NCBI RefSeq assembly: GCF_000226095.1
Contig: NC_016476.1
Coordinates: 2,666,001 to 2,730,000 of the forward strand
Direction: 5' to 3'
Length of the DNA stretch: 64,000 nucleotides
DNA from: Thermothelomyces thermophilus ATCC 42464
Lineage: Eukaryota > Ascomycota > Sordariomycetes > Sordariales > Chaetomiaceae
Part shown: positions 1 through 64,000 of the stretch, piece by piece
How positions within the stretch are numbered: the stretch's first letter is position 1
Layout: each line of letters begins with the position of its first letter
Position numbers and translations under genes: made by a program
The notes under the pieces: model-generated
Databases searched by the model: none
Told to the model about the DNA's origin: nothing
The model's input: only the letters and a program-made list of their open reading frames with translations

Positions 1-890
1 CCGTCTCGGCGCTCGTGCCCAACGATCGACCTTGGCTACTTAGACTCGTTTGGCGCACAGGTGCAATCCGGGAAAGGCGAGAATTCAGACAGCCCCGGCG
101 GCTGAACCGGCCCGTCAGCAGGTATCTGCTAAGTTCCGCCGTCGAGATCCGGCTCATGGCTGGCTTCAGTCTAAGACGTCGAGCAAAGCGGTTGCTCGAG
201 TTATTACTGACTGACGCGACGGAAACGCTCCCAATGAAAACGGTTGCAGACCGCGTTTGCGCCAAGCTTTCAATTCGGCAGCTGTTGACAGTTGGCTGCC
301 CGTCTTGGGCTGTCTGGCCTCCATCTTCCTTCCGTTTGCGGGTCGGCTCTCTCCTCTACTTTACGGAGTAGTAAGGACCCAAAACAACCCACTGGCCGCT
401 ATTTAAGGTAATTTAGCGTGCCAAAAAGTCCAAATGCGAGAGAAAAGGCACCCTGTCTTGCAACGCGACAAGAATCGACCAGCACTGAAAGATGAAAAGA
501 AGTACCAGACTGTTCAAGGTTACGTTGCTAGCCACGCAGTGGGTGAGTGCGTCGCCGTTGGGGCCATACCAATTTTCCAATCTTCGGTCCTTGAGCATTG
601 TTAATTGCGATTTTTTTTATTGGGCAGCGAACTTTATGCTGCAGATGATAGTACGTCTAATTAATTATTACAATCGTGTACAAGCCCAAGTCTAGTCCAA
701 TATATACAAACAGAAGAGGATCCCGTACCCCCAAGCTCCCCGACCCGGTCTATCTCTCTCAGTTCACAGTTTAAGCCTGTCCGAATCCCGAATCCAAGAC
801 GAATAATTATATAAAGAACCACCCTCGCCAATGGAAACTAATTACTCGCAACAGATATCACCTGGGGTGATTAGAAATGAGAATGGCGTC
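1..890. other. intergenic, no gene seen
   Basis: I see no supportable gene. Short open frames on both strands have no recognisable domain, and several are overlapping mirror frames. The right half is AT-rich. It could hold the far end of a gene lying outside the window, but nothing shows this. Confidence 0.5.
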
Positions 891-892
891 TC

Positions 893-2080
893 TCACTCCC
901 TCATATCCCAGATTCCTCCTGGTCCCAGATGGGCGTCCAGGCCACCCAGGAGTCGCACGTCTTGCGGTACATCCAGGTACTGCGGTCGTCTGGCGGGATG
1001 CGCGACTGGCTCTCGACGAACTCGAGCGCCAGGGCCTGGCTGGCGTGCCAGACGATGTGGCAGTGGACGAGCCAGGCGCCCGGGCTGTCCAGGCGGAAGG
1101 CGATGGCGAGCGTGGAGTTCATGTTCTCGTACACCACGCCTCCGCACATGTTGGTTACGTCCAGTGAGAGATGGGGCACGGTCTTGGCCGGCGGCTCGTC
1201 GAGGCAAGAATCCGACAGTGTGACGGTGCTCTCCGACTCGGTCGGCGGTGCTGCTGGAGTCGTAGCGCACGATGCCCATGATGTCGGCCGCGTTCCCGTT
1301 CCGGGCACAGTCTGTGTTCCAGCCGGACCGCAGCCAGTAGCTTCCCGGCTCCGCGTTGGCCTCGCTGATCACGTCGTACCGCTGCCCGATGGTCAGCTGG
1401 ACGCTGTCGGTCTTGTAGGGCACGATGGGCACGAGATCGTGGTCCACTACCTGCAGGCCGTGCCCGTCGATGCTGAACTCGAACACGCCGTCGACGGCAA
1501 CGTTGATGAGCCGGAACAGGTACTTCTTGTTGCGCTCAGACCATCTAAAACCTCTTGCCGCCGCCCACGCACCTGACGTCGCTCTCGCCGGTGCAGTTGT
1601 ACGAGTTGGTGCCGTTGATCAGGCCGTTCTGCATGACGGGCGCTGCGCCCAGCCTGGCCACGTGCCAGTGGATGCTCGTGCCGTTGGACGCCATGTTGTT
1701 GGTCACATGGATGGTGACATCGTCGCCCCAGTCGGCGATGATGGTCGGCCTGGAGACGGTGCCGTTGAAGGTCATCATGCACGTCCGGTTGAAGCCGTCG
1801 AGGGAGCAGGGCCCTTCAACAACAGAGAGCCATTTCTGTCCTTGGGCGGACCTCCAGTGTCGGGAACGACTTCGTAGTAGTTGGTATCGATGTTGTAATC
1901 TCCCCAGCAGTTCCGACACGTAGGCTTGTTTTCACACGCCGCCTGTCGTGGCTGCAGGAACGCCTCTGGGTCGCGCCCGAGGGATATTCAGGGCGAGCGA
2001 GCTGCTAAGCGTTGTAAACAACGTTAGGAAGATAAGAGTGGTTGCCTCATCCTGAATCACAGCAATTATCCGTCCTCAAA
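893..2080 (-). pseudogene. laccase-like multicopper oxidase relic
   Basis: Recognisable pieces of a secreted multicopper oxidase lie in order on the minus strand. First comes a hydrophobic leader-like stretch near 2040, then an N-terminal Cys-rich segment (TCRNCWGDYNIDTNYYEVV) and the first cupredoxin domain up to an HWH copper ligand motif (about 1670). Next is part of domain 2 (KKYLFRLIN, then FSIDGHGLQVV, about 1440-1530). Last is the end of domain 3 with the T1-copper motif HCHIVWH (about 1040) and a C-terminal WDQEESGI. Known laccases have roughly 550-600 residues. Here the reading frame changes several times. About 100 residues between HWH and domain 2 are absent, and so is the stretch containing HPxHLHGH between domains 2 and 3. 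The usual Gly after HWH is Val. I infer a dead gene shaped by deletions; unusual introns could explain only part of it. Confidence 0.8.
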
Positions 2081-2099
2081 TCAATGTCGAGAGGCAGAA

Positions 2100-2925
2100 A
2101 GAAGACCCCCTTTTAGGCCCTCAAAACTGGATTAAGCGGTGTCGTCGATGATCAGGGGCCCTAGACGCCCATGCGGCACTAGCATCGATAGTTAGGTACT
2201 CATACTTGGACCAAACCGTCACCGCCACGGCACTGCTTGCCCAGGAGAACGGTACGAGGAGGTAGTACATGTAGAGTAATCAGTGCAGTGATTAGATATG
2301 TACGTACGGAGTTCGAAGTATGTACATACATACATACCGACGTATCCGTACTCACCCTGAGTGGGTCAAGTGGCAGGTTGTGGCGCGCTGATTATTGCCT
2401 ATACTACGGACTACATTACCTAGTGTACGGATGGGTTGAATTGTGGTGATAAGACATGTTTTTGGCGCACGTGATGACCACACGAGAGACCTGGTACATC
2501 GCTGTTAAACACGCGGCCCGCGTACCCGGGATCCCTAATTATTCTACCATCTCCCTTGCAACAGAACACTACGCAAACATGCTGATTCACAGCATTTGTT
2601 GCCGAGAGAAATTATTGTCTATGCCAGAGAAATAGCAATAATTCCCCGATGGTGAAGCGCTTAACCCTGTAATCGGGTACAAAGGTAAATACGCACCTTA
2701 AGCAAGTAAATATGTATTAAATAATCCGTAATTACCTACGTAAAGCACGTAGCATTCTAAAACGTTTCTCTCTCAGAAGGAAGATCACGAGCATTCCATG
2801 TCAAGGACAAAAATAAAGTTATAACCTAATCGAGACAACAATCTCTGTCAAGGCCGCACGAGGCAACCTCGAAAGGCCGAAAAGGAGGATTGGCTACTGG
2901 GATCACTTGACCGACTCTAACGAAG
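2100..2925. other. AT-rich intergenic
   Basis: No gene is seen. The stretch contains short tatgtacatacatacatacc-like repeats near 2320 and many stops in all frames. Confidence 0.5.
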
Positions 2926-2929
2926 TCTA

Positions 2930-3240
2930 GGAGCTCAGGAACAGGAAAACAGGGCTGAGCGATATTGTTACAGTACTCCGTATATGACTGCCAGTGGGCC
3001 AGATCTGACCGACCCACCAACAGGGATAACGAGCCAGGGTCAACATATATTTAGACAGCTTCTCTGAGTGCCTCTGGCACTTAGAACAATCAACGCTTTT
3101 ATCACCTACTTCTGCAGACCGTAGCAGTTGGTCCAGGAGTACCGCCCACGGCGCGAATACCGCTGTGGTGTCGTACCTTGCAGCCTTTCTGAGCTGTACT
3201 GATTTGCAGTCACCGAGCTGTAGCAGATATTCGAACAGAA
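2930..3240 (-). pseudogene. remnant of Cys-rich fungal gene family (cousin of 53-54 kb)
   Basis: The stretch 3055-3190 resembles 53908-54045 in the same orientation. Shared blocks include agcttct, agtgcctc.ggcactt, aatcaac, ccgctgtggt and cttgcagc. On the minus strand both translate to related text (PQRYSRRGRYSWTN here, PQRCERCGRHCWN there), though the frame here is not continuous. This suggests two relics of one dispersed gene family with a Cys-rich module. I do not recognise the function. A G-homopolymer follows at about 3280-3295. Confidence 0.35.
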
Positions 3241-3638
3241 GCTGGCAAACGACACGGAAATCAGACTCGGATAAATAAGGGGGGGGGGGGGGGGGAATGG
3301 TCAGCATGACAAACTCCACGAAACTAGCATCCCAAAAATAAACAAGTACGAGAGACACAGGCTTTCTGACTTGCTTAGTGTATCTGTCAGCTGGTATTCA
3401 ATAGCGAGCAACACACGGCTGCTTGCAGAGGTGACATAATAAGGATGTCAAGCCCGGGAAAACACAACTCATACAGCCAGTTCGTCGCCCAATTTCGGAC
3501 GCGCTTCATCTTTGGCGGGACACAAAAAGACGGAAAGAAAACAGAAAATGGAAAGAACAAGAAATGTGAAGGCGCAGGTCCCAGCTTTTGCGACCGAGTC
3601 GTGATCAAACTAGGCGATCGAAAGAGCGACCGGGCGAA

Positions 3639-3854
3639 TCAGGCGTAGACTTGGATTCGGAAGCGCCCGGAACGGTGCCGTCGAGCCCGTCGTCTCCGGC
3701 GTTCGCACAGGCAGATCGAGACATCCTCTCCGCAGTGCCGGCAGTGGTAGGCATAGCGGTGGGAATAGTGGCATCGCCAGGTATAGAAGGTGGCGTATCG
3801 CTGGCAGATTGGACACCAGTCCATCCACTCGATCCAGTCGCGCGGTTGAATCAT
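3639..3854 (-). CDS. small Cys-rich hypothetical protein
   Basis: A 71-residue frame starts at Met 3854. It could be extended upstream to Met 4049, but the added text is compositionally poor. It contains the pairs WCPICQ and YHCRHCGEDVSICLC, spaced like a small zinc ribbon, and then an Arg-rich tail (RRRRRARRHR). I do not recognise the family. The regular CxxC pairs and Trp content make it more gene-like than its neighbours. It could also be a fragment of a larger gene. It stands alone between the 3 kb relic and the protease. Confidence 0.3.
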   Translation of the reverse strand: MIQPRDWIEWMDWCPICQRYATFYTWRCHYSHRYAYHCRHCGEDVSICLCERRRRRARRHRSGRFRIQVYA

Positions 3855-4054
3855 TGTTAAGAGCGATCGTATGGGCACACAGAACTTATCTCCTCGGATG
3901 GTAATAAATGAACGTAGTTGCGAGGATAAGCCGACCAAAGCAAAAGAACGACAAACGCGACGCTTTTGAGAGATGGTGGCTAAGCTAATAATTGGATAAT
4001 TATCGAGAAGTGAGTTCGGACGAGGAAGAGAGAGGTTTAAACGTTGCATTCTCT

Positions 4055-4615
4055 ATTTTCTCTTTCTCGGATGCAGTCCACCCCTATTATACTTGGATTT
4101 AAAACTTGCACCTGAGAGTGTGTCATTCATCGCAGCTTCTTGTCGAACTGGGTTTTGAGCCGCTGAGTCCCAATTACAACCCCCTCCTCAGAGAGTAATT
4201 GCGTCTGACCATGCCGCCGAGGGGCATGATATTTAAGAGGCGTTTTCCCATGAGCTTGAGTTGTTGCGATCAGCTGCCGTCACTTGTCACGCAGCTTGAT
4301 CAAGGCGGAGTGGACAGCGCCCACGTGGGAGTCAAAAGAGGGCCACACCGAAAGGGCAGGCGACCAATCCTTGGCCCCGCGTGCCTATTAAATATCAGCA
4401 GGCCTTAGCCCCTTCAAACAATCAAAGGTAGGCACAGAGCGAACTAATTGCCTGAGAGAACCACGCGACAAAAAATGTGCGAAGGAAGGAATGATGAAAA
4501 AAAAAAAACGTGAAAAAGAGGAGGGAGAGAGAGAGAGAGAGAAAACAAAGCATATAAACAACGAGGCGCAAGCTGAGCTGGCATCGCCAATCTATCGCGC
4601 TGCCATCCACAGATC
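4055..4615. other. intergenic
   Basis: This is the downstream region of the minus-strand protease gene. It has a purine-rich run (gagagagagaga near 4530) and no credible gene. Confidence 0.5.
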
Positions 4616-6062
4616 TTAGTCCCGGTTTCTGTGTGACGGGGTGGCGAAGCCCAGGGTGCGATCGGCGCCGTTCCAGACGGTATAGTAGGACCGGAGCCAG
4701 GGGGTGCCGAAGATCCAGGCGGGACGGCCGCGGATGGGCTCGCGGGCGACACGCTCCGGGTCGGTGAAGACGCCCTGGCAGATGCCCGGGCGGCCGGGGA
4801 ACTCGCCGACGTTGACGAACTCCCTGCGGACGGCGGCGTCGACGTGCCGGTCGGCGCTGCCCACGCGGAAGACGACGTCGCGCGCGGCGCGGTCCAGCAC
4901 CGCGCAGGGGGCGCCCCAGGCGCCGCGGTCGTCGAGCGGCCGGATCTCGCCCGACATGCGCCCGTACAGCTCCCGCGTCGTCTCCCGGTCCGGCGTCACG
5001 ATGGTCGCCCCGCCCGTGTCCACCAGCGCCACGGCATCGGTCGAGTTGCCGAGCGGCGCGGATCCGCCGCCGCCGCCGCCGCCGCCGCCGACCGCCACCA
5101 CCACCCGGGCCCCGCGCACATCCACCACCCACCGCCACCGCGACGCGGACAGGGGCCAGTTGAGCGGGATCTTTCTCAGCGTGCCGGGCACGTACTGCGA
5201 CCGGTCGACGCCGCCCAGCGTGAGCACCCCGGCGCGGCGGCGGTCCGGGACGAAGGAGAAGCTGAACTCCGGGCCGGGAAGCTGGCCGCTCCGGACGAGG
5301 TTCCAGAACACGGGCGCGTATGCGGTCGCGTTGCCGCCCGCGGTCGGGTCCCAGACGGCGTACGGGGTCGAGCTCAGGCCGAAGATGCCGTCGGGCGGCT
5401 GGTCGCGCAGCCCGGACGAGTAGTTGTCGCACATCATGAACTCGCTGGGCGCGCCCCGGCCGGCCATGCGGACCGTGTCGGTGACCACGGTGCAGTTGGC
5501 CCCTTGCACCTCCGGGCTCGAGATGGTGCCGCCGCCCGGGCTGCCAAAGGTGACCTCGCCTCTGTATCCGGGTAGCGGCGAGAAGGTGCTGGACCGGTCC
5601 GGGTCGTAGAGAGGATGGTCGCCGCAGGTGGTGCAGTTTTTGTGGGCGATCAGCATCAGCGATGCGGCCGTGTCGAAGATGAGTTTGCTGTGGAGCGGAT
5701 TATTAGTGGGAGGCCGTTACGAAAAAAAGAAGGAAAAAGAGAGAGAGAGAAAAGAAGAAGAAAACAGGGTCGTCTGCTAATTAATCAGCGGTTTCAACGT
5801 ACAACTTCTGGGGCGGAGTGCCGACCGTGATCTCGCCGTACCACTGCAGCTCCGTCTGACCTTTCCTCCACACGGAGAGGTCAATGTTAACAGGCCGCCC
5901 GTGACCTCGCCGATCCGAGAGGTCGCCACTCAGTTGAAACGGCGACAGGTGTTGCGGTGCCGGGCCCGAGTGTTCCAAGGCTCTGGGGTGTGCTGCTCCC
6001 AATGTCACGCCGACATGGAGGGCGAGCCACACCGGGAGTAATGGGAGCATCTTCAGGATCAT
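4616..6062 (-). CDS. secreted pepsin-like aspartic protease (A1 family)
   Basis: Two exons, 5803-6062 and 4616-5687, are joined across a 115-base intron (GTACGT..CACAG). They give 443 residues, and the junction restores the family text TPPQKFKLIFDTAAS. The start Met at 6062 is followed by a hydrophobic leader (LPLLPVWLALHVGVTLGAA), so export to the wall or medium is expected. A1 enzymes cleave peptides with two Asp residues, one per lobe. The N-lobe motif here is DTAAS instead of DTGS/T, and the C-lobe motif is VDTGGA. The core fold markers are present (QPPDGIFGLS in the N-lobe, FGTPWLRSYYTVW near the end). A GC-rich codon run encodes a nine-Gly stretch near residue 270. The Gly-to-Ala change beside the first Asp may reduce or alter activity. 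The fold is secure; activity is uncertain. Confidence 0.85.
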
Positions 6063-6074
6063 GATAAGTTCTCA

Positions 6075-7100
6075 AAGCTGGATGACGTGTTGATCTCCTT
6101 TGGTAATATTGCCAGTCAACTTCCCTCTAACTTCACCAGGAGCAGACTGAGATGGCAGGAATACCTAATTATCCCCGACACTTAATCAATCAGTGAGCAT
6201 AATATAGGGCTCTGATTTGCCCTCTCTCGGTTTGTGCAACCTCCTAAAATGCCACCGACACATCGGAACAATGTCAACAGCGCTATTATCAAATTCGCGT
6301 GGCATGGACCACAGTTTTCGTGCAGTCCTAGCGAAATAGGCCGGAGCTGGATAATGGCAACGCGTTTCCAGCAACAATACTAGTGGCCGGAATGCAACCC
6401 AAGATGCAGTTCAAAAATCCGGTGAAACATTGCCCGCTGTCCCTTCCTCCTTCCACCGCCAACTGCATAATTCGTGCATTCATTGATCCAAGGACCAAAG
6501 AGTGGCCCGGCCATCCCGGTGGTCAATGGAGGCCGGGGAGGTGCGGCTTGCTCCAAGCTATACGGCATACCGTGTTGCAAAATGAAGCTGCAAACCTGAA
6601 AGCTGTAACTATCCGTCAGTCTCAGTTTACCTACATGCCTCCAAGTCAAACAACCACTGAACGCTGTACGGTCTCTCGGGGGGTGAACAATGCGGATTAG
6701 GAGACAAAGAAGCAGCGACCTGAGGAGTCGGCAGTTCCAGTACGTTGACCTGCTAGAGCTGATTCAGTGTACTTTCCATTTTATTGGATCAATTAGAAAT
6801 AGTTGACACATAATTACTTGACGACGAACAGTCATAAAGTGAGGAATGTGATGTCCTCAGGAAGGCGCGGGCCGTTGGCTTCGTTCCCTGGGTGAGAGCA
6901 CTGCAGCCTGCCCAGACTGACCCAGGCACCGGCAAAACCCGGACCCACAGCTGATCACACGCCAGGAACACAATCGGAACATGCAATCCCCCACTCGCTT
7001 CAACTCACCCGCCCGTCATATCATTCGATGGCCTCAACTTCGTCTGTAACGCTTGCAGACGCGAAAGACATCGTCCCAGGTAGTTATCGGATCCTGTCAC
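6075..7100. other. intergenic, divergent promoter region
   Basis: This lies between the divergently transcribed protease and sfh5 genes. Overlapping open frames on both strands at 6380-6700 have no recognisable domain and mirror each other, so I left them out. Promoters of both genes should lie here (inference). Confidence 0.4.
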
Positions 7101-7101
7101 A

Positions 7102-8288
7102 ATGAGTGCTGCCGAGAAGGAACCAGAGAACTCAACCCCGGCCGGAAGCAAGGCCGCTCCGGAATCGGCGCCAGCAGCGGAAGGGACCGATGCTACTCCG
7201 AGTACCGCACCCGCTGCCAAAGCGCCGGAGGCCTCGGAGACTCCGGAGGCCCAGACGGCCCCGGCAGCCCCGGCCACCGCTACAGAAGCCGCCGCGTCCG
7301 CGCCCACGTCCGAGGAGAAGAAGGAATCCACCCCGTCGGAGACGCCCATTGGTCAGCTATGGGCCGCCGCAAGAGCAAGCGGGCACCCGGAGATCTGGGG
7401 AGTGACGCTTGCGGACCCCTCCAGCCACGTGCCCACCCGCATCGTCCTGCAGAAGTATCTCAACGCCAACGACGGCGATCTGGCCAAGGCCAAGGACCAG
7501 CTGACCAAGACCCTGGAATGGCGAGCCAAGACGAAACCCTTGGAGCTGGTCAAGAAGGTCTTCAGCAAGGCCAAGTTTGACGGACTGGGCTACGTCACCC
7601 GCTACCAGGAGGACGGGTCCGGCGAGCCCGAGGGCAAGGAGGTCTTCACGTGGAACATCTACGGAGGCGTCAAGTCCATCGAGGAAACCTTTGGGAAGCT
7701 CGACGAGTGAGTATTAATTATCCGCTCCGATCCGCAGCCCTCGACGGTGCCCGAGGTGGTGGGGTTGCCGGACAGGCGCGCCTCGCTGACAGTGCCCGCC
7801 GCCTTGCTTATCTGACTAATAATCATAATCATCCACCTAGGTTCCTGGAGTGGAGGGTCGCGTTGATGGAGCTGGCCCTGCAGGAGCTGGACATCGCGTC
7901 GGCGACCAAGGAGATCACGGCCGAGTACGACCCTTACAAGATCTTCCAGGTGCACGACTACAAGTCCATCAGCTTCCTGCGCCAGTCGCCTCAAGTCAAG
8001 ACGGCGAGCCAAGAGACCATCAAGGTGTTCGCCCAGAACTACCCGGAGCTGCTCAAGGAGAAGTTCTTCGTCAACGTGCCCGCCATCATGGGCTTCATCT
8101 ACACCTTCATGAAGCTCTTTGTCGCCCCCAAGACCATCAAGAAGTTCCACCCCATGTCCAACGGCCAGACCTTGGCGGCCGAGTTTGGAGACAGCAAGGT
8201 CTCCAAGCTGGGAGAGAGGCTGCCGCCTAACTATGGAGGCAAGGGAGCAAAGCTGGAGGAGCAGGGGAGAGGGCCATTGCTAGAGTGA
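7102..8288 (+). CDS. sfh5: Sec14-family phosphatidylinositol transfer protein Sfh5
   Basis: Exons 7102-7706 and 7841-8288 (intron GTGAGT..CCTAG, phase 2) give 350 residues. The first 90 residues are a low-complexity Ala/Pro/Glu tail, as is common in fungal Sfh5. A CRAL-TRIO N-terminal helical bundle follows (GQLWAAARASGHPEIWGV, then RIVLQKYLNANDGDLAKAK) and then the lipid-binding CRAL-TRIO lobe (EWRVALMELALQELD, VNVPAIMGFIYTFMK, FHPMSNG). Sfh5 proteins exchange phosphatidylinositol between membranes, mainly at the ER and plasma membrane, and some bind haem (known for the yeast protein). The intron splits the sequence between LDE and FLEWR exactly. No defect is seen. The gene stands alone, convergent with the HNH gene at 8560. 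Confidence 0.92.
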
Positions 8289-8559
8289 TAGATATGCCTT
8301 GCTGCCTGCGCTTGAGATGTAGTTGGCATCATTAAACCATAAATAGCGTCTTCTCAAATCTCAACTCGTTATTTTGTTTGCCGGACTACATCCCGCTGGG
8401 ATCAATTGTAAGTTGAATAAAGGTCGAGAACGTGGCTCGCCTGTTCCAAGCGGATGGAGTCTTGAGCAGACCATGACTCATACACGGTAATTAATTAGGG
8501 GTAGCAACCGTTGACACCTGAAAATTTGGAGAAGGCAGCCAAACATATCAAGAACTCCC

Positions 8560-9530
8560 TTATAAAATCTCTACATGGTGGGCCAGCCGGTCGAATAGCT
8601 CAAATTCCATACGCTCAGCAGCCTTAGGGCCGGCCTGGATCTCTCCCATTATATCTGAGCCTGGCGGGAAATCGTGTTCATAAGCAGGTTCTCCTATCCC
8701 TCTCATGTTTGTAAGGACCGCCTGGCGGAAATGCCAGCGGAAGAGCGAGTCCGGCGGACGGCGGGGATCGTCGAGCAGGCGACTATCAAGGCTTTTCCCA
8801 GCCAATTGCTCACAGTCCTTTACAAAATAGATAATCTTATATCCGTTCTAAAAGTTTATTATGTTAGTAAGAGTAAAATATGTAAATAATAATGAGGAAA
8901 CTTACATCAGGATTAATAGAGAACGTATAGTTGTCGAATAGTTGATGTAGATCACTTCTGAGGAGGATACCATTCTGTACAGAGTTGATCTTGCCCCCTT
9001 GAGGTGGATCAATTGTAATCCAACGGCTATAGTTGTTCTCTAGCCATTGTTGTTCGTATGCCAGTGGGAAGATATGTGCGGCTTCAAATCCCCACCAAAA
9101 TCCATCTACAGCTCGAGCATTTTCGACTTTCGAAACAATACAACGACCGTCGCGAGCTTGGACTTGTTCTATAAATGATTGTACTCGAGTGCCCGAAGCA
9201 ATAGAGCATGCTCGTGTATATACGACTTCGTTATTAACCTGTAGTAATGTTAGAAAAGACTTAATAACTAGTAGATAAACTAACCTCGACCTCGTCTGCA
9301 ATAATAAAATAATCTCCGGGGAGAAGGGGCTGGTTATCTCGTAGGACTTCGTCTCCATGTTCGTTTTGGACGACATAATCACATGAGGTAATGAGAATGT
9401 CAAGCATTTGGCGAAAGTCCGTATTGGTAATGCCAGCTGTAAGGACTAAGCCACCTAAGGGAATGCGATCTTCATTGTCGTTCAGATCCCAGACGAACAC
9501 GTCACGGGAACGAGCTCGCTTGCCCGACAT
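8560..9530 (-). CDS. HNH endonuclease-domain protein
   Basis: Three exons, 9285-9530, 8906-9238 and 8560-8847, are all in phase 0 and encode 288 residues. The introns are GTTAGT..CTACAG and GTAAGT..TTTTAG, the second with a TACTAAC branch site. The core is a fungal HNH_2-type nuclease with a first His in AAHIFPLAYE, Asn in INSVQNGILLRSDLHQLFD, and a second His in the same block. An RDGRCIVSK segment takes the place of the usual zinc or strand element. The C-terminus (FRWHFRQAVLTNMRGIGEP, then EHDFPPGSD) is typical of the lineage-expanded fungal family. Such proteins are predicted metal-dependent DNases, but cellular roles are not established. I chose Met 9530 because the conserved text begins just after it. 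An in-frame Met at 9668 would add a poorly conserved leader. The gene is followed on the same strand by the three Cys-rich/SANT paralogues. Confidence 0.85.
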
Positions 9531-9701
9531 TTCTGCGGCGGGTGGATGGTCTGGGATGGTTACGGAGGAACGGTTAGATGGATGGTGTGGGAGATGGAGA
9601 TTTTCGGTTCGCTTGGCTTCGGGGCTGACTAATGGCGGGGTGGGAAGTGGGGCGCCAACAGGGCACATGTTGTGCTCGAACGCATCCCTCTTGTTTTCCT
9701 T

Positions 9702-10455
9702 TTAGCTCCGTTGGTTGAGCGTGGTGACTCGCCGCTCCAGAGACCACCGATTGCGCCAGGGGAAGTAGCCTTCGATTTGGTTGTAGCCCATCCCGCTGTT
9801 GCGCAGCAGAAGGAGGAGCTCGTCCTCCTCGGGGAGCCACCTCTCGGCCCTTCGCCGCGGGGCGCCGCGCCGGGCGTACCGGGGCGCCGGCGGGCGCCTG
9901 GCAGCGATGTTGGCCACGAGGTGCTGGATCCGCTGCTGGGTCGCGTAAGGCAGCGTGCTGATGTTGACGTCCTCGGTTGCGCGGATCCGCGGCCGCGCCT
10001 GCTGGTTCCCCGCGGCGGCGGCCGCCGCCCCGTCGCGCCGCTCGGGAACCAAGTTGACCGGCGCGCCCGAACGAGGGCCCGAGTCATCATCAAGGATATC
10101 GCGATCTGTAATTATTAAACGTTAGCGCTGTTCTCGCCGTCTGGAGGGCAAAATGGGGCAGAAAATTAAGCGCAGACTTACCGTCAAGAGTCAGATGAGG
10201 AGCGAGTCTCTGTATATCGCCCTCCCTCTGGGCGAGCCTCACCCGGAGGTACTCGCGCTCGAGATCGTACATGTACTCGTGGTTGAATGGGCATCTGGGC
10301 GTGGAGCAGGCCCATTCGTTGTGGTGTTCGCGGCGCAGGGGCAGCTTGTACGTCGTGAAGCCGTTGCAGTTCGCCGGGTCGTCGCAGGTATCGGTCTCGC
10401 TCGAGTCGGCGACCACGCCGCAGCCAGGACAGGTTCGACTGAGTCTGAGACACAT
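9702..10455 (-). CDS. Cys-rich/SANT-like protein A (tandem paralogue 1)
   Basis: Exons 10182-10455 and 9702-10105 (intron GTAAGT..TTACAG) encode 225 residues. The N-terminus has a Cys array (CPGCG, then CDDPANC, then WACSTPRCPF) that could bind zinc. A low-complexity linker rich in Ala and Arg follows. The C-terminus is a Myb/SANT-like helix set (ERWLPEEDELLLLLRNSG, then YNQIEGYFPWRNRWSLERRV). Architecture, first-intron position and phase (after codon base 1) match the two genes upstream. This one lacks the second intron found in them. I do not recognise a named family. A chromatin- or DNA-binding role is inferred only from the SANT-like part. It is the most divergent member. Confidence 0.8.
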
Positions 10456-10459
10456 GATG

Positions 10460-11310
10460 ATTTAGGGGAGAAGACTGAAAATATCAAGGTTGCTGCGTAG
10501 GTTTGAAGCAAAGGGGCGGACCAGACGCAAAACTGTTAATGGAAGCGTTGAACGAGGAAGGTGTGCAGCACAACAACTGAACTTGAGAAAGTCGAGGCGA
10601 TTAAACTGGCTGGCTGGCTTCCTCCAACCGGACCCGGCCGGGCCACATTTGAATTCGCACTGGTGAGCCTGAGAAGCCGTGTTTTTGCGAAGCCGTGGGC
10701 ATCATTACGAACAGGGGCACAGACACGGCTGGGGGTACGAGTCTACTCAATAAAGACTATGATAAAGTTTAACTATCTTCTCTTTATCTCCGAACCATGC
10801 ATGAAAGAAAAAGACTGCGCCCGAGTCCTGGGTACAATCAATAATAGAACAGAACTGGATTCTCAAGATGTAAAAAGATCTCCGGAAAAGGAAAGGGGGG
10901 GGGGGGGGCAGCGGCCTAACGGTTGTCATGGTTGCTTTGTCTTTGAAAAGACAGCCGGAGGTGGAGGAGTGGCAGAGCATCAACACACCGCTTGGGAATT
11001 TGAACCAACGAGAGATCTAGGATATAATTAGATAGTGACTTCATATAGTCCTGATCATGAAAGATCAAGAATGGGCCGTATGAATCACGTTTCCGTGACG
11101 AAGATAGTGAGAACACACTCGGATAGTCTAATTGACTCATCGCCCATGACATCAGATTATGGTTCTCCTAATTAGATCTTACATATACTCTCGCAATGTC
11201 ATGTTTGAAACCACCTCCTTCGGAGTAATTCGTAGTATTATTTGATGTACTCTACCACTCGCAGCTGCCAGCCAGGGTAGTCCAATGTCATACAACGCAA
11301 TTATCCCTTC
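10460..11310. other. spacer between tandem paralogues A and B
   Basis: No gene is seen. A ten-base G run lies near 10898. A 156-codon plus-strand frame (10561-11031) has no recognisable domain and poor codon character, and I treat it as chance. Confidence 0.5.
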
Positions 11311-11312
11311 GC

Positions 11313-12371
11313 TTATTTTTGAGCAGCTCCGCGTCCCTTTAATATCACCAGACGGGTTGCGCATGCATTGTGGGTGTGTCGAACCAAGTAGTGCTGCCAT
11401 CGGGAAGAACAGGTTTGGAACTTATTAATTAGCTCTTCTAATGCCCACGAGGAAAGGGAAGGAAGAAGACGGCAGAAGATAAAAGGAGGAAAAAAAAACA
11501 CCATTCAACACATCTTTCGTGATTAGGACACGAGTTAATACTGACCTCGGCAATTTGACGGTACGACACTTTGTGGGCGCGGAGGATTTCCAGGAGCTCC
11601 TCTTCTTCCTCGAGCCACTTCGACTTCTCCGGATGGGCGTCCGCATGGAGCACAATTCTCGAAAGCAGTTTGCCGATGCGGTCTCTCGTCGGGCTGTCAA
11701 GGCCGACCGGCATGCGACTGCCTCGGTGTCGTGGCCGGGCGGTGCCAAGGTTGTCTCGCCGAACCCCCTTTGCTCCATGGTGAAGGGTACCGAGCCCTCG
11801 GCCCAGGGGACGTGTCGTTGGATCCGCGGGTTCGGTCTTGACAGGGTAGCTGCCACCCTTACTGTTATTATGACGCCTCTTCACACACGGTTTCGCAGAT
11901 GGATAATAAATTGAAGGGCCGGGCTGTAGGTTGACAAGGCCCCCGGACTCCGCATTGGCAGGTTTTGTGTCCGTGTCTGCCTCGCAGTCCTCCATCGCCT
12001 CATCTCTCTCATCATCCGTGTCTTTGAAAGAGTTAATTAGTCTTTGGGGCGAGAAACGAGCAAAAGGCGGAATGATGAGTGATCGTTCACTTCGACATAC
12101 CGTACAGTTCGTCGTCGGCGTCGCTGCTCGTGTCGTTTCGCGCCTGATTCAATCGAATCTGCTTTATCTCCTTGGCATCGCGCTCCTGGCTATCCCTGCT
12201 GTAACCGCAGTCCGGAGTCGTGCAGTACCAGCCGGGATGGAAGTGCTGGGACTGCATGAGCCGCTCGACGAGGACGCGGTCCCAGCAGCTGGGACCATGC
12301 AACCGCAACGTGGTCGTCTGGCCCGAAGGAGCTCGGCAGGAAGGACAGAGGAAGACGATTCGGATGCACAT
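11313..12371 (-). CDS. Cys-rich/SANT-like protein B (tandem paralogue 2)
   Basis: Exons 12101-12371, 11546-12021 and 11313-11393 give 275 residues. Intron 1 (GTATGT..CAAAG) and intron 2 (GTCAGT..GGCAG) sit at the same places as in paralogue C. Met 12371 is preferred over 12383 because all three relatives begin Met-Cys. The N-terminus is CPSCRAPSG, then GPSCW, then GWYCTTPDCGYSRDSQ. A long acidic and polar linker follows. The C-terminal SANT-like unit is SKWLEEEEELLEILRAH, then SYRQIAE joined to HYLVRHTHNACATRLVIL. The second intron falls between helices 2 and 3 of this unit, and the chosen acceptor makes the text align with C. The exact acceptor is the least certain point. Function unknown; nuclear DNA or chromatin binding is inferred. 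Confidence 0.78.
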
Positions 12372-12399
12372 GGTAGAAAACAAGAAGATGACGGATGAT

Positions 12400-12938
12400 G
12401 GATGATGGATAATTATGATGATGATTGATGGTGGTGGTGGTGGTTGTGGTGGTGGAGGATGAGTTCAATGAGAGAGTCTTGGGGGCAGAGACAAGCGATG
12501 TAAGGAGTTGGGAGGTTGATGCCAGTCAGTCTTCGAAACTGAGTTTCCCACAAGAACTAGAGACTTAACAGACCGCGGAAGAAAAACGATGAGCAACGCG
12601 GTGATAGAACACGCGTCGAGATGGGATGGAAAAACAATCTCTATTCGGTGTCACACCCGGGCGCAGTTTCTTCGCGGCCGCGTCATAACTTATCCCTCGA
12701 GTAAACTAATTCGCAACCCCATGATAATTAATTACATACTCCTTCAAATCATAATAAACATCAAGTTCGAGGCTGTGCTCAACTCTTGTCTTGTTTGATC
12801 CAACAAAAGTCTCGATCATGCCATGGTGGTACCAACTCCCTAGGTAGGTGACCTTCACTCTCAATTTCCATCTTGTCCAGCCGATCACCGGCACCGCCCT
12901 TTCGTGGATCCCAATGTCTTCGGAGAGGAAGAGGGTCT
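12400..12938. other. spacer between paralogues B and C
   Basis: A trinucleotide run (ggt repeats near 12430-12455) lies just upstream of gene B, probably in its promoter or 5' leader. No gene is seen. Confidence 0.5.
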
Positions 12939-13913
12939 TCAGGCCATCTTTTCTGGCTGTGACTGGCGATTCTTGAGCCATACAAACCGGGAGCGGCACG
13001 CATTGACAGAATGACGAGGCAGGTACGACTGAAACGCGTAATTAATCGAATTATTTGAAGCTGTGGATCAGCTGCTGTTGCTTCTAGTAGATCAAGGCTT
13101 AATAGTTGAATTGTTGGAGGAAAGATGCACTTACGGCGACGCGGTGGTAGGACAACTCGCTTTCCCGGAGAATCCGCAGGAGCTCCTCCTCTTCGGGGTA
13201 CCACTTTTTGGTCTTGTCGTCGGCCTCATACGAGGCGATCACGTCGCGGAGCTCTCGGACTCTTGCCGCTGTCTTGGGGCTGAAGTGGGAATCGGTAGAG
13301 TCCGTGTCGACGGCGGACAGGGCCGGTTCATCGGCGATGGCTGCCACCAGCTCTTGTGTGGGCAGTTGGTGTGACAATGATGGCTGCGATCGGGGTGATG
13401 GCTGCGGCGAAGGGACCCGCGATAGGGGTGCCGCATTGTCCCTTACAGTGTTACATGTCAAAGACGCGTCGCAGGTCGCATTGGCCTCGCCCTCCGAGAC
13501 CTCTCCCTGGTTCTCTTCTTCCGCCGCGTGCCCAAGGGGCGCTGAAGCTTCAACTGGTTTGTTATGGCCGTCTAAACGGATCTTGCATGGTCAGTGACTC
13601 ACATCTTCTGATCGCACCTGCATTGCCCGGGCTCACCGTTGTTGTCCTCGATCGCCCCTTCGGCGCGAGGTGCTCTGCCCGCCCGGTTTGCCAGAAGAAT
13701 AGCATTTTCCTCGGCCTCGGCCATGCTTTGGCTTTTCTTGCTGTAGGCGCATTCTTCGGTGCTACAAAACCAATTCTCGAAATGTGTTGCTTTCATGTAC
13801 CGTTCCAGCTCGACAACATCGAGACAGATGCTCCCGTTATGGGTGCGTACGATGGCCGACTTGCCGCAGGGAGCCCTGCAAAAAGGGCAAATGTACCGGA
13901 TGACTAGGCACAT
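12939..13913 (-). CDS. Cys-rich/SANT-like protein C (tandem paralogue 3)
   Basis: Exons 13637-13913, 13135-13571 and 12939-13028 (introns GTGAGC..TTTAG and GTAAGT..TTTCAG) encode 267 residues. The N-terminal Cys array is CPFCRAPCG, then GSICLDVVELERYMKATHF, then NWFCSTEECAYSKKSQ, nearly superimposable on paralogue B. The linker is Ser/Pro-rich. The SANT-like C-terminus reads KKWYPEEEELLRILRESEL, then YHRVA, then SYLPRHSVNACRSRFVWLK. Intron positions and phases equal those of B, so the pair arose by tandem duplication. No defect is seen. The family is not known to me. Zinc binding and DNA or chromatin binding are inferences from the spacing of Cys and from the helix pattern. Confidence 0.8.
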
Positions 13914-13919
13914 CCTCTT

Positions 13920-14700
13920 GTTAATACTGTAAGGCGCAGGTGGGATATCCTACAACACTTGACATTTAATTATCGCAGATGGAGAAGGAGGGGCAAAAGT
14001 GCAGCGAAATCTAATTGTTGGCTGTGGAAAGCGATGGAGGTCACGCGTGGGAGTCGAAAAGCAGCATGAGGGAGAAGAACGGGCTCCAAGGTCGTGGGAA
14101 AATGGCACTGAGGTGTGTGAACCCGGCACTCAGGTGCGCAAACTTGTACATGTTCAGACCGAACAATGAACTGGTTCACGCTTCACCAGCTGAATTGGCA
14201 ACCGTACCTACGTAATACTTCTCTGTTCAATACCATCAACAGGTCATCACCATGGCTTATAGGAGCACCATACTCCTTCGAGATGCTTAGTAGCCCTATA
14301 GTGCTCGTTCTTTAAGGCCAGGGACACTTTTAACTACGTAGACATATCTAATGCTATAGTGAGCTAGTAATCAGACTTTTGCTCGTTGCCGACCTTCGCT
14401 ACCATTACGACAGTTCTATTTTTGTTTGAATTGGCTTACTCTTCTAGATATCTATCTACAGTTTAAAGGCGGCACTAAGGGGTACTTAACGACTATAGCT
14501 CTAGACTATAGTTTTCGGCTAAACTCGGGAGAGTATAGACTGTTTCGGCTATGACGTACTACCCCAAGTGTCCCCATACAAAGAGACAGATTTACCAACA
14601 GCTACGAAAAAGGGATGCTCACCGAGCAAGACACATCAATACCGATCACTAATAGGACGTCGGGTCACCAAAATCGTAAATGATCGAGGCAGCACGTTTC
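13920..14700. other. AT-rich intergenic, no gene seen
   Basis: The stretch is rich in tag/cta words, consistent with old mutated repeat DNA. No domain was recognised. Confidence 0.45.
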
Positions 14701-14706
14701 AAACCA

Positions 14707-15900
14707 TCATCTACATAACGTATCTCCTACCACTCGCGCTCTCGTGCTAGCCCGGCCCTTAAGGCGCGGGCCTTTTATCGGCCTCTTGGGATTCGGAGTT
14801 CCCCGACCTCTCTGCGATAGGTTTTTCCTATGTCTCTTCGGTTTTGGCACCCGTCTCTTCGGCTCCTGTATCGAAGGTACCGTCAGACTAACTTTGCGCT
14901 GCATCTCGTCGAACATCTTTTTTGTCTAGTCAAAGACATTGTCGTGCTTGAACCCCTTGGCATGGAACAGACGACGGAAAAGCCTACGAAGGTATAAATA
15001 GTCGGGCCTGTCATGGAAACCTAGGGACCGGGTATAGTCAATATATATAGCAAATTCTCTAGGGAGAAAGCCGTCAGAGAGTACTTCGCCTGATAGGCTC
15101 TCCTTCTTTTCCTTGATCTTTTTCTCCTTCTCGTCTGCTACGGCCTTTAGGCCTTGCCACGACAAAGAGCTGTAGGCGAAATATATAAAGATATATCTAA
15201 GGGACTCTAGGTCGTCCCCCTAAGACTGTTCTTCCCCGTGATTTATTTAGTAAACAAATAGATAGGATTGTAATTAGGTACCTACGGCGGCCATTGTGGT
15301 TATTAATGCTTGTATACCGTGTCGTACCGCCTAGTAGGAGACCCTCCACATTCTTGTAACGCTTAGTGTCGGAGAACTCCTTGGTAAGGCCAAAATCAAT
15401 AGTATAGAGGGTGTTTCCCTACTTGCCAATCCCTATCAGGAAGTTATCCGGCTTGATGTCACGATAGAGGAAGCCCTTTAAGTAGATATATTAGATTCGG
15501 GAGATGGCCTAGTCGGCGATAAGGAGGATAGTCTTAAGCGAAAACTTTCGGCCGCAATAGTTAAACAAATGCTCAAGCGACAGACCAAGCAGGTTATAGA
15601 CAAGCGTATAGTAATCGCATTCCTGCCCGAACCACCGTACTTATAGGATGCCGACCACCCCAGACAGCGCCTCGTATGTCTCCTTCTCGCTTCGGAGCAC
15701 CTCGGGGTTATCTCGAACGTGTGTAAGCTTTATAGCGACCTCCTCACCCAATTCGAGATCGGTTCCTAGCAGGTCAGCGATAGTCGGAGCAGCAAGGGAC
15801 AGCGGCATACCAAAATAAACGAGGCCGAAGCCTCCTGCGCCGATCCTGCGGTCAACACGGTACCTGTCGCCGATAAGAATGTCCTGGAGGGTATATGAGC
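14707..15900 (-). pseudogene. decayed casein kinase 1-like gene
   Basis: Casein kinase 1 text runs in order on the minus strand. It includes GDRYRVDRRIGAGGFGLVYF (ATP loop, near 15840), EEVAIKLTHV with the ATP-binding Lys, and [21 protein letters not shown]. The catalytic loop YRDIKPDNFLIGIGKQ and IDFGL are present, as is a degenerate GTRYTSIN activation segment near 15300. The end is LSWQGLKA, FAIYIDYTRSL and HDNVFDW (near 14935), followed by a basic tail. Several expected Gln or Trp codons are TAG or TAA, the signature of C-to-T or G-to-A change, and the frame shifts in the middle. CK1 is an essential Ser/Thr kinase in fungi, so an intact copy should exist elsewhere and this is a duplicated copy. 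RIP after duplication is the likely cause (inference). Confidence 0.8.
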
Positions 15901-15939
15901 AGTCTCTACCGTACAGTAGAGTAGTAGGAGACTTATACC

Positions 15940-16460
15940 TTCATTGTGAAATGGCAGCTGAAGCAACGAAGTGAAGGAAGCTGCTCGAGGCCGTATGCCA
16001 CCGTTGCATCAGCACGAAGTGCGCCATGGGCAAAAGCGGCGAGACGCAGAACAAGGCCCACCCCGCTAGAGCAGACGCGAATTCCCCGTACTACTCCCCG
16101 CCCAATTCTTATCTTTTGCTCTACAAACACAGACCAAGCGGATACATACATACAATACCTAGTGCCCTCCGTATATGGTTGTTTCGGCTTCCACCCGCGC
16201 CGTCTTTAGTCGATTACCCCGCAGCCTACGCCGTATCCCTGCTACACAGCGGCTAATGGTTAACTGATGTCTTCCCCGAGTGCGACACGCTCGAATGAGT
16301 TACGCGTTATCCCGCAGGCAACAACGCGTTCCGGCCCAATCATTCTGCTGCCGCGCACACCAACCCAACATGTCCTGTAGTGCCAGCTCAGTGATAGCTC
16401 TCGAACGCGACCTGAATATCCCCACGGATTTTCCCTCGATACGAACTTCCTGTAGTGGCA
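15940..16460. other. intergenic upstream of the PD-(D/E)XK-like gene
   Basis: No gene is seen. The stretch probably includes the promoter of the plus-strand gene at 16465. Overlapping frames on both strands are mirrors. Confidence 0.4.
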
Positions 16461-16464
16461 GCTT

Positions 16465-18095
16465 ATGGCGAGAGCACAACCTCGAAAGAGAGCCCGCGCA
16501 GACGACCTCTCGCAAGAGCACTGTCCGAACAAGAAGATCAAGTCGAGAGACAGGCTTCACGGGTCGTCGAACTTCCCGCCGGAATTCTGGGACAACCTGT
16601 CCAAGATCTGGCTCACCCCGCGCGCTCTGCGAGAACTCGACCGGCGGAACAGCACTCGGGCCCCAGAACCCGCGATGCCTGTAGTATATACCACCGATCT
16701 TGCCCGGTTTGCGAGACACGGCGGCCCAGATCTTCGCCATCTTTGGGGGGTACGTCTGTATTAAGCTGATCCGTAATTGACGTTGGCTAAGTGCCTTAGT
16801 ATCCCGAACCGAAGAGCGCCGTACGTACCATTTCTTGCAGCCGTTCCATAGCATCATCCAGCCAGCGAACAAAGTCGACGAAGTCTACAGAAGCAACAGA
16901 TGTGTCTTCGAGAACCAAGCCATCATCAGCATACGACAAGAACTTCGAGCAGCACCTTAATGACAACAATGTCTATCTACACGGTCGGAAGTCGAAGCCG
17001 AATAACAAAGTAGACCTGTACGAGTCAAGACTATCGCTTTCACCGTCGAAGTTCTCCGATAGCGCATTTGAACGCTTCCAGGACGAACACGATCATCTGG
17101 GTTCCGAAGGAGATGTTATGCGCAAAATAATTCCGGTCATAAGTGGCAGCACGAATATTCATAATAGTGGGGAAATGCTTTTCAACAATCTGGAATCGAT
17201 CACTGACGGCACTATGGGTGACGTCAAACCCGACTTCTATGATGGGGCTTATTTTGGTGACATCGATGCAGCGGTGAGAAATGACCTGAATAGTCTAATA
17301 ATACCTTCAAACACGAACGCAGCTAGGCGCCCAATAGCGCCGAATTTCTTTCTCGAGGCTAAAGCCCCATTGGGGCGGGCGGACGTCGCCAAACGGCAAG
17401 CGGGCCTTGACGGAGCCATCGGCGCCCGCGCGATGCACGCCCTGCAGAACTACGGCAAGGAGGAGCCCGCCTTTGACGGCAATGCGTACACCTACAGCTC
17501 GACCTACCACGCCGGCACGGGCACGCTCAAGCTGTACGCGCACCACGTCACGGCGCCGACCACGCCGGGCGGGCGGCCCGAGTACCACATGACTCAGGTT
17601 GATGGCTGGGATTTGACGGGAAACATCGACTGTTTTCGGCGAGGAGTGACCGCCTTCCGGAATGCGAGGGACTTGGCGAAAGAGCACCGCGACAGGTTCA
17701 TCCAGGCAGCTAATGCAAGAGCACGCCAAACCGACACGGAGGCGCTGTCTGAAGCAGAAATCACAGTCGCTGTGGCAGAGCAGTATGAAGACTCAACTGC
17801 TGACGAATCCGTGGACTGTGAAGACTATGTCGAATCACAAGCTGTCGGCACCGAGAACCACGCTACATCCCAGGACGTCGGCGAGGGGCTGACTCTTCCC
17901 GAGTACCTTCACGAAGAGGAGGAAGAACCCAGCCAGCAGCCTACGTTGCTTGGTGCTGAACCGGCCATGAGCTTTGCTACAAGCTTTACGTCGAGCTTTA
18001 CCGTACAGAGCCAAACCAGTTCGAAGCGGAACAGAGCTTCTAACAGTCCCCCGTCGAATTCCCGGCCGCGCAAGAAGCACGACCCGGCCAAGTAG
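16465..18095 (+). CDS. fungal PD-(D/E)XK-like protein (DUF7924-type)
   Basis: Exons 16465-16749 and 16800-18095, split by a 50-base intron (GTACGT..CCTTAG), encode 526 residues. The junction restores HLWG-YPEPKS. The N-terminus is basic (PRKRARADD, NKKIKSRDR), like a nuclear signal. It is followed by the family block FWDNLSKIWLTPRALRELDRR and DLARFARHGGPDLRHL. The second exon holds YDKNFEQHL, SEGDVMRKIIPVI, SITDGT, then VKPDFYDGA and NFFLEAKAPLG, and KRQAGLDGAIGARAMHALQ. The D of KPDFYDG with the ExK of FLEAKA has the shape of a PD-(D/E)XK nuclease site (inference). The assignment to DUF7924 is from memory. The C-terminal 150 residues are acidic and Ser-rich. The family is expanded in filamentous fungi and its role is unknown. 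No defect is seen. It lies beside a dead CK1 copy in accessory-looking DNA. Confidence 0.75.
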
Positions 18096-18099
18096 GACT

Positions 18100-18960
18100 C
18101 GGCCAAGAAGCGGACACGCCGTAGTGCGCCTCGACGAGCGGCTGGGTCTTCCGCGCAGGGCTCGACATCTTCAGGATCTGCCTTTATCTCTATCGCCGCT
18201 AGCAGGACCTAGAGGTGAATTGTCAACCTCCGGGACAACTTCTTCCACTCCTTTCCTGTCTTCAATCCAGTCATTCGGAGGGTTGATCTGCTCGGTTGAC
18301 CTGTCAGTCCAGTTTCGGTCAGCTGGTCGAGTGGAACTTACCGCGGTAGATGGAGGAGCTGGAGGACCCGTTTTCTTATCGGAGTCACCGTTATCCGACA
18401 TGGTAGGGATTCCTCCGACAGTGAGAGAGCATTCCCTAGAGGAGTTCCTTACACTCGCCTGGAGGTCCTCGAAGTTCGTAGGAGGTGAATGGAGACAGGT
18501 AAATGCTGGTCGATGGTAGAAAACTAGATATATTTATTGCGTTGCTAGTAATAATAGAGTTCTTTGACGGGAAAAGAGAGGCATTCTTATACTTTCCGGC
18601 CGCTAGGCTTAGATTTAATCTTCTTAGGAAACTGGTAATTAGGGAGTGCTACCCGGACAGTGTATGAAGAGGACTAATCTAGAGTCTGCTTCGTCGGTAC
18701 AGAGCAAGCCAAACAGGGGAGCATTGTCTGTCCCACACACAATCTGGTTAAGCAACCAGACGCGAATATTACGTGTGAGCACTAAACGGTTGGCTGAGCC
18801 GGCATCCGCTCGACGGCGGCAGTTCCTCAAGACCGGCACGTTTAGGTCAGTGGTAAAAGGCCGTTGGTCTACGATCGGGGGACTGGGCACCAAGGCTACT
18901 TTTTCTCCGGCCGGCGAACTCTCAGACCAGAAACATAATGCATCTGAGAGTAGAGAACTA
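18100..18960. other. intergenic, no secure gene
   Basis: A 76-codon minus-strand frame (18171-18401, beginning MSDNGDSDKKTGPPAPP) is low complexity and without recognised homology. I list it here and not as a gene. The rest is stop-rich. Confidence 0.35.
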
Positions 18961-18962
18961 TC

Positions 18963-19081
18963 ACATACGACCATACCCGCCAGAAAGCACGGGATCCCGT
19001 CCGCTCTCCCTTAGTTAAACTGGCGAGGGCCCGATTAGTAGTTGGGTCGGTGACGACCAGCGAATCCCGGGTGTTGTATGT
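18963..19081 (+). rRNA. 5S ribosomal RNA (copy 1)
   Basis: About 119 bases match the ascomycete 5S pattern. The 5' end acatacgacc pairs with gttgtatgt at the 3' end (helix I). The conserved box A-like region gatcccgtccgctctccc and the internal control text tagtagttgggtcggtgac are present, and ccagcgaatcc leads to the end. Helix II (gccag with ctggc) is intact. A run of nine T follows at once, a Pol III terminator. It stands alone, as dispersed 5S genes do in Neurospora-like fungi. It looks functional. Confidence 0.93.
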
Positions 19082-19089
19082 TTTTTTTT

Positions 19090-19586
19090 GCTTCCTGTTT
19101 ACTCCATCACGAGTCTTGGCAAGTGTTTTCAGAGTCCCCCTGCTTGCTGTGCAACTATCATTCCATGAACATGATTTCCCACCGGACAGTGCTCTCTTCA
19201 CATAAAAACTGATCAAACCATTGCCATGTAACAAAGATTGGATTCATTTCCATCTCTTTTTTTCCCTTCTGCCAGTTCAATATACCCTTGGAAGAGATCA
19301 CGGCGGACGCGCCCGCGCTGGCAGTGCCTCGCTCAGTCCAAGGGATTCAGATATGAAGTGTAAGGTAGGTAGGTACCCAGCTAGGGAGGGATTGGGGTGG
19401 GTAGGTAGGTAATTAGATAAGAACTCTAACTCGGCTTGTCTTGGGCTTTGACAGGACCACAACCCCCTCCCCCCCCCCCCTTTTTTTTTTTCCTTTTCCT
19501 TTCTTACCCAGCCCCTGAAACCACACGGCCCGCACTTTGCATCATCATCAACTCTCGTCGTCGTCCGTCTTGGTCATTCATGCTCA
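19090..19586. other. intergenic, C/T homopolymer tract
   Basis: This is downstream of the 5S gene and of the minus-strand rhodopsin gene. It contains ggtaggtaggta-like repeats (19365-19410) and a C-run followed by a T-run at 19467-19490. No gene is seen. Confidence 0.5.
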
Positions 19587-20900
19587 TCAAGACGAAGCAG
19601 ACCGGGACCCCGAGACGACGTTCCAGCCCTTCTTGACGACTATGCCGCCGCCCGCCGAATCGGACGTCGTCGGCTGCCTGTTCTCCGGGGCGGCGTCGGC
19701 CTCGTACCTGAGCGAGTCGGCGCCGACGGGGCGGAGCTGGATCTCGGACGAGTCGTCCTGGAGCTCCTTGAACCCTTCCTGCTGCCGGCCGCGCCCGGCG
19801 CTCCGGAGGGCGGAGCCGGCGCCGCTGCCGCTCCCGTACCGCCGGCGGCGGCTGTCGTGCGAGTGCGCGTGCGCGTACGACGACGACCCGCCCGTGCCGC
19901 TGCCGCTGCCGCTGCCGCTGCCCTTGCCGACCCCACCGCTGCCGCGCCCGATCAGCGGCCGGAGGAAGGGGACGCAGGCGACCGAGAGCGCCCCCGACGG
20001 CTCGACGCCCGTGAAGATGGTCGCCAGCACGCCCGTGTACGTCATGTCCTCGAAATACAGGTGCGGGAGCGTCGCTTGGCGGTAGATGGTGACGGCGCAG
20101 GTCCTGGAACCCGGGGGGGGAGTGAGCGAGTGTGTTCTTAGAGAAGAGGAATGAAGAAAAAACAAACGGGGAAGGGGGGGTTGGGGGGAGAAATTGACTC
20201 ACATCCACCCGACGCTAAACATGCCGACGACGACGACTTTCTTAAACGTCTTCATCTGCAGCCGGAGAATAAACGGAACGGGCAGCAGCAGGATGACGGC
20301 CTCGACGATGACGTTGATGATGCCGAGCCAGATGTAGAAGAGCCGGTTGTCGCCGCAGGTGCCCGGGATCGTCTTGTCCCAGTTTTTGGCGATGGGGCGG
20401 CAGAGGAGAAGGGCGCCGAGAATGCCCCCCGTGTTCCAGAGGATGATGAGGAGCCCGACGACGCGGCAGGCGATCTTCATCCTGGGGACGGGGATGACGT
20501 TGGCGTACATGAACAGGACCGACAGCTTGCTGAGGCAGATGGTGAAGTTCCAGATGATGGGGAAGGCCAGGATGCACTTGAGGAAGAGCACCAGCGTGTC
20601 CATGCCGAAGCGGAGGACGATGTCCTGCCCGTGGAAGCCGAAGCCGCCGCGCAGCACCATGATGTACATGTCGACGTGCAGACCGATGGTGAAGAGGAGG
20701 GCGGCCAGGATGCACACGTCGCTGGCGTCGAGGCGTCGGTGGATGATATGGCCGGCCCAGAAGCGAAGGCCCACGAGGATCGTCGGGATGACCATGGCAA
20801 AGGCCGAGGTGACCAGCATGGCGACTTGCCTGCTATTTTCGATGGGGATTGTAGGTCCTCGCCACTGAGGAGTTGGAGGAGCAGCTCCTGTCGAGTCCAT
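19587..20900 (-). CDS. Fung_rhodopsin-type integral membrane protein
   Basis: Exons 20203-20900 and 19587-20103 (intron GTGAGT..TTCCAG, G-rich) encode 404 residues. Seven hydrophobic segments are seen. The family marks are RFWAGHIIHRRLDASD after the first helix, the Cys-containing IPGTCGDNRLFYIWLGIINV before helix six, and LLPVPFILRLQMKTFKK after it. The C-terminal 150 residues are cytosolic and low complexity, with a Gly-Ser dipeptide run and several acidic and Ser-rich patches. Proteins of this PTH11/SAT4-like class sit in the plasma membrane or vacuole. Some act as receptors or channels, but the ligand is unknown for most. The usual Asp in the sixth helix is Glu (NVIVEAVIL). No defect is seen. 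The long plus-strand frame opposite is a mirror of this gene. Confidence 0.87.
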
Positions 20901-21920
20901 TTTGGCTTATTGGCGCGGCCCTGTCTGGCGATGGCGCGACAGAGAGGTCAGGTCAGTTCGAGTCGGGTTAGGAGAAGGACTGGACGGGACGGGACAGCGA
21001 TGGATTATGGAACAGAAATCAAGGACAAACTGTTTAAATGATATCGAACAATCCCATATTGTAACTATCACTCTTCTTTCACCTTTCCACCCGTCCCACC
21101 AAACCAAAGCCAAGTGTCCTTGTCCACCCTTCCTTGTCCATCGCATGTACTATATATATCTATTGTTTTCGTTGTATCGCCAGCTCTGAAGACCCGAATA
21201 GAACACGCCTTCCAATATACCATTTGACCCGAACCCCGGACATTGATCGGCGGTTCCTTAGCATCACTAAAGAACTCGTCGTCTTTGGGAGTGAGATCCT
21301 CTTTTTGGAACGGCTAAAGGGTATATTAGAGAGAGGCCTTGATTATATATGTAAGGACATACCATTCAGGATCTGAGGATCACTTAAGATAGAACAGCTA
21401 TCGGCGGTGTTTAAGAGTAGGCAAGGCAGGACAAGTCCGGGACTAGCAGTAGCAGTAGAGGTTTGCTTTCAAGTGTCTATTAAGAACGTTCGCGGAGAAG
21501 GCTTCAGGAATCAAGAAATACCTCCCTATAGCACCTGAGAGGTTTGGTATGGAGGTTGCTACCCGAGAAGAGTTCTGTAAATTGCTCCCTGACCACGAGG
21601 AATCGGGCATAAATGCAGGTGAGTATCCGGTGGAAGCCGGTGGTTTTGCCGCGATCTGCCACCCTACCTGCTAAATTCCACTTGGTGGGGTAGCTTCCCG
21701 ATAATTAGGCAGAAAGGGATGTGGGTTTAGCGAATGCGGGTTAGTGAAGGTATGTGGTGGACTGGGCCCACCAGGGCTCTAGCCCTACCGAGGTTGCAGC
21801 CACCCACATCTTCCTACAGGTTGGCTCTGGACGCCTCCGTCCTTCTTCCTCAAGAACCATCGCCAACTACGTAGCAGAGATACGAAGATCGTCAGTTCTA
21901 TCCGCTTATCCACCTACAAG
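20901..21920. other. intergenic, no gene seen
   Basis: The left part is the probable promoter of the minus-strand rhodopsin gene. From about 21390 the sequence becomes repeat-like and stop-rich. Confidence 0.45.
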
Positions 21921-21923
21921 AAG

Positions 21924-22066
21924 GTAGGTTAATGAAGATAGGTTGGTAAAGGTAGGTTAGTAAAGGTAGGTTAGTAAAGGTAGGTTAGTGGTTGGTTAGT
22001 GAAGGTGGATTAATTGAAGGTAGGTTTATAAAGGTAGGTTAATGAAGGTAGGTTAATAAAGGCATC
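21924..22066 (+). repeat. minisatellite, about 14-base unit
   Basis: Roughly ten imperfect tandem copies of a unit close to aaggtaggttagta are seen, with variants in the last bases (gttaatg, gttagtg, gtttata). The unit is not the fungal telomere repeat TTAGGG. It lies in gene-poor DNA. Confidence 0.85.
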
Positions 22067-22069
22067 CGT

Positions 22070-23935
22070 AGCCTAGATAGCTTTGCGCTTATAGGCTATA
22101 CCAACGATACTCGACTTGTTATTAAGGCCAAGTATGCCCTTGGCCCACATCCAAGGGCATGTCGAGCAGGGGAGAAGCAGACTGTTATCAGCTAGTAACC
22201 CTAATCACGCACTTCGCGGAGATCGCTTACAACCCGGTAAGGTAACAATCATGACGATTCGTGATACATACCGCAGGAGTAGCCACACGCCCTGACAAAA
22301 CGGCCTACGCAACCGTATTAGAAGCTGTATGGTGTTCCGGAACTAGGGAAAGCAGACCATCGGTCAGGGCGATCCAGTCAAGATGCTAATTATATATATT
22401 GGTTCGCGTAGATCGCTCTACGGTAGAGAAAACGATCTATATCGACTGGGGATCCATGTCTGCATATACGTCTACCTAGTTTCTATTGCTAGATAGGGAC
22501 CAAGCTGAAATGGCCACGACGTTTTAGTGGTTAATGGCTACATTCTGATGTACTGGCAACGTAAAAGTGCCTGCTTCTCTTATATAGTCGGCTACGATGG
22601 GAACCGGGGAGTGGTAAGGAATTGTCAACGGCCGAGTTACATTAGGGAGCAAAGGCAAGTATCGACGGAGTTCAGTTCGGAAGCGCCTACACACCTCCGT
22701 CAGTCGCCTAAGCAGTCCGTATCTAAGCTTACCAGTCAGCAGGTATAAGGATGCCCTATTTCCTATCAAGAACTCCTACTTAGTCTGGGAATACCTGTTT
22801 ATTTACCATCCAGTAGATAAAGAATACTTCTTTTCAAGAACTTTACTACCACCTTAGTACTACGTCCGATCCTTTCTTATGTAGCTTTGGGTATTATAAC
22901 CGCCGTTGACAGATCTAAAGGTTTAGGCATTCTATCTATAGGTTATCTAAGGATATATACTAACGTAATGCTAGGGGCAGGCTGTAATCACAATCAGGAG
23001 TCCCTCATTCCTCAAGGAAACGCTCTAAAGCAGCGGAGCGGCTATAAACCTCGTAGTCTGTGTACAGCTATCTAAACATATCACGAACTCAACCACCCAT
23101 TATACTCAAGAGCAGACAACAAGGTAGGCACTTTCTAATCCAGATCTTCATTAGACCCCTCCAGAGATTTATACTCCTCGGGAAAGGGGTATATTAAGAG
23201 ATCGTTAATCCCTAAGATTTCTATAGAAAACATGTTAAACAACTCCTCGGATCTGACTAGCAAATAGAAGAATAACGACCAGCCTTCTCCTCCTCCTACT
23301 CCCCGTTCTAATTCTCCCCTACCCCTTCCTCCTCCCACACCACCACCAAGCCCTGGCGGTGATTTCATGCAATACCTTGACGACAAAGCCGCAGACAAAA
23401 TAGGGTTCCCTAAATCAGACAAATAAGATACCATCATTTCAGAACGTAAGCTATAAATCAGCGAAGGTCCACCCTAACAGATATCTGGTACGAATGCGAA
23501 CGTATATGGAAAAGCGTGAAGGATTGTTAGTACATCTGAAGGTGGTATTCTTAGGTTTACCTTTAGCTATCTTGTTATTCTATACAGATTTGTGGCTAGG
23601 TTTGGACTTATACTAATAAAGATAAATGGTTCTTTAAGCTAAGTAATAGATATAAACCGGTTATAGGCTTATATCGCTTAGCTAAGTTTTATTCTTATCT
23701 GCTCTCTTCCTCTTGGTTATTTGAATAAGCGACTTTGTATAACGTAAGCAAGATGCCCTTATAACCCTAACCTAGGATAAGAGCCTTGTTTACACTTTTA
23801 TCAGACGTCTGGTAGTAATAACTTATAAGGTGCATTTTTAGTCCTAAGCCAAGTTCGACAACAGCTCTAGAGCTTGCACGACAACCGATATTTAATGTTA
23901 GCAATTTCTACTCAAATATCTTCAGACCTCTAATA
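22070..23935. other. AT-rich gene-poor stretch, probably decayed repeat
   Basis: There is no recognisable coding sequence. A short perfect inverted repeat lies at about 22135-22157 (gcccttgg with ccaagggc). A pyrimidine-rich run lies at 23280-23350. Word use (many tag, cta, ata) suggests old mutated repeat DNA, but I cannot name the family. Confidence 0.4.
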
Positions 23936-23939
23936 CAAA

Positions 23940-24420
23940 TTGATTTTTGCTATTAATATATATCTCATCAAGTCGACAGACGGTTTCCGGAGTCGCGTTA
24001 CGAAAGCCGGTCTCAGGAACGAAGATCTAACCCTGAAAATGGAAGGTCTACGGGCCGTGCCATTAGAAGAACAACGAGAACTACTACGACCGGAGATCGC
24101 GGAAGTTGTCAGGGCATACAACACCGAGGAAGACAAGGTAAGCAAAGTCAAGAATGCCTCATGGGGCGCGTCATGTTAACTAGATGTAGCGAAGGTGCAT
24201 TGAACAACAGGCGAAGTCCCGAGGGAAGATTCTCCGTATACGGCCACAGCTGGGACTTATCTATCTGGAAGGGGCCCTACCTGTAGATGGTCGAGTTCAT
24301 GTGGTTATAGTTGTCCCACCGCCTCTCGAAGCGCCAAGTGATGGGGCAGTAGTCGCAGACAGATGGCTCCAAGCACACGGAAAGCCTTTCGAGCTCAGCG
24401 TAGGCAGGACCTCCTTAGAG
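23940..24420 (+). pseudogene. unrecognised gene relic
   Basis: A protein-like frame with good codon character (LRNEDLTLKMEGLRAVPLEE, then LLRPEIAEVVRAYNTEEDK) runs into a GTAAGC site at 24136. A second protein-like stretch after an ACAG at 24209 reads GLIYLEGALPVDGRVHVVIV and then VADRWLQAHGKPFELSVG. The text then fails within 60 bases. No complete gene can be drawn and I do not recognise a family. The phrase DGRVHVVIVVPPP is faintly like the header end of Crinkler-type proteins, but this is too weak to name it. Treated as broken. Confidence 0.3.
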
Positions 24421-24649
24421 CACTCGACACACCTACCGTCGTCGTTGGCCTAACTAACAACGATCGCGTAGCGAAGAAGATATCGCTCAGAGGCAAGCGG
24501 GACTGCCGGGTCGCATGCTTGACGGAACAGTCAACTAATTATTATCCTTCTCTCCCCTCTTCTTTCTCTCTCCTCCCCTTGACTAGGTTTATGGACATCG
24601 GCTGTGGTCTGGAGTACTTGTGTGTGGTTAAGTAATTAAGAACAAACGG

Positions 24650-26860
24650 CAGAATGCCAGGGGCGCCGAGATGGATCATCATCCCGGTTATACACTTGTG
24701 ATGGACTTCATACACCACACTACGCAGTATTAGGTTGTAAGGTTTTACTTCTCCCTACTTTGGGTACAAACGGGGGCTTTCGTTGGTGGATGTCTGCGAA
24801 AGTTGGCAGCCGTGGTCGATTTCGGCGCGCCGCAAAAGGTTAATTACCTGAGCATGGATGAAACTTATGCTCGCCAACAAAGTTGGGTATCCCTTACGGA
24901 GTAGAAGAGAAAAAGAAAGGATGAGAGCAACTTCTCGTCCCAGATTCGTGGGTCCCTGTAATGAAGGAGATTGGAAAACCCCCCCCCCCCCAAAAAAAAG
25001 CCACACCTGGAATGATACCGTAAGAGAGACCAGTACGGAGTAACGTGTTTGGGTTGCGTCGCACTCAGCCGGGCACCTCGCCTCGGCAAGTGGGAGAGAA
25101 GAGGGGGGGGAGGAGGAGGCGCGGGTGGGTGGTTACCAAGAGCGAAAGCAAGAAAAAACAAATCACGTCACCTCACTCAACTCCCAGGCCACCCCTTGTT
25201 CGCATGTATTCAAGGTATTCCCACCGCCGGCTAGCTGTTTGGTTTCTCGACCCCGTTAGTAGTGTGTATAAAATATAGAGTGTTTATTATATCCATGCAC
25301 CAGTGTAAACAGAAGTGCGCAACAGCCGCTCTCACTAAAGCTCGAGGGTCCTGTGCGGACAGTTACCGAACGCAGCAGGTACTGTACTGTATGTATGTAG
25401 TGTACATACATGCATAGATATGTACATACATATGGACAGTGGGGGGCAACGGAACGAATGCCGGGAACGTGAGGCCGGTTCCGCGGGGGGGCTCCTTACG
25501 TTGTCCGGACAAAAATCGTGCCGTGTACGGATTCGGTTCTCCCACCACCCGTGCGCCTCTTCCCAACACCGCGGGCCTTGGGGGATCCCCTTGCGGAGGT
25601 CGAGGAATCCGGTAGGCTGGGGAAAAACGGGTTGTGGAGTCCGAGAGACTAATTAGTGTACTGCGTACTAGTGTATGTATGTACGTCGACGAGAAGTGGG
25701 TTGTCGAGTCTCCAAATTGAAAATCATATCCTTTATTGATACGATTCCAAACAGAAGGGGGGAAGGAATTGCCGATACAACCAATACCAAATAAGGAAAT
25801 GTTAGAGGGCGGCGAAATCCCGGGCTGAGCAACAAACCAGACAGCGGAGACAGAGGACGAACACCAGATAATTAATGTACAGATCCGTACTTGCTACTAC
25901 GCTACGCAGTATGTATGTACATAACTTCGTAGGTATGCTGACAAACAGTACTGTGCACCAAGGACTCGCATATCAACATGACGAATCTGGTACGATCAGC
26001 GCACCATCAGGTCCCTGGATACTAGTGTAGTAATTCCTCTCGAAGTAATCCGGAGTGTCTGGCGTATGCAGTCGACTTGAGGATTCGGTCGCCATACGGA
26101 GGAATATATGTAGCCACACAGCGCGCGAGGCATCAGGGAACGTGAATTTCATTCTGACAAGGGACTTGGTCGGTTGCGCCGCCCGGTGTGTCAGCAGGTG
26201 GACGGGTGGCGTGGTAATGCTTTGTCTCGGGGGAAACCACGCCATTTCATTTCGCAGTGCCCTTTTTGGTTCTCGTTTTTTTCTTTTTCTTTCCTCACAT
26301 TCTGTGATGTTGGAGTGGAAAATGGAAGGAGTGGATACTTTATACCCTGCCTCCCGCTTCTCCCCTTTCCCCCTCTAAAGTGGACCGACAAGGGAGAAAG
26401 CTCCCGAAGGACTCGATTGCAGCGGGCAATCGCTAACCCATGTCCCTTGTCAAGTAGTGTATTGCAACCCTTGCAGACTTGGGAACCTGTGGGATGGAGC
26501 TTGCACCTAGTGTATCTTCGCTACCATTATCGGGTCGCTGCAGGCTTCGGATGGAGCGGGGCAGGTATCCCCGGACCTCCGCAGAATCTGATTTGCTACC
26601 GGAAGGGCAACACGGCGAACACGGCGATGTGCCGTCCATACTAGTACGGTGCCAGTGTACAACAGTACTGCGGTAGCATAGTGTTTTATGTTAAGTACTA
26701 TTAAGTAACCCGTAGTGTGAAAACAAGCTTAATAAATCTTGATCCCGCTGCAGTCGAGACCCGGCGTTCTGGTTCCCAATAATTATACCCCATTATAATA
26801 CCTTTGCCGCAGCTTCGGTGTCAGCACTTAAAATCCAGAGCAAACCAAGTAATCACACCA
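24650..26860. other. intergenic, no gene seen
   Basis: The stretch contains C/A homopolymers (24978-24998), tatgtacatacatgcatagata-like repeats (25385-25435 and 25670-25690) and AT-rich patches. No frame shows a recognisable domain. The last 100 bases are probably the promoter of the SDR gene. Confidence 0.45.
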
Positions 26861-26863
26861 AAA

Positions 26864-28143
26864 ATGGGATCTGTTGAGCCGAACGCGGCTAGAGTCGCCA
26901 TTGTTACCGGTGGGACGGTTGGTCGACCCCCTTGCTCTCCCTCGTTGCCCCATCTCCCCCCTCTTCCACCTCTTCCTCCTCTTTTCCTTCCTCTTTTCCA
27001 CCAGGCTTGCTTCGCGGTGCATTCCCCAGGGACCACCAGAGCTGACAAAGGCGTCGATAAAAAAAACGTCCAAAGAGCGGCATTGGGCTCCTCCTTTCCC
27101 GGCATCTGCATGCAAAGGGCTGGCGTGTTGCCCTCGTCGGGCGACGGGCGGACGTGGGCGCCCCGAAGACGGCGCTTCTCGACCGCTCGGGCGAGAGGGC
27201 AGTGTTCGAGCAGTGCGACGTGTCCTCGTACTCGTCCCAGGCGGCCATGTTCAGGTCGGTATGGGCCAGATGGGGGCGGCTGGACCTGCTGATCGCCAAC
27301 GCCGGCAACGTCGACCACGGGTCGTGGTACAACTTTGGCGGCCGCGGCGCCGGCGTCGACGACCTGCCGCCCGAGCCCGACAGCAGCTGCACGGACACGC
27401 ACCTCAAGGGCGTCATGTACGGCACCCGGCTGGCGACGCACTTTATGCGCCACAACAAGCCCTCGCCCGGCGGCAAGATCATCGCCACCAGCAGCATGCT
27501 CGGCCTCCATCCCTGCCCGACCTTCCCCGAGTACGGGGCGGCCGAGGCGGGCGTCATCCAATGGGTCCGCGTCAGCGCGCCGCTGCTCAAGCTCAAGGAG
27601 AACATCACCATCAACGCCGTCATGATGGGGCCCGTCATCACCCCCGTCATGCCCGGGTTTGCTAAGGCCTTCCTGCCCGAGGAGTGAGTGAACCCCGCCT
27701 CCCCCTCCTCTCCTTTTCCAACAATTTTTCTTGGTTTTTATTTTATGTTTTATTTTTTTCATTTTGTGACATTTGTTCTACATTTAAATTTTCTCCTTTT
27801 GAACCAGTTGCTGACCCGCTGGGCCTCTCTCTCTCTGCGCCTGTGTCCTTGCAGGCTTGTCCTCCCCAGCACCATCCTCGAGGCGTATGACGTCTTCATC
27901 GATGACGCCGAGAACCAGCGGACGGGTGAGACGGTCGAGACGGCGCACGACCGGCTTTTCTGGCACGAGATGCCGGAGCTCAAGGCCGGGAAGCTCAATG
28001 TGCGCAACATGGCCGTCTACGAGCCGTGGTTTGCCGCCATGCACGGCGAGAAGAGCGGGCTCGAGAACGCGCTACAGGGGCCGCCCGAGGGGAATGCCGA
28101 GGATGCTGGTCGCGCCGAGGAGTTGGCAGTGGGCATGAGGTAA
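26864..28143 (+). CDS. short-chain dehydrogenase/reductase-fold protein lacking the catalytic Lys
   Basis: Exons 26864-26917, 27076-27683 and 27855-28143 encode 316 residues. The first join (GTTGGT..CCAAAG) restores the NAD(P)-binding text VTGGT-SGIGLLLSRHL. The second (GTGAGT..TTGCAG) gives PEE-LVLPSTI. Family marks are WRVALVGRR, CDVSS, LDLLIANAGN and IIATSSMLGLHP. It is closest in feel to fungal 15-hydroxyprostaglandin-dehydrogenase-like proteins. The usual YxxxK reads YGAAE and the helix-4 Asn position reads THLKG, so two members of the Asn-Ser-Tyr-Lys set are replaced. A redox reaction is therefore doubtful. The frame and splice sites are otherwise clean. The first intron is pyrimidine-rich. 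It neighbours an NmrA-like gene on the same strand. Confidence 0.82.
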
Positions 28144-28979
28144 GAACGAGAGTGAGTGGTGTTGAGCATTGCTCCCGCGAATGGGGGTTTCGATTACCGA
28201 GTTGAGTTGGTAATTAGTGGGCACGAGGTGGGAAGTGAGTGGCAATGAGGACTGCCCCCGCGCGAATTCGGGGTGTTTCGTTTCCGAGTAGAGTACGGAA
28301 CAGTTCTTGTGATGAGCCTAGTCTAGTCAAGCTCTCGAGTCGCACCAATTCGCTCGGCATCAACGCAAGCGGCTCCATGGGGCCTAGTTAGTGTAACGGT
28401 GGGAACTTACGACTTTATGACCACGACTGGTGTGGCCGTGGGGGAGGGAGAGACCTACCAGCATGGGATGGATTCAGGGGGAGCCCTTCGCAGGATACAA
28501 CCCACACACCGCACATAGCCCAGTACACGTACTGTACACAGTACACTACATACGCTACTCCGTACCTAGGTATGTATGTACCTATCACTTGCTCAGTAAG
28601 CAAGGGTTCGAGCAATGGCGGAATTGACCGTCAACCCCGCAGTCCAAGACCCTCACATAAAAGCTCTTGATTAGTGTAGCTGCATGAACTTGTGTATGTA
28701 TGTATTGTAATCCGTACATGCAGTAGTGTTAGGATGCGCACCTTGCCTAGTTACCTGCCTACGTAGGTATTAATCAACTTACCGACACTTATTACTTAAT
28801 TATTCAGCTTTGCAGCTTGCCCGATCCGCAACCTCATTCACTTCTCCCATCTCACCCTAGCCTATACATAAAAGATTGCCCCTGTCACTGACGGCCCCCA
28901 AGTACGTGGCGTTGCGTTGCGTTGCTTCGGGTCCAAGCAGTTTCTCTATTCCCCGACTTGAAGGATAAGGTTGGCTTCC
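28144..28979. other. intergenic with diverged duplication
   Basis: This is the spacer between the SDR and NmrA-like genes. About 60 bases at 28151-28207 recur in altered form at 28231-28294 (gagtgagtgg...ccgagt). TATGTATGTA-like repeats lie near 28570 and 28695. No gene is seen. Confidence 0.45.
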
Positions 28980-30037
28980 ATGTCCGACGTCAAGATCATT
29001 GCGGTGACGGGCGCCACCGGCGCCCAGGGCGGCGGGGTCGTCAACATGTTGAAGAAGACGGCCGGCTGGCGGGTCCGGGCCATCACGCGCAAGCCGGAGA
29101 GCGAGGCGGCCAAGAAGCTGGCGGCCGACGGGCTCGTCGAGGTGGTCCGCGCCGACTTCGACGACGAGGAGTCGCTGGTCCGGGCCTTCGAGGGCGCCGC
29201 CGCCGTCTTCGCCGTCACCAACTGGTGGGAGGCCCTCTTCTCGGGCAAGTCGCAGTGGGAGGCCGGCGAGATCGAGGAGCGCCACGGCATGAACCTCGCC
29301 CGCGCCGCCGCCCGCACGCCCACCCTCGAGCACTACCTCTGGTCCACCCAGCCGAGCGCGAAGCGCCGCCTCCCGGGCCGGCTCGAGACCCCGCACATGG
29401 ACTACAAGGCCAACGTCGACGACCGCATCAAGGCCGAGCTGCCCGACCTGGCACGCAAGACCACCTACCTCTACTTTGGTTACTATCCCCAGAACATGGC
29501 TTACTTTCCCCTGCTCAAGCCCTTTCAATTGGTCAGTCACTTCTTTCTCGTCATTCCTCTCTCTCTCTCTCTCTCTCTTTCTTCTCGAATGCTAACACAA
29601 TCTCCATCCAGCCCGGAAACGGCCAGTACGTCCAGCTCTTGGCCACCGATCCGGAGGCCAAGATCCTCCTGGCCGGCGACATGTCGATCAACCCGGGCAT
29701 CTGGGTGCGGCAGGCGCTCGCGACCGGCGCGCCCGCGTTCGGCCGGTACGCCAACGTGGCGCTCGAGCGCTGGTCGTTCCGGCAGATGATGGACAAGTGG
29801 TCCGAGATCACGGGCAAGCGGGGCGTCGTCGTCCAGGTCACCGAGGAGGCCTGGACCCGGCTCTGGGGCCCCGCCGGCACCGAGCTGGCGTGGCAGTTCA
29901 AGTTCGGCGAGCTCTGCGACCCCTGGGCCGTCCGCGACGACTTCATCTCCCCCGAGGAGCTCGGAATCGGCCCGGACGAGGTCGTCGGTTTCGAGGGTAC
30001 CATCAAGGGGTTGGCCAGCCTCGGCTTGTTTGACTAA
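28980..30037 (+). CDS. NmrA-like NAD(P)-binding protein
   Basis: Exons 28980-29531 and 29612-30037 (intron GTCAGT..ATCCAG with GCTAACAC branch) encode 325 residues. The ATG at 28980 is the first in frame. The Rossmann motif is KIIAVTGATGAQGGG, followed by RVRAITRKPES and a VVRADFDDEESL second strand. Further marks are AVFAVTNWWE, HYLWSTQPSA, then SINPGIWVRQAL and FRQMMDKWSEITG. NmrA-like proteins bind dinucleotides without a classical SDR catalytic set and act as redox sensors or as regulators of nitrogen or stress genes in fungi. The precise role here is unknown. The intron has a (CT)n run. No defect is seen. It may share regulation with the SDR gene upstream, but they have separate promoters (840-base gap). 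Confidence 0.88.
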
Positions 30038-30391
30038 TTAGAGATGTGATGTATTGAATTAATTGTTAGGTAATCTTACCATATCTCAGGTATATCTACT
30101 TAGATAATATCGAGATTTGAGGGAGATGCCCGATTACAGCAAGGTTTTTTTCGTTGATGATTGGCCCTTGGTTAATTCACACATGTCTGTTAATTATAGT
30201 AATTACGCCACATGCTCGAGGGCGTGTCGTTTCCGCCCTGTGACACAACGCCCCTCAATTCAAGCCTACATATGTCTCTAACCTCCCATCACCTGAGGTA
30301 AGTCTCTGACGTGTTCTCCGAGCAAAGGGAGGGAGCTAATACACGTCTAGATAATGACCAATAATTAATTAATAATTATACCCTAAGATTA
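30038..30391. other. intergenic up to the nested retroelement block
   Basis: No gene is seen. It ends at the ATACA target duplication of the copia element (30392-30396). Confidence 0.5.
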
Positions 30392-30396
30392 ATACA

Positions 30397-30607
30397 TGCC
30401 GAACGCAGTAGGAGCTCCGGGAGCGTTAAAAGCAGTCTACAGTAGGTGGCTATACAAAGGAGACAGTGCCTTATTAAACTATCTACAAAGGAGACAAAAC
30501 GACTAATATTTATAGACAAAGGAACTAGCCAATACGTTAGCAACGACGCCTCATACGCTATGGCACATATATAGCTAATACTCTTAGAAGCTCTACAGCT
30601 TCTGACA
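30397..30607 (-). repeat. copia LTR, left copy (3' LTR of the element)
   Basis: It begins tgccgaacgcag and ends cttctgaca on the plus strand and pairs with 51808-52018. An AAGGGGTG purine stretch borders it inward on the minus strand, as expected of a polypurine tract. Confidence 0.88.
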
Positions 30608-30629
30608 CACCCCTTAGTTAAAGGCAATA

Positions 30630-31054
30630 TGTCACAGAAATATATATACAGGACACCGCCTGAGCCGCCTTCCTCGGCAGGCCAATAAGACAACAGGCAC
30701 GAACAGACTAATCAGGAAAGGATCACGCTTAGCAAAGTGATCTATACACTACGGGATTACCAACATAGCCGTGATCCTGACAGCAAAGGATCACTAAGTA
30801 AAGAGTAATCCCAGGATTATATATATATATAGATAGTCACTCATTACAGTAGACTCTAGGAGTTTACTAGTAATAGTAACTTACAATTATAGTACTTATA
30901 CTAAGTATCGTTATTAACTACCATAAAAGATAACTCTAGTGTTATTATAAACCCTTTAACTTCACCAAATCCCTTAGACAACCTGCCTACTTGTCCTGCT
31001 CAATCTACCTTCGTCTGAACCCTTTTAGAAGAAGTCTAAGTTAGGTTCGTTACA
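30630..31054 (+). repeat. old gypsy 5' LTR
   Basis: It begins tgtcacagaaa and pairs with 37319-37743. Differences between the pair are mostly transitions. Confidence 0.88.
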
Positions 31055-34000
31055 CGTTGCTATTACTCCCTTTGTTCTATTATAGTTTAGAATAGAGGTA
31101 ACTTTGACCTCGATATCGACATAGTTACTAACGTTACGGCCGAATAGCTGCTTGCTTAGCTTGGTTAACTCTATTAGCAGATCTAGGAGTTAGACTAGAG
31201 AGATAAGGCTGCTTAAGCTCGAATTAAGGAACTCGAGAACGGCAAAAAGCACTTATAGAAGCTGGTTAACAAGGCCTATACCAAAATCAAAGCACTCGAG
31301 GGCGCTAAAGTAAGCTATATTAAAATTAAACTACCTAGTAAATATAAAGGAACTAAGGAAGATCTTGTAGGATTCCTAATAAACCTTTAATCCTACTTCT
31401 GGCTTAATGATAACAAGTTTCCGGATAATAAAGCTAAAGTTCTCTATATAGCTACGAGACTAGAGGGTAAGGTATTTAGATAGTTTAAGCCTATATAGAA
31501 TGACTACCTTACTAAGGAAGATAAAGATAACTAAGACGTATTTATATAGGTAGTCTTTCGATCCTATAACTGTTTTAAAGAAGAGCTTTAAAAAGTTTTT
31601 AGTAATAAAGATAAAAAGATTTATATATAAGAAAGACTTATTAATCTCTAATAGACTAAGTTAATAGCCTCCTATATTATATAGTTTAGATAAGATATAC
31701 TTAAGTCTTAGCTTAATAATAAGATATTAATATAATTATTTCATAATAGCTTAAAGGAAAAGGTTAAAGACAAGCTATATAAGTATAATTAGCCTAAGAC
31801 TCTAGATAAATATATTATATAGGCTATTAAAATCGATAATTAACTCTATATATAAAAATAGTAAAAACAAGGCTAAATAAATGGAACTATAATTAAGGCT
31901 AATAATAAGAAAAAGCAAGCATATATTAGTACCTTATATAAGATATACCCTAGAGCTATAGATATAGATATAGTATAGAAGCAAGACTAGAAGAAGATAA
32001 CCAAAGATAAGCCTAATATTACCTACTATAACTATAGAAAGAAAGGGCACTATAAGCAAGAATATCAAAGCCTAAAGAAAGAGTAGAAAACAGTCCCTAA
32101 AAAGGAAATTACGGTTATCGACGAAACTACTAAGGATATTATCAAGGTAACGGCTATAGGCTACGAAGATAAGGGTAATAATACGGATAGTCTTAGACAC
32201 GATAGCAATAGTAAAGACGAACAAGCACTATACTCCGAACTAGTCACTATAGACCTAGAGATAGGTCTTGCTAAATGGGATATGGTAGGAGAGTATATAC
32301 TACTAATTTCGATTCTCCTAGCCTTAAGGTAGTAGGGTTTTACGGTTATATAGAGGTAGGATAGATTATAGACAACTAATACCTAAGGAATCGAAAGACC
32401 TAGACCTAATGTTCTATTCCTTTAGGAACGAATTAAATAGTACTATAATAAAGTTTTCCGGCTTAATACGGAACTACGCGAACGGGATAGACGCTTAATT
32501 CGACTTACCTAGTAGAATAATAAGATAAAGGACGAGATAAGGGAACTTTGACGTATCGTAGAAACTATTAAAAGAGAATAGCCTATATATATAATAGGCC
32601 TAATAGCTATACTAAGTATTTTAACAACTAGTAACTTAGTAACGATATATGGAACCTAGAATACTAGTTTATACGCGCGAACCGTAGAAAAGATAAGCGT
32701 ATATAGGGAAGCTACTAGAAGAAATACTCCTACCATAGTATTAGAGTACCTATAGTCTATATATAATAGGAAGGATTTAGGAAAGAATTCTAATACCTCC
32801 TAGGCAACGCTATATAACTATACCCTTAATACAAGGCATATACGCAAGTGCCCTAGTTCTAGTATATAGTATACAAATGCTAATATTACTTCCGCGACAA
32901 ATTCGAAAACAATTACTAGCCGACCCGATAAGGAAATGAGGACGGAAGCCTCTGCCCTATAGAATAGGTCTACAATACAGGAAATAGAGCGGCTAAATTG
33001 CTCTAGAAGATCGAAGCCTATAATCTAGAAGGCATTACGATAGTTCTAAGACGAGCCTAGCCTAGGTACTACAGAATAGGACGAGATATATAAGACTTAT
33101 ACTAGAGCAACAATTGCCTCTATCATATAGATAAAAAGAAATCGCGAATTCGGGAGCTTTAGATAAAGCTATAGCATATATGACGAGAAGTAGAATAGAC
33201 TTAATAGTAGAAAGCCGTAAGTACTTAATGGCTTACGGAAATAAATATAATCAACGAAGCCGCTATTAGCCAAATAACTAAAGAGGTTAGCACTGACCTA
33301 GGAAACGGGTTAGGGCTCTTCGAGGGGCCTAGAAACCATTAACGCCTGTATAGCGGCAGGTAGTAGTATAGTATAGGAGGAACTAGCGTAAGAGACCACT
33401 ATATCAAGACCTCCTGGTAGAAACATAGGAAATTACTATAATCTTTAGACGACAGCAATAAGATAAGCGACTATGGATAATAGTATAATAAAAATAGCAC
33501 GAAATGCTTATACTAGTAGATAGTAGAGTAGAGATAAACCTAATTTTGCCGATGCTTATAAATTAGCTATAGATACCCTAGAGAATAAAGCAAAAGTATA
33601 GTATAGTTAAAGGGCTATTTCTAATATAATAGATATATAAGAAGACCAAACCAATTGATATTATTATAGTAGGGAAGACTATAACAGTTATATTTAGTAT
33701 TATAAATATAGGTAATAATAAAGATATGATATTAGGGTTACTATAATATAAAGATTATAACCTAGATATTAGCTAGAAGAATAGTAGCTACCTATAACCC
33801 TAAATAGAGTTATATTCGACTAGCAAGATAGGGAGTATATAAGGATTATAAGCAGACGATGCTCAGGGGAAGGCATATCCTATAGATCTACCGCAAGAGA
33901 CAAGTAATAGTAGGCAGACTACTATAGACTCTAGAAGAAGCGATATAATAATACCGACATTATAATAAGAAGAACAAGCTAAACTACTAATAGCTATTCC

Positions 34001-36929
34001 CTCCGTTAACGAATACAGAGCACTATAATTAGAGTAATAGGTTAAGATAGGAGAAATCGCTAGTATCGCTATAGATAGAACCAAGTTCGTATACTATTAG
34101 AAAACTAAGAGACGAGACAAGACTAGGGAAGTACCAAAAGAATACAAAGGACACCTAGCATTCGAACTAAAGTATCTAGAAGGATTACTAGAACACGGCC
34201 TATAGGATCACAAGATCAAGCTTAAAGAAGGAACACGACTAAAGTTCTTTAAGATTTACTATACAAGCCAGATATAGAATGAAGAACTTAAGCGATATTT
34301 AGAGGAGAACCTTCGAAGAGGATATATCTGCCCGTTGACATTGCTAGTAGGCTACCTAATCCTATTTATACCTAAGAAAGACAGAAAGCTATAGTTATAT
34401 GTCGACTATTAGTAACTTAACAAACAGACTATAAAAAATCGATACCTATTACTACTAATCTTACGGCTCCGAGATTAGTTAGCAGGAGCCTAATATTTTA
34501 CGTGTCTTAACTTGCTATTAGCCTATAACTATATATAGATTAAAGAAGGTAATGAGTGGAAAACGGCCTTTAAGATACCCTATAGTTACTACAAGTACCT
34601 TATCATGCCATTTAGACTTACAAACGCGCTAGTAACGTTCTAAGCCCTAATTGATTAAGCTATCCGACCCTTTCTCGACAAATTTACGGTATATTATCTC
34701 GACGATATACTTATCTTCTCTAAGACGATAGACAAATACCGGAAGTACGTGAAAGTAGTACTAGACACGCTATACATGTATAAACTATTAGTTAATAAAG
34801 AAAAGAGCAAATTCTACGTTAGGAAAACGGTATTTTTAGGATATAAGATATCCCTAGGACAAATTCGGATGGAACCTTTAAAGGTTAAAGCTATTAAGAA
34901 TTAGCTATGACTAACGTTAGTCACGGAAGTATAAAGCTTTATCGGATTTGTAAACTTCTACCGAATGTTCATTAGGAACTTTAGAGCGATTATATGACCT
35001 TTGTATGAACTTATAAAGAAGAACACTAAATTCCAATGAAAAGAATAGTATAAGCAGACATCTTAAGCCGATAAACGGATCATACAGAAGGACGAACGGA
35101 AATAATACTATTGTTATTTAAGGAACAAACAGACGGAACACTATATTATAAAACGTAGACACCTATAAGAGATGATCCACTTGACTTGTTCCTAGAATGT
35201 TATATAATCTTTCAAGAAAAAAGGATTAACGAGACATAGTATTAAGTAGCACCTAGACCAGTAGTACCTAACGGAGTAGAAGAAAGAGATAGGAAACTCT
35301 AGTACCAAGGCAAAGTATACATCTATAACAGGGATTAATAGCTATAAATGATTTAAGAACTCTATAAGTCGAAACTTAGAGGACACAAAGGAGTTATAAA
35401 GACTGTCGCATAAGTCAGGAAACACTATAACTTTCTATAGTTAACGGTATAAGTTAAGGAAGTCATATAGAACTACGACATTTGTAATCGAAGCAAAACG
35501 GTACGATATAAGCCGTATAGGCTACTTTAGCTACTGCTAATAGCTGACAAACTATAGAGTTTAGTTACGATAGATTTCATTATAAAGCTACTAAAATCTA
35601 AGGATATAGCTATAGGAGTAATCTATAATAATATTCTTACTATAGTAGATTGCCTAACTAAATGGGTATACTTCTTTCCCTATAAGGAGTCCTAGATAGT
35701 AGAATAGTTAATAGATGTAATCTATCGGCAAGTTATATTAGTATATACTTAGCCATAAGAATAAATCACCGACAGAGACACTAAGTTCGTATCGAAGTTC
35801 TAGTAAGCATTAATATAATGATTAGGCGTTAATAACAAGCTATTAACGGCATATTACCTATAGACTAATAGATAAACGGAGCGACTAAACCAGGTTATTA
35901 AGTAGTATCTCCGCTCTTACGTTAACTACTAGTAAGACGACTAGGTCATGCTATTACTAATAGTATAACTCGCTTATAATATAACGCTAATAGAAATAAC
36001 TAAAGTTATACCGTTCTTTGCGAACTACAGATATAAAGCAGACCTTAGGTAAAGACTAGAGGTTATAGTGCCGAGAGCAGTAGTTAAAGTAGAACAAATA
36101 TATATATTATATAAAAAGCTTAAAACGGAACTCGAGTTTGTCAAGACTAGAATAAAGAACTACTATAATAAATATAGGCTTAAGGGACCTTGCCTAGAGA
36201 GGGGAGACAAAGTCTACCTAATCATATAAAACTTATAAACCAAATAACCAAGTATAAAGCTAGACTTTAAGAAGGTTAGACCCTTCATTATTAAAGAACG
36301 AATTTCGACATCTAACTACCGACTATCGTTACCGTTATCTATATAACTATAGACAGATATTTTTTATATTTCACTTCTCGAACTAGCACTAAAGAACGCC
36401 AAGGTTACTACATATATTGAAGTAGAGGACGAAGAGGAAGAATAGGACGTCAAAGAAATTCTAGATTTATATATCATTAATAAGGAACTATAGTATCTAG
36501 TCAAATAGCTTAATTTCGGATTAGAAGATAACTCATAGAAACTAATTAAGAATTTAAACTACCCTAAGAAACTAAAATAGTTCTATCGGCAGAACCCGGA
36601 TCGGCTAAAGGCAAACCTAGGATAGAACCGAAAACAGCGCCCTAGTTAATAACGTCGACGCTACCATTAAGCTACATACCTAGAACCGCCTCCAATTCCT
36701 GCTGCCCCACCTCTTCTAATTCATCTAAAGACGCAAGACCTTGGCGAACTATCTCCGACCCTCGAGATAACAACAATCGCTTCTGACGACGAATACGGTC
36801 TAAGCGAGCTGGAGACTTGTCTAGACGACACTATGCTATTATTAACGAATCGCGATCGGTATGGAGAGCCTCCTTAGCATCTTGTTCTAATCGGTCGAGG
36901 CGCTTTGACTTGTCTACAATATAGGATAC

Positions 36930-37320
36930 TATAGAAGTTAGTATAGGAAAAATATACTAATAAGGGAATATAGACAAGACAAGACTAGAACCCTAGAACC
37001 GTCGTATAACCTCCTATAATAAACGTATTCGCCATAACAAGAAGAGCTCTCTATTATATAGCAGTAGAGGCCGCAAGAAAAATAATAGAAACAAGGTATT
37101 ACTTCGAACCCTAGCTCGTTAATAGCAGCAACTAAGGTAATATGCTCCTCGGTTTTTATAGACCTTTTTATCGAACGCTTTACTATATAAGGTATATTAT
37201 TAATAGTATATAGAAGGAAAAGGGGAAAAACGGGATATAACTTACTTAGGGGTATTAGCGCTATTTGAAATGGCCTAAGATAGGCTTTTAGGTCGAAAGC
37301 CTTAAAGAAAGGGCATCGTG
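36930..37320 (-). pseudogene. antisense Cys-rich frame of the old gypsy copy (fossil)
   Basis: This minus-strand text, just inside the 3' LTR, keeps the spacing and order of the Cys-rich module read antisense in the young copy (a GLYCYIIESSS core followed by a YYRRLYDG end, against GLSSCEVSKSD and NKRSNCDVLG). It is decayed. Its presence in both copies shows that the antisense frame belongs to the family. Confidence 0.55.
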
Positions 37321-37743
37321 TCACGGAAATATATATATAGGACGCTACCTAAGCTGCCTTCCTCGGCAGGCCAATAGGACAACAGGCACGAACGGACCAA
37401 TTAGGAAAGGATCACGCTTAGCAAAGTGATCTATACACTATAGGATCACCAATATAGCTGTGATCCTGACGGCAAAGGATCACTAAGTAAAGAGTGATCC
37501 TAGGATTATATATATATATAGATAGTCACTTGTTACGGTAAACTCTAGGAGTTTACTGGTAATAGTAACTTATAATTATAGTACTTATACCAAGTATTGT
37601 TATTAACTACTGTGAGAGATAACTCTAGTATTATTGTGAACCCTTTGGCTTTACCAAATCCCTTAGACGACCTGCCTACTTGTCCTGCTCAATCTACCTT
37701 CGTCTGAACCCTTTTGGAAGAAGTCTGAGTTAGGTTCGTCATA
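37319..37743 (+). repeat. old gypsy 3' LTR
   Basis: This is the partner of 30630-31054, 425 bases. Its outer end is followed by the TAATA half of the target duplication. Confidence 0.88.
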
Positions 37744-37748
37744 TAATA

Positions 37749-38736
37749 GTCGTTTAACTACGCTTTATGGTAATACTATTCTTAGTGTTATATCCTTTAT
37801 TACTCTTACCTCGATAGCTCCTTTAGGGGCCTGCCTTCTGTATTCGGAAGTCTGAAAGAGTCAAGTATGGTAGAGCGATTCCTTTGAAGCTATAGATCAA
37901 ATATAGCCATTATAACCGTAGTAGCGATAGTATTACTAGTTTTAATCGTAGTAATAATAGGATAGCGCCTCCTACGCTCGAATCAATAGATGACTTGTCA
38001 GGTACGCCTATTACAAACACGGCTACTACTAGTAGGTCGACTCCTGCTCCTGTAATGCCTTAAAAGCGTAAGCACGCTAAAGCTTCTAAACTAGCTTCCA
38101 AACCGTAAGTGTTCCTGTTGTCCCTACCGGTTTTGCCGTTTCCCGGCGCTTTACTAGTTATGTTAGGATCGTTCGAGCTGACTAAATATAGCGATATCAC
38201 TGCTAGCGAGCTTTGCGAGGTGCCCTACGGAATGTATATACGGTCGGCTCTAGTAGGACGTTCTTTCGGCAAATGTTACGATCATTCCGGTGCTAGCTCC
38301 TACTATTACTATTATACCTACTATTCCTATAAGTGTAAGGAGATATATACTAATCGCTTATATATTTAATAGCTCTTATAATATTTATATTAATTATAAT
38401 GGTAGTTTTGCTTCTTACGTTAGGTTAGTAAAGGATTTGCTAAAGGCTCTATTAGATAGAGCTAAGGCTTCTATAAGTCCCTAGATCCTAAACCTCTACC
38501 CCTAATATATAGGCGAATCGTTAATAGTTATATATAGGATCTTAAGAAGTTATATATAGTCCTTCGGAGTGACCTAAAACGTACTAGTATAAACGATATA
38601 GAGGAGTACGAGCTTGATAAGGCTAAACTTACGTATTTTACGAAGATCGCCTGCTTAGTATACGATATCTTCTACTAGTTAGGTAAGATCAAGGAGGCTT
38701 ATAATACTTACGTTAGTACGTCCGATGACACGTTAA
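37749..38736. other. copia interior between its two gypsy insertions
   Basis: About 1 kb of decayed DNA belongs to the copia element, between its RNase H end (which resumes at 46259) and its 3' LTR. Some plus-strand text is protein-like (KRKHAKASKLASKP, then LIRRIVNSYI-like words), which is antisense to copia pol. This may be a decayed antisense frame or an older repeat. I do not recognise it. Confidence 0.4.
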
Positions 38737-38741
38737 GTGCT

Positions 38742-39155
38742 TGTCACGATTTGGCTGCATAAGGCGACCCGGCAAGGCGCACAGAACCAATCAGGAACCA
38801 CAAGACCTAAGGACCAATCAGGAAGTGATCGCAGTGATCGCACTTCGATCAAGACGAGCACTTGGGTAACGATCGCAGGATCGCAGCAGCGATCGCACGA
38901 TCAAGACTCAAGGGGGAAAGGACAAGGAAATTGTATATAGTCACTCGTTCTGGCGAACTCTGGGAGTTCACCAGTGGTAACAATCACAATCACAGTACTC
39001 ATACCAAGCATTGCTGATTACTGTGAGAGACAACTCTAAGTGTTGTTGTGAACCCTTTGGCTTCACCGAATCCCTCAGACGACCTGCCTGCTTGTCCCGC
39101 TTCACCCACCTCCGTCTGGACCCTTTCAGAAGCAGTCTGAGTTGGGTTCGTCACA
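38742..39155 (+). repeat. young gypsy 5' LTR
   Basis: It begins tgtcacgatttgg and ends gggttcgtcaca, and looks identical to 45840-46253. It has a run of gatcgca repeats near its middle. Confidence 0.94.
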
Positions 39156-39182
39156 CGTTGTTACCACTCCCTTTGTTCTGTC

Positions 39183-41444
39183 ATGGTTCAGAACGGAGGT
39201 GACTTCGACCTCGACATCGACATGGCTACCAACGTCACGGCCGAACAGCTGCTCGCTCAGCTTGGTCAACTCCAGCAGCGGATCCAGGAGTTGGACCAGA
39301 GAGACAAGGCTGCTCAAGCTCGAATCAAGGAACTCGAGAACCGCGAAAAGTACTCGCAGAAGTTGGTCAACGAAGCCTACGCCAAAATCGAAGCGCTCGA
39401 GACCGCCAAGGCGAGCCGCATCAAGATCGAACCACCTGGTAAATACGGAGGAACCAAGGAGGATCTCGCAGGATTCCTGACAAACCTCCGATCCTACTTC
39501 CGGCTCAATGACGACAAGTTTCCGGACGACAAAGCCAAAGTCCTCTACGCAGCCACGAGACTAGAGGGCAAGGCACTCAGATGGTTCGAGCCTACGTGGA
39601 ACGACTATCTCACGGAGGAAGACGAAGACGATCGAGACGCGTTTACACGGGCAGTCTTCCGATCTTACGACCGTTTCGAAGAAGAGCTTCGGAAAGTTTT
39701 TGGCGACAAAGACGAGAAGATTCATGCGCAAGAAAGACTCGCCAATCTCCGACAGACCAAGTCAGCAGCCTCCTACGCCGCACAGTTCAGACAGGACATG
39801 CTCAAGTCTCAGCTTAACGACGAGGCGTTGATGCAACTGTTCTACAACGGCTTGAAGGAAAAGGTCAAGGACGAGCTGTACAAGTACGATCGGCCTGAGA
39901 CTCTGGATGAATACATCGCGCAGGCCATCAGGATCGATGATCGACTCTACGCACGAGAGCAGCAGAAACGAGGTCGAATGAACGGAACCACGGTTAAGGC
40001 CAACGACAAGAAAAAGCGAGCGTACGTTAGTACCTCGTACGGGACGCACCCCGGAGCCATGGATGTGGACGCAGCGCAGAAGCAGGACCAGAAGAAGGCG
40101 ACCAAAGACAAGTCCAATGTTACCTGCTACAACTGCGGAAAGAAAGGGCATTACAAGCGAGAATGCCGGAGCCCGAAGAAAGAATGGAAGCCAGTCCCTG
40201 GAAAGGAAATTGCGGCCATCGACGAAACCACCAAGAACGTCACCGAAGTAGCAGCCACGAGCTACGAAGACAAGGACAGTGACACGGACAGTCTCGGACA
40301 CGACGGCAACGGTGAAGACGAACAAGCACCGTACTCCGAACTGGTCACTGTGGACCCAGAGACAGGTCTTGCCGAATGGGACATGGCAGGAGAGTATGCG
40401 CCGCCAATTTCGATTCTCCCAATCTTGAGGCAGTGGGGTTTCACAGTCACGCAGAGGCGGGATGGATCGTGGACAACCGACACCCAAGGAATCGAAAGAC
40501 CCGGACCCAATGCTCTATTCCTCCAGGAACGAATCGAATGGTACCGCAACGAAGTTTTCCGACTCAACACGGAACTGCGCGAACGGGATGGGCGCTTGAC
40601 TCGACTCGCCCAGCAGAGCGATGAGATGAAGGACGAAATGAGGGAACTCCGACGTATCGTGGAAACCATCAAAGGGGAACAGCCTGTGACATATGATGGG
40701 CCCGATAGCTACGCCGAGTACCTTGACGATCAGCAACTCAGCAACGATGTGCGGAACCCAGAATACCAGTTCATGCGCGCGAACCGCGGAAAAGATGAGC
40801 GTACGTGGGAAAGCTACTGGAAGAAACACTCCTATGTCAGCACTGGAGTACCTACGGTCCACGTACAATGGGAAGGATTCGGGAAAGAGTTCCAATACCT
40901 TCCAGGCGACGCCACGCGACTGCACCCTCGACACGAGGCACATGCGCAAGTGCCCTGGTTCCAGTGTGTGGCACACGAATGCCGATACCACTTCCGCGAC
41001 AAATTCGAAAACAATCACTGGCCGACCCGACAGGAAAACAGGGACGGAGGCTTGTGCCCTGTGGAATGGGTCTACGATGCAGGAAACAGAGCGGCCGAAT
41101 TGCTTTGGAAGATCGAAGCCCGCGATCTAGAAAGCATCACGATAGTTCCAAGACGAGCCTGGCCTAGGCACTGCGGAACGGGACGAGACACATGGGACTC
41201 GTGCTGGAGCAACGATTGCCTCTATCACGCGGACGAAAAGAAATTGCGAATTCGGGAGCTTCAGATGAAGCTATGGCACGCACGACGGAAAGCAGAACGG
41301 ACCCAATGGTGGGAAGCCGCAAGCACTCAATGGCTCACGGAAATGAGCACGATCGACGAAGCCGCTATCAGCCGAACAACCGAAGAGGTCAGCACTGACC
41401 TGGGAAACGGGTCAGGGCCCTTCGAGGGGCCCGGAAACCATTAA
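39183..41444 (+). CDS. gag of the young gypsy element
   Basis: A 753-residue frame starts 28 bases after the LTR. An N-terminal coiled coil (QLLAQLGQLQQRIQELDQRD) precedes a Ty3/gypsy capsid-like region (LRWFEPTWNDYL, then FEEELRKVFGD, then RLANLRQTKSAASYAAQF). A CCHC zinc knuckle follows near residues 314-327 (CYNCGKKGHYKREC). After the knuckle comes an unusual extension of about 420 residues. It holds an acidic stretch, a second coiled coil (near residues 460-500) and two C-x4-C-x2-H units (CVAHECRYH near 596, CWSNDCLYH near 674). Most gypsy gag proteins end soon after the knuckle. It would form the particle shell and bind RNA. The extension's role is unknown. Confidence 0.9.
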   Translation: MVQNGGDFDLDIDMATNVTAEQLLAQLGQLQQRIQELDQRDKAAQARIKELENREKYSQKLVNEAYAKIEALETAKASRIKIEPPGKYGGTKEDLAGFLTNLRSYFRLNDDKFPDDKAKVLYAATRLEGKALRWFEPTWNDYLTEEDEDDRDAFTRAVFRSYDRFEEELRKVFGDKDEKIHAQERLANLRQTKSAASYAAQFRQDMLKSQLNDEALMQLFYNGLKEKVKDELYKYDRPETLDEYIAQAIRIDDRLYAREQQKRGRMNGTTVKANDKKKRAYVSTSYGTHPGAMDVDAAQKQDQKKATKDKSNVTCYNCGKKGHYKRECRSPKKEWKPVPGKEIAAIDETTKNVTEVAATSYEDKDSDTDSLGHDGNGEDEQAPYSELVTVDPETGLAEWDMAGEYAPPISILPILRQWGFTVTQRRDGSWTTDTQGIERPGPNALFLQERIEWYRNEVFRLNTELRERDGRLTRLAQQSDEMKDEMRELRRIVETIKGEQPVTYDGPDSYAEYLDDQQLSNDVRNPEYQFMRANRGKDERTWESYWKKHSYVSTGVPTVHVQWEGFGKEFQYLPGDATRLHPRHEAHAQVPWFQCVAHECRYHFRDKFENNHWPTRQENRDGGLCPVEWVYDAGNRAAELLWKIEARDLESITIVPRRAWPRHCGTGRDTWDSCWSNDCLYHADEKKLRIRELQMKLWHARRKAERTQWWEAASTQWLTEMSTIDEAAISRTTEEVSTDLGNGSGPFEGPGNH

Positions 41445-41461
41445 CGCCCGCGCAGCGGCGA

Positions 41462-44400
41462 GTGGTAGCGCAGTACAGGAGGAACTGGCGCAAGAGACCA
41501 CTATACCGAGACCTCCCGGCAGAAACATGGGAAATCGCCGCAATCTTTGGACGACGGCGGCAAGACAAGCGGCTGTGGATAACAGCACAGTGGAAACAGC
41601 ACGAAATGCTCGCACTAGTGGACAGTGGAGCAGAGATGAATCTGATTTCGCCGACACTTGTGAATCAGCTGCGGATACCCTGGAGAATGAAGCGGAAGCA
41701 TGGCATAGTCAAAGGGCCATTTCCGACGCAATGGGTACGCAGGGAGACCGAACCGATCGACATCACTGTGGCAGGGAAAACCACAGCAGTCGTATTCAGC
41801 ATCGTGGACATGGGCGACGACAAAGACATGATATTGGGATTACCATGGCATGAAGATTACGACCCGGACATCAGCTGGAAGAATGGTGGCCACCTGCGAC
41901 CCCGAATGGAGTCGTATTCGACCAGCGAGATGGGGAGCGCGCAAGGATCGCGAGCGGACGATGCTCAGAGAAAGGCATGTCCTACGGATCCACCGCAAGA
42001 GACGGACAGTGGCAGGCAGACCACTACGGACTCTGGAAGAAGCGGCATAACGATACCGACGTTGCGACAGGAGGAACGAGCTGAATCGCCGATAGCTGTT
42101 CTCTCCGTTGACGAATGCGGAGCACTGCAATGGGAGCAGTGGGTTGAGACAGGAGAAATCGCCAGTATCGCCATGGACGGAACCAAGTTCGCATACTACC
42201 AGAAAACCGAGAGACGAGACAAGACTGGGGAAGTACCGAAGGAATACGAAGGACACCCAGCATTCGAACCGAAGCATCTGGAAGGATTACCAGAACACGG
42301 CCCATGGGATCACGAGATCAAGCTCAAGGAAGGAGCACGACTGAAGTTCTTCAAGATTTACCACACGAGCCAGACACAGAACGAAGAACTTAAGCGATAT
42401 TTGGAGGAGAACCTTCGAAGAGGACATATCCGCCCGTCGACATCGCCAGCAGGCTACCCAATCCTGTTTGTGCCCAAGAAAGACGGAAAGCTACGGTTAT
42501 GCGTCGACTATCGGCAACTCAACGAACAGACCGTGAAAAATCGATACCCGTTACCGCTGATCTCACGGCTCCGAGATCAGTTGGCAGGAGCCCAATATTT
42601 CACGCGTCTTGACTTGCCATCGGCCTACAACCACATACGGATCAAAGAAGGCGACGAGTGGAAAACGGCCTTTAGGACACCTTATGGCCACTACGAGTAC
42701 CTCGTCATGCCATTTGGACTTACGAACGCGCCGGCAACGTTCCAAGCCCTGATTGATCAAGCTATCCGACCCTTTCTCGACAAATTTGCGGTATGTTATC
42801 TCGACGATATACTCATCTTCTCCAAGACGATGGACGAACACCGGAAGCACGTAAAAGCAGTGCTGGACGCGCTGCACGCGTACAAGCTATCAGTCAACAA
42901 GGGAAAGAGCGAATTCCACGTCAGGAAAACGGTGTTTCTGGGATACGAGATATCCCCAGGACAAATCCGGATGGAACCTTCAAAGGTTGAAGCTATCAAG
43001 AATTGGCCACGACCGACGTCAGTCACGGAAGTACGAAGTTTCATCGGATTTGCGAATTTCTACCGAATGTTCATCAGGAACTTTGGAGCGATCGCGCGAC
43101 CATTACACGAACTTACCAAGAAGGGCGCTGAGTTCCAATGGGAAGAGCGACATGAGCAAGCATTCACGCAGATCCGGAATGCCATTACCGAAGATCCGGT
43201 ACTGGTACTGCCAGACCCCAAGAAGCCATTCGAGGTAGAAACGGACGCTTCAGACTACGCCATCGGAGGACAGTTGGGACAACGAGACAAACAAGGGAAG
43301 CTACATCCTGTAGCCTTCTTTTCAAAGAAGCTCGACGGACCACGTCTCAACTATCCAATCCACGACAAGGAACTACTTGCGATTGTCGAAGCTTTCAAGG
43401 AATGGCGACCATACCTCAGCGGCACGATTGAACCGGTACAAGTATATACGGATCACAAGAATTTGCGATACTTCACGACGACGAAGGAACTCAACGGACG
43501 ACAAATACGATGGGCAGAATTCCTCGCGGAATTCAACTTTGAGATCCGCTACAAGAAGGGCAAAGAGAACGCACGAGCGGACATCTTAAGTCGACGAACG
43601 GATCACACGGAAGGACGAACGGGAACGACACCACCGTTGTTCAAGGAACGGACAGACGGAACGCTGCATCACGAGACGCAGACACCCGTGGAAGATGATC
43701 CACTTGACTCGTTCCTCGAATGCTGCGCAATCTTTCGAGAAGAAAGGATCAACGAGGCACAGTATCAAGCAGCACCCGGACCAGTGGTACCTGACGGAGT
43801 AGAAGAGAAAGATGGGAAACTCTGGTACCGAGGCAAAGCGTACATCCACGACAAAGGTCAACAGCTGCGGATGATTCGAGAACTCCACGAGTCGAAACTC
43901 GGAGGACACAAAGGAGTTACGAAGACTGTCGCACAAGTCAAGAAACACTACGACTTTCCACAGTTGACGACACGAGTTAAGGAAGTCGTACGGAACTGCG
44001 ACATCTGCAATCGGAGCAAAACGGCACGACACAAGCCGTACGGGCTACTTCAGCCACTACCAACAGCTGACAAACCATGGAGTTCAGTTACGATGGACTT
44101 CATTACGAAGCTGCCAGAATCCAAGGACACGGCCACAGGAGTGACCTACGACAGTATTCTTACTGTAGTAGATCGCCTGACTAAGTGGGCATACTTCTTT
44201 CCCTACAAGGAGTCCTGGACAGCGGAACAGTTGGCAGACGTGATCTATCGGCAAGTTGCATCAGTGCATGCTTGGCCGCAAGAATGGATCACCGACAGAG
44301 ACACCAAGTTCGCATCGAAGTTCTGGCAAGCGTTAATGCAACGATTGGGCGTTAACAGCAAGCTGTCAACGGCATATCACCCACAGACTGACGGACAAAC

Positions 44401-45262
44401 GGAGCGACTAAACCAAGTTGTTGAGCAGTACCTCCGCTCTTACGTCAACTACCAGCAAAACGACTGGGTCATGCTGTTACCAACAGCACAACTCGCCTAC
44501 AACACGACGCCGACAGAAACGACCAAAGTCACACCGTTCTTCGCGAACTACGGATATGAAGCAGACCTTAGGCAAGGACCAGAGGTCACAGTGCCAAGAG
44601 CAGCAGTCAAAGCAGAACAGATGCACGCACTGCACGAGAAGCTCAAGAAGGAACTCGAGTTTGTCAAGACCAGAATGAAGAACTACTACGACAAACACAG
44701 GCTCGAGGGACCTCGCCTAGAGAGGGGAGATAAAGTCTACCTGATCGCACGAAACTTGCGAACCAAACGACCAAGCACGAAGCTGGACTTCAAGAAGGTC
44801 GGACCCTTCGTTATCAAAGAACGAATTTCGACATCCAACTACCGACTATCGTTACCGTCATCTATGCGACTACGGACGGATGTTTTTCATATTTCACTTC
44901 TCGAACCAGCACCAAAGAACGCCAAGGTTGCCACGCACATCGAAGCAGAGGACGAAGAGGAAGAATGGGACGTCGAAGAAATTCTGGATTCACGCATCAT
45001 CAACGGAGAACTGCAGTACCTGGTCAAATGGCTTGATTTTGGGCCAGAAGACAACTCATGGGAACCAGTTAAGAACCTGAGTTGCCCCGAGAAACTTCAG
45101 CAGTTCCACCAGAGGAACCCTGACCGACCGAAAGCGACGAACCCGAAACCAACCCGAAATCGGCCAGCAAGGACGGATCCAAAGGAACTTCAGGATACAC
45201 GGCATCCCAAAGCTGTCCGAAATCGGCGGACAGGCGAGATGGGGTCGAAGAAGACGCAGTAA
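41462..45262 (+). CDS. pol polyprotein of the young gypsy element (chromovirus)
   Basis: An open frame of about 1266 residues lies directly after gag in another frame. The family is known to reach pol by frameshifting or reinitiation. Domains in order are aspartic protease (LVDSGAE near residue 53), reverse transcriptase (YLDDILIFS near 445) and RNase H (ETDASDYAIGG near 593). The integrase zinc region is HESKLGGHKG..CDICNRSK near 808-850, and the integrase core is MDFITKLP and ITDRDTKF near 880-945. A chromodomain closes it (WDVEEILDSRIINGELQYLV, then WLDFGPEDNSWEPV, near 1165-1215). Chromodomains direct chromovirus insertion toward modified chromatin (known for the group). The position before gag's stop and pol's first usable start is not resolved here. 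Confidence 0.92.
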   Translation: MVAQYRRNWRKRPLYRDLPAETWEIAAIFGRRRQDKRLWITAQWKQHEMLALVDSGAEMNLISPTLVNQLRIPWRMKRKHGIVKGPFPTQWVRRETEPIDITVAGKTTAVVFSIVDMGDDKDMILGLPWHEDYDPDISWKNGGHLRPRMESYSTSEMGSAQGSRADDAQRKACPTDPPQETDSGRQTTTDSGRSGITIPTLRQEERAESPIAVLSVDECGALQWEQWVETGEIASIAMDGTKFAYYQKTERRDKTGEVPKEYEGHPAFEPKHLEGLPEHGPWDHEIKLKEGARLKFFKIYHTSQTQNEELKRYLEENLRRGHIRPSTSPAGYPILFVPKKDGKLRLCVDYRQLNEQTVKNRYPLPLISRLRDQLAGAQYFTRLDLPSAYNHIRIKEGDEWKTAFRTPYGHYEYLVMPFGLTNAPATFQALIDQAIRPFLDKFAVCYLDDILIFSKTMDEHRKHVKAVLDALHAYKLSVNKGKSEFHVRKTVFLGYEISPGQIRMEPSKVEAIKNWPRPTSVTEVRSFIGFANFYRMFIRNFGAIARPLHELTKKGAEFQWEERHEQAFTQIRNAITEDPVLVLPDPKKPFEVETDASDYAIGGQLGQRDKQGKLHPVAFFSKKLDGPRLNYPIHDKELLAIVEAFKEWRPYLSGTIEPVQVYTDHKNLRYFTTTKELNGRQIRWAEFLAEFNFEIRYKKGKENARADILSRRTDHTEGRTGTTPPLFKERTDGTLHHETQTPVEDDPLDSFLECCAIFREERINEAQYQAAPGPVVPDGVEEKDGKLWYRGKAYIHDKGQQLRMIRELHESKLGGHKGVTKTVAQVKKHYDFPQLTTRVKEVVRNCDICNRSKTARHKPYGLLQPLPTADKPWSSVTMDFITKLPESKDTATGVTYDSILTVVDRLTKWAYFFPYKESWTAEQLADVIYRQVASVHAWPQEWITDRDTKFASKFWQALMQRLGVNSKLSTAYHPQTDGQTERLNQVVEQYLRSYVNYQQNDWVMLLPTAQLAYNTTPTETTKVTPFFANYGYEADLRQGPEVTVPRAAVKAEQMHALHEKLKKELEFVKTRMKNYYDKHRLEGPRLERGDKVYLIARNLRTKRPSTKLDFKKVGPFVIKERISTSNYRLSLPSSMRLRTDVFHISLLEPAPKNAKVATHIEAEDEEEEWDVEEILDSRIINGELQYLVKWLDFGPEDNSWEPVKNLSCPEKLQQFHQRNPDRPKATNPKPTRNRPARTDPKELQDTRHPKAVRNRRTGEMGSKKTQ

Positions 45263-45707
45263 CCCCAGAAGCTTCCGCTGCCACCGCCGCCGCAGCCTCC
45301 TCACGTTCCACTCGCTCCAACTCCTCCACACTGTCGATACCCCGAGCGATAGCCCTCATCATCTTCTCAAACCACATTCGCTTCTGTTTCCGGAGACGAA
45401 GGACCCGCTCCTCAGCAGCCATAAGCTCATCCTCAAGTTTTTGATGCTGAGCCGCAATAGACCGAAGCTGAGCAGGAGAAACGCCAAGAACGTCACAATT
45501 CGAACGCTTGTTGCGAACGCACTCTGCGCATCGAGAAGAATCGCTTTTCGAAACCTCGCACGAACTAAGGCCTTTGGACTCGCACGGCGTACAAGGACGC
45601 ATCGTTAAAAGATTATCCGAGGAGAGAATCGCGGCCAGGAGATGGTTGGCACGAAGAGTCGACGCAGCAGGTTTAGATTTCGACTTCTTTCTCACACGAT
45701 CAGCCAT
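45069..45707 (-). CDS. antisense ORF of the gypsy element, Cys-rich coiled-coil protein
   Basis: This 212-residue frame is on the strand opposite pol. It starts at Met 45707 in the space between pol and the 3' LTR and overlaps the last 190 bases of pol. A basic N-terminus (RVRKKSKSKP) leads to a Cys module (CTPCESKGLSSCEV, then SSRCAECVRNKRSNCD), a coiled coil (residues about 85-145, LEDELMAAEERVLRLRKQKR) and an acidic, Ser-rich tail. It ignores the pol reading, has normal codons, and is kept in decayed form in the old sibling. Such 3' antisense frames are known to me from some fungal gypsy elements, but the function is not. Zinc or nucleic-acid binding is an inference from the Cys spacing. 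Confidence 0.72.
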   Translation of the reverse strand: MADRVRKKSKSKPAASTLRANHLLAAILSSDNLLTMRPCTPCESKGLSSCEVSKSDSSRCAECVRNKRSNCDVLGVSPAQLRSIAAQHQKLEDELMAAEERVLRLRKQKRMWFEKMMRAIARGIDSVEELERVEREEAAAAVAAEASGVTASSSTPSRLSADFGQLWDAVYPEVPLDPSLLADFGLVSGSSLSVGQGSSGGTAEVSRGNSGS

Positions 45708-45839
45708 CTCGACAACATCGTGGGAAGGCAAAGGAAGGAAGAAACTGGGAAACGCAATTACGTACAGACAGGGGATGATGGCGCTATTTGAAACGGACCG
45801 GAGTCTTTCGAGGACGAAAGACCTGAAGGAGGGGCATCG

Positions 45840-46253
45840 TGTCACGATTTGGCTGCATAAGGCGACCCGGCAAGGCGCACAGAACCAATCAGGAACCACA
45901 AGACCTAAGGACCAATCAGGAAGTGATCGCAGTGATCGCACTTCGATCAAGACGAGCACTTGGGTAACGATCGCAGGATCGCAGCAGCGATCGCACGATC
46001 AAGACTCAAGGGGGAAAGGACAAGGAAATTGTATATAGTCACTCGTTCTGGCGAACTCTGGGAGTTCACCAGTGGTAACAATCACAATCACAGTACTCAT
46101 ACCAAGCATTGCTGATTACTGTGAGAGACAACTCTAAGTGTTGTTGTGAACCCTTTGGCTTCACCGAATCCCTCAGACGACCTGCCTGCTTGTCCCGCTT
46201 CACCCACCTCCGTCTGGACCCTTTCAGAAGCAGTCTGAGTTGGGTTCGTCACA
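45840..46253 (+). repeat. young gypsy 3' LTR
   Basis: This is the partner of 38742-39155, with no difference found by eye. It is preceded by the purine-rich tract aaggaggggca and followed by the GTGCT duplication. Confidence 0.94.
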
Positions 46254-46258
46254 GTGCT

Positions 46259-49200
46259 ATATTATTGCCTGGCTAGGATAAAGGCAAGGGCAAGGCTATT
46301 AATCCTAGTAATGGCTAATAGTAATAGATAGGGAGTATTAGGTAGTATTTTATTTGGCGAATTTGACTTATTTTCTACCCCCTAGTTATATAAGCCTATA
46401 ACTAATATCTTAAAGATTAAGAAAAGCCCTTTAACGCTCGAAGGCTTATTAGCTAAGTCATTTAATAAGCCTATCTACTAGTATCTAACTAATTAGTAGA
46501 TATATAGCTTTAAACGTCCCTTTCGCTACTTCCTAGTATAACTATATATTATAGATATCTATATACTATAGGCAAGTATTAATATATTCGTTCTTAGCTA
46601 TTACTAGTCGAATAGTTTGCTAATTATTATAGTAGATATTCTAGGGTTCTCTAAGCTTAAGATCAATATCTATAAATAGCCTTTTAAATGCTATAGCCTC
46701 TCTTACTATAAAGGAGAGCGTTAGAAGTTCTACTTTAGTACTTAACGTTATAATAGTATTCTAGCGTAACGCCTTCTACGCGATAAGACCTCTAAACAGG
46801 AAGAAGATATATCCTTACGACGAATACTATATATCTAGATTATCTACGTATAACACGTCCCTAGCAATTATAAGCATCGAACTATCTAGCACTTGCTTAC
46901 CTCTATATTAGATTAATAGGTAAGAGCTCCTAAATAGATATCTTACTACTTGCTATACCTTTAATAAGTGGTCTAGTCCTAGGTTAGTCAGGTATTAAGA
47001 GAGTACTAAACAGATATATATAACGTCTAGATATAGTATAACTACGTAATATAGGATCAATCCGATAAGCTCCTAATACTCTTTGATCCATATACTAGTA
47101 ATACTCCCTTTAAACTTCTTAAGTTCTTTACAGCTTAAAGGAGTTAGCTCGTACATACTAAATATATCTAGTCTATATCTTCTTACTACCTTTCTAATAT
47201 ATTAGTTATAGACTAACTATATCTTATATATAAGTCGGTCTCGAATCACCCTAATACTAAGGAACTAATCGACATTACCTTACTTATAGATATTATATTA
47301 AGCTTTAATTCCTTCTATTATATACTCGGCTACTATAACGTTACTTTTATAAAAGAAGACCAAGAAGTCGTCAATATAGAAGGTTAAGATAACTTATTTA
47401 TTATAGCTTAAGAAGAGGCACTTCTCTTTACCTAATGGTTCTATACCTAGATCTGATAGCGTTTTATAGAACTCCTTATACTATAAGAGTAGTAAGTCTC
47501 TCAAGCCATATAGAGCTCTTCGTAACTCTACGTATTTCCCTAGCTACTTGAATCCTTCTAGCAATTCGCAGACGATAGGATCGTCTTCTGGTTGTTCGGC
47601 GTTAAGGAACGCTTATATTATATCGAACTACTTGACTTCCAAGTCAAAGTACGTAGCGATCGCTATTATTATACGGAACGATTACGCTACTAAAGTAGCT
47701 ATATACGTACTTTCCACTAAGCTAATATCTTATAGATCTCCTTATATATAGATCCTTGCCTTATATTTCTCTAAGAAACCGTCCTTATCAAACTCATACA
47801 CGAAGACCTATTTTAACGGGATAGGTCGCGCTTTTGCCTGCTCGTATGGTACGATCTTCTACGTTCTCCTACTCTCTAAGTTACGTATCTCCTCGCGAGC
47901 CGTATCTTTAAACTATTATCCCAACAGGTAGTTATATAGGTCTCGCTAGTTAGTAGGAATATAAGTAAGATCGTTAATATACTAATATAGCTTATTTAGG
48001 GCTACTCCGAGATATATAATATCCTTTTATTATATAGTAGTAGCAAATACCATATATATTGTTCTTATACTCTAGTCCTCTAGGTAAGCTTCTTACTAAT
48101 TAGGTAGGTAGGTCTTATAGAACTATTGCTAGAGTTCCTTCATTACGTAGATAAAGGAGTAGTAATAATTAACCCTTTCCTTATTTTATAGCCTTTCGCT
48201 TAACTAGATAAGGTCCCTAGGCTCGTAAGCCCTCCTCCTACCTCTATCTCTCCTTATAGGAGGTTGCCGAATAGCTTCTCCTTTGCTTCTACCTTCTAGA
48301 GGATACGTTAGCTAATCTAGACTTCGCTTAACGCTCTGCTCCTCTAACCTAGCTAGGTATAATATATTAGTAGTACCGTCCCTAGCTCCTAGCTCTTCCG
48401 TCCACTTGTCGTGTACGCTAGATTCTTCTATAGAAGGTATTCCTTTATTAGATTCGATAGCTCCCCTGCTCTCTCTAGCATCTAGTTAGCTAGCTAGTAA
48501 CTGAGAAGGCCCTAATTTAAACCCTCCTACTTCCTAGTAGATATCCTTTTTACTAGCTAGTATAGGGCAAGTCACCGAGGGCTTAGGCATATATTCAGGG
48601 GTTAAGAGTCCTCTAAAGCTCTCTATCCATTTGGTAAGTTCGTCTATTGCTTATGTCTCTACCATAAGAGTCTCTAGAACTAATTACTCGCTTACAGGCT
48701 ATATATCAAAGAGCTCCCTTACCCCTAAGTCTTAACCCTATCAGAGAGGTTAGCCTACCGCCGGACTCTCTTATAATAAAGGTAGCTAAGCCACTATAAT
48801 AAAGTCTTCTACTAGTTACTAGGTCTATTATAACGCTTCCTAGAGAAAGTCAGTATCCTAGGAATCTTTGCTAAGATCGAACTAATTAACTTCCTAGCTC
48901 GCTACCGCTAGTAATGACTTTGTCGGCTGCTCTTTGCCTAGACGGTAGAAAGTCTTCTTATTAAAGCGAACGTTATAAGTTATAATGACCCTATCAAGCT
49001 TAGGTATCTAAACGCAATAGATATTAGATACACGATATCCTATAAGATACCCTATTAGCCTATATAGCACTACCTTAAAGTCCTTTATACGTTACTCTAC
49101 TTCCCTATCCTTATAGAGAATATATACCTAGCATCTATATATAAAGATGCTACTCTAGTCTAGGTATAAGTCACTAGTTAACGTAATTATTAAGCCAGGT

Positions 49201-51788
49201 TTATACTAGCGAAAATACTATTTAAACTAGCTATAAAGCACTTCGTTAGGAGTTCTAAACAAGTAAGTACGGCTCGGGCTTATCATATATAAGTACGCTA
49301 CCACTTATACGCTTTCTAACCAGAGCTTTATAAGGAGATTCGCGTTATTAAATATCTTAATTAAGCGTAAGATTAGCTCTTGCCCTACTTGCTCTACTAG
49401 TCTATTAGGCTTATAGGTATACAAAGGTAAGAGTTCAAAATTAATACTACTTTCTATAGCCTAAGTCCAGTAGCGTATTAGTATACGCCCTACTAAACTA
49501 ATCGTCGTAGTATCGTTATCCTACTTGATCTTATAGATAGCAAGCCTATATTAGCGTCTTACCTAGCTCTCGAAATTCTATATAACTCCTATAATCTAGT
49601 CTAGCGACTTTGTTATTAAGAGGAAAGGGAAGAGCTTCTTACTATACTTATTAATAATTATAAGTAGCTATTACGATCTATTAATCGCTTTAGGATGGTC
49701 AAACAGATCCTAGGCTACTTGCTAGAATAGGTATATAGACTTCTACTTAGGTAATATTTTCCTAGAGATAACCTTACTTATATAAGTATAAGTATAGCTC
49801 TTATACTTAATATATACTATCCCCTTAATAAAGACGTTTCTAGCGTTATTAACAAGCGCTTTTAACGCTTCTAGTCCAAGGTAGCTAGCTCTCAAGTGCC
49901 AAAGATCCTTAGTGTCCTCTCTCACGGTAGGTAACGCTCGTATCTAGGACCTTCTACCGTACGTAGTAAGTACATTCTATAAGGATATACAAACGTTTAC
50001 AATACCTGCTTCACTAGTTAAGACATAGTCTAGGAAGCTTAAGTAGCAAGAAAGTAGCTTATATTCGAGGAAGGTAAGATTATACTTATATTCTAACTTA
50101 CGAAGGATGACGTTATTTTCTAGTGTTCTAAAACGTAGAGAGCAATCTAAGCTATAGTACTAAGTGCCTACCTTAAGTAATAGAGCTTCTAAGACAATAT
50201 TAATATAAAATCCTTTAACGATAGTAATATCCTTAAGCGTCAGGCTCTTAGTATACAGTCCATATAGTCTATCTAGAACGTTCTTAATTACCTAAGTACC
50301 CTTCCTACTAATAAGAAAGGTTATTATACCTACTTTAATAAACTTAAAATCCTCTACCTTAACGAATATCCTAGGTAAAAGGAACTTCTTATCATTAATT
50401 AGGTAGGTCGTACTATATAAGTCTAGTAAAGTGCTTTCTAAAAGAGGATAATATTATAAAGTAACTATACTAAACGCTCTATAGTAAGTCAAGAGCTCGC
50501 TAAGTAGTTAAGGGCTAATAATTAATATATTAAAGGAACTAGGGTATCCCCTAATTACTTAAAATAGGATAGCTCCCCCTACTTAATAATAAGTTAATTT
50601 TCCAGTCTAGCCTACTTTGGCTTGTCAAGCTCTTAGCAAATCCTCTTACACTCCTTATCAGAAAGGTACAAGCATTACTCGTTACTATAGATAGCTTACT
50701 TAAGCACGTAATGGTCCACTAGATCCTACAGATATCTTAGACGCTTATGAGGATATCTCGTATTATACTATTAACCGCTATAAGAGTCTCTATATAAGTC
50801 TCTACTTCTCTCCTTACCACTCTTCTAAACTATAGGAAGTATTAGTATATAAGTTATTAAAAAGATTCTATACTTCCGAGAGACTCTAGGTTATATATCG
50901 TTATTAATTAGGATCTCGGCTATCGTAATAAGGGTACTAAGCTCTGGAAGTAGCTATCCTATACCATTAATAAGCTCGATTTCTATCCTCTTATTTGCTA
51001 CCTAGGTTAGTAAGATATATATAGTGATAGTATCAAGAAAGGTATAAAGTCCTTATACGCCCTATACTTCTAGGATATCATATTAAATAGCTCGCTAGAA
51101 GGCGACATTAAAGTTACAAATCTAATACTATAGATTAACTCCTAAACGCTTAGCTATATTAAGACTAGTTATATATCATATAGTAACTATTATATAGAGT
51201 ATTACGATAGATAGTATAAATATAGAGTAAAGTACCTAGATAATCCCCTTAATAAGGTTAATATCCTTCTTCTTATATACTTTTATAGCTTTATAGAGTT
51301 TAGAATCTATAGTATACACTAGCTAGTATTATAGCTATCCTATCCGCTTACTAACGTCTATAGCATATACGATATCCTTATAAAAGGAGTCTTATAGTCA
51401 TACGAATTCGGCTACGATAGCTATATTAGAAGGTATTAAATCTATAGACATCAAAGGTAACAATCCTTCTTAGAGCTACTCCTAGGAAGCTAGGATAAGG
51501 TTATCTCTAGCTTACTTACAGGTTAGGCACTATAGAACTTCTAGATCTAGCTTACGGTCGCCGTCAGGGTTAACGAATCCCTATATACTAGCAAATTCAG
51601 CCTATAACTATAGTTCGATATACTACAAGTTCTAGGAACTAGGCCCTATAAGGCGCGTAGAAGTCTCGACTAGGATCTCGGACATAATAGACAGATACGT
51701 CGTCGAAAGTATATTAAAGCAGGGTAAGAGAGTTTGTAATAGAAGAAGCTACCACTGATATTAAAGATACGTCGGCAGAGGAGCAGTC
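46259..51788 (-). pseudogene. copia coding region, RIP-decayed fossil
   Basis: This is the minus-strand gag-pol body of the copia element. Reading from right to left, gag-like text begins near 51.7 kb, and integrase and reverse transcriptase follow (YIDDF near 47.4 kb). RNase H text (STKVELLTLSF, REAIAFKRLFID, QQTIRL-like) lies near 46.5-46.8 kb. It is extremely AT-rich and broken many times. No plus-strand gene is seen here. Confidence 0.8.
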
Positions 51789-51807
51789 AAGGCGCCGGGC
51801 TCATAAC
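51789..51807 (-). promoter_or_regulatory. copia primer-binding site matching tRNA-iMet anticodon arm
   Basis: Directly inside the 5' LTR, the minus strand reads gttatgagcccggcgcc. Its complement ggcgccgggctcataac resembles the anticodon stem and loop of initiator tRNA-Met (gggctcataac with anticodon CAT). Copia-type elements are known to prime from an internal half of this tRNA, so this is the likely primer site. Confidence 0.7.
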
Positions 51808-52018
51808 TGCCGAACGTAGTGGGAGCTCCGGGAGCGTTGAAAGCAGTCTGTAGTAGGTGGCTATACGAAGGAGACAGTGCCTTGTTAAACTATCTACAAA
51901 GGAGACAAAACGACTGATATTTATAGACAAAGGAACTGGCTAATGCGTTGGCAACGACGCCTCATACGCTGTGGCACGTATGTGGCTAATACTCTTAGAA
52001 GCTCTACAGCTTCTGACA
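51808..52018 (-). repeat. copia LTR, right copy (5' LTR of the element)
   Basis: It begins tgccgaacgtag and ends cttctgaca on the plus strand. It is less affected by transitions than its left partner and is followed by the ATACA duplication. Confidence 0.88.
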
Positions 52019-52023
52019 ATACA

Positions 52024-52388
52024 TCTAATCCTCTGTACAGCCTGTTGATGCTATAATTATTTCTGCCCGCCCTCGGTGCTCTTTTCCTCGAAAATGGCTC
52101 TCAGATGCAGATATATCGTCATCGCCATGTAGTTATCCATTTGTGTAGAGGTGGGTAGGGAGACTAATTAAGGTAAGTAAAAATGGCCATATTAGCTAGA
52201 AAGGGCTGTGATTTTGACGATTACCGCAAAACGACAAATGAAACGAGGTAATCAACCAGCTACAAACTTACTTTATAGGAACTCCCAGGTACGGGCCTAA
52301 AGCGAAGGTGCAGCGAACCGTCCACCACAGTCGGGGTATCTTCTCTCTGATCCGTTCAATATCAATTGATTTTGAATGCCACCCTAGC
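52024..52388. other. intergenic between the retroelement block and 5S copy 2
   Basis: No gene or repeat is recognised. Confidence 0.5.
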
Positions 52389-52507
52389 ATATACGACCAT
52401 ACCCGCCAGAGAACACGGGATCCCGTCCGCTCTCCCTTAGTTAAACTGGCGAGGGCTCGAGTAGTAGTTGGGTCGGTGACGACCAGCGAATTCCGAGTGT
52501 TGTATGT
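52389..52507 (+). rRNA. 5S ribosomal RNA (variant copy 2)
   Basis: This has the same length and boundaries as the copy at 18963 but about seven differences. Helix I is atatacgacc with gttgtatgt. Helix II (gccag with ctggc) and the internal control text gtagtagttgggtcggtgac are intact. In the stem that reads cccg with cggg in copy 1, this copy has ctcg with cgag, so a base pair is exchanged and pairing kept. The T-run terminator is interrupted at first (tttcattttttt). It may be a functional isoform or a drifting copy. Confidence 0.82.
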
Positions 52508-52509
52508 TT

Positions 52510-52985
52510 CATTTTTTTCTGTTGTTTCCTGGGTTTCAGTTAGACCCCTGTTCTTCTCTTAGCTAGCATATAGCCAGTTTTCTTGGACTTTAAGGTGCCG
52601 TTTTGTAACATGTGTTCGTATATGTCTGCAAAACCTGTGGGTCACTACGATAGGTAGAATCATTTCCACGTATAAATATTCATTAGAGGATGCCAAGCAA
52701 GGCACTTGACTAAGTTGCAACACTAGAGAGAACTGACTACCTGTTAATGTCCATTATGAACATTGTAGGCTAACTCTACACTTCTATGTCCAAGCCGGAC
52801 AGCGTTCCTCTTTTTGTAGGGGGAGGGCCGCGCTCTCCGACGCTGAATTACTTAAGCCATTATACCCAGGGTAAGTTAGTTCCTAATTATAGCAGCAAAC
52901 ATTGAAGTCTAGGAGCTATTTTGATGGTTAGCAATGCGAGTCTCGATGAGCGTTGACTGCAACTCGGCCTTTCGCGGGTTGTGCG
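52510..52985. other. intergenic, no gene seen
   Basis: AT-rich DNA with no domain-bearing frame. Confidence 0.45.
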
Positions 52986-52989
52986 GTGT

Positions 52990-53497
52990 CTGGAAAACCT
53001 AGGACTGTATAGTGTCAGGCCGTGAGTTGGGAGGTGTCGGCGTAGGAAGCTTAACATCCCAGGCAGCTTGGAAAGCATTCTCTCTAGATTGTATGGTATA
53101 TAGCCAGTACTGGCAGAGCTGCGCTATAAGTTCTTCTACGTCGTAGAGGCGAAGAAGGTCCCACAAAAGACGTAGAGGAACTCGAGATAGCTCACATGGC
53201 TGATGGGCATACGTATTGAGTCCTAGATTTGGATATATGGTGCCCCGGCACATTAAGAACATCTACTTCGCCATCGATCAGTTGCCGCTATTAAGTTTGG
53301 ATTTTGCTGCTCCACCATTTTCTGAGCAACATGGCTTTCCCAGGATTCAGCTGCCTTGCTGTAATCAGGGATGCCGATTGTCGAAGGAGACAGCGAGTCA
53401 AGCAGTAGGAGATAGCAAGGCGATGCTCCATGCACCTTATCCCCAGTCTCCTGAAAGCGGGGGCGCTAGATCAAGCAGGAATCTTTGGCGGATTTTT

Positions 53498-53529
<32 letters not shown>

Positions 53530-54060
53530 GCCTGCGGACTCAATCTCGGAAGCAGAAGCATTCCATCCCGAAGGTCATGACACCTTGTCACAGGATGTTG
53601 AGAGATCGCTGTCGAATGCACCAATCTCGACACGGTGGTAATTGTGGATGGAGACTGAGCAGGATAGGTACGATAGCTTGCCCTGTCGCGAGGTCAGGAC
53701 GGCCCCTCCGATTGCGGTCGTCGAGTGCGTGATATTGGAGAGTTCTCTTCCGCGTTCGACCCATGGTTATCTAGGGTCCATTATTGTGCAGAAGATGGAT
53801 GCTATTGCCGTTCTTGCTTCCCGCCTGTCAGTGCCTTGGACGATCGACGAGGCCTGGACGTAGCTAGCAATGGCCGCCCCTGACGAGCGGATTCCGAAAC
53901 AAAAATTTAGAGAGCTTCTACCAGTGCCTCCGGCACTTGACGGTAATCAACAACCATTTATCATCACCACTTCTGAGGACCATACGAGAGTTCCAGCAGT
54001 GCCTGCCACAGCGCTCGCACCGCTGTGGTTGACCATACTTGCAGCACCACCAGCCGTGCT
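52990..54060 (-). pseudogene. relic of a Cys-rich fungal gene family
   Basis: Protein-like minus-strand text appears in scattered frames. One piece near 54.0 kb is GQPQRCERCGRHCWN, with paired Cys. Another near 53.0-53.26 kb reads LWDLLRLYDVEELIAQLCQY and then AFQAAWDVKLPTPTPPNSRP. In my memory, lineage-expanded fungal families join a Trp/Leu-rich helical part to a Cys module like this, but I cannot name one. Stops and frame changes separate the pieces. A TTG trinucleotide run (53492-53530) interrupts the middle. The Cys piece has a cousin at 3055-3190. Confidence 0.35.
53492..53530 (+). repeat. (TTG)n microsatellite
   Basis: About twelve perfect ttg units follow a T-run, inside the decayed gene-like region. 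Confidence 0.9.
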
Positions 54061-54467
54061 ATAGCATGGGCAGTGAAAGACTGGAGTGTGTGGAGACAAC
54101 AAGGGCATCCGTCGGCGGCGACCAAAGGGCGACAGAGTCTCTACCTGAGTTTTATTTTTTAAAAAAAAGGAAACCGATGATCTGGAGAGATTCGAGAGGA
54201 CATAAAAGCTCAGACGACACTCTGCCTCGTTGTTCGTAATATAGCCAACTCTATGCGTAAACGAATGATAACACACTCCACAACCAACCCAAATTGCCGC
54301 TGTCCAGCGAGGTCGAAGCGCGAACTCAAACTGATGCCGCCCGTCATAACTCGTCTCGTCGTAAACTCGTAAGCTCCAGTCTACTACTGATTAAAGGAGC
54401 GTAATGCACGCCGTCTATACACAGGTACACATTAAAGGGGTCGTTATCCGTCAGTCATGGTCGTCGT
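54061..54467. other. intergenic
   Basis: This is downstream of the minus-strand secreted-protein gene. No gene is seen. Confidence 0.5.
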
Positions 54468-55478
54468 CTAATCGCACATGAAGGTTTCGCCCGTAGGCTG
54501 GCCGTATAGCGCCTTATCGGAAAAGTAGTTGGCGGGATATGGCTCGTCCACGCACTTGCCGCCTCCCGTCGGCCCGACGTGGGGACAGTGAACCTGTTAC
54601 TGAGGTCAGTTTTGAACGGCTTCGTTGAGCGTCAGACGTTGGGATTTTGGACTCACATCAGGTCGCACCTGCGTAAGCACCACGTGGATGCTCCGGCAGA
54701 CGATGTTGTCGCCCCACGCCTCGTCGTACGAGCCGTAGCTCTTCTGCGACAGAGCCGTCATGCACTCCTCGACGCTGCTCCACTGCGCGTTGGGGCCCTG
54801 GCACCTCGTCTGAGTGGCGCCGCAGATTTGAGCAATGGCGGAGGCACGGGATTGTGGGTCGTCGGCGTTGGCGGCTGTGGTGGACTCAACCCAGGTGTTC
54901 AGATTCGGGATCCAGGCGTCGTACTTGAGCACTGCGCCGTGCTCGTCAAAGCGCCAAAACGCGACTTGCTTCAGCGGCGGCAGTGGCTTGCCGTGGTCGG
55001 CGCAGCCTGGGTTCACGACGCTGCAGTACAGGTAGACGACCGAGGCGGCGACGTCGCGGCACTGCGAGCTGAACTCGGTGATCTGGTAGCCCGTAATGGC
55101 TGCCTTCGCCGGGTTGCCCTGCGGTAGTGGAGACAGGGCAAAGAAGTACTCGACCGACTCCTCAAAATCCGTGAAGTTGCCTACCGGGTCGACCCGCCCG
55201 ACCACGTTCTTGTTGAAGAGGCCATTGGGGACGCCCGCGCCACCGGCCTGGAAGATGGGAAGTTGGTTGGGGTAGACAGTCAGGTTGTAGATGCTCGAGA
55301 TGGTCTTGAGATTGCGTCGTGCATAATCGCGCTGAGGCCGCTGGCTTTTGAAGTGCGGCAGCCACTTTGTTGGCGTTGGCCAGGCGTGTGCTTGCGGGAT
55401 CGTTACTGATATTAATATGAGATGGGCTTGCAACAGAGCCCATGCGACTGCGACGAACGTGAGGTTGAGCCGGAACAT
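54468..55478 (-). CDS. secreted protein of unknown function
   Basis: Exons 54657-55478 and 54468-54593 (intron GTGAGT..TAACAG, phase 0) encode 315 residues. Met 55478 is chosen because a signal peptide begins there (MFRLNLTFVAVAWALLQAHL). Met 55508 upstream would bury it. The body contains FTDFEESVEYFFALSPLPQ, SSQCRDVAASVVYLYCSVV, QVAFWRFDEHGAVLKYDAWI and PNLNTWVEST. The small second exon gives a conserved-looking Cys end (VHCPHVGPTGGGKCVDEPY). The FDEHGAVLKYDAWIPNL phrase recalls SnoaL/NTF2-like folds, which bind small ligands (weak inference). Six or more Cys suggest disulfides outside the cell. No named family recognised. The frame is clean. Confidence 0.75.
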
Positions 55479-55509
55479 CTTATCTGCATGGTGGTTCGGA
55501 TATTTCATC

Positions 55510-57420
55510 GTTCCAGTCTAAGCCCACCCTGCGCGAGGGCATCCGAGGACCTTAATAAATACCTCCTCGCCCGGCCTGTGTTGCAAGCCCGTCGGCATGG
55601 CGCATCAACTGCCAATGTTGATTTTTTCCCCAATCCCTGTGCTGGACCCAGTTCATCGGCTCGGCAACGTGGCGGTCAACCATGCCATTCGGGGCGGGCT
55701 AACCCCAAAGATAACAAGATCGCAAAAGACGCAAGCGGGGGGGGCTCGTCATTTTTTTTCCCCCATGGAATCGGTGCAACCTAATCCGAGAGGGTAAGGA
55801 GGACGACCAACCCCGGACCATTACCCTAATTGCATACAACCATCGGTAGATGTTACCGATGTGTCGGACTGGTATTCGTGCTCCGCAACGAAGGGTGCAT
55901 TGAGGTCCAAGGAACTGTATGCAAAGCCCGCATGGTCCAGCGGCCGGGTGACGTGTTCTGGGAAAGAAGCTGGTCGGGGTTCTTCGAACGGGGCCCTCTC
56001 AGCGAACCAAAAGCGCCGGGACCGACAGCGAGGGCCGACCCGGATTTGTGGAAGGGCTTGACATCATGGCATGCGGGCTGTGGGCTATTGCCATGGCAGG
56101 GCTTGAAAGGTTAAAGGCGTTTCCGAACACGAGGCCGCCGTGGTCGTTGATGCCCGGCCTTGTGTGCAGCCTTGCTTGATGAATTGATGTTGGTTGACAT
56201 TCCTGCGGGATGTGGAAGTGCTGTGTTGGGCTTCAGCGGAACTTTGTTGAAAAATTGTTAGCCAACCTAGCCCAAGATAGCAAGAAACCTGAATGGGGTC
56301 GGGTTACCTCAGCTTCCAGGTCGGTGACCAGGTGATAAGAGCCTGAGGTTTGCAGGCCTCAGGTAACAACCATCTGCCTCTGAATGAACAGAAAGAGAAG
56401 TTGAAAAAAATACGTTGCACAGCGACGCATAGAAATCCGGACGAATTCCCGGGAAGCGGCGAACCTGCAAGCAACACCGGGGGCCATGGAAGCGAACCAT
56501 GCGATTGCGTGCAGCAGCGTCGCAAATCCCAGCAGCGCCCAGATGAGAGCTCGACTCGATTGACTGGAGAGCTCTGAACCGAATCCGAACCAGAAGGCGG
56601 ATGCATGGCTCGGTAATGCTGTTGTTATATTCAGCTACGCTTGCGAGACGACCAACAAAATCAACATACCCATCCCGCGACCAGAAAATAGGCTCCCTCG
56701 CGCGTCTGCAGTAATTACTCGTGCAATTCGGTCCTCTGCCACTCTCATTGGCGGTTTGGGGTCGCCAGACGAACCAATGGGAATCGCGATTCCATCACGA
56801 CGGCGAGGGACAAGAACGAGCAGTGGCGGCTGGCTCCAACCTCTGCGGCCAGTCAGGCACAGATTCAGGGCACCCCGCAATCTGTGCCGGCCAAGCACTG
56901 GAACGTCGTCGAGCCTATAGCAACCACCAGATGCCAAGGGAACGTGTGACGGCGGCAGCCGAACCCGAGACTAGGATGGCGTGCCTTTCCGTTGGCCAGA
57001 GCCGCTGTTCTCGGCACTCGAGATACCCCTATCGTCCCCGGTCAGCGACTCAACTAGTCCACGCTTAAAGGCCATTTATTGTCCATTGTCATGCCATGTT
57101 GCAGTTTTGGCCTCCGCTCCGATCCAGCCGGGGGGGGGGGGGGGACCAAAGTTGATAATAACGTGACAGCCAACAGCGCTCACTCAACCCCGCCGCCAGG
57201 GGCGTCCGAAAATATCCCACGAGACATACAAAAAGGTACCTATCCCTCTGCCCTACAGGGCTTCGTCCGGGTTCCTTGGTTGTTTGTGTCTTGAGACTTT
57301 GACCGTCTTGGCGACCGAGACTCTGGAGTTCTAAGACGACGAGAGGGTGTCATGCCAGACACCGAGACACCCGCCTTCTCCGCCGCCATAGAGACGGGGC
57401 CGAAGCCAACGTGACCGACG
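55510..57420. other. long intergenic region
   Basis: No credible gene is seen. Overlapping frames on both strands have no domain. A G-homopolymer of about 14 lies at 57130-57144. The right end should hold the promoter of the rhodopsin-like gene. Confidence 0.45.
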
Positions 57421-58642
57421 ATGGCGTCCGCCGAGTCCGGGACGACCGACGACGTCCTCCCGCGCAAGTCGCTCCTCATCCTCATCTGGGTTTGCTTCTC
57501 GGCCGCTTGCCTCTTCGTCGCGCTGCGCACCATCATCCGCGTCCGCTCCCCCGCAAGCACCCGCCGGCTCGGGCCCCTCGAAGACTGCTGGATCTTCCTA
57601 GCCCTGGCCGCGCTGCTCGCCCTGTGCGTCCTCGAGACGATCCAGCTCCCCAGCCTGTACTACATCACGAGCGTGCTCTCGGGCGATCTAGAGCTCATGT
57701 CGGCCGAGGGGGTCATGTCCCACACCAAAAACTACCTGCGTTATCAGTTCCCCATCGTCATCCTCTTCTGGACCGTGCTCTGGTCCGTCAAGGGGGCCTT
57801 TCTGGCCCTGTACTGGCGTCTCTTCCGCGACCTGACGTGGTACCGAGGAGCGTGGTTCGTCCTGACCGTGTTCACCGTGCTCGCATACGGGGGTTGCGTG
57901 ACGACGCTGGCCCTGTCGTGCGGCCCGGATGTCAGGAACTTCTTTGGCTTCAACACGTGCGCCGGGCCCAAGAACGTGTGGTCGAGCAACTTTAGCGTCT
58001 ACTTCAGCACCGCCGTCGACGTCTTCACCGACCTGTGCATCATGGCCATGCCGCTGCGCCTCATCTACAACATCAAGGTCTCGCTGAAGCAGAAGCTCGG
58101 TCTCGTCTGCGTCTTCAGCCTGGGGTTCGTCATGATCGTCTTTGCCATCATCCGGGCAAACCAGAGCCTGGCCCAGCAGGGCTTCGTCAACCTGACCCTA
58201 CTCCTCGTCTGGTCCACGCTGGCAGCGTCAATTTGTAAGCACCCCCCCCCCCCCCCCAATCTTCCGCGCTTGTTTTTCTTGTCGTCGTTCTGACGCCTCC
58301 CTCCACTTGCCTACCCCTTTGACAAGGACAGAACTGACTTTAGGATCTCCCACAGCTGTCCTTGTCGGAACCCTTCCTGCACTCAAGGTGCTGATTACTA
58401 CCCGCGCCCGCGCCTCCGAGAGCCGCTCGGGCGGCGCTTCCCGAGCGACCCAACCAAAACATTCCAGCTTCGGCACGCACAAGAGCGTCAAGAGTGCCAG
58501 GAGCGTCGCGCTCGGCTCGCTCAAAAGAGACAGTAGCAACGTGAAGTCGGTGGCCGGCTCCGGTTCCGACATTGCCGAGTCGCAGGAGGAGATGTTGGCG
58601 CAGCGAGAAATGGTGAGCCCCCAAGTCATGACCGTGTCGTGA
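57421..58642 (+). CDS. Fung_rhodopsin-type integral membrane protein (second)
   Basis: Exons 57421-58234 and 58356-58642 (intron GTAAGC..CCACAG with a C-homopolymer near its start) encode 366 residues. The join restores AASIS-VLVGTLPALKVLI, which is the end of the last helix. Seven hydrophobic segments are seen. Family marks are TRRLGPLEDCWIFLAL, KGAFLALYWRLFR, SCGPDVRNFFGFNTCAGP and VYFSTAVDVFTDLCIMAMPL, then RLIYNIKVSLKQKLGL. The D in VDVFTD and the P in AMPL are the usual positions. The cytosolic tail is Ser-rich. It is a plasma-membrane or vacuolar protein of unknown ligand. It is not a close copy of the 19.6 kb gene, so this is not a recent duplicate pair. Confidence 0.87.
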
Positions 58643-59652
58643 GGATTATTTAATAATTCCAGTTTGCGATGTTAGACTAACCCTAATTGCCGACCAAAGA
58701 CAACCTCGTACGGTCAAGTCCCACGACCGTCCCCCGTCAGTTATCATCAGAGATTTCAGAATCGGTAGATTTCGTGGCACAATGCCAGGCTGGGGGTGGG
58801 AGGTTTGTTTGGGGGAGGCGGCGTCGACGGTTAGATTCGTTTCCTGGGCACCCGATGTCCAATGGTAATTGATAATATAATATAATGTTTTTGTGTTCTA
58901 CAGTTTTGGTCTCTTAAGCATTATTACCGCAGGAAAGACGGTTTAAACTAGGCATGTACATACCTAATACAGCCATGCGAAAACGGCATGTCATCCGTGC
59001 ATAATTAGGTAAGCATGTCGGCGCTGCGGAGCAACTCGCCTTCTTTCCATCCTTCTCTCGTCCACGGTATGACAAGCTAGGATAACCAGGCAGGTTTGGA
59101 CCCCTCAAGCTTCTGACATAATCATCTTAATTATATCTGCCGATCGGGAACTTGCAGTCCCATCACTTCCTCTATTACCACCTCAACTGGACCTGTCATT
59201 CACTCATTCTATAGTTATTATAACCTATGGATTAGTGGCTTGCTTTCAAGTATGGCATCTATCGCGATGTTGAGCATCTGATATTCCGATTTTCTGATTA
59301 CTTATACGCAAGAAGCGCGGTTGAATGATGCGGAGAAGCTTAGCCGGGGACCGATGCTGTCCAATTGGAGGGTCCGAATGGAATTCTCCACTGGCATTGA
59401 AACCGAGGTTGTTCAGAAGCCGAGCAACAAACCCGCCAAGAACGTTTACTGTTGTACTATCCGTATGTATTATTATTATCCGTACTCCCGTCTTCCAGCA
59501 AACATCAGTTCCTGCCCTACTAGGGTGCCCGGCGGCGACGTCGGCTTCACACTCAACGAAGGAGAAAGTCGGGGCTTTTTACATTCAGTTCTTGGGGGGG
59601 CAAAAGCATACTCTCATTCCAAACTCTAAATCCTGGCATTCTGTCGAGGAAG
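58643..59652. other. intergenic, no gene seen
   Basis: This is the 3' flank of the rhodopsin gene and the probable promoter of the hydrolase gene. AT-rich patches lie at 58870 and 59215. Confidence 0.45.
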
Positions 59653-61259
59653 ATGCCAGAATTTTTCCGTGTCGTCGAGCACACGGTCAGTTGCTCTCAT
59701 TCGCGCGAGTATGTCGGAGCGACCGCGAATGGAGACGCCGACAGGCCCCAACTCGCCGTCAAACAATACATCCCGCTCGACAACCCGAACCCGCAACCAG
59801 GCGATGTGACCATCATTGCCGCACATGCCAACGCATTCCCCAAGGTCAGCAGTCTTGCTGTGATGTCAACTGTCAACTTCATCATGATGCCCCTTGATCA
59901 TTTTCAACCCCCCCCCCCCACAACCTCCTTTTCCCATTCTGACCATATTCCCAATTTCAGGAGCTATACGAGCCGCTGTGGGATGAAATCCACAAGAGGA
60001 TAACAAAGAGCGGTATCCGCATCCGGTCCATCTGGATTGCCGACATGTGGAATCAAGGGCAGTCCGGGGTGCTGAACGAGAAGATTCTCGGAAACGATCG
60101 TATGTACTCACCAATGACTCCCCGGTGGGCGTGGGGATGGGAACCACAAGGAACAGCAGCGAAGCTAATTTACTCCGCAGCTAGCTGGTTGGATCACACC
60201 AGGGACCTGGCCAACCTGATCAACCTGAAGCGCGATGAGATGCCGCACCCCCTGGTCGGCATCGGCCACAGCATGGGCGCCGCACAACTGTGAGCATTCC
60301 CCACTAATTACTCTCCCTCCCTGGTCCTCGGTAAGACTGGCGAGAGAGCGGTTCAGAACTCAGATAATAACCAACTCTTGATTTCCCTTTGTGAAATTAA
60401 CAGCACCCATCTCGCCCTGCAAAACCCGCGCTTGCTGCACTCGCTCATCCTGATCGACCCGGTCATCGAGACGGGCACCACGGGCCTGGGGCCGGCCCGG
60501 GCATCCACGTGGCGGCGCGACCTGTGGGACTCGCGCGCCGCCGCGGCCGCCAAGTTCGCCCAGTCCCCCTTCTACCAGGCCTGGGACCGGCGCGTGTTCG
60601 ACCTGTGGGTGCGCTACGGCCTGCGCGACCTCCCGACCGAGCTGTATCCTTCTTCTCCCCCTTCGTCTTCCGGGAATGCAGCAAGCGGCGGCGGCGGCGG
60701 CGGAGGCCCGCCCGTCACGCTGACAACGACCAAGCACCAAGAGCTCTTCACCTTCCTACGGCCGACCTACCGCGCGGGGAGCGACTTGCGTGATTGGGCA
60801 GGCCACGACGGCAACGACTCCGACTCCTCCTCCCAGAAGAGCCGGTACCCGTTCTACCGGGCGGAGCCGCGACAGGCGTTCGAGCGGCTTCCGGAGCTGC
60901 GGCCCGGGGTGCTGTACGTGTTCGGGGCACGGTCGGACATGTCTGGGCCCGAGGCGAGGCGGGCCAAGATGGCCCGGACGGGGACCGGGGTCGGGGGCAG
61001 CGGCGGGGCGGCGCGGGGCCGGGTGCGGGAGGCGGTGCTGGACTGCGGCCACCTGGTGGCCATGGAGAAGGTGGCCGAGTGCGCCGACGCCGTCGCCGAG
61101 TTCCTGCCCGGCGAGCTGGCGCTGTGGCGGCGGGAGCACGAAGCGGCGGAGGCGGAGCGGAGGAGGAGAAGAGAGGCCGCGGCAGCGGCTGGCGGCGGTA
61201 GGAGGGAGGAGATGATGATTGACGAGCGGTGGGTGAGGGAGATGAAGGCCAAGATGTGA
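59653..61259 (+). CDS. alpha/beta hydrolase, Lpx1/AKT2-like
   Basis: Four exons, 59653-59844, 59961-60099, 60181-60289 and 60404-61259, encode 431 residues. All introns are GT..AG and all joins restore family text (AFPK-ELYEPLWDE, GND-PSWLDHTRDL, GAAQL-THLALQNPRL). Early blocks are AAHANAFPKE and IADMWNQGQSG. The nucleophile elbow is GIGHSMGA, LILIDPVIE follows, and the late His is in DCGHLVAMEK. The acid is probably in FGARSDMSG. Relatives include yeast peroxisomal lipase Lpx1 and Alternaria AKT2-type hydrolases. The last three residues, Ala-Lys-Met, fit the loose PTS1 peroxisomal signal. A Gly-run and a basic C-terminal helix are inserted additions. The first intron has a C-homopolymer. The substrate is unknown. 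Confidence 0.88.
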
Positions 61260-61725
61260 GCGAGTTCTCGTCTCCTAAGAGAGATGGTATGATGGTCGTT
61301 GTCTTATTCCCAATGAACGCTTGCTGGATAGCGAAGAGGCAAGATACCTATAGTTATTACTCTTCTTTTTTTGGCATTGCATATTGTTAACTAGACGAGA
61401 GGCGCATAAATTGAGAGCAGCTAAACAGCGAAAAGACGAATCTGTCATGATCATGATGAGGAAACGTTCTGGTTCGAAGAAGGGCGGTGGTGGTGGTGCA
61501 AAAGTAGGTAATAAATAATGCTTATGCGTCTTCAACTCGGAACATTGTTTCAATTTCCACTCTATCTTGTGTCCTAACAGCGTCTTCGCATTTTACTACT
61601 AATACCTCACGTCCGATATCCCCAGGACAACCTGGCTCTTCCGCACCTAGCACGACCCCGTAGAGCAACTAATAATACCTACCTAAAGGTTGTTAGGTAA
61701 TCACGTGGCCAACAAGGCGCCCATA
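61260..61725. other. intergenic
   Basis: This spacer lies between the hydrolase gene and the convergent GMC relic. No gene is seen. Confidence 0.5.
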
Positions 61726-62640
61726 TTACCGGAGCCTCTCGGAGGCATCCGCCAGGATGACCTCAGCGGCTTTGGCACTGAGCACCATAGTCGGGCAGCT
61801 CGGGAACGCGCCAGGGACGGCGGGGAAGGCGCTCGCGTCGACGACGCGGAGGCCTTCGACACCCCGGACGCGGAATTTGTGATCGAGCACGGCCATGAGG
61901 TCGTCGTCGGCGCCGATGGCCCAGGTCGATGTCGCGTGGTGCGAGTAGGCCTGGAGCTTGATATACTCGGCCTGGGACTCGTCGGAGCACTTTTGTCCGG
62001 GCAGGGGTGTAGCTCGTCAAAGGGCAGGGCGGGCTCGCCAGCGGCCCGCCAGGCCTCGCGTAGCAGGTTGGCGGCCTCGACCAGCTCCTTCAGGGTCCTC
62101 GTCGCCGCGGTCGCGGAAGAAGCGGAAGTTGATTTCGGGTCGATCCTGCGGGTCGGCCGAGACGAGACGGACAGAGCCGGCCTGGGACTTGGGCGCCAGG
62201 TGCACCAGGGCGCACTCGTACTGGGTCGGGCCGTGGTAGGTGGGGAAACCGGGGCCAGAAGCCCTCAAAGGAGAAGGCGCCGCACCAGGCGAAGATGTTA
62301 CGCCTGGCGGTCGGGGCCGAGGGTGTGCGTAGGAGCAGGGTGATGAGGCCCGAGTCGATTGGGGCGGCGCCCAGGGCGAGCAGGGAACCCTCGTAGTTAT
62401 CGCCCAGGTTCTCGCCCACGCCTGGAAGGTCCTTGACCAGCGTGATGTTGAAGCGGGCCAGCTCCTCGGCCGGGTCGTCCGAATGCTTGAACCAAAAGTC
62501 CCAGCGCGTCAGTTCGTCGTTGGCCGCCTAGTTGAAGTTGGCAATGTCGGTCTAGGTCGGGTTGTCGCCCTCGTCCCCGCCGGCCTCAATCCGGAGCGTC
62601 TTGTGCCCGGCTCTTGCGAGATCGACCTCGGGTCCTGCGC
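61726..62640 (-). pseudogene. GMC oxidoreductase relic
   Basis: The C-terminal GMC domain is easily read. It starts with GPGFPTYHGPTQYECALVHL and then GSVRLVSADPQDRPEINFRF. After frame changes come YSHHATSTWAIGADDDLMAV, HKFRVRGVEGLRVVDASAFP and PSCPTMVLSAKAAEVILADA. Upstream are middle-domain pieces (ITLVKDLPGVGENLGDNYEG) and part of the FAD region (TLRIEAGGDEGDNP). The start of the FAD fold and about 200 residues of the middle are missing, and stops occur in the expected frame. Intact family members of about 600 residues use FAD to oxidise alcohols. The conserved HH..N pair that carries out catalysis is only partly seen. A dead copy. Confidence 0.8.
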
Positions 62641-62644
62641 GGGA

Positions 62645-64000
62645 GAGGGAGGAAGGGGGCAGGGGGTCGGGGAATCCGTCTGGCCGTCTCCTTCTCTCCA
62701 ACGGCAACCGATTATTATGTCATCAATCTCGGAAATTGAACGACAGCTGATAGTTTCTTTTTTTTTTCAGAATCTCATCCAAGTGAACCACTGTGGTCTG
62801 TTGGGAGAGCTCAAGCGGTTGCAGCGGGCGGAATTTGCTTGTACCGATCATTGGCCTGGCTAAATTACCCGCAGGCCGAAAGGCAGGAGCTCCGGGTCCA
62901 GTTCGAGTTACGATCCTTTTAGTCCCTTTTTGTTTAGGTGGCAGTCCATGGCAGGCACCTTGGCGGTTCCGGGAAATTGGTCATGCAGGAGGAAGACGCA
63001 TTGTTGTAATTATGTACACCGCACGCACTTTCATACTCGTAAACTAAGAATTAGACAGATGGGTCAGCTCGACGGCTTGTTCTTCGATTTTCATGGTGTG
63101 GTTGCATGGTATGGAACGAACCACGCTTTCGCAACTGACACGAACCTGTTCGGTAATGACGCAGCCTGTGGAGTTGGAGTTGGGTTGGAGGGTCGATACC
63201 TGGAACGATGCGGAAGGCCTGACCCGGATAATGGGAAGTCCGAGGTTCAAAATCCAAGGAGGGTAACCTCAGATATCACAAGAATGTAGGAGTAGAGGTA
63301 GGCAAGTGATACCAGGAAGCCTTCCCAACTCGGGGCTGATTATTAAATGGAGTGACCTGAGGCTGCGTGGATCGGACTGTCCTTTCTCCTACCGTCGCTG
63401 ACTTGAGATAGCCCCTCGTGATTGTAACCAGGGTAGGTACGTAAGTGTGGCAGGCTCGCATTCACAGGCTTGAGCATGCCCGTCGGCTAAACAAGCACAC
63501 CAACCTATCATACAGCCTTGGCTTTCAACATAGGAACTCCAGGTTCAGAAACGTAACAAAGACAGTGGGAAAAACGCTTTGAGATCGAGTTTATGGATTA
63601 AATTTGAGGATATCCTGATTGCAAGCCGCTATCCAGCTTGGGAGAGGAGATTATGGGTGACACTTCCAGCAAAAGACCTTCGATTGTCTGCCATTGCCAC
63701 ACAATCATTGAAAGAAGAAGAAAAGAGTGCCAGGAAAAATAGGAACAAAAAAGAAAACAAAGGAAAGAAAAGTGGAATCTCGTGATGAAAGTGTTTTAAT
63801 TAGTAGTTGCTACCTCGAATACCAAGATTGCCCGATATGGAGGACTGATGCAGTACGTTGTCTACGGACGCGTCCATCATGTAAGGTTGGATAAGATAAG
63901 CCCTGTGGATCTGGCAAACGGGCTGGCAAACGGAGTGTTCTTTGTTCCTATCCTCTACTTATACAGAGCCACAGGGCCAGCAAACGTAGGAAGGGGACAT
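62645..64000. other. intergenic to window end, no gene seen
   Basis: Small frames on both strands lack domains and overlap each other. A T-run with a cag lies at 62757-62770 and an A-rich stretch at 63716-63770. Nothing else is recognised. Confidence 0.4.

Follow-up and report, generated by a model that had tools for sequence, protein, structure and literature searches.

A tandem gene triplet combining a Cys-rich N-terminal domain with a SANT/Myb-like C-terminus in Thermothelomyces thermophilus

Gene models and introns

Three co-oriented genes, A, B and C, lie on the minus strand at 9702–13913 of the window (the whole 64,000-nucleotide stretch of DNA analysed, positions 2,666,001–2,730,000 of contig C5, in a genome of 38,744,216 bases on 7 contigs); the coordinates and orientation given in the initial annotation are right. 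The order along the minus strand is C, then B, then A: gene C begins with its ATG at position 13913, and gene A ends with its stop at position 9702.

Gene C (12939..13913, minus strand; 267 aa) has exons at 13913–13637, 13571–13135 and 13028–12939, the end coordinate being derived from the 804-nt CDS. The whole codons of its exon 1 (13638..13913) encode the Cys-rich N-terminal domain (C2, C9, C12, C16, C30, C50, C55) and the helix after it. Intron 1 (13572..13636; 65 nt) is in phase 1, and intron 2 (13029..13134; 106 nt, phase 0) falls within the SANT domain. The model of this gene is 1–2 residues short in the shuffle tests, the codon-GC/RIP work, the three-sequence BLAST and the genome-Myb-profile test. 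Gene B (11313..12371, minus strand; 275 aa) has exons at 12371–12101, 12021–11546 and 11393–11313. Two of its predicted splice sites are non-textbook: the acceptor of intron 1 (12022..12100; 79 nt, phase 1) reads AAAG, and the donor of intron 2 (11394..11545; 152 nt, phase 0, within the SANT domain) reads GTCAGT. Gene A (9702..10455, minus strand; 225 aa) has exons at 10455–10182 and 10105–9702, separated by a phase-1 intron of 76 nt (10106..10181); its SANT domain is free of introns, including at the position of intron 2 in B and C.

GC content at codon positions 1/2/3 is 0.66/0.52/0.82 in gene A, 0.62/0.48/0.66 in gene B and 0.60/0.48/0.67 in gene C. Intron GC is 0.39–0.46 in four of the five introns and 0.54 in intron 1 of gene C. 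RIP indices are low in the three genes themselves.

The first intron occupies the same place and phase in all three genes, as had been claimed: phase 1, after codon 91, 90 and 92 in A, B and C, respectively. The split codon is Asp in all three predicted gene models. In the program alignment, the three Asp residues fall outside one common column, because the region around intron 1 is poorly conserved. The second intron had been described as shared by two genes. Its phase (0) and its position between SANT helices 2 and 3 are indeed common to B and C, but it lies one codon later in B than in C (after IAE and after VA, respectively), so “shared” is nearly, not exactly, right.

A similar intron probably exists outside the triplet. 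The Q-rich Myb-like frame at locus L047 (contig C3, ~363.4 kb; 17.4 bits, below the Pfam cut-off) reaches GTAAGC right after IAK and picks up again as TFPQRTEGSVKKHW past an AG (by eye). SANT helices 2 and 3 of this frame are thus probably separated by a phase-0 intron, one that matches intron 2 of gene B in codon and phase (IAK and IAE; by eye) and links the SANT exon to a broader fungal group.

Domain composition of the three proteins

All three proteins start with Met-Cys, a feature common in ascomycetes, where many uncharacterised proteins begin in this way and carry a Cys array. The N-terminal array reported earlier, C-x2-C...C...W-x-C-x4-C, is present in 3/3 proteins, with C-P-x-C as the first pair. 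The pattern, defined after inspection of the proteins, occurs in 3 of 60,000 composition shuffles of the first 80 residues (20,000 per protein). Thirteen of the 77 N-terminal alignment columns are invariant: M1, C2, C9, P10, C12, C30, H44, W48, C50, T52, C55, E68 and L74 (gene C numbering). A zinc site in this domain is likely, since four Cys are arranged as C-P-x-C and C-x4-C. The AlphaFold2 model of the domain, built from just three sequences and with zinc absent, has strands at 2–8, 15–23 and 33–39, then a 21-residue helix at 59–79; its mean pLDDT is 80.5 and its pTM a modest 0.58.

The domain is named by no library searched (Pfam, PDB sequences, Foldseek, NCBIfam and PADLOC), in line with the initial annotation, which knew of no named family of this architecture. 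In Pfam, the only hit is zf-Vps39_C in C (E 0.37, under the cut-off); the best PDB sequence match is Nanos (E 1.3), not significant. Foldseek comparison of the model with PDB gives nothing significant either (best E 1.5 in 30 matches), and against viral models the best E is 0.5 in the 50 of 68 matches listed. Across Pfam, PDB sequences and Foldseek, the domain thus has no significant counterpart among curated zinc domains or solved zinc folds. In the bacterial/archaeal libraries, NCBIfam returns a chance-level match alone (E 3.8, one of the three members) and PADLOC returns none.

A variable linker, also noted before, separates the Cys array from the C-terminal part in A, B and C. Ahead of the SANT domain, all three proteins carry the motif T-x2-R-[I/V]-x2-L-x3-I, at a distance of 34 (A), 24 (B) and 23 (C) residues on the N-terminal side of the SANT tryptophan. 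It was noticed by eye, defined after the fact and then found in 3 of 60,000 linker shuffles. AlphaFold2 predicts it to be helical in the gene A product. MAFFT leaves the motif unaligned when given the C-terminal parts, and the motif occurs in none of the 28 Myb loci L022–L049 (six frames).

The C-terminal SANT/Myb-like domain, one per protein, is divergent, and its assignment is borne out by profile similarity to PDB entries and to the genome's own Myb domains. The cut-off of Pfam PF00249/PF13921 is not reached: B and C score 13.5–15.7 bits versus 22.9–24.4, and A has no match. A profile of the three C-termini finds Trichomonas MYB21 (3osf, E 7.8e-5) and c-Myb (1guu, E 0.0031) in PDB, and a designed protein at E 0.0036, on par with c-Myb. 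A genome Myb profile was built from 13 author-selected members of the genome's 28 Myb matches, all above the Pfam cut-off. Against it, C, A and B rank 1–3 of 903 sequences (22.2, 20.8 and 10.9 bits, B being the weakest), and the best of 900 shuffled proteins scores 7.3 bits.

The AlphaFold2 model of gene A exon 2 places three helices at the SANT positions (block pLDDT 85–92; 75 in the final three residues), and its first 50 residues are of low confidence (block pLDDT 46–62). pTM is modest in the AlphaFold2 models (0.58 and 0.53). A Foldseek search with the exon 2 model, low-confidence residues included, gives a best E of 1.8, with no Myb/SANT structure among its 10 matches. Within the domain, the first helix is acidic (W-x-x-E-E-[D/E]-E-L-L), Tyr stands in place of the second Myb tryptophan in A, B and C, and gene B has one additional residue between helices 2 and 3. 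Several Arg, His and Lys residues are kept in the third-helix region of all three proteins (by eye).

Paralogy and copies in the genome

Homology, the common first intron and the Cys array support the earlier description of the genes as a triplet of tandem paralogues, with a Cys-rich domain at the N-terminus and a SANT/Myb-like C-terminus. With exon 1 as query against the whole genome, B and C find each other at E 4.5e-15 and 8.3e-15, B finds A at 1.4e-4 and C finds A at 0.0076. With whole proteins as queries, the N-termini of A and B match reciprocally at E 0.0024 and A finds the N-terminus of C at 0.066. By score, the kinship of A is real but weak, and it therefore leans on the intron and the Cys array. 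Pairwise BLAST in the Myb-profile test and the three-sequence comparison used a tiny database and no composition correction, so its E-values are not genome-wide. N-terminal exon identity is 43% between B and C and 25% between A and either, values that suggest either old duplications or fast divergence. Judged from sequence, A, B and C as deeply diverged tandem paralogues is a supported conclusion.

The SANT domain of A might have an origin separate from that of B and C. As a genome query, A lists Myb domains on contigs C7 (E 0.0069) and C3 (0.077), and the SANT domain of B or C is absent from the list; C as query, however, does find the SANT domain of A (E 0.0033), with the C7 SANT at 1.04. 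The two matches elsewhere in the genome, at 2,747 kb of contig C7 and 784 kb of contig C3, are to SANT domains, in frames (184 and 341 aa) with no such Cys array (by eye).

Genome-wide, the N-terminal domain is found solely in A, B and C (queries A, B, C and exon 1 of B and C; to E 10), a copy count that is a lower bound, as these searches score first-look candidates only. In a viral contig collection, the N-terminal profile gives 62 pattern matches and the SANT profile 132, with 0 confirmed; in a prokaryotic genome contig collection, the whole profile gives 112 pattern matches, again with 0 confirmed. Absence from these collections says little, as they contain viruses and prokaryotes. No publication on a Cys-SANT family was found among the papers listed, going by titles and abstract openings.

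Proposed function and genomic neighbourhood

Three known systems resemble the triplet in part. Fungal single-repeat Myb/SANT proteins (PF00249 Myb_DNA-binding and PF13921 Myb_DNA-bind_6) have in common with it a C-terminal domain whose first helix is acidic. Locally, the Myb frame at L027 is similar to A (41% over 34 residues) and to C (36% over 42), the string NAC-x-[S/T/K]-R of Myb loci L033/L034 is present in B and C, and L047 has the intron position described above. The triplet differs from them in its Cys-rich N-terminal module, its shared pre-SANT helix, the single SANT domain seen per protein and its scores below the Pfam cut-off. The Ada2-type combination of a ZZ zinc finger and SANT likewise places a zinc module (putative here) before a SANT domain in one protein. 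In the ZZ finger, Cys-x2-Cys pairs are more numerous, the end is His-x-His and SANT lies close by, whereas the triplet, set apart here by description, has C-x2-C, C and C-x4-C, followed by more than 100 residues before SANT; Pfam ZZ has no match in A, B or C. Similarity to c-Myb and Trichomonas MYB21 extends over ~41 columns of the SANT profile. Those proteins have two or three repeats, in contrast to the one repeat seen here, for which DNA binding is predicted.

The proteins are, with slightly better than even confidence, small nuclear regulators that combine a zinc module with a single DNA/chromatin-binding SANT domain; zinc binding, nuclear location, DNA binding and regulation are all deduced properties in this proposal. 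The predicted order is a zinc module and a helix after it, then the variable linker, the short, conserved pre-SANT helix and finally a single Myb/SANT-like domain whose third helix is basic. C-P-x-C and C-x4-C would supply the likely four zinc ligands, and C2, C30 and H44 are candidate additional ones. DNA or chromatin is the most probable target of the SANT domain, and the zinc module most probably binds partner proteins or keeps a dimer together; combined, these two roles would make the proteins regulators of transcription or chromatin.

A broader proposal is put forward tentatively and is doubtful at present: the N-terminal Cys array might be a new zinc-binding fold whose combination with the pre-SANT helix and a single SANT domain marks out an unnamed family of fungal regulators, of chromatin or transcription, grown by local duplication. 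No Pfam, NCBIfam or PADLOC model matches the Cys-SANT build above cut-off or at a significant E-value. “Unnamed” is meant relative to Pfam, NCBIfam, PADLOC, PDB and Foldseek, fungal protein databases being outside the comparison.

Certain SANT domains bind histone tails instead of DNA. The main rival to the nuclear DNA/chromatin-binding reading is a chromatin-complex scaffold, in which the SANT-like domain no longer binds DNA and serves, together with the zinc module, for protein contacts only. The divergence of the domain, with Pfam scores below cut-off, the Tyr that replaces the second Myb tryptophan and the extra residue in B are all consistent with such a role, but the Arg, His and Lys residues retained in the third-helix region argue against it, and it is considered rather unlikely. 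That one or more of the genes are decaying pseudogenes is improbable: gene A is the most divergent and gene B has its two atypical splice sites, yet all three models are open over their full length and keep the conserved Cys, Trp and intron sites, their codon-position GC is gene-like and their RIP indices are low.

A further alternative concerns the gene next to the triplet (8560..9530, minus strand; ATG and introns placed by eye, with an earlier in-frame ATG at 9668), which encodes DUF7881 (E 1.5e-22) and HNH_2 (E 3.9e-17) by Pfam and is treated as a neighbour, with no claim of family membership. The initial annotation had taken tandem expansion beside this HNH nuclease to suggest a fast-evolving accessory system. 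Spelled out, the triplet and the HNH gene would form one system, such as genome defence or non-self recognition, in which the Cys-SANT proteins would read DNA and the HNH protein would be the nuclease. Both lie on the same strand, the HNH ATG following 171 bp beyond the stop of gene A, and both a decayed kinase-like stretch and AT-rich DNA with RIP marks are present in the window. However, the genome has HNH_2 matches at 8 sites, of which only this one, the sole family locus found, lies near the triplet family; at the seven others the family is absent in genome searches that give a lower bound. With adjacency as the only link, the suggestion is unsupported, no evidence points to a defence or other specialised system, and a joint system is highly improbable.

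Should the preferred reading of small zinc-module and SANT regulators be true, three genes that lack a clear annotation in Pfam would gain a defined domain architecture, in a fungus that serves as a source of enzymes, and a candidate zinc module would be open to cloning and testing. The finding has no bearing on a long-standing question.

Several other features of the window were recorded. A Starship connection was considered and rejected: the five DUF3435 matches all lie on contig C6, with none on the window's contig C5. The stretch at 14600–16000, upstream of gene C, is weakly RIP-marked (TpA/ApT 1.31, substrate index 0.78) and has partial DNA copies at five other genome places, the longest of which spans 407 bases with 72% identity. 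It contains minus-strand frame remnants named kinase-like by eye; three frames tested have no Pfam match. At 39141–45262 (plus strand), two long overlapping frames of 767 and 1287 aa resemble, by eye, the gag (including a CCHC knuckle) and pol of a Ty3/gypsy-like LTR retrotransposon, and RIP-marked AT-rich DNA lies at 30–38 kb and 46–52 kb. A 431-aa open frame at 16800–18095 (plus strand) matches Pfam DUF7924 just at the cut-off (E 3.8e-6, 27.1 bits), and a frame at 7581–8288 (plus strand) carries a CRAL/TRIO lipid-binding domain (E 6.2e-15).
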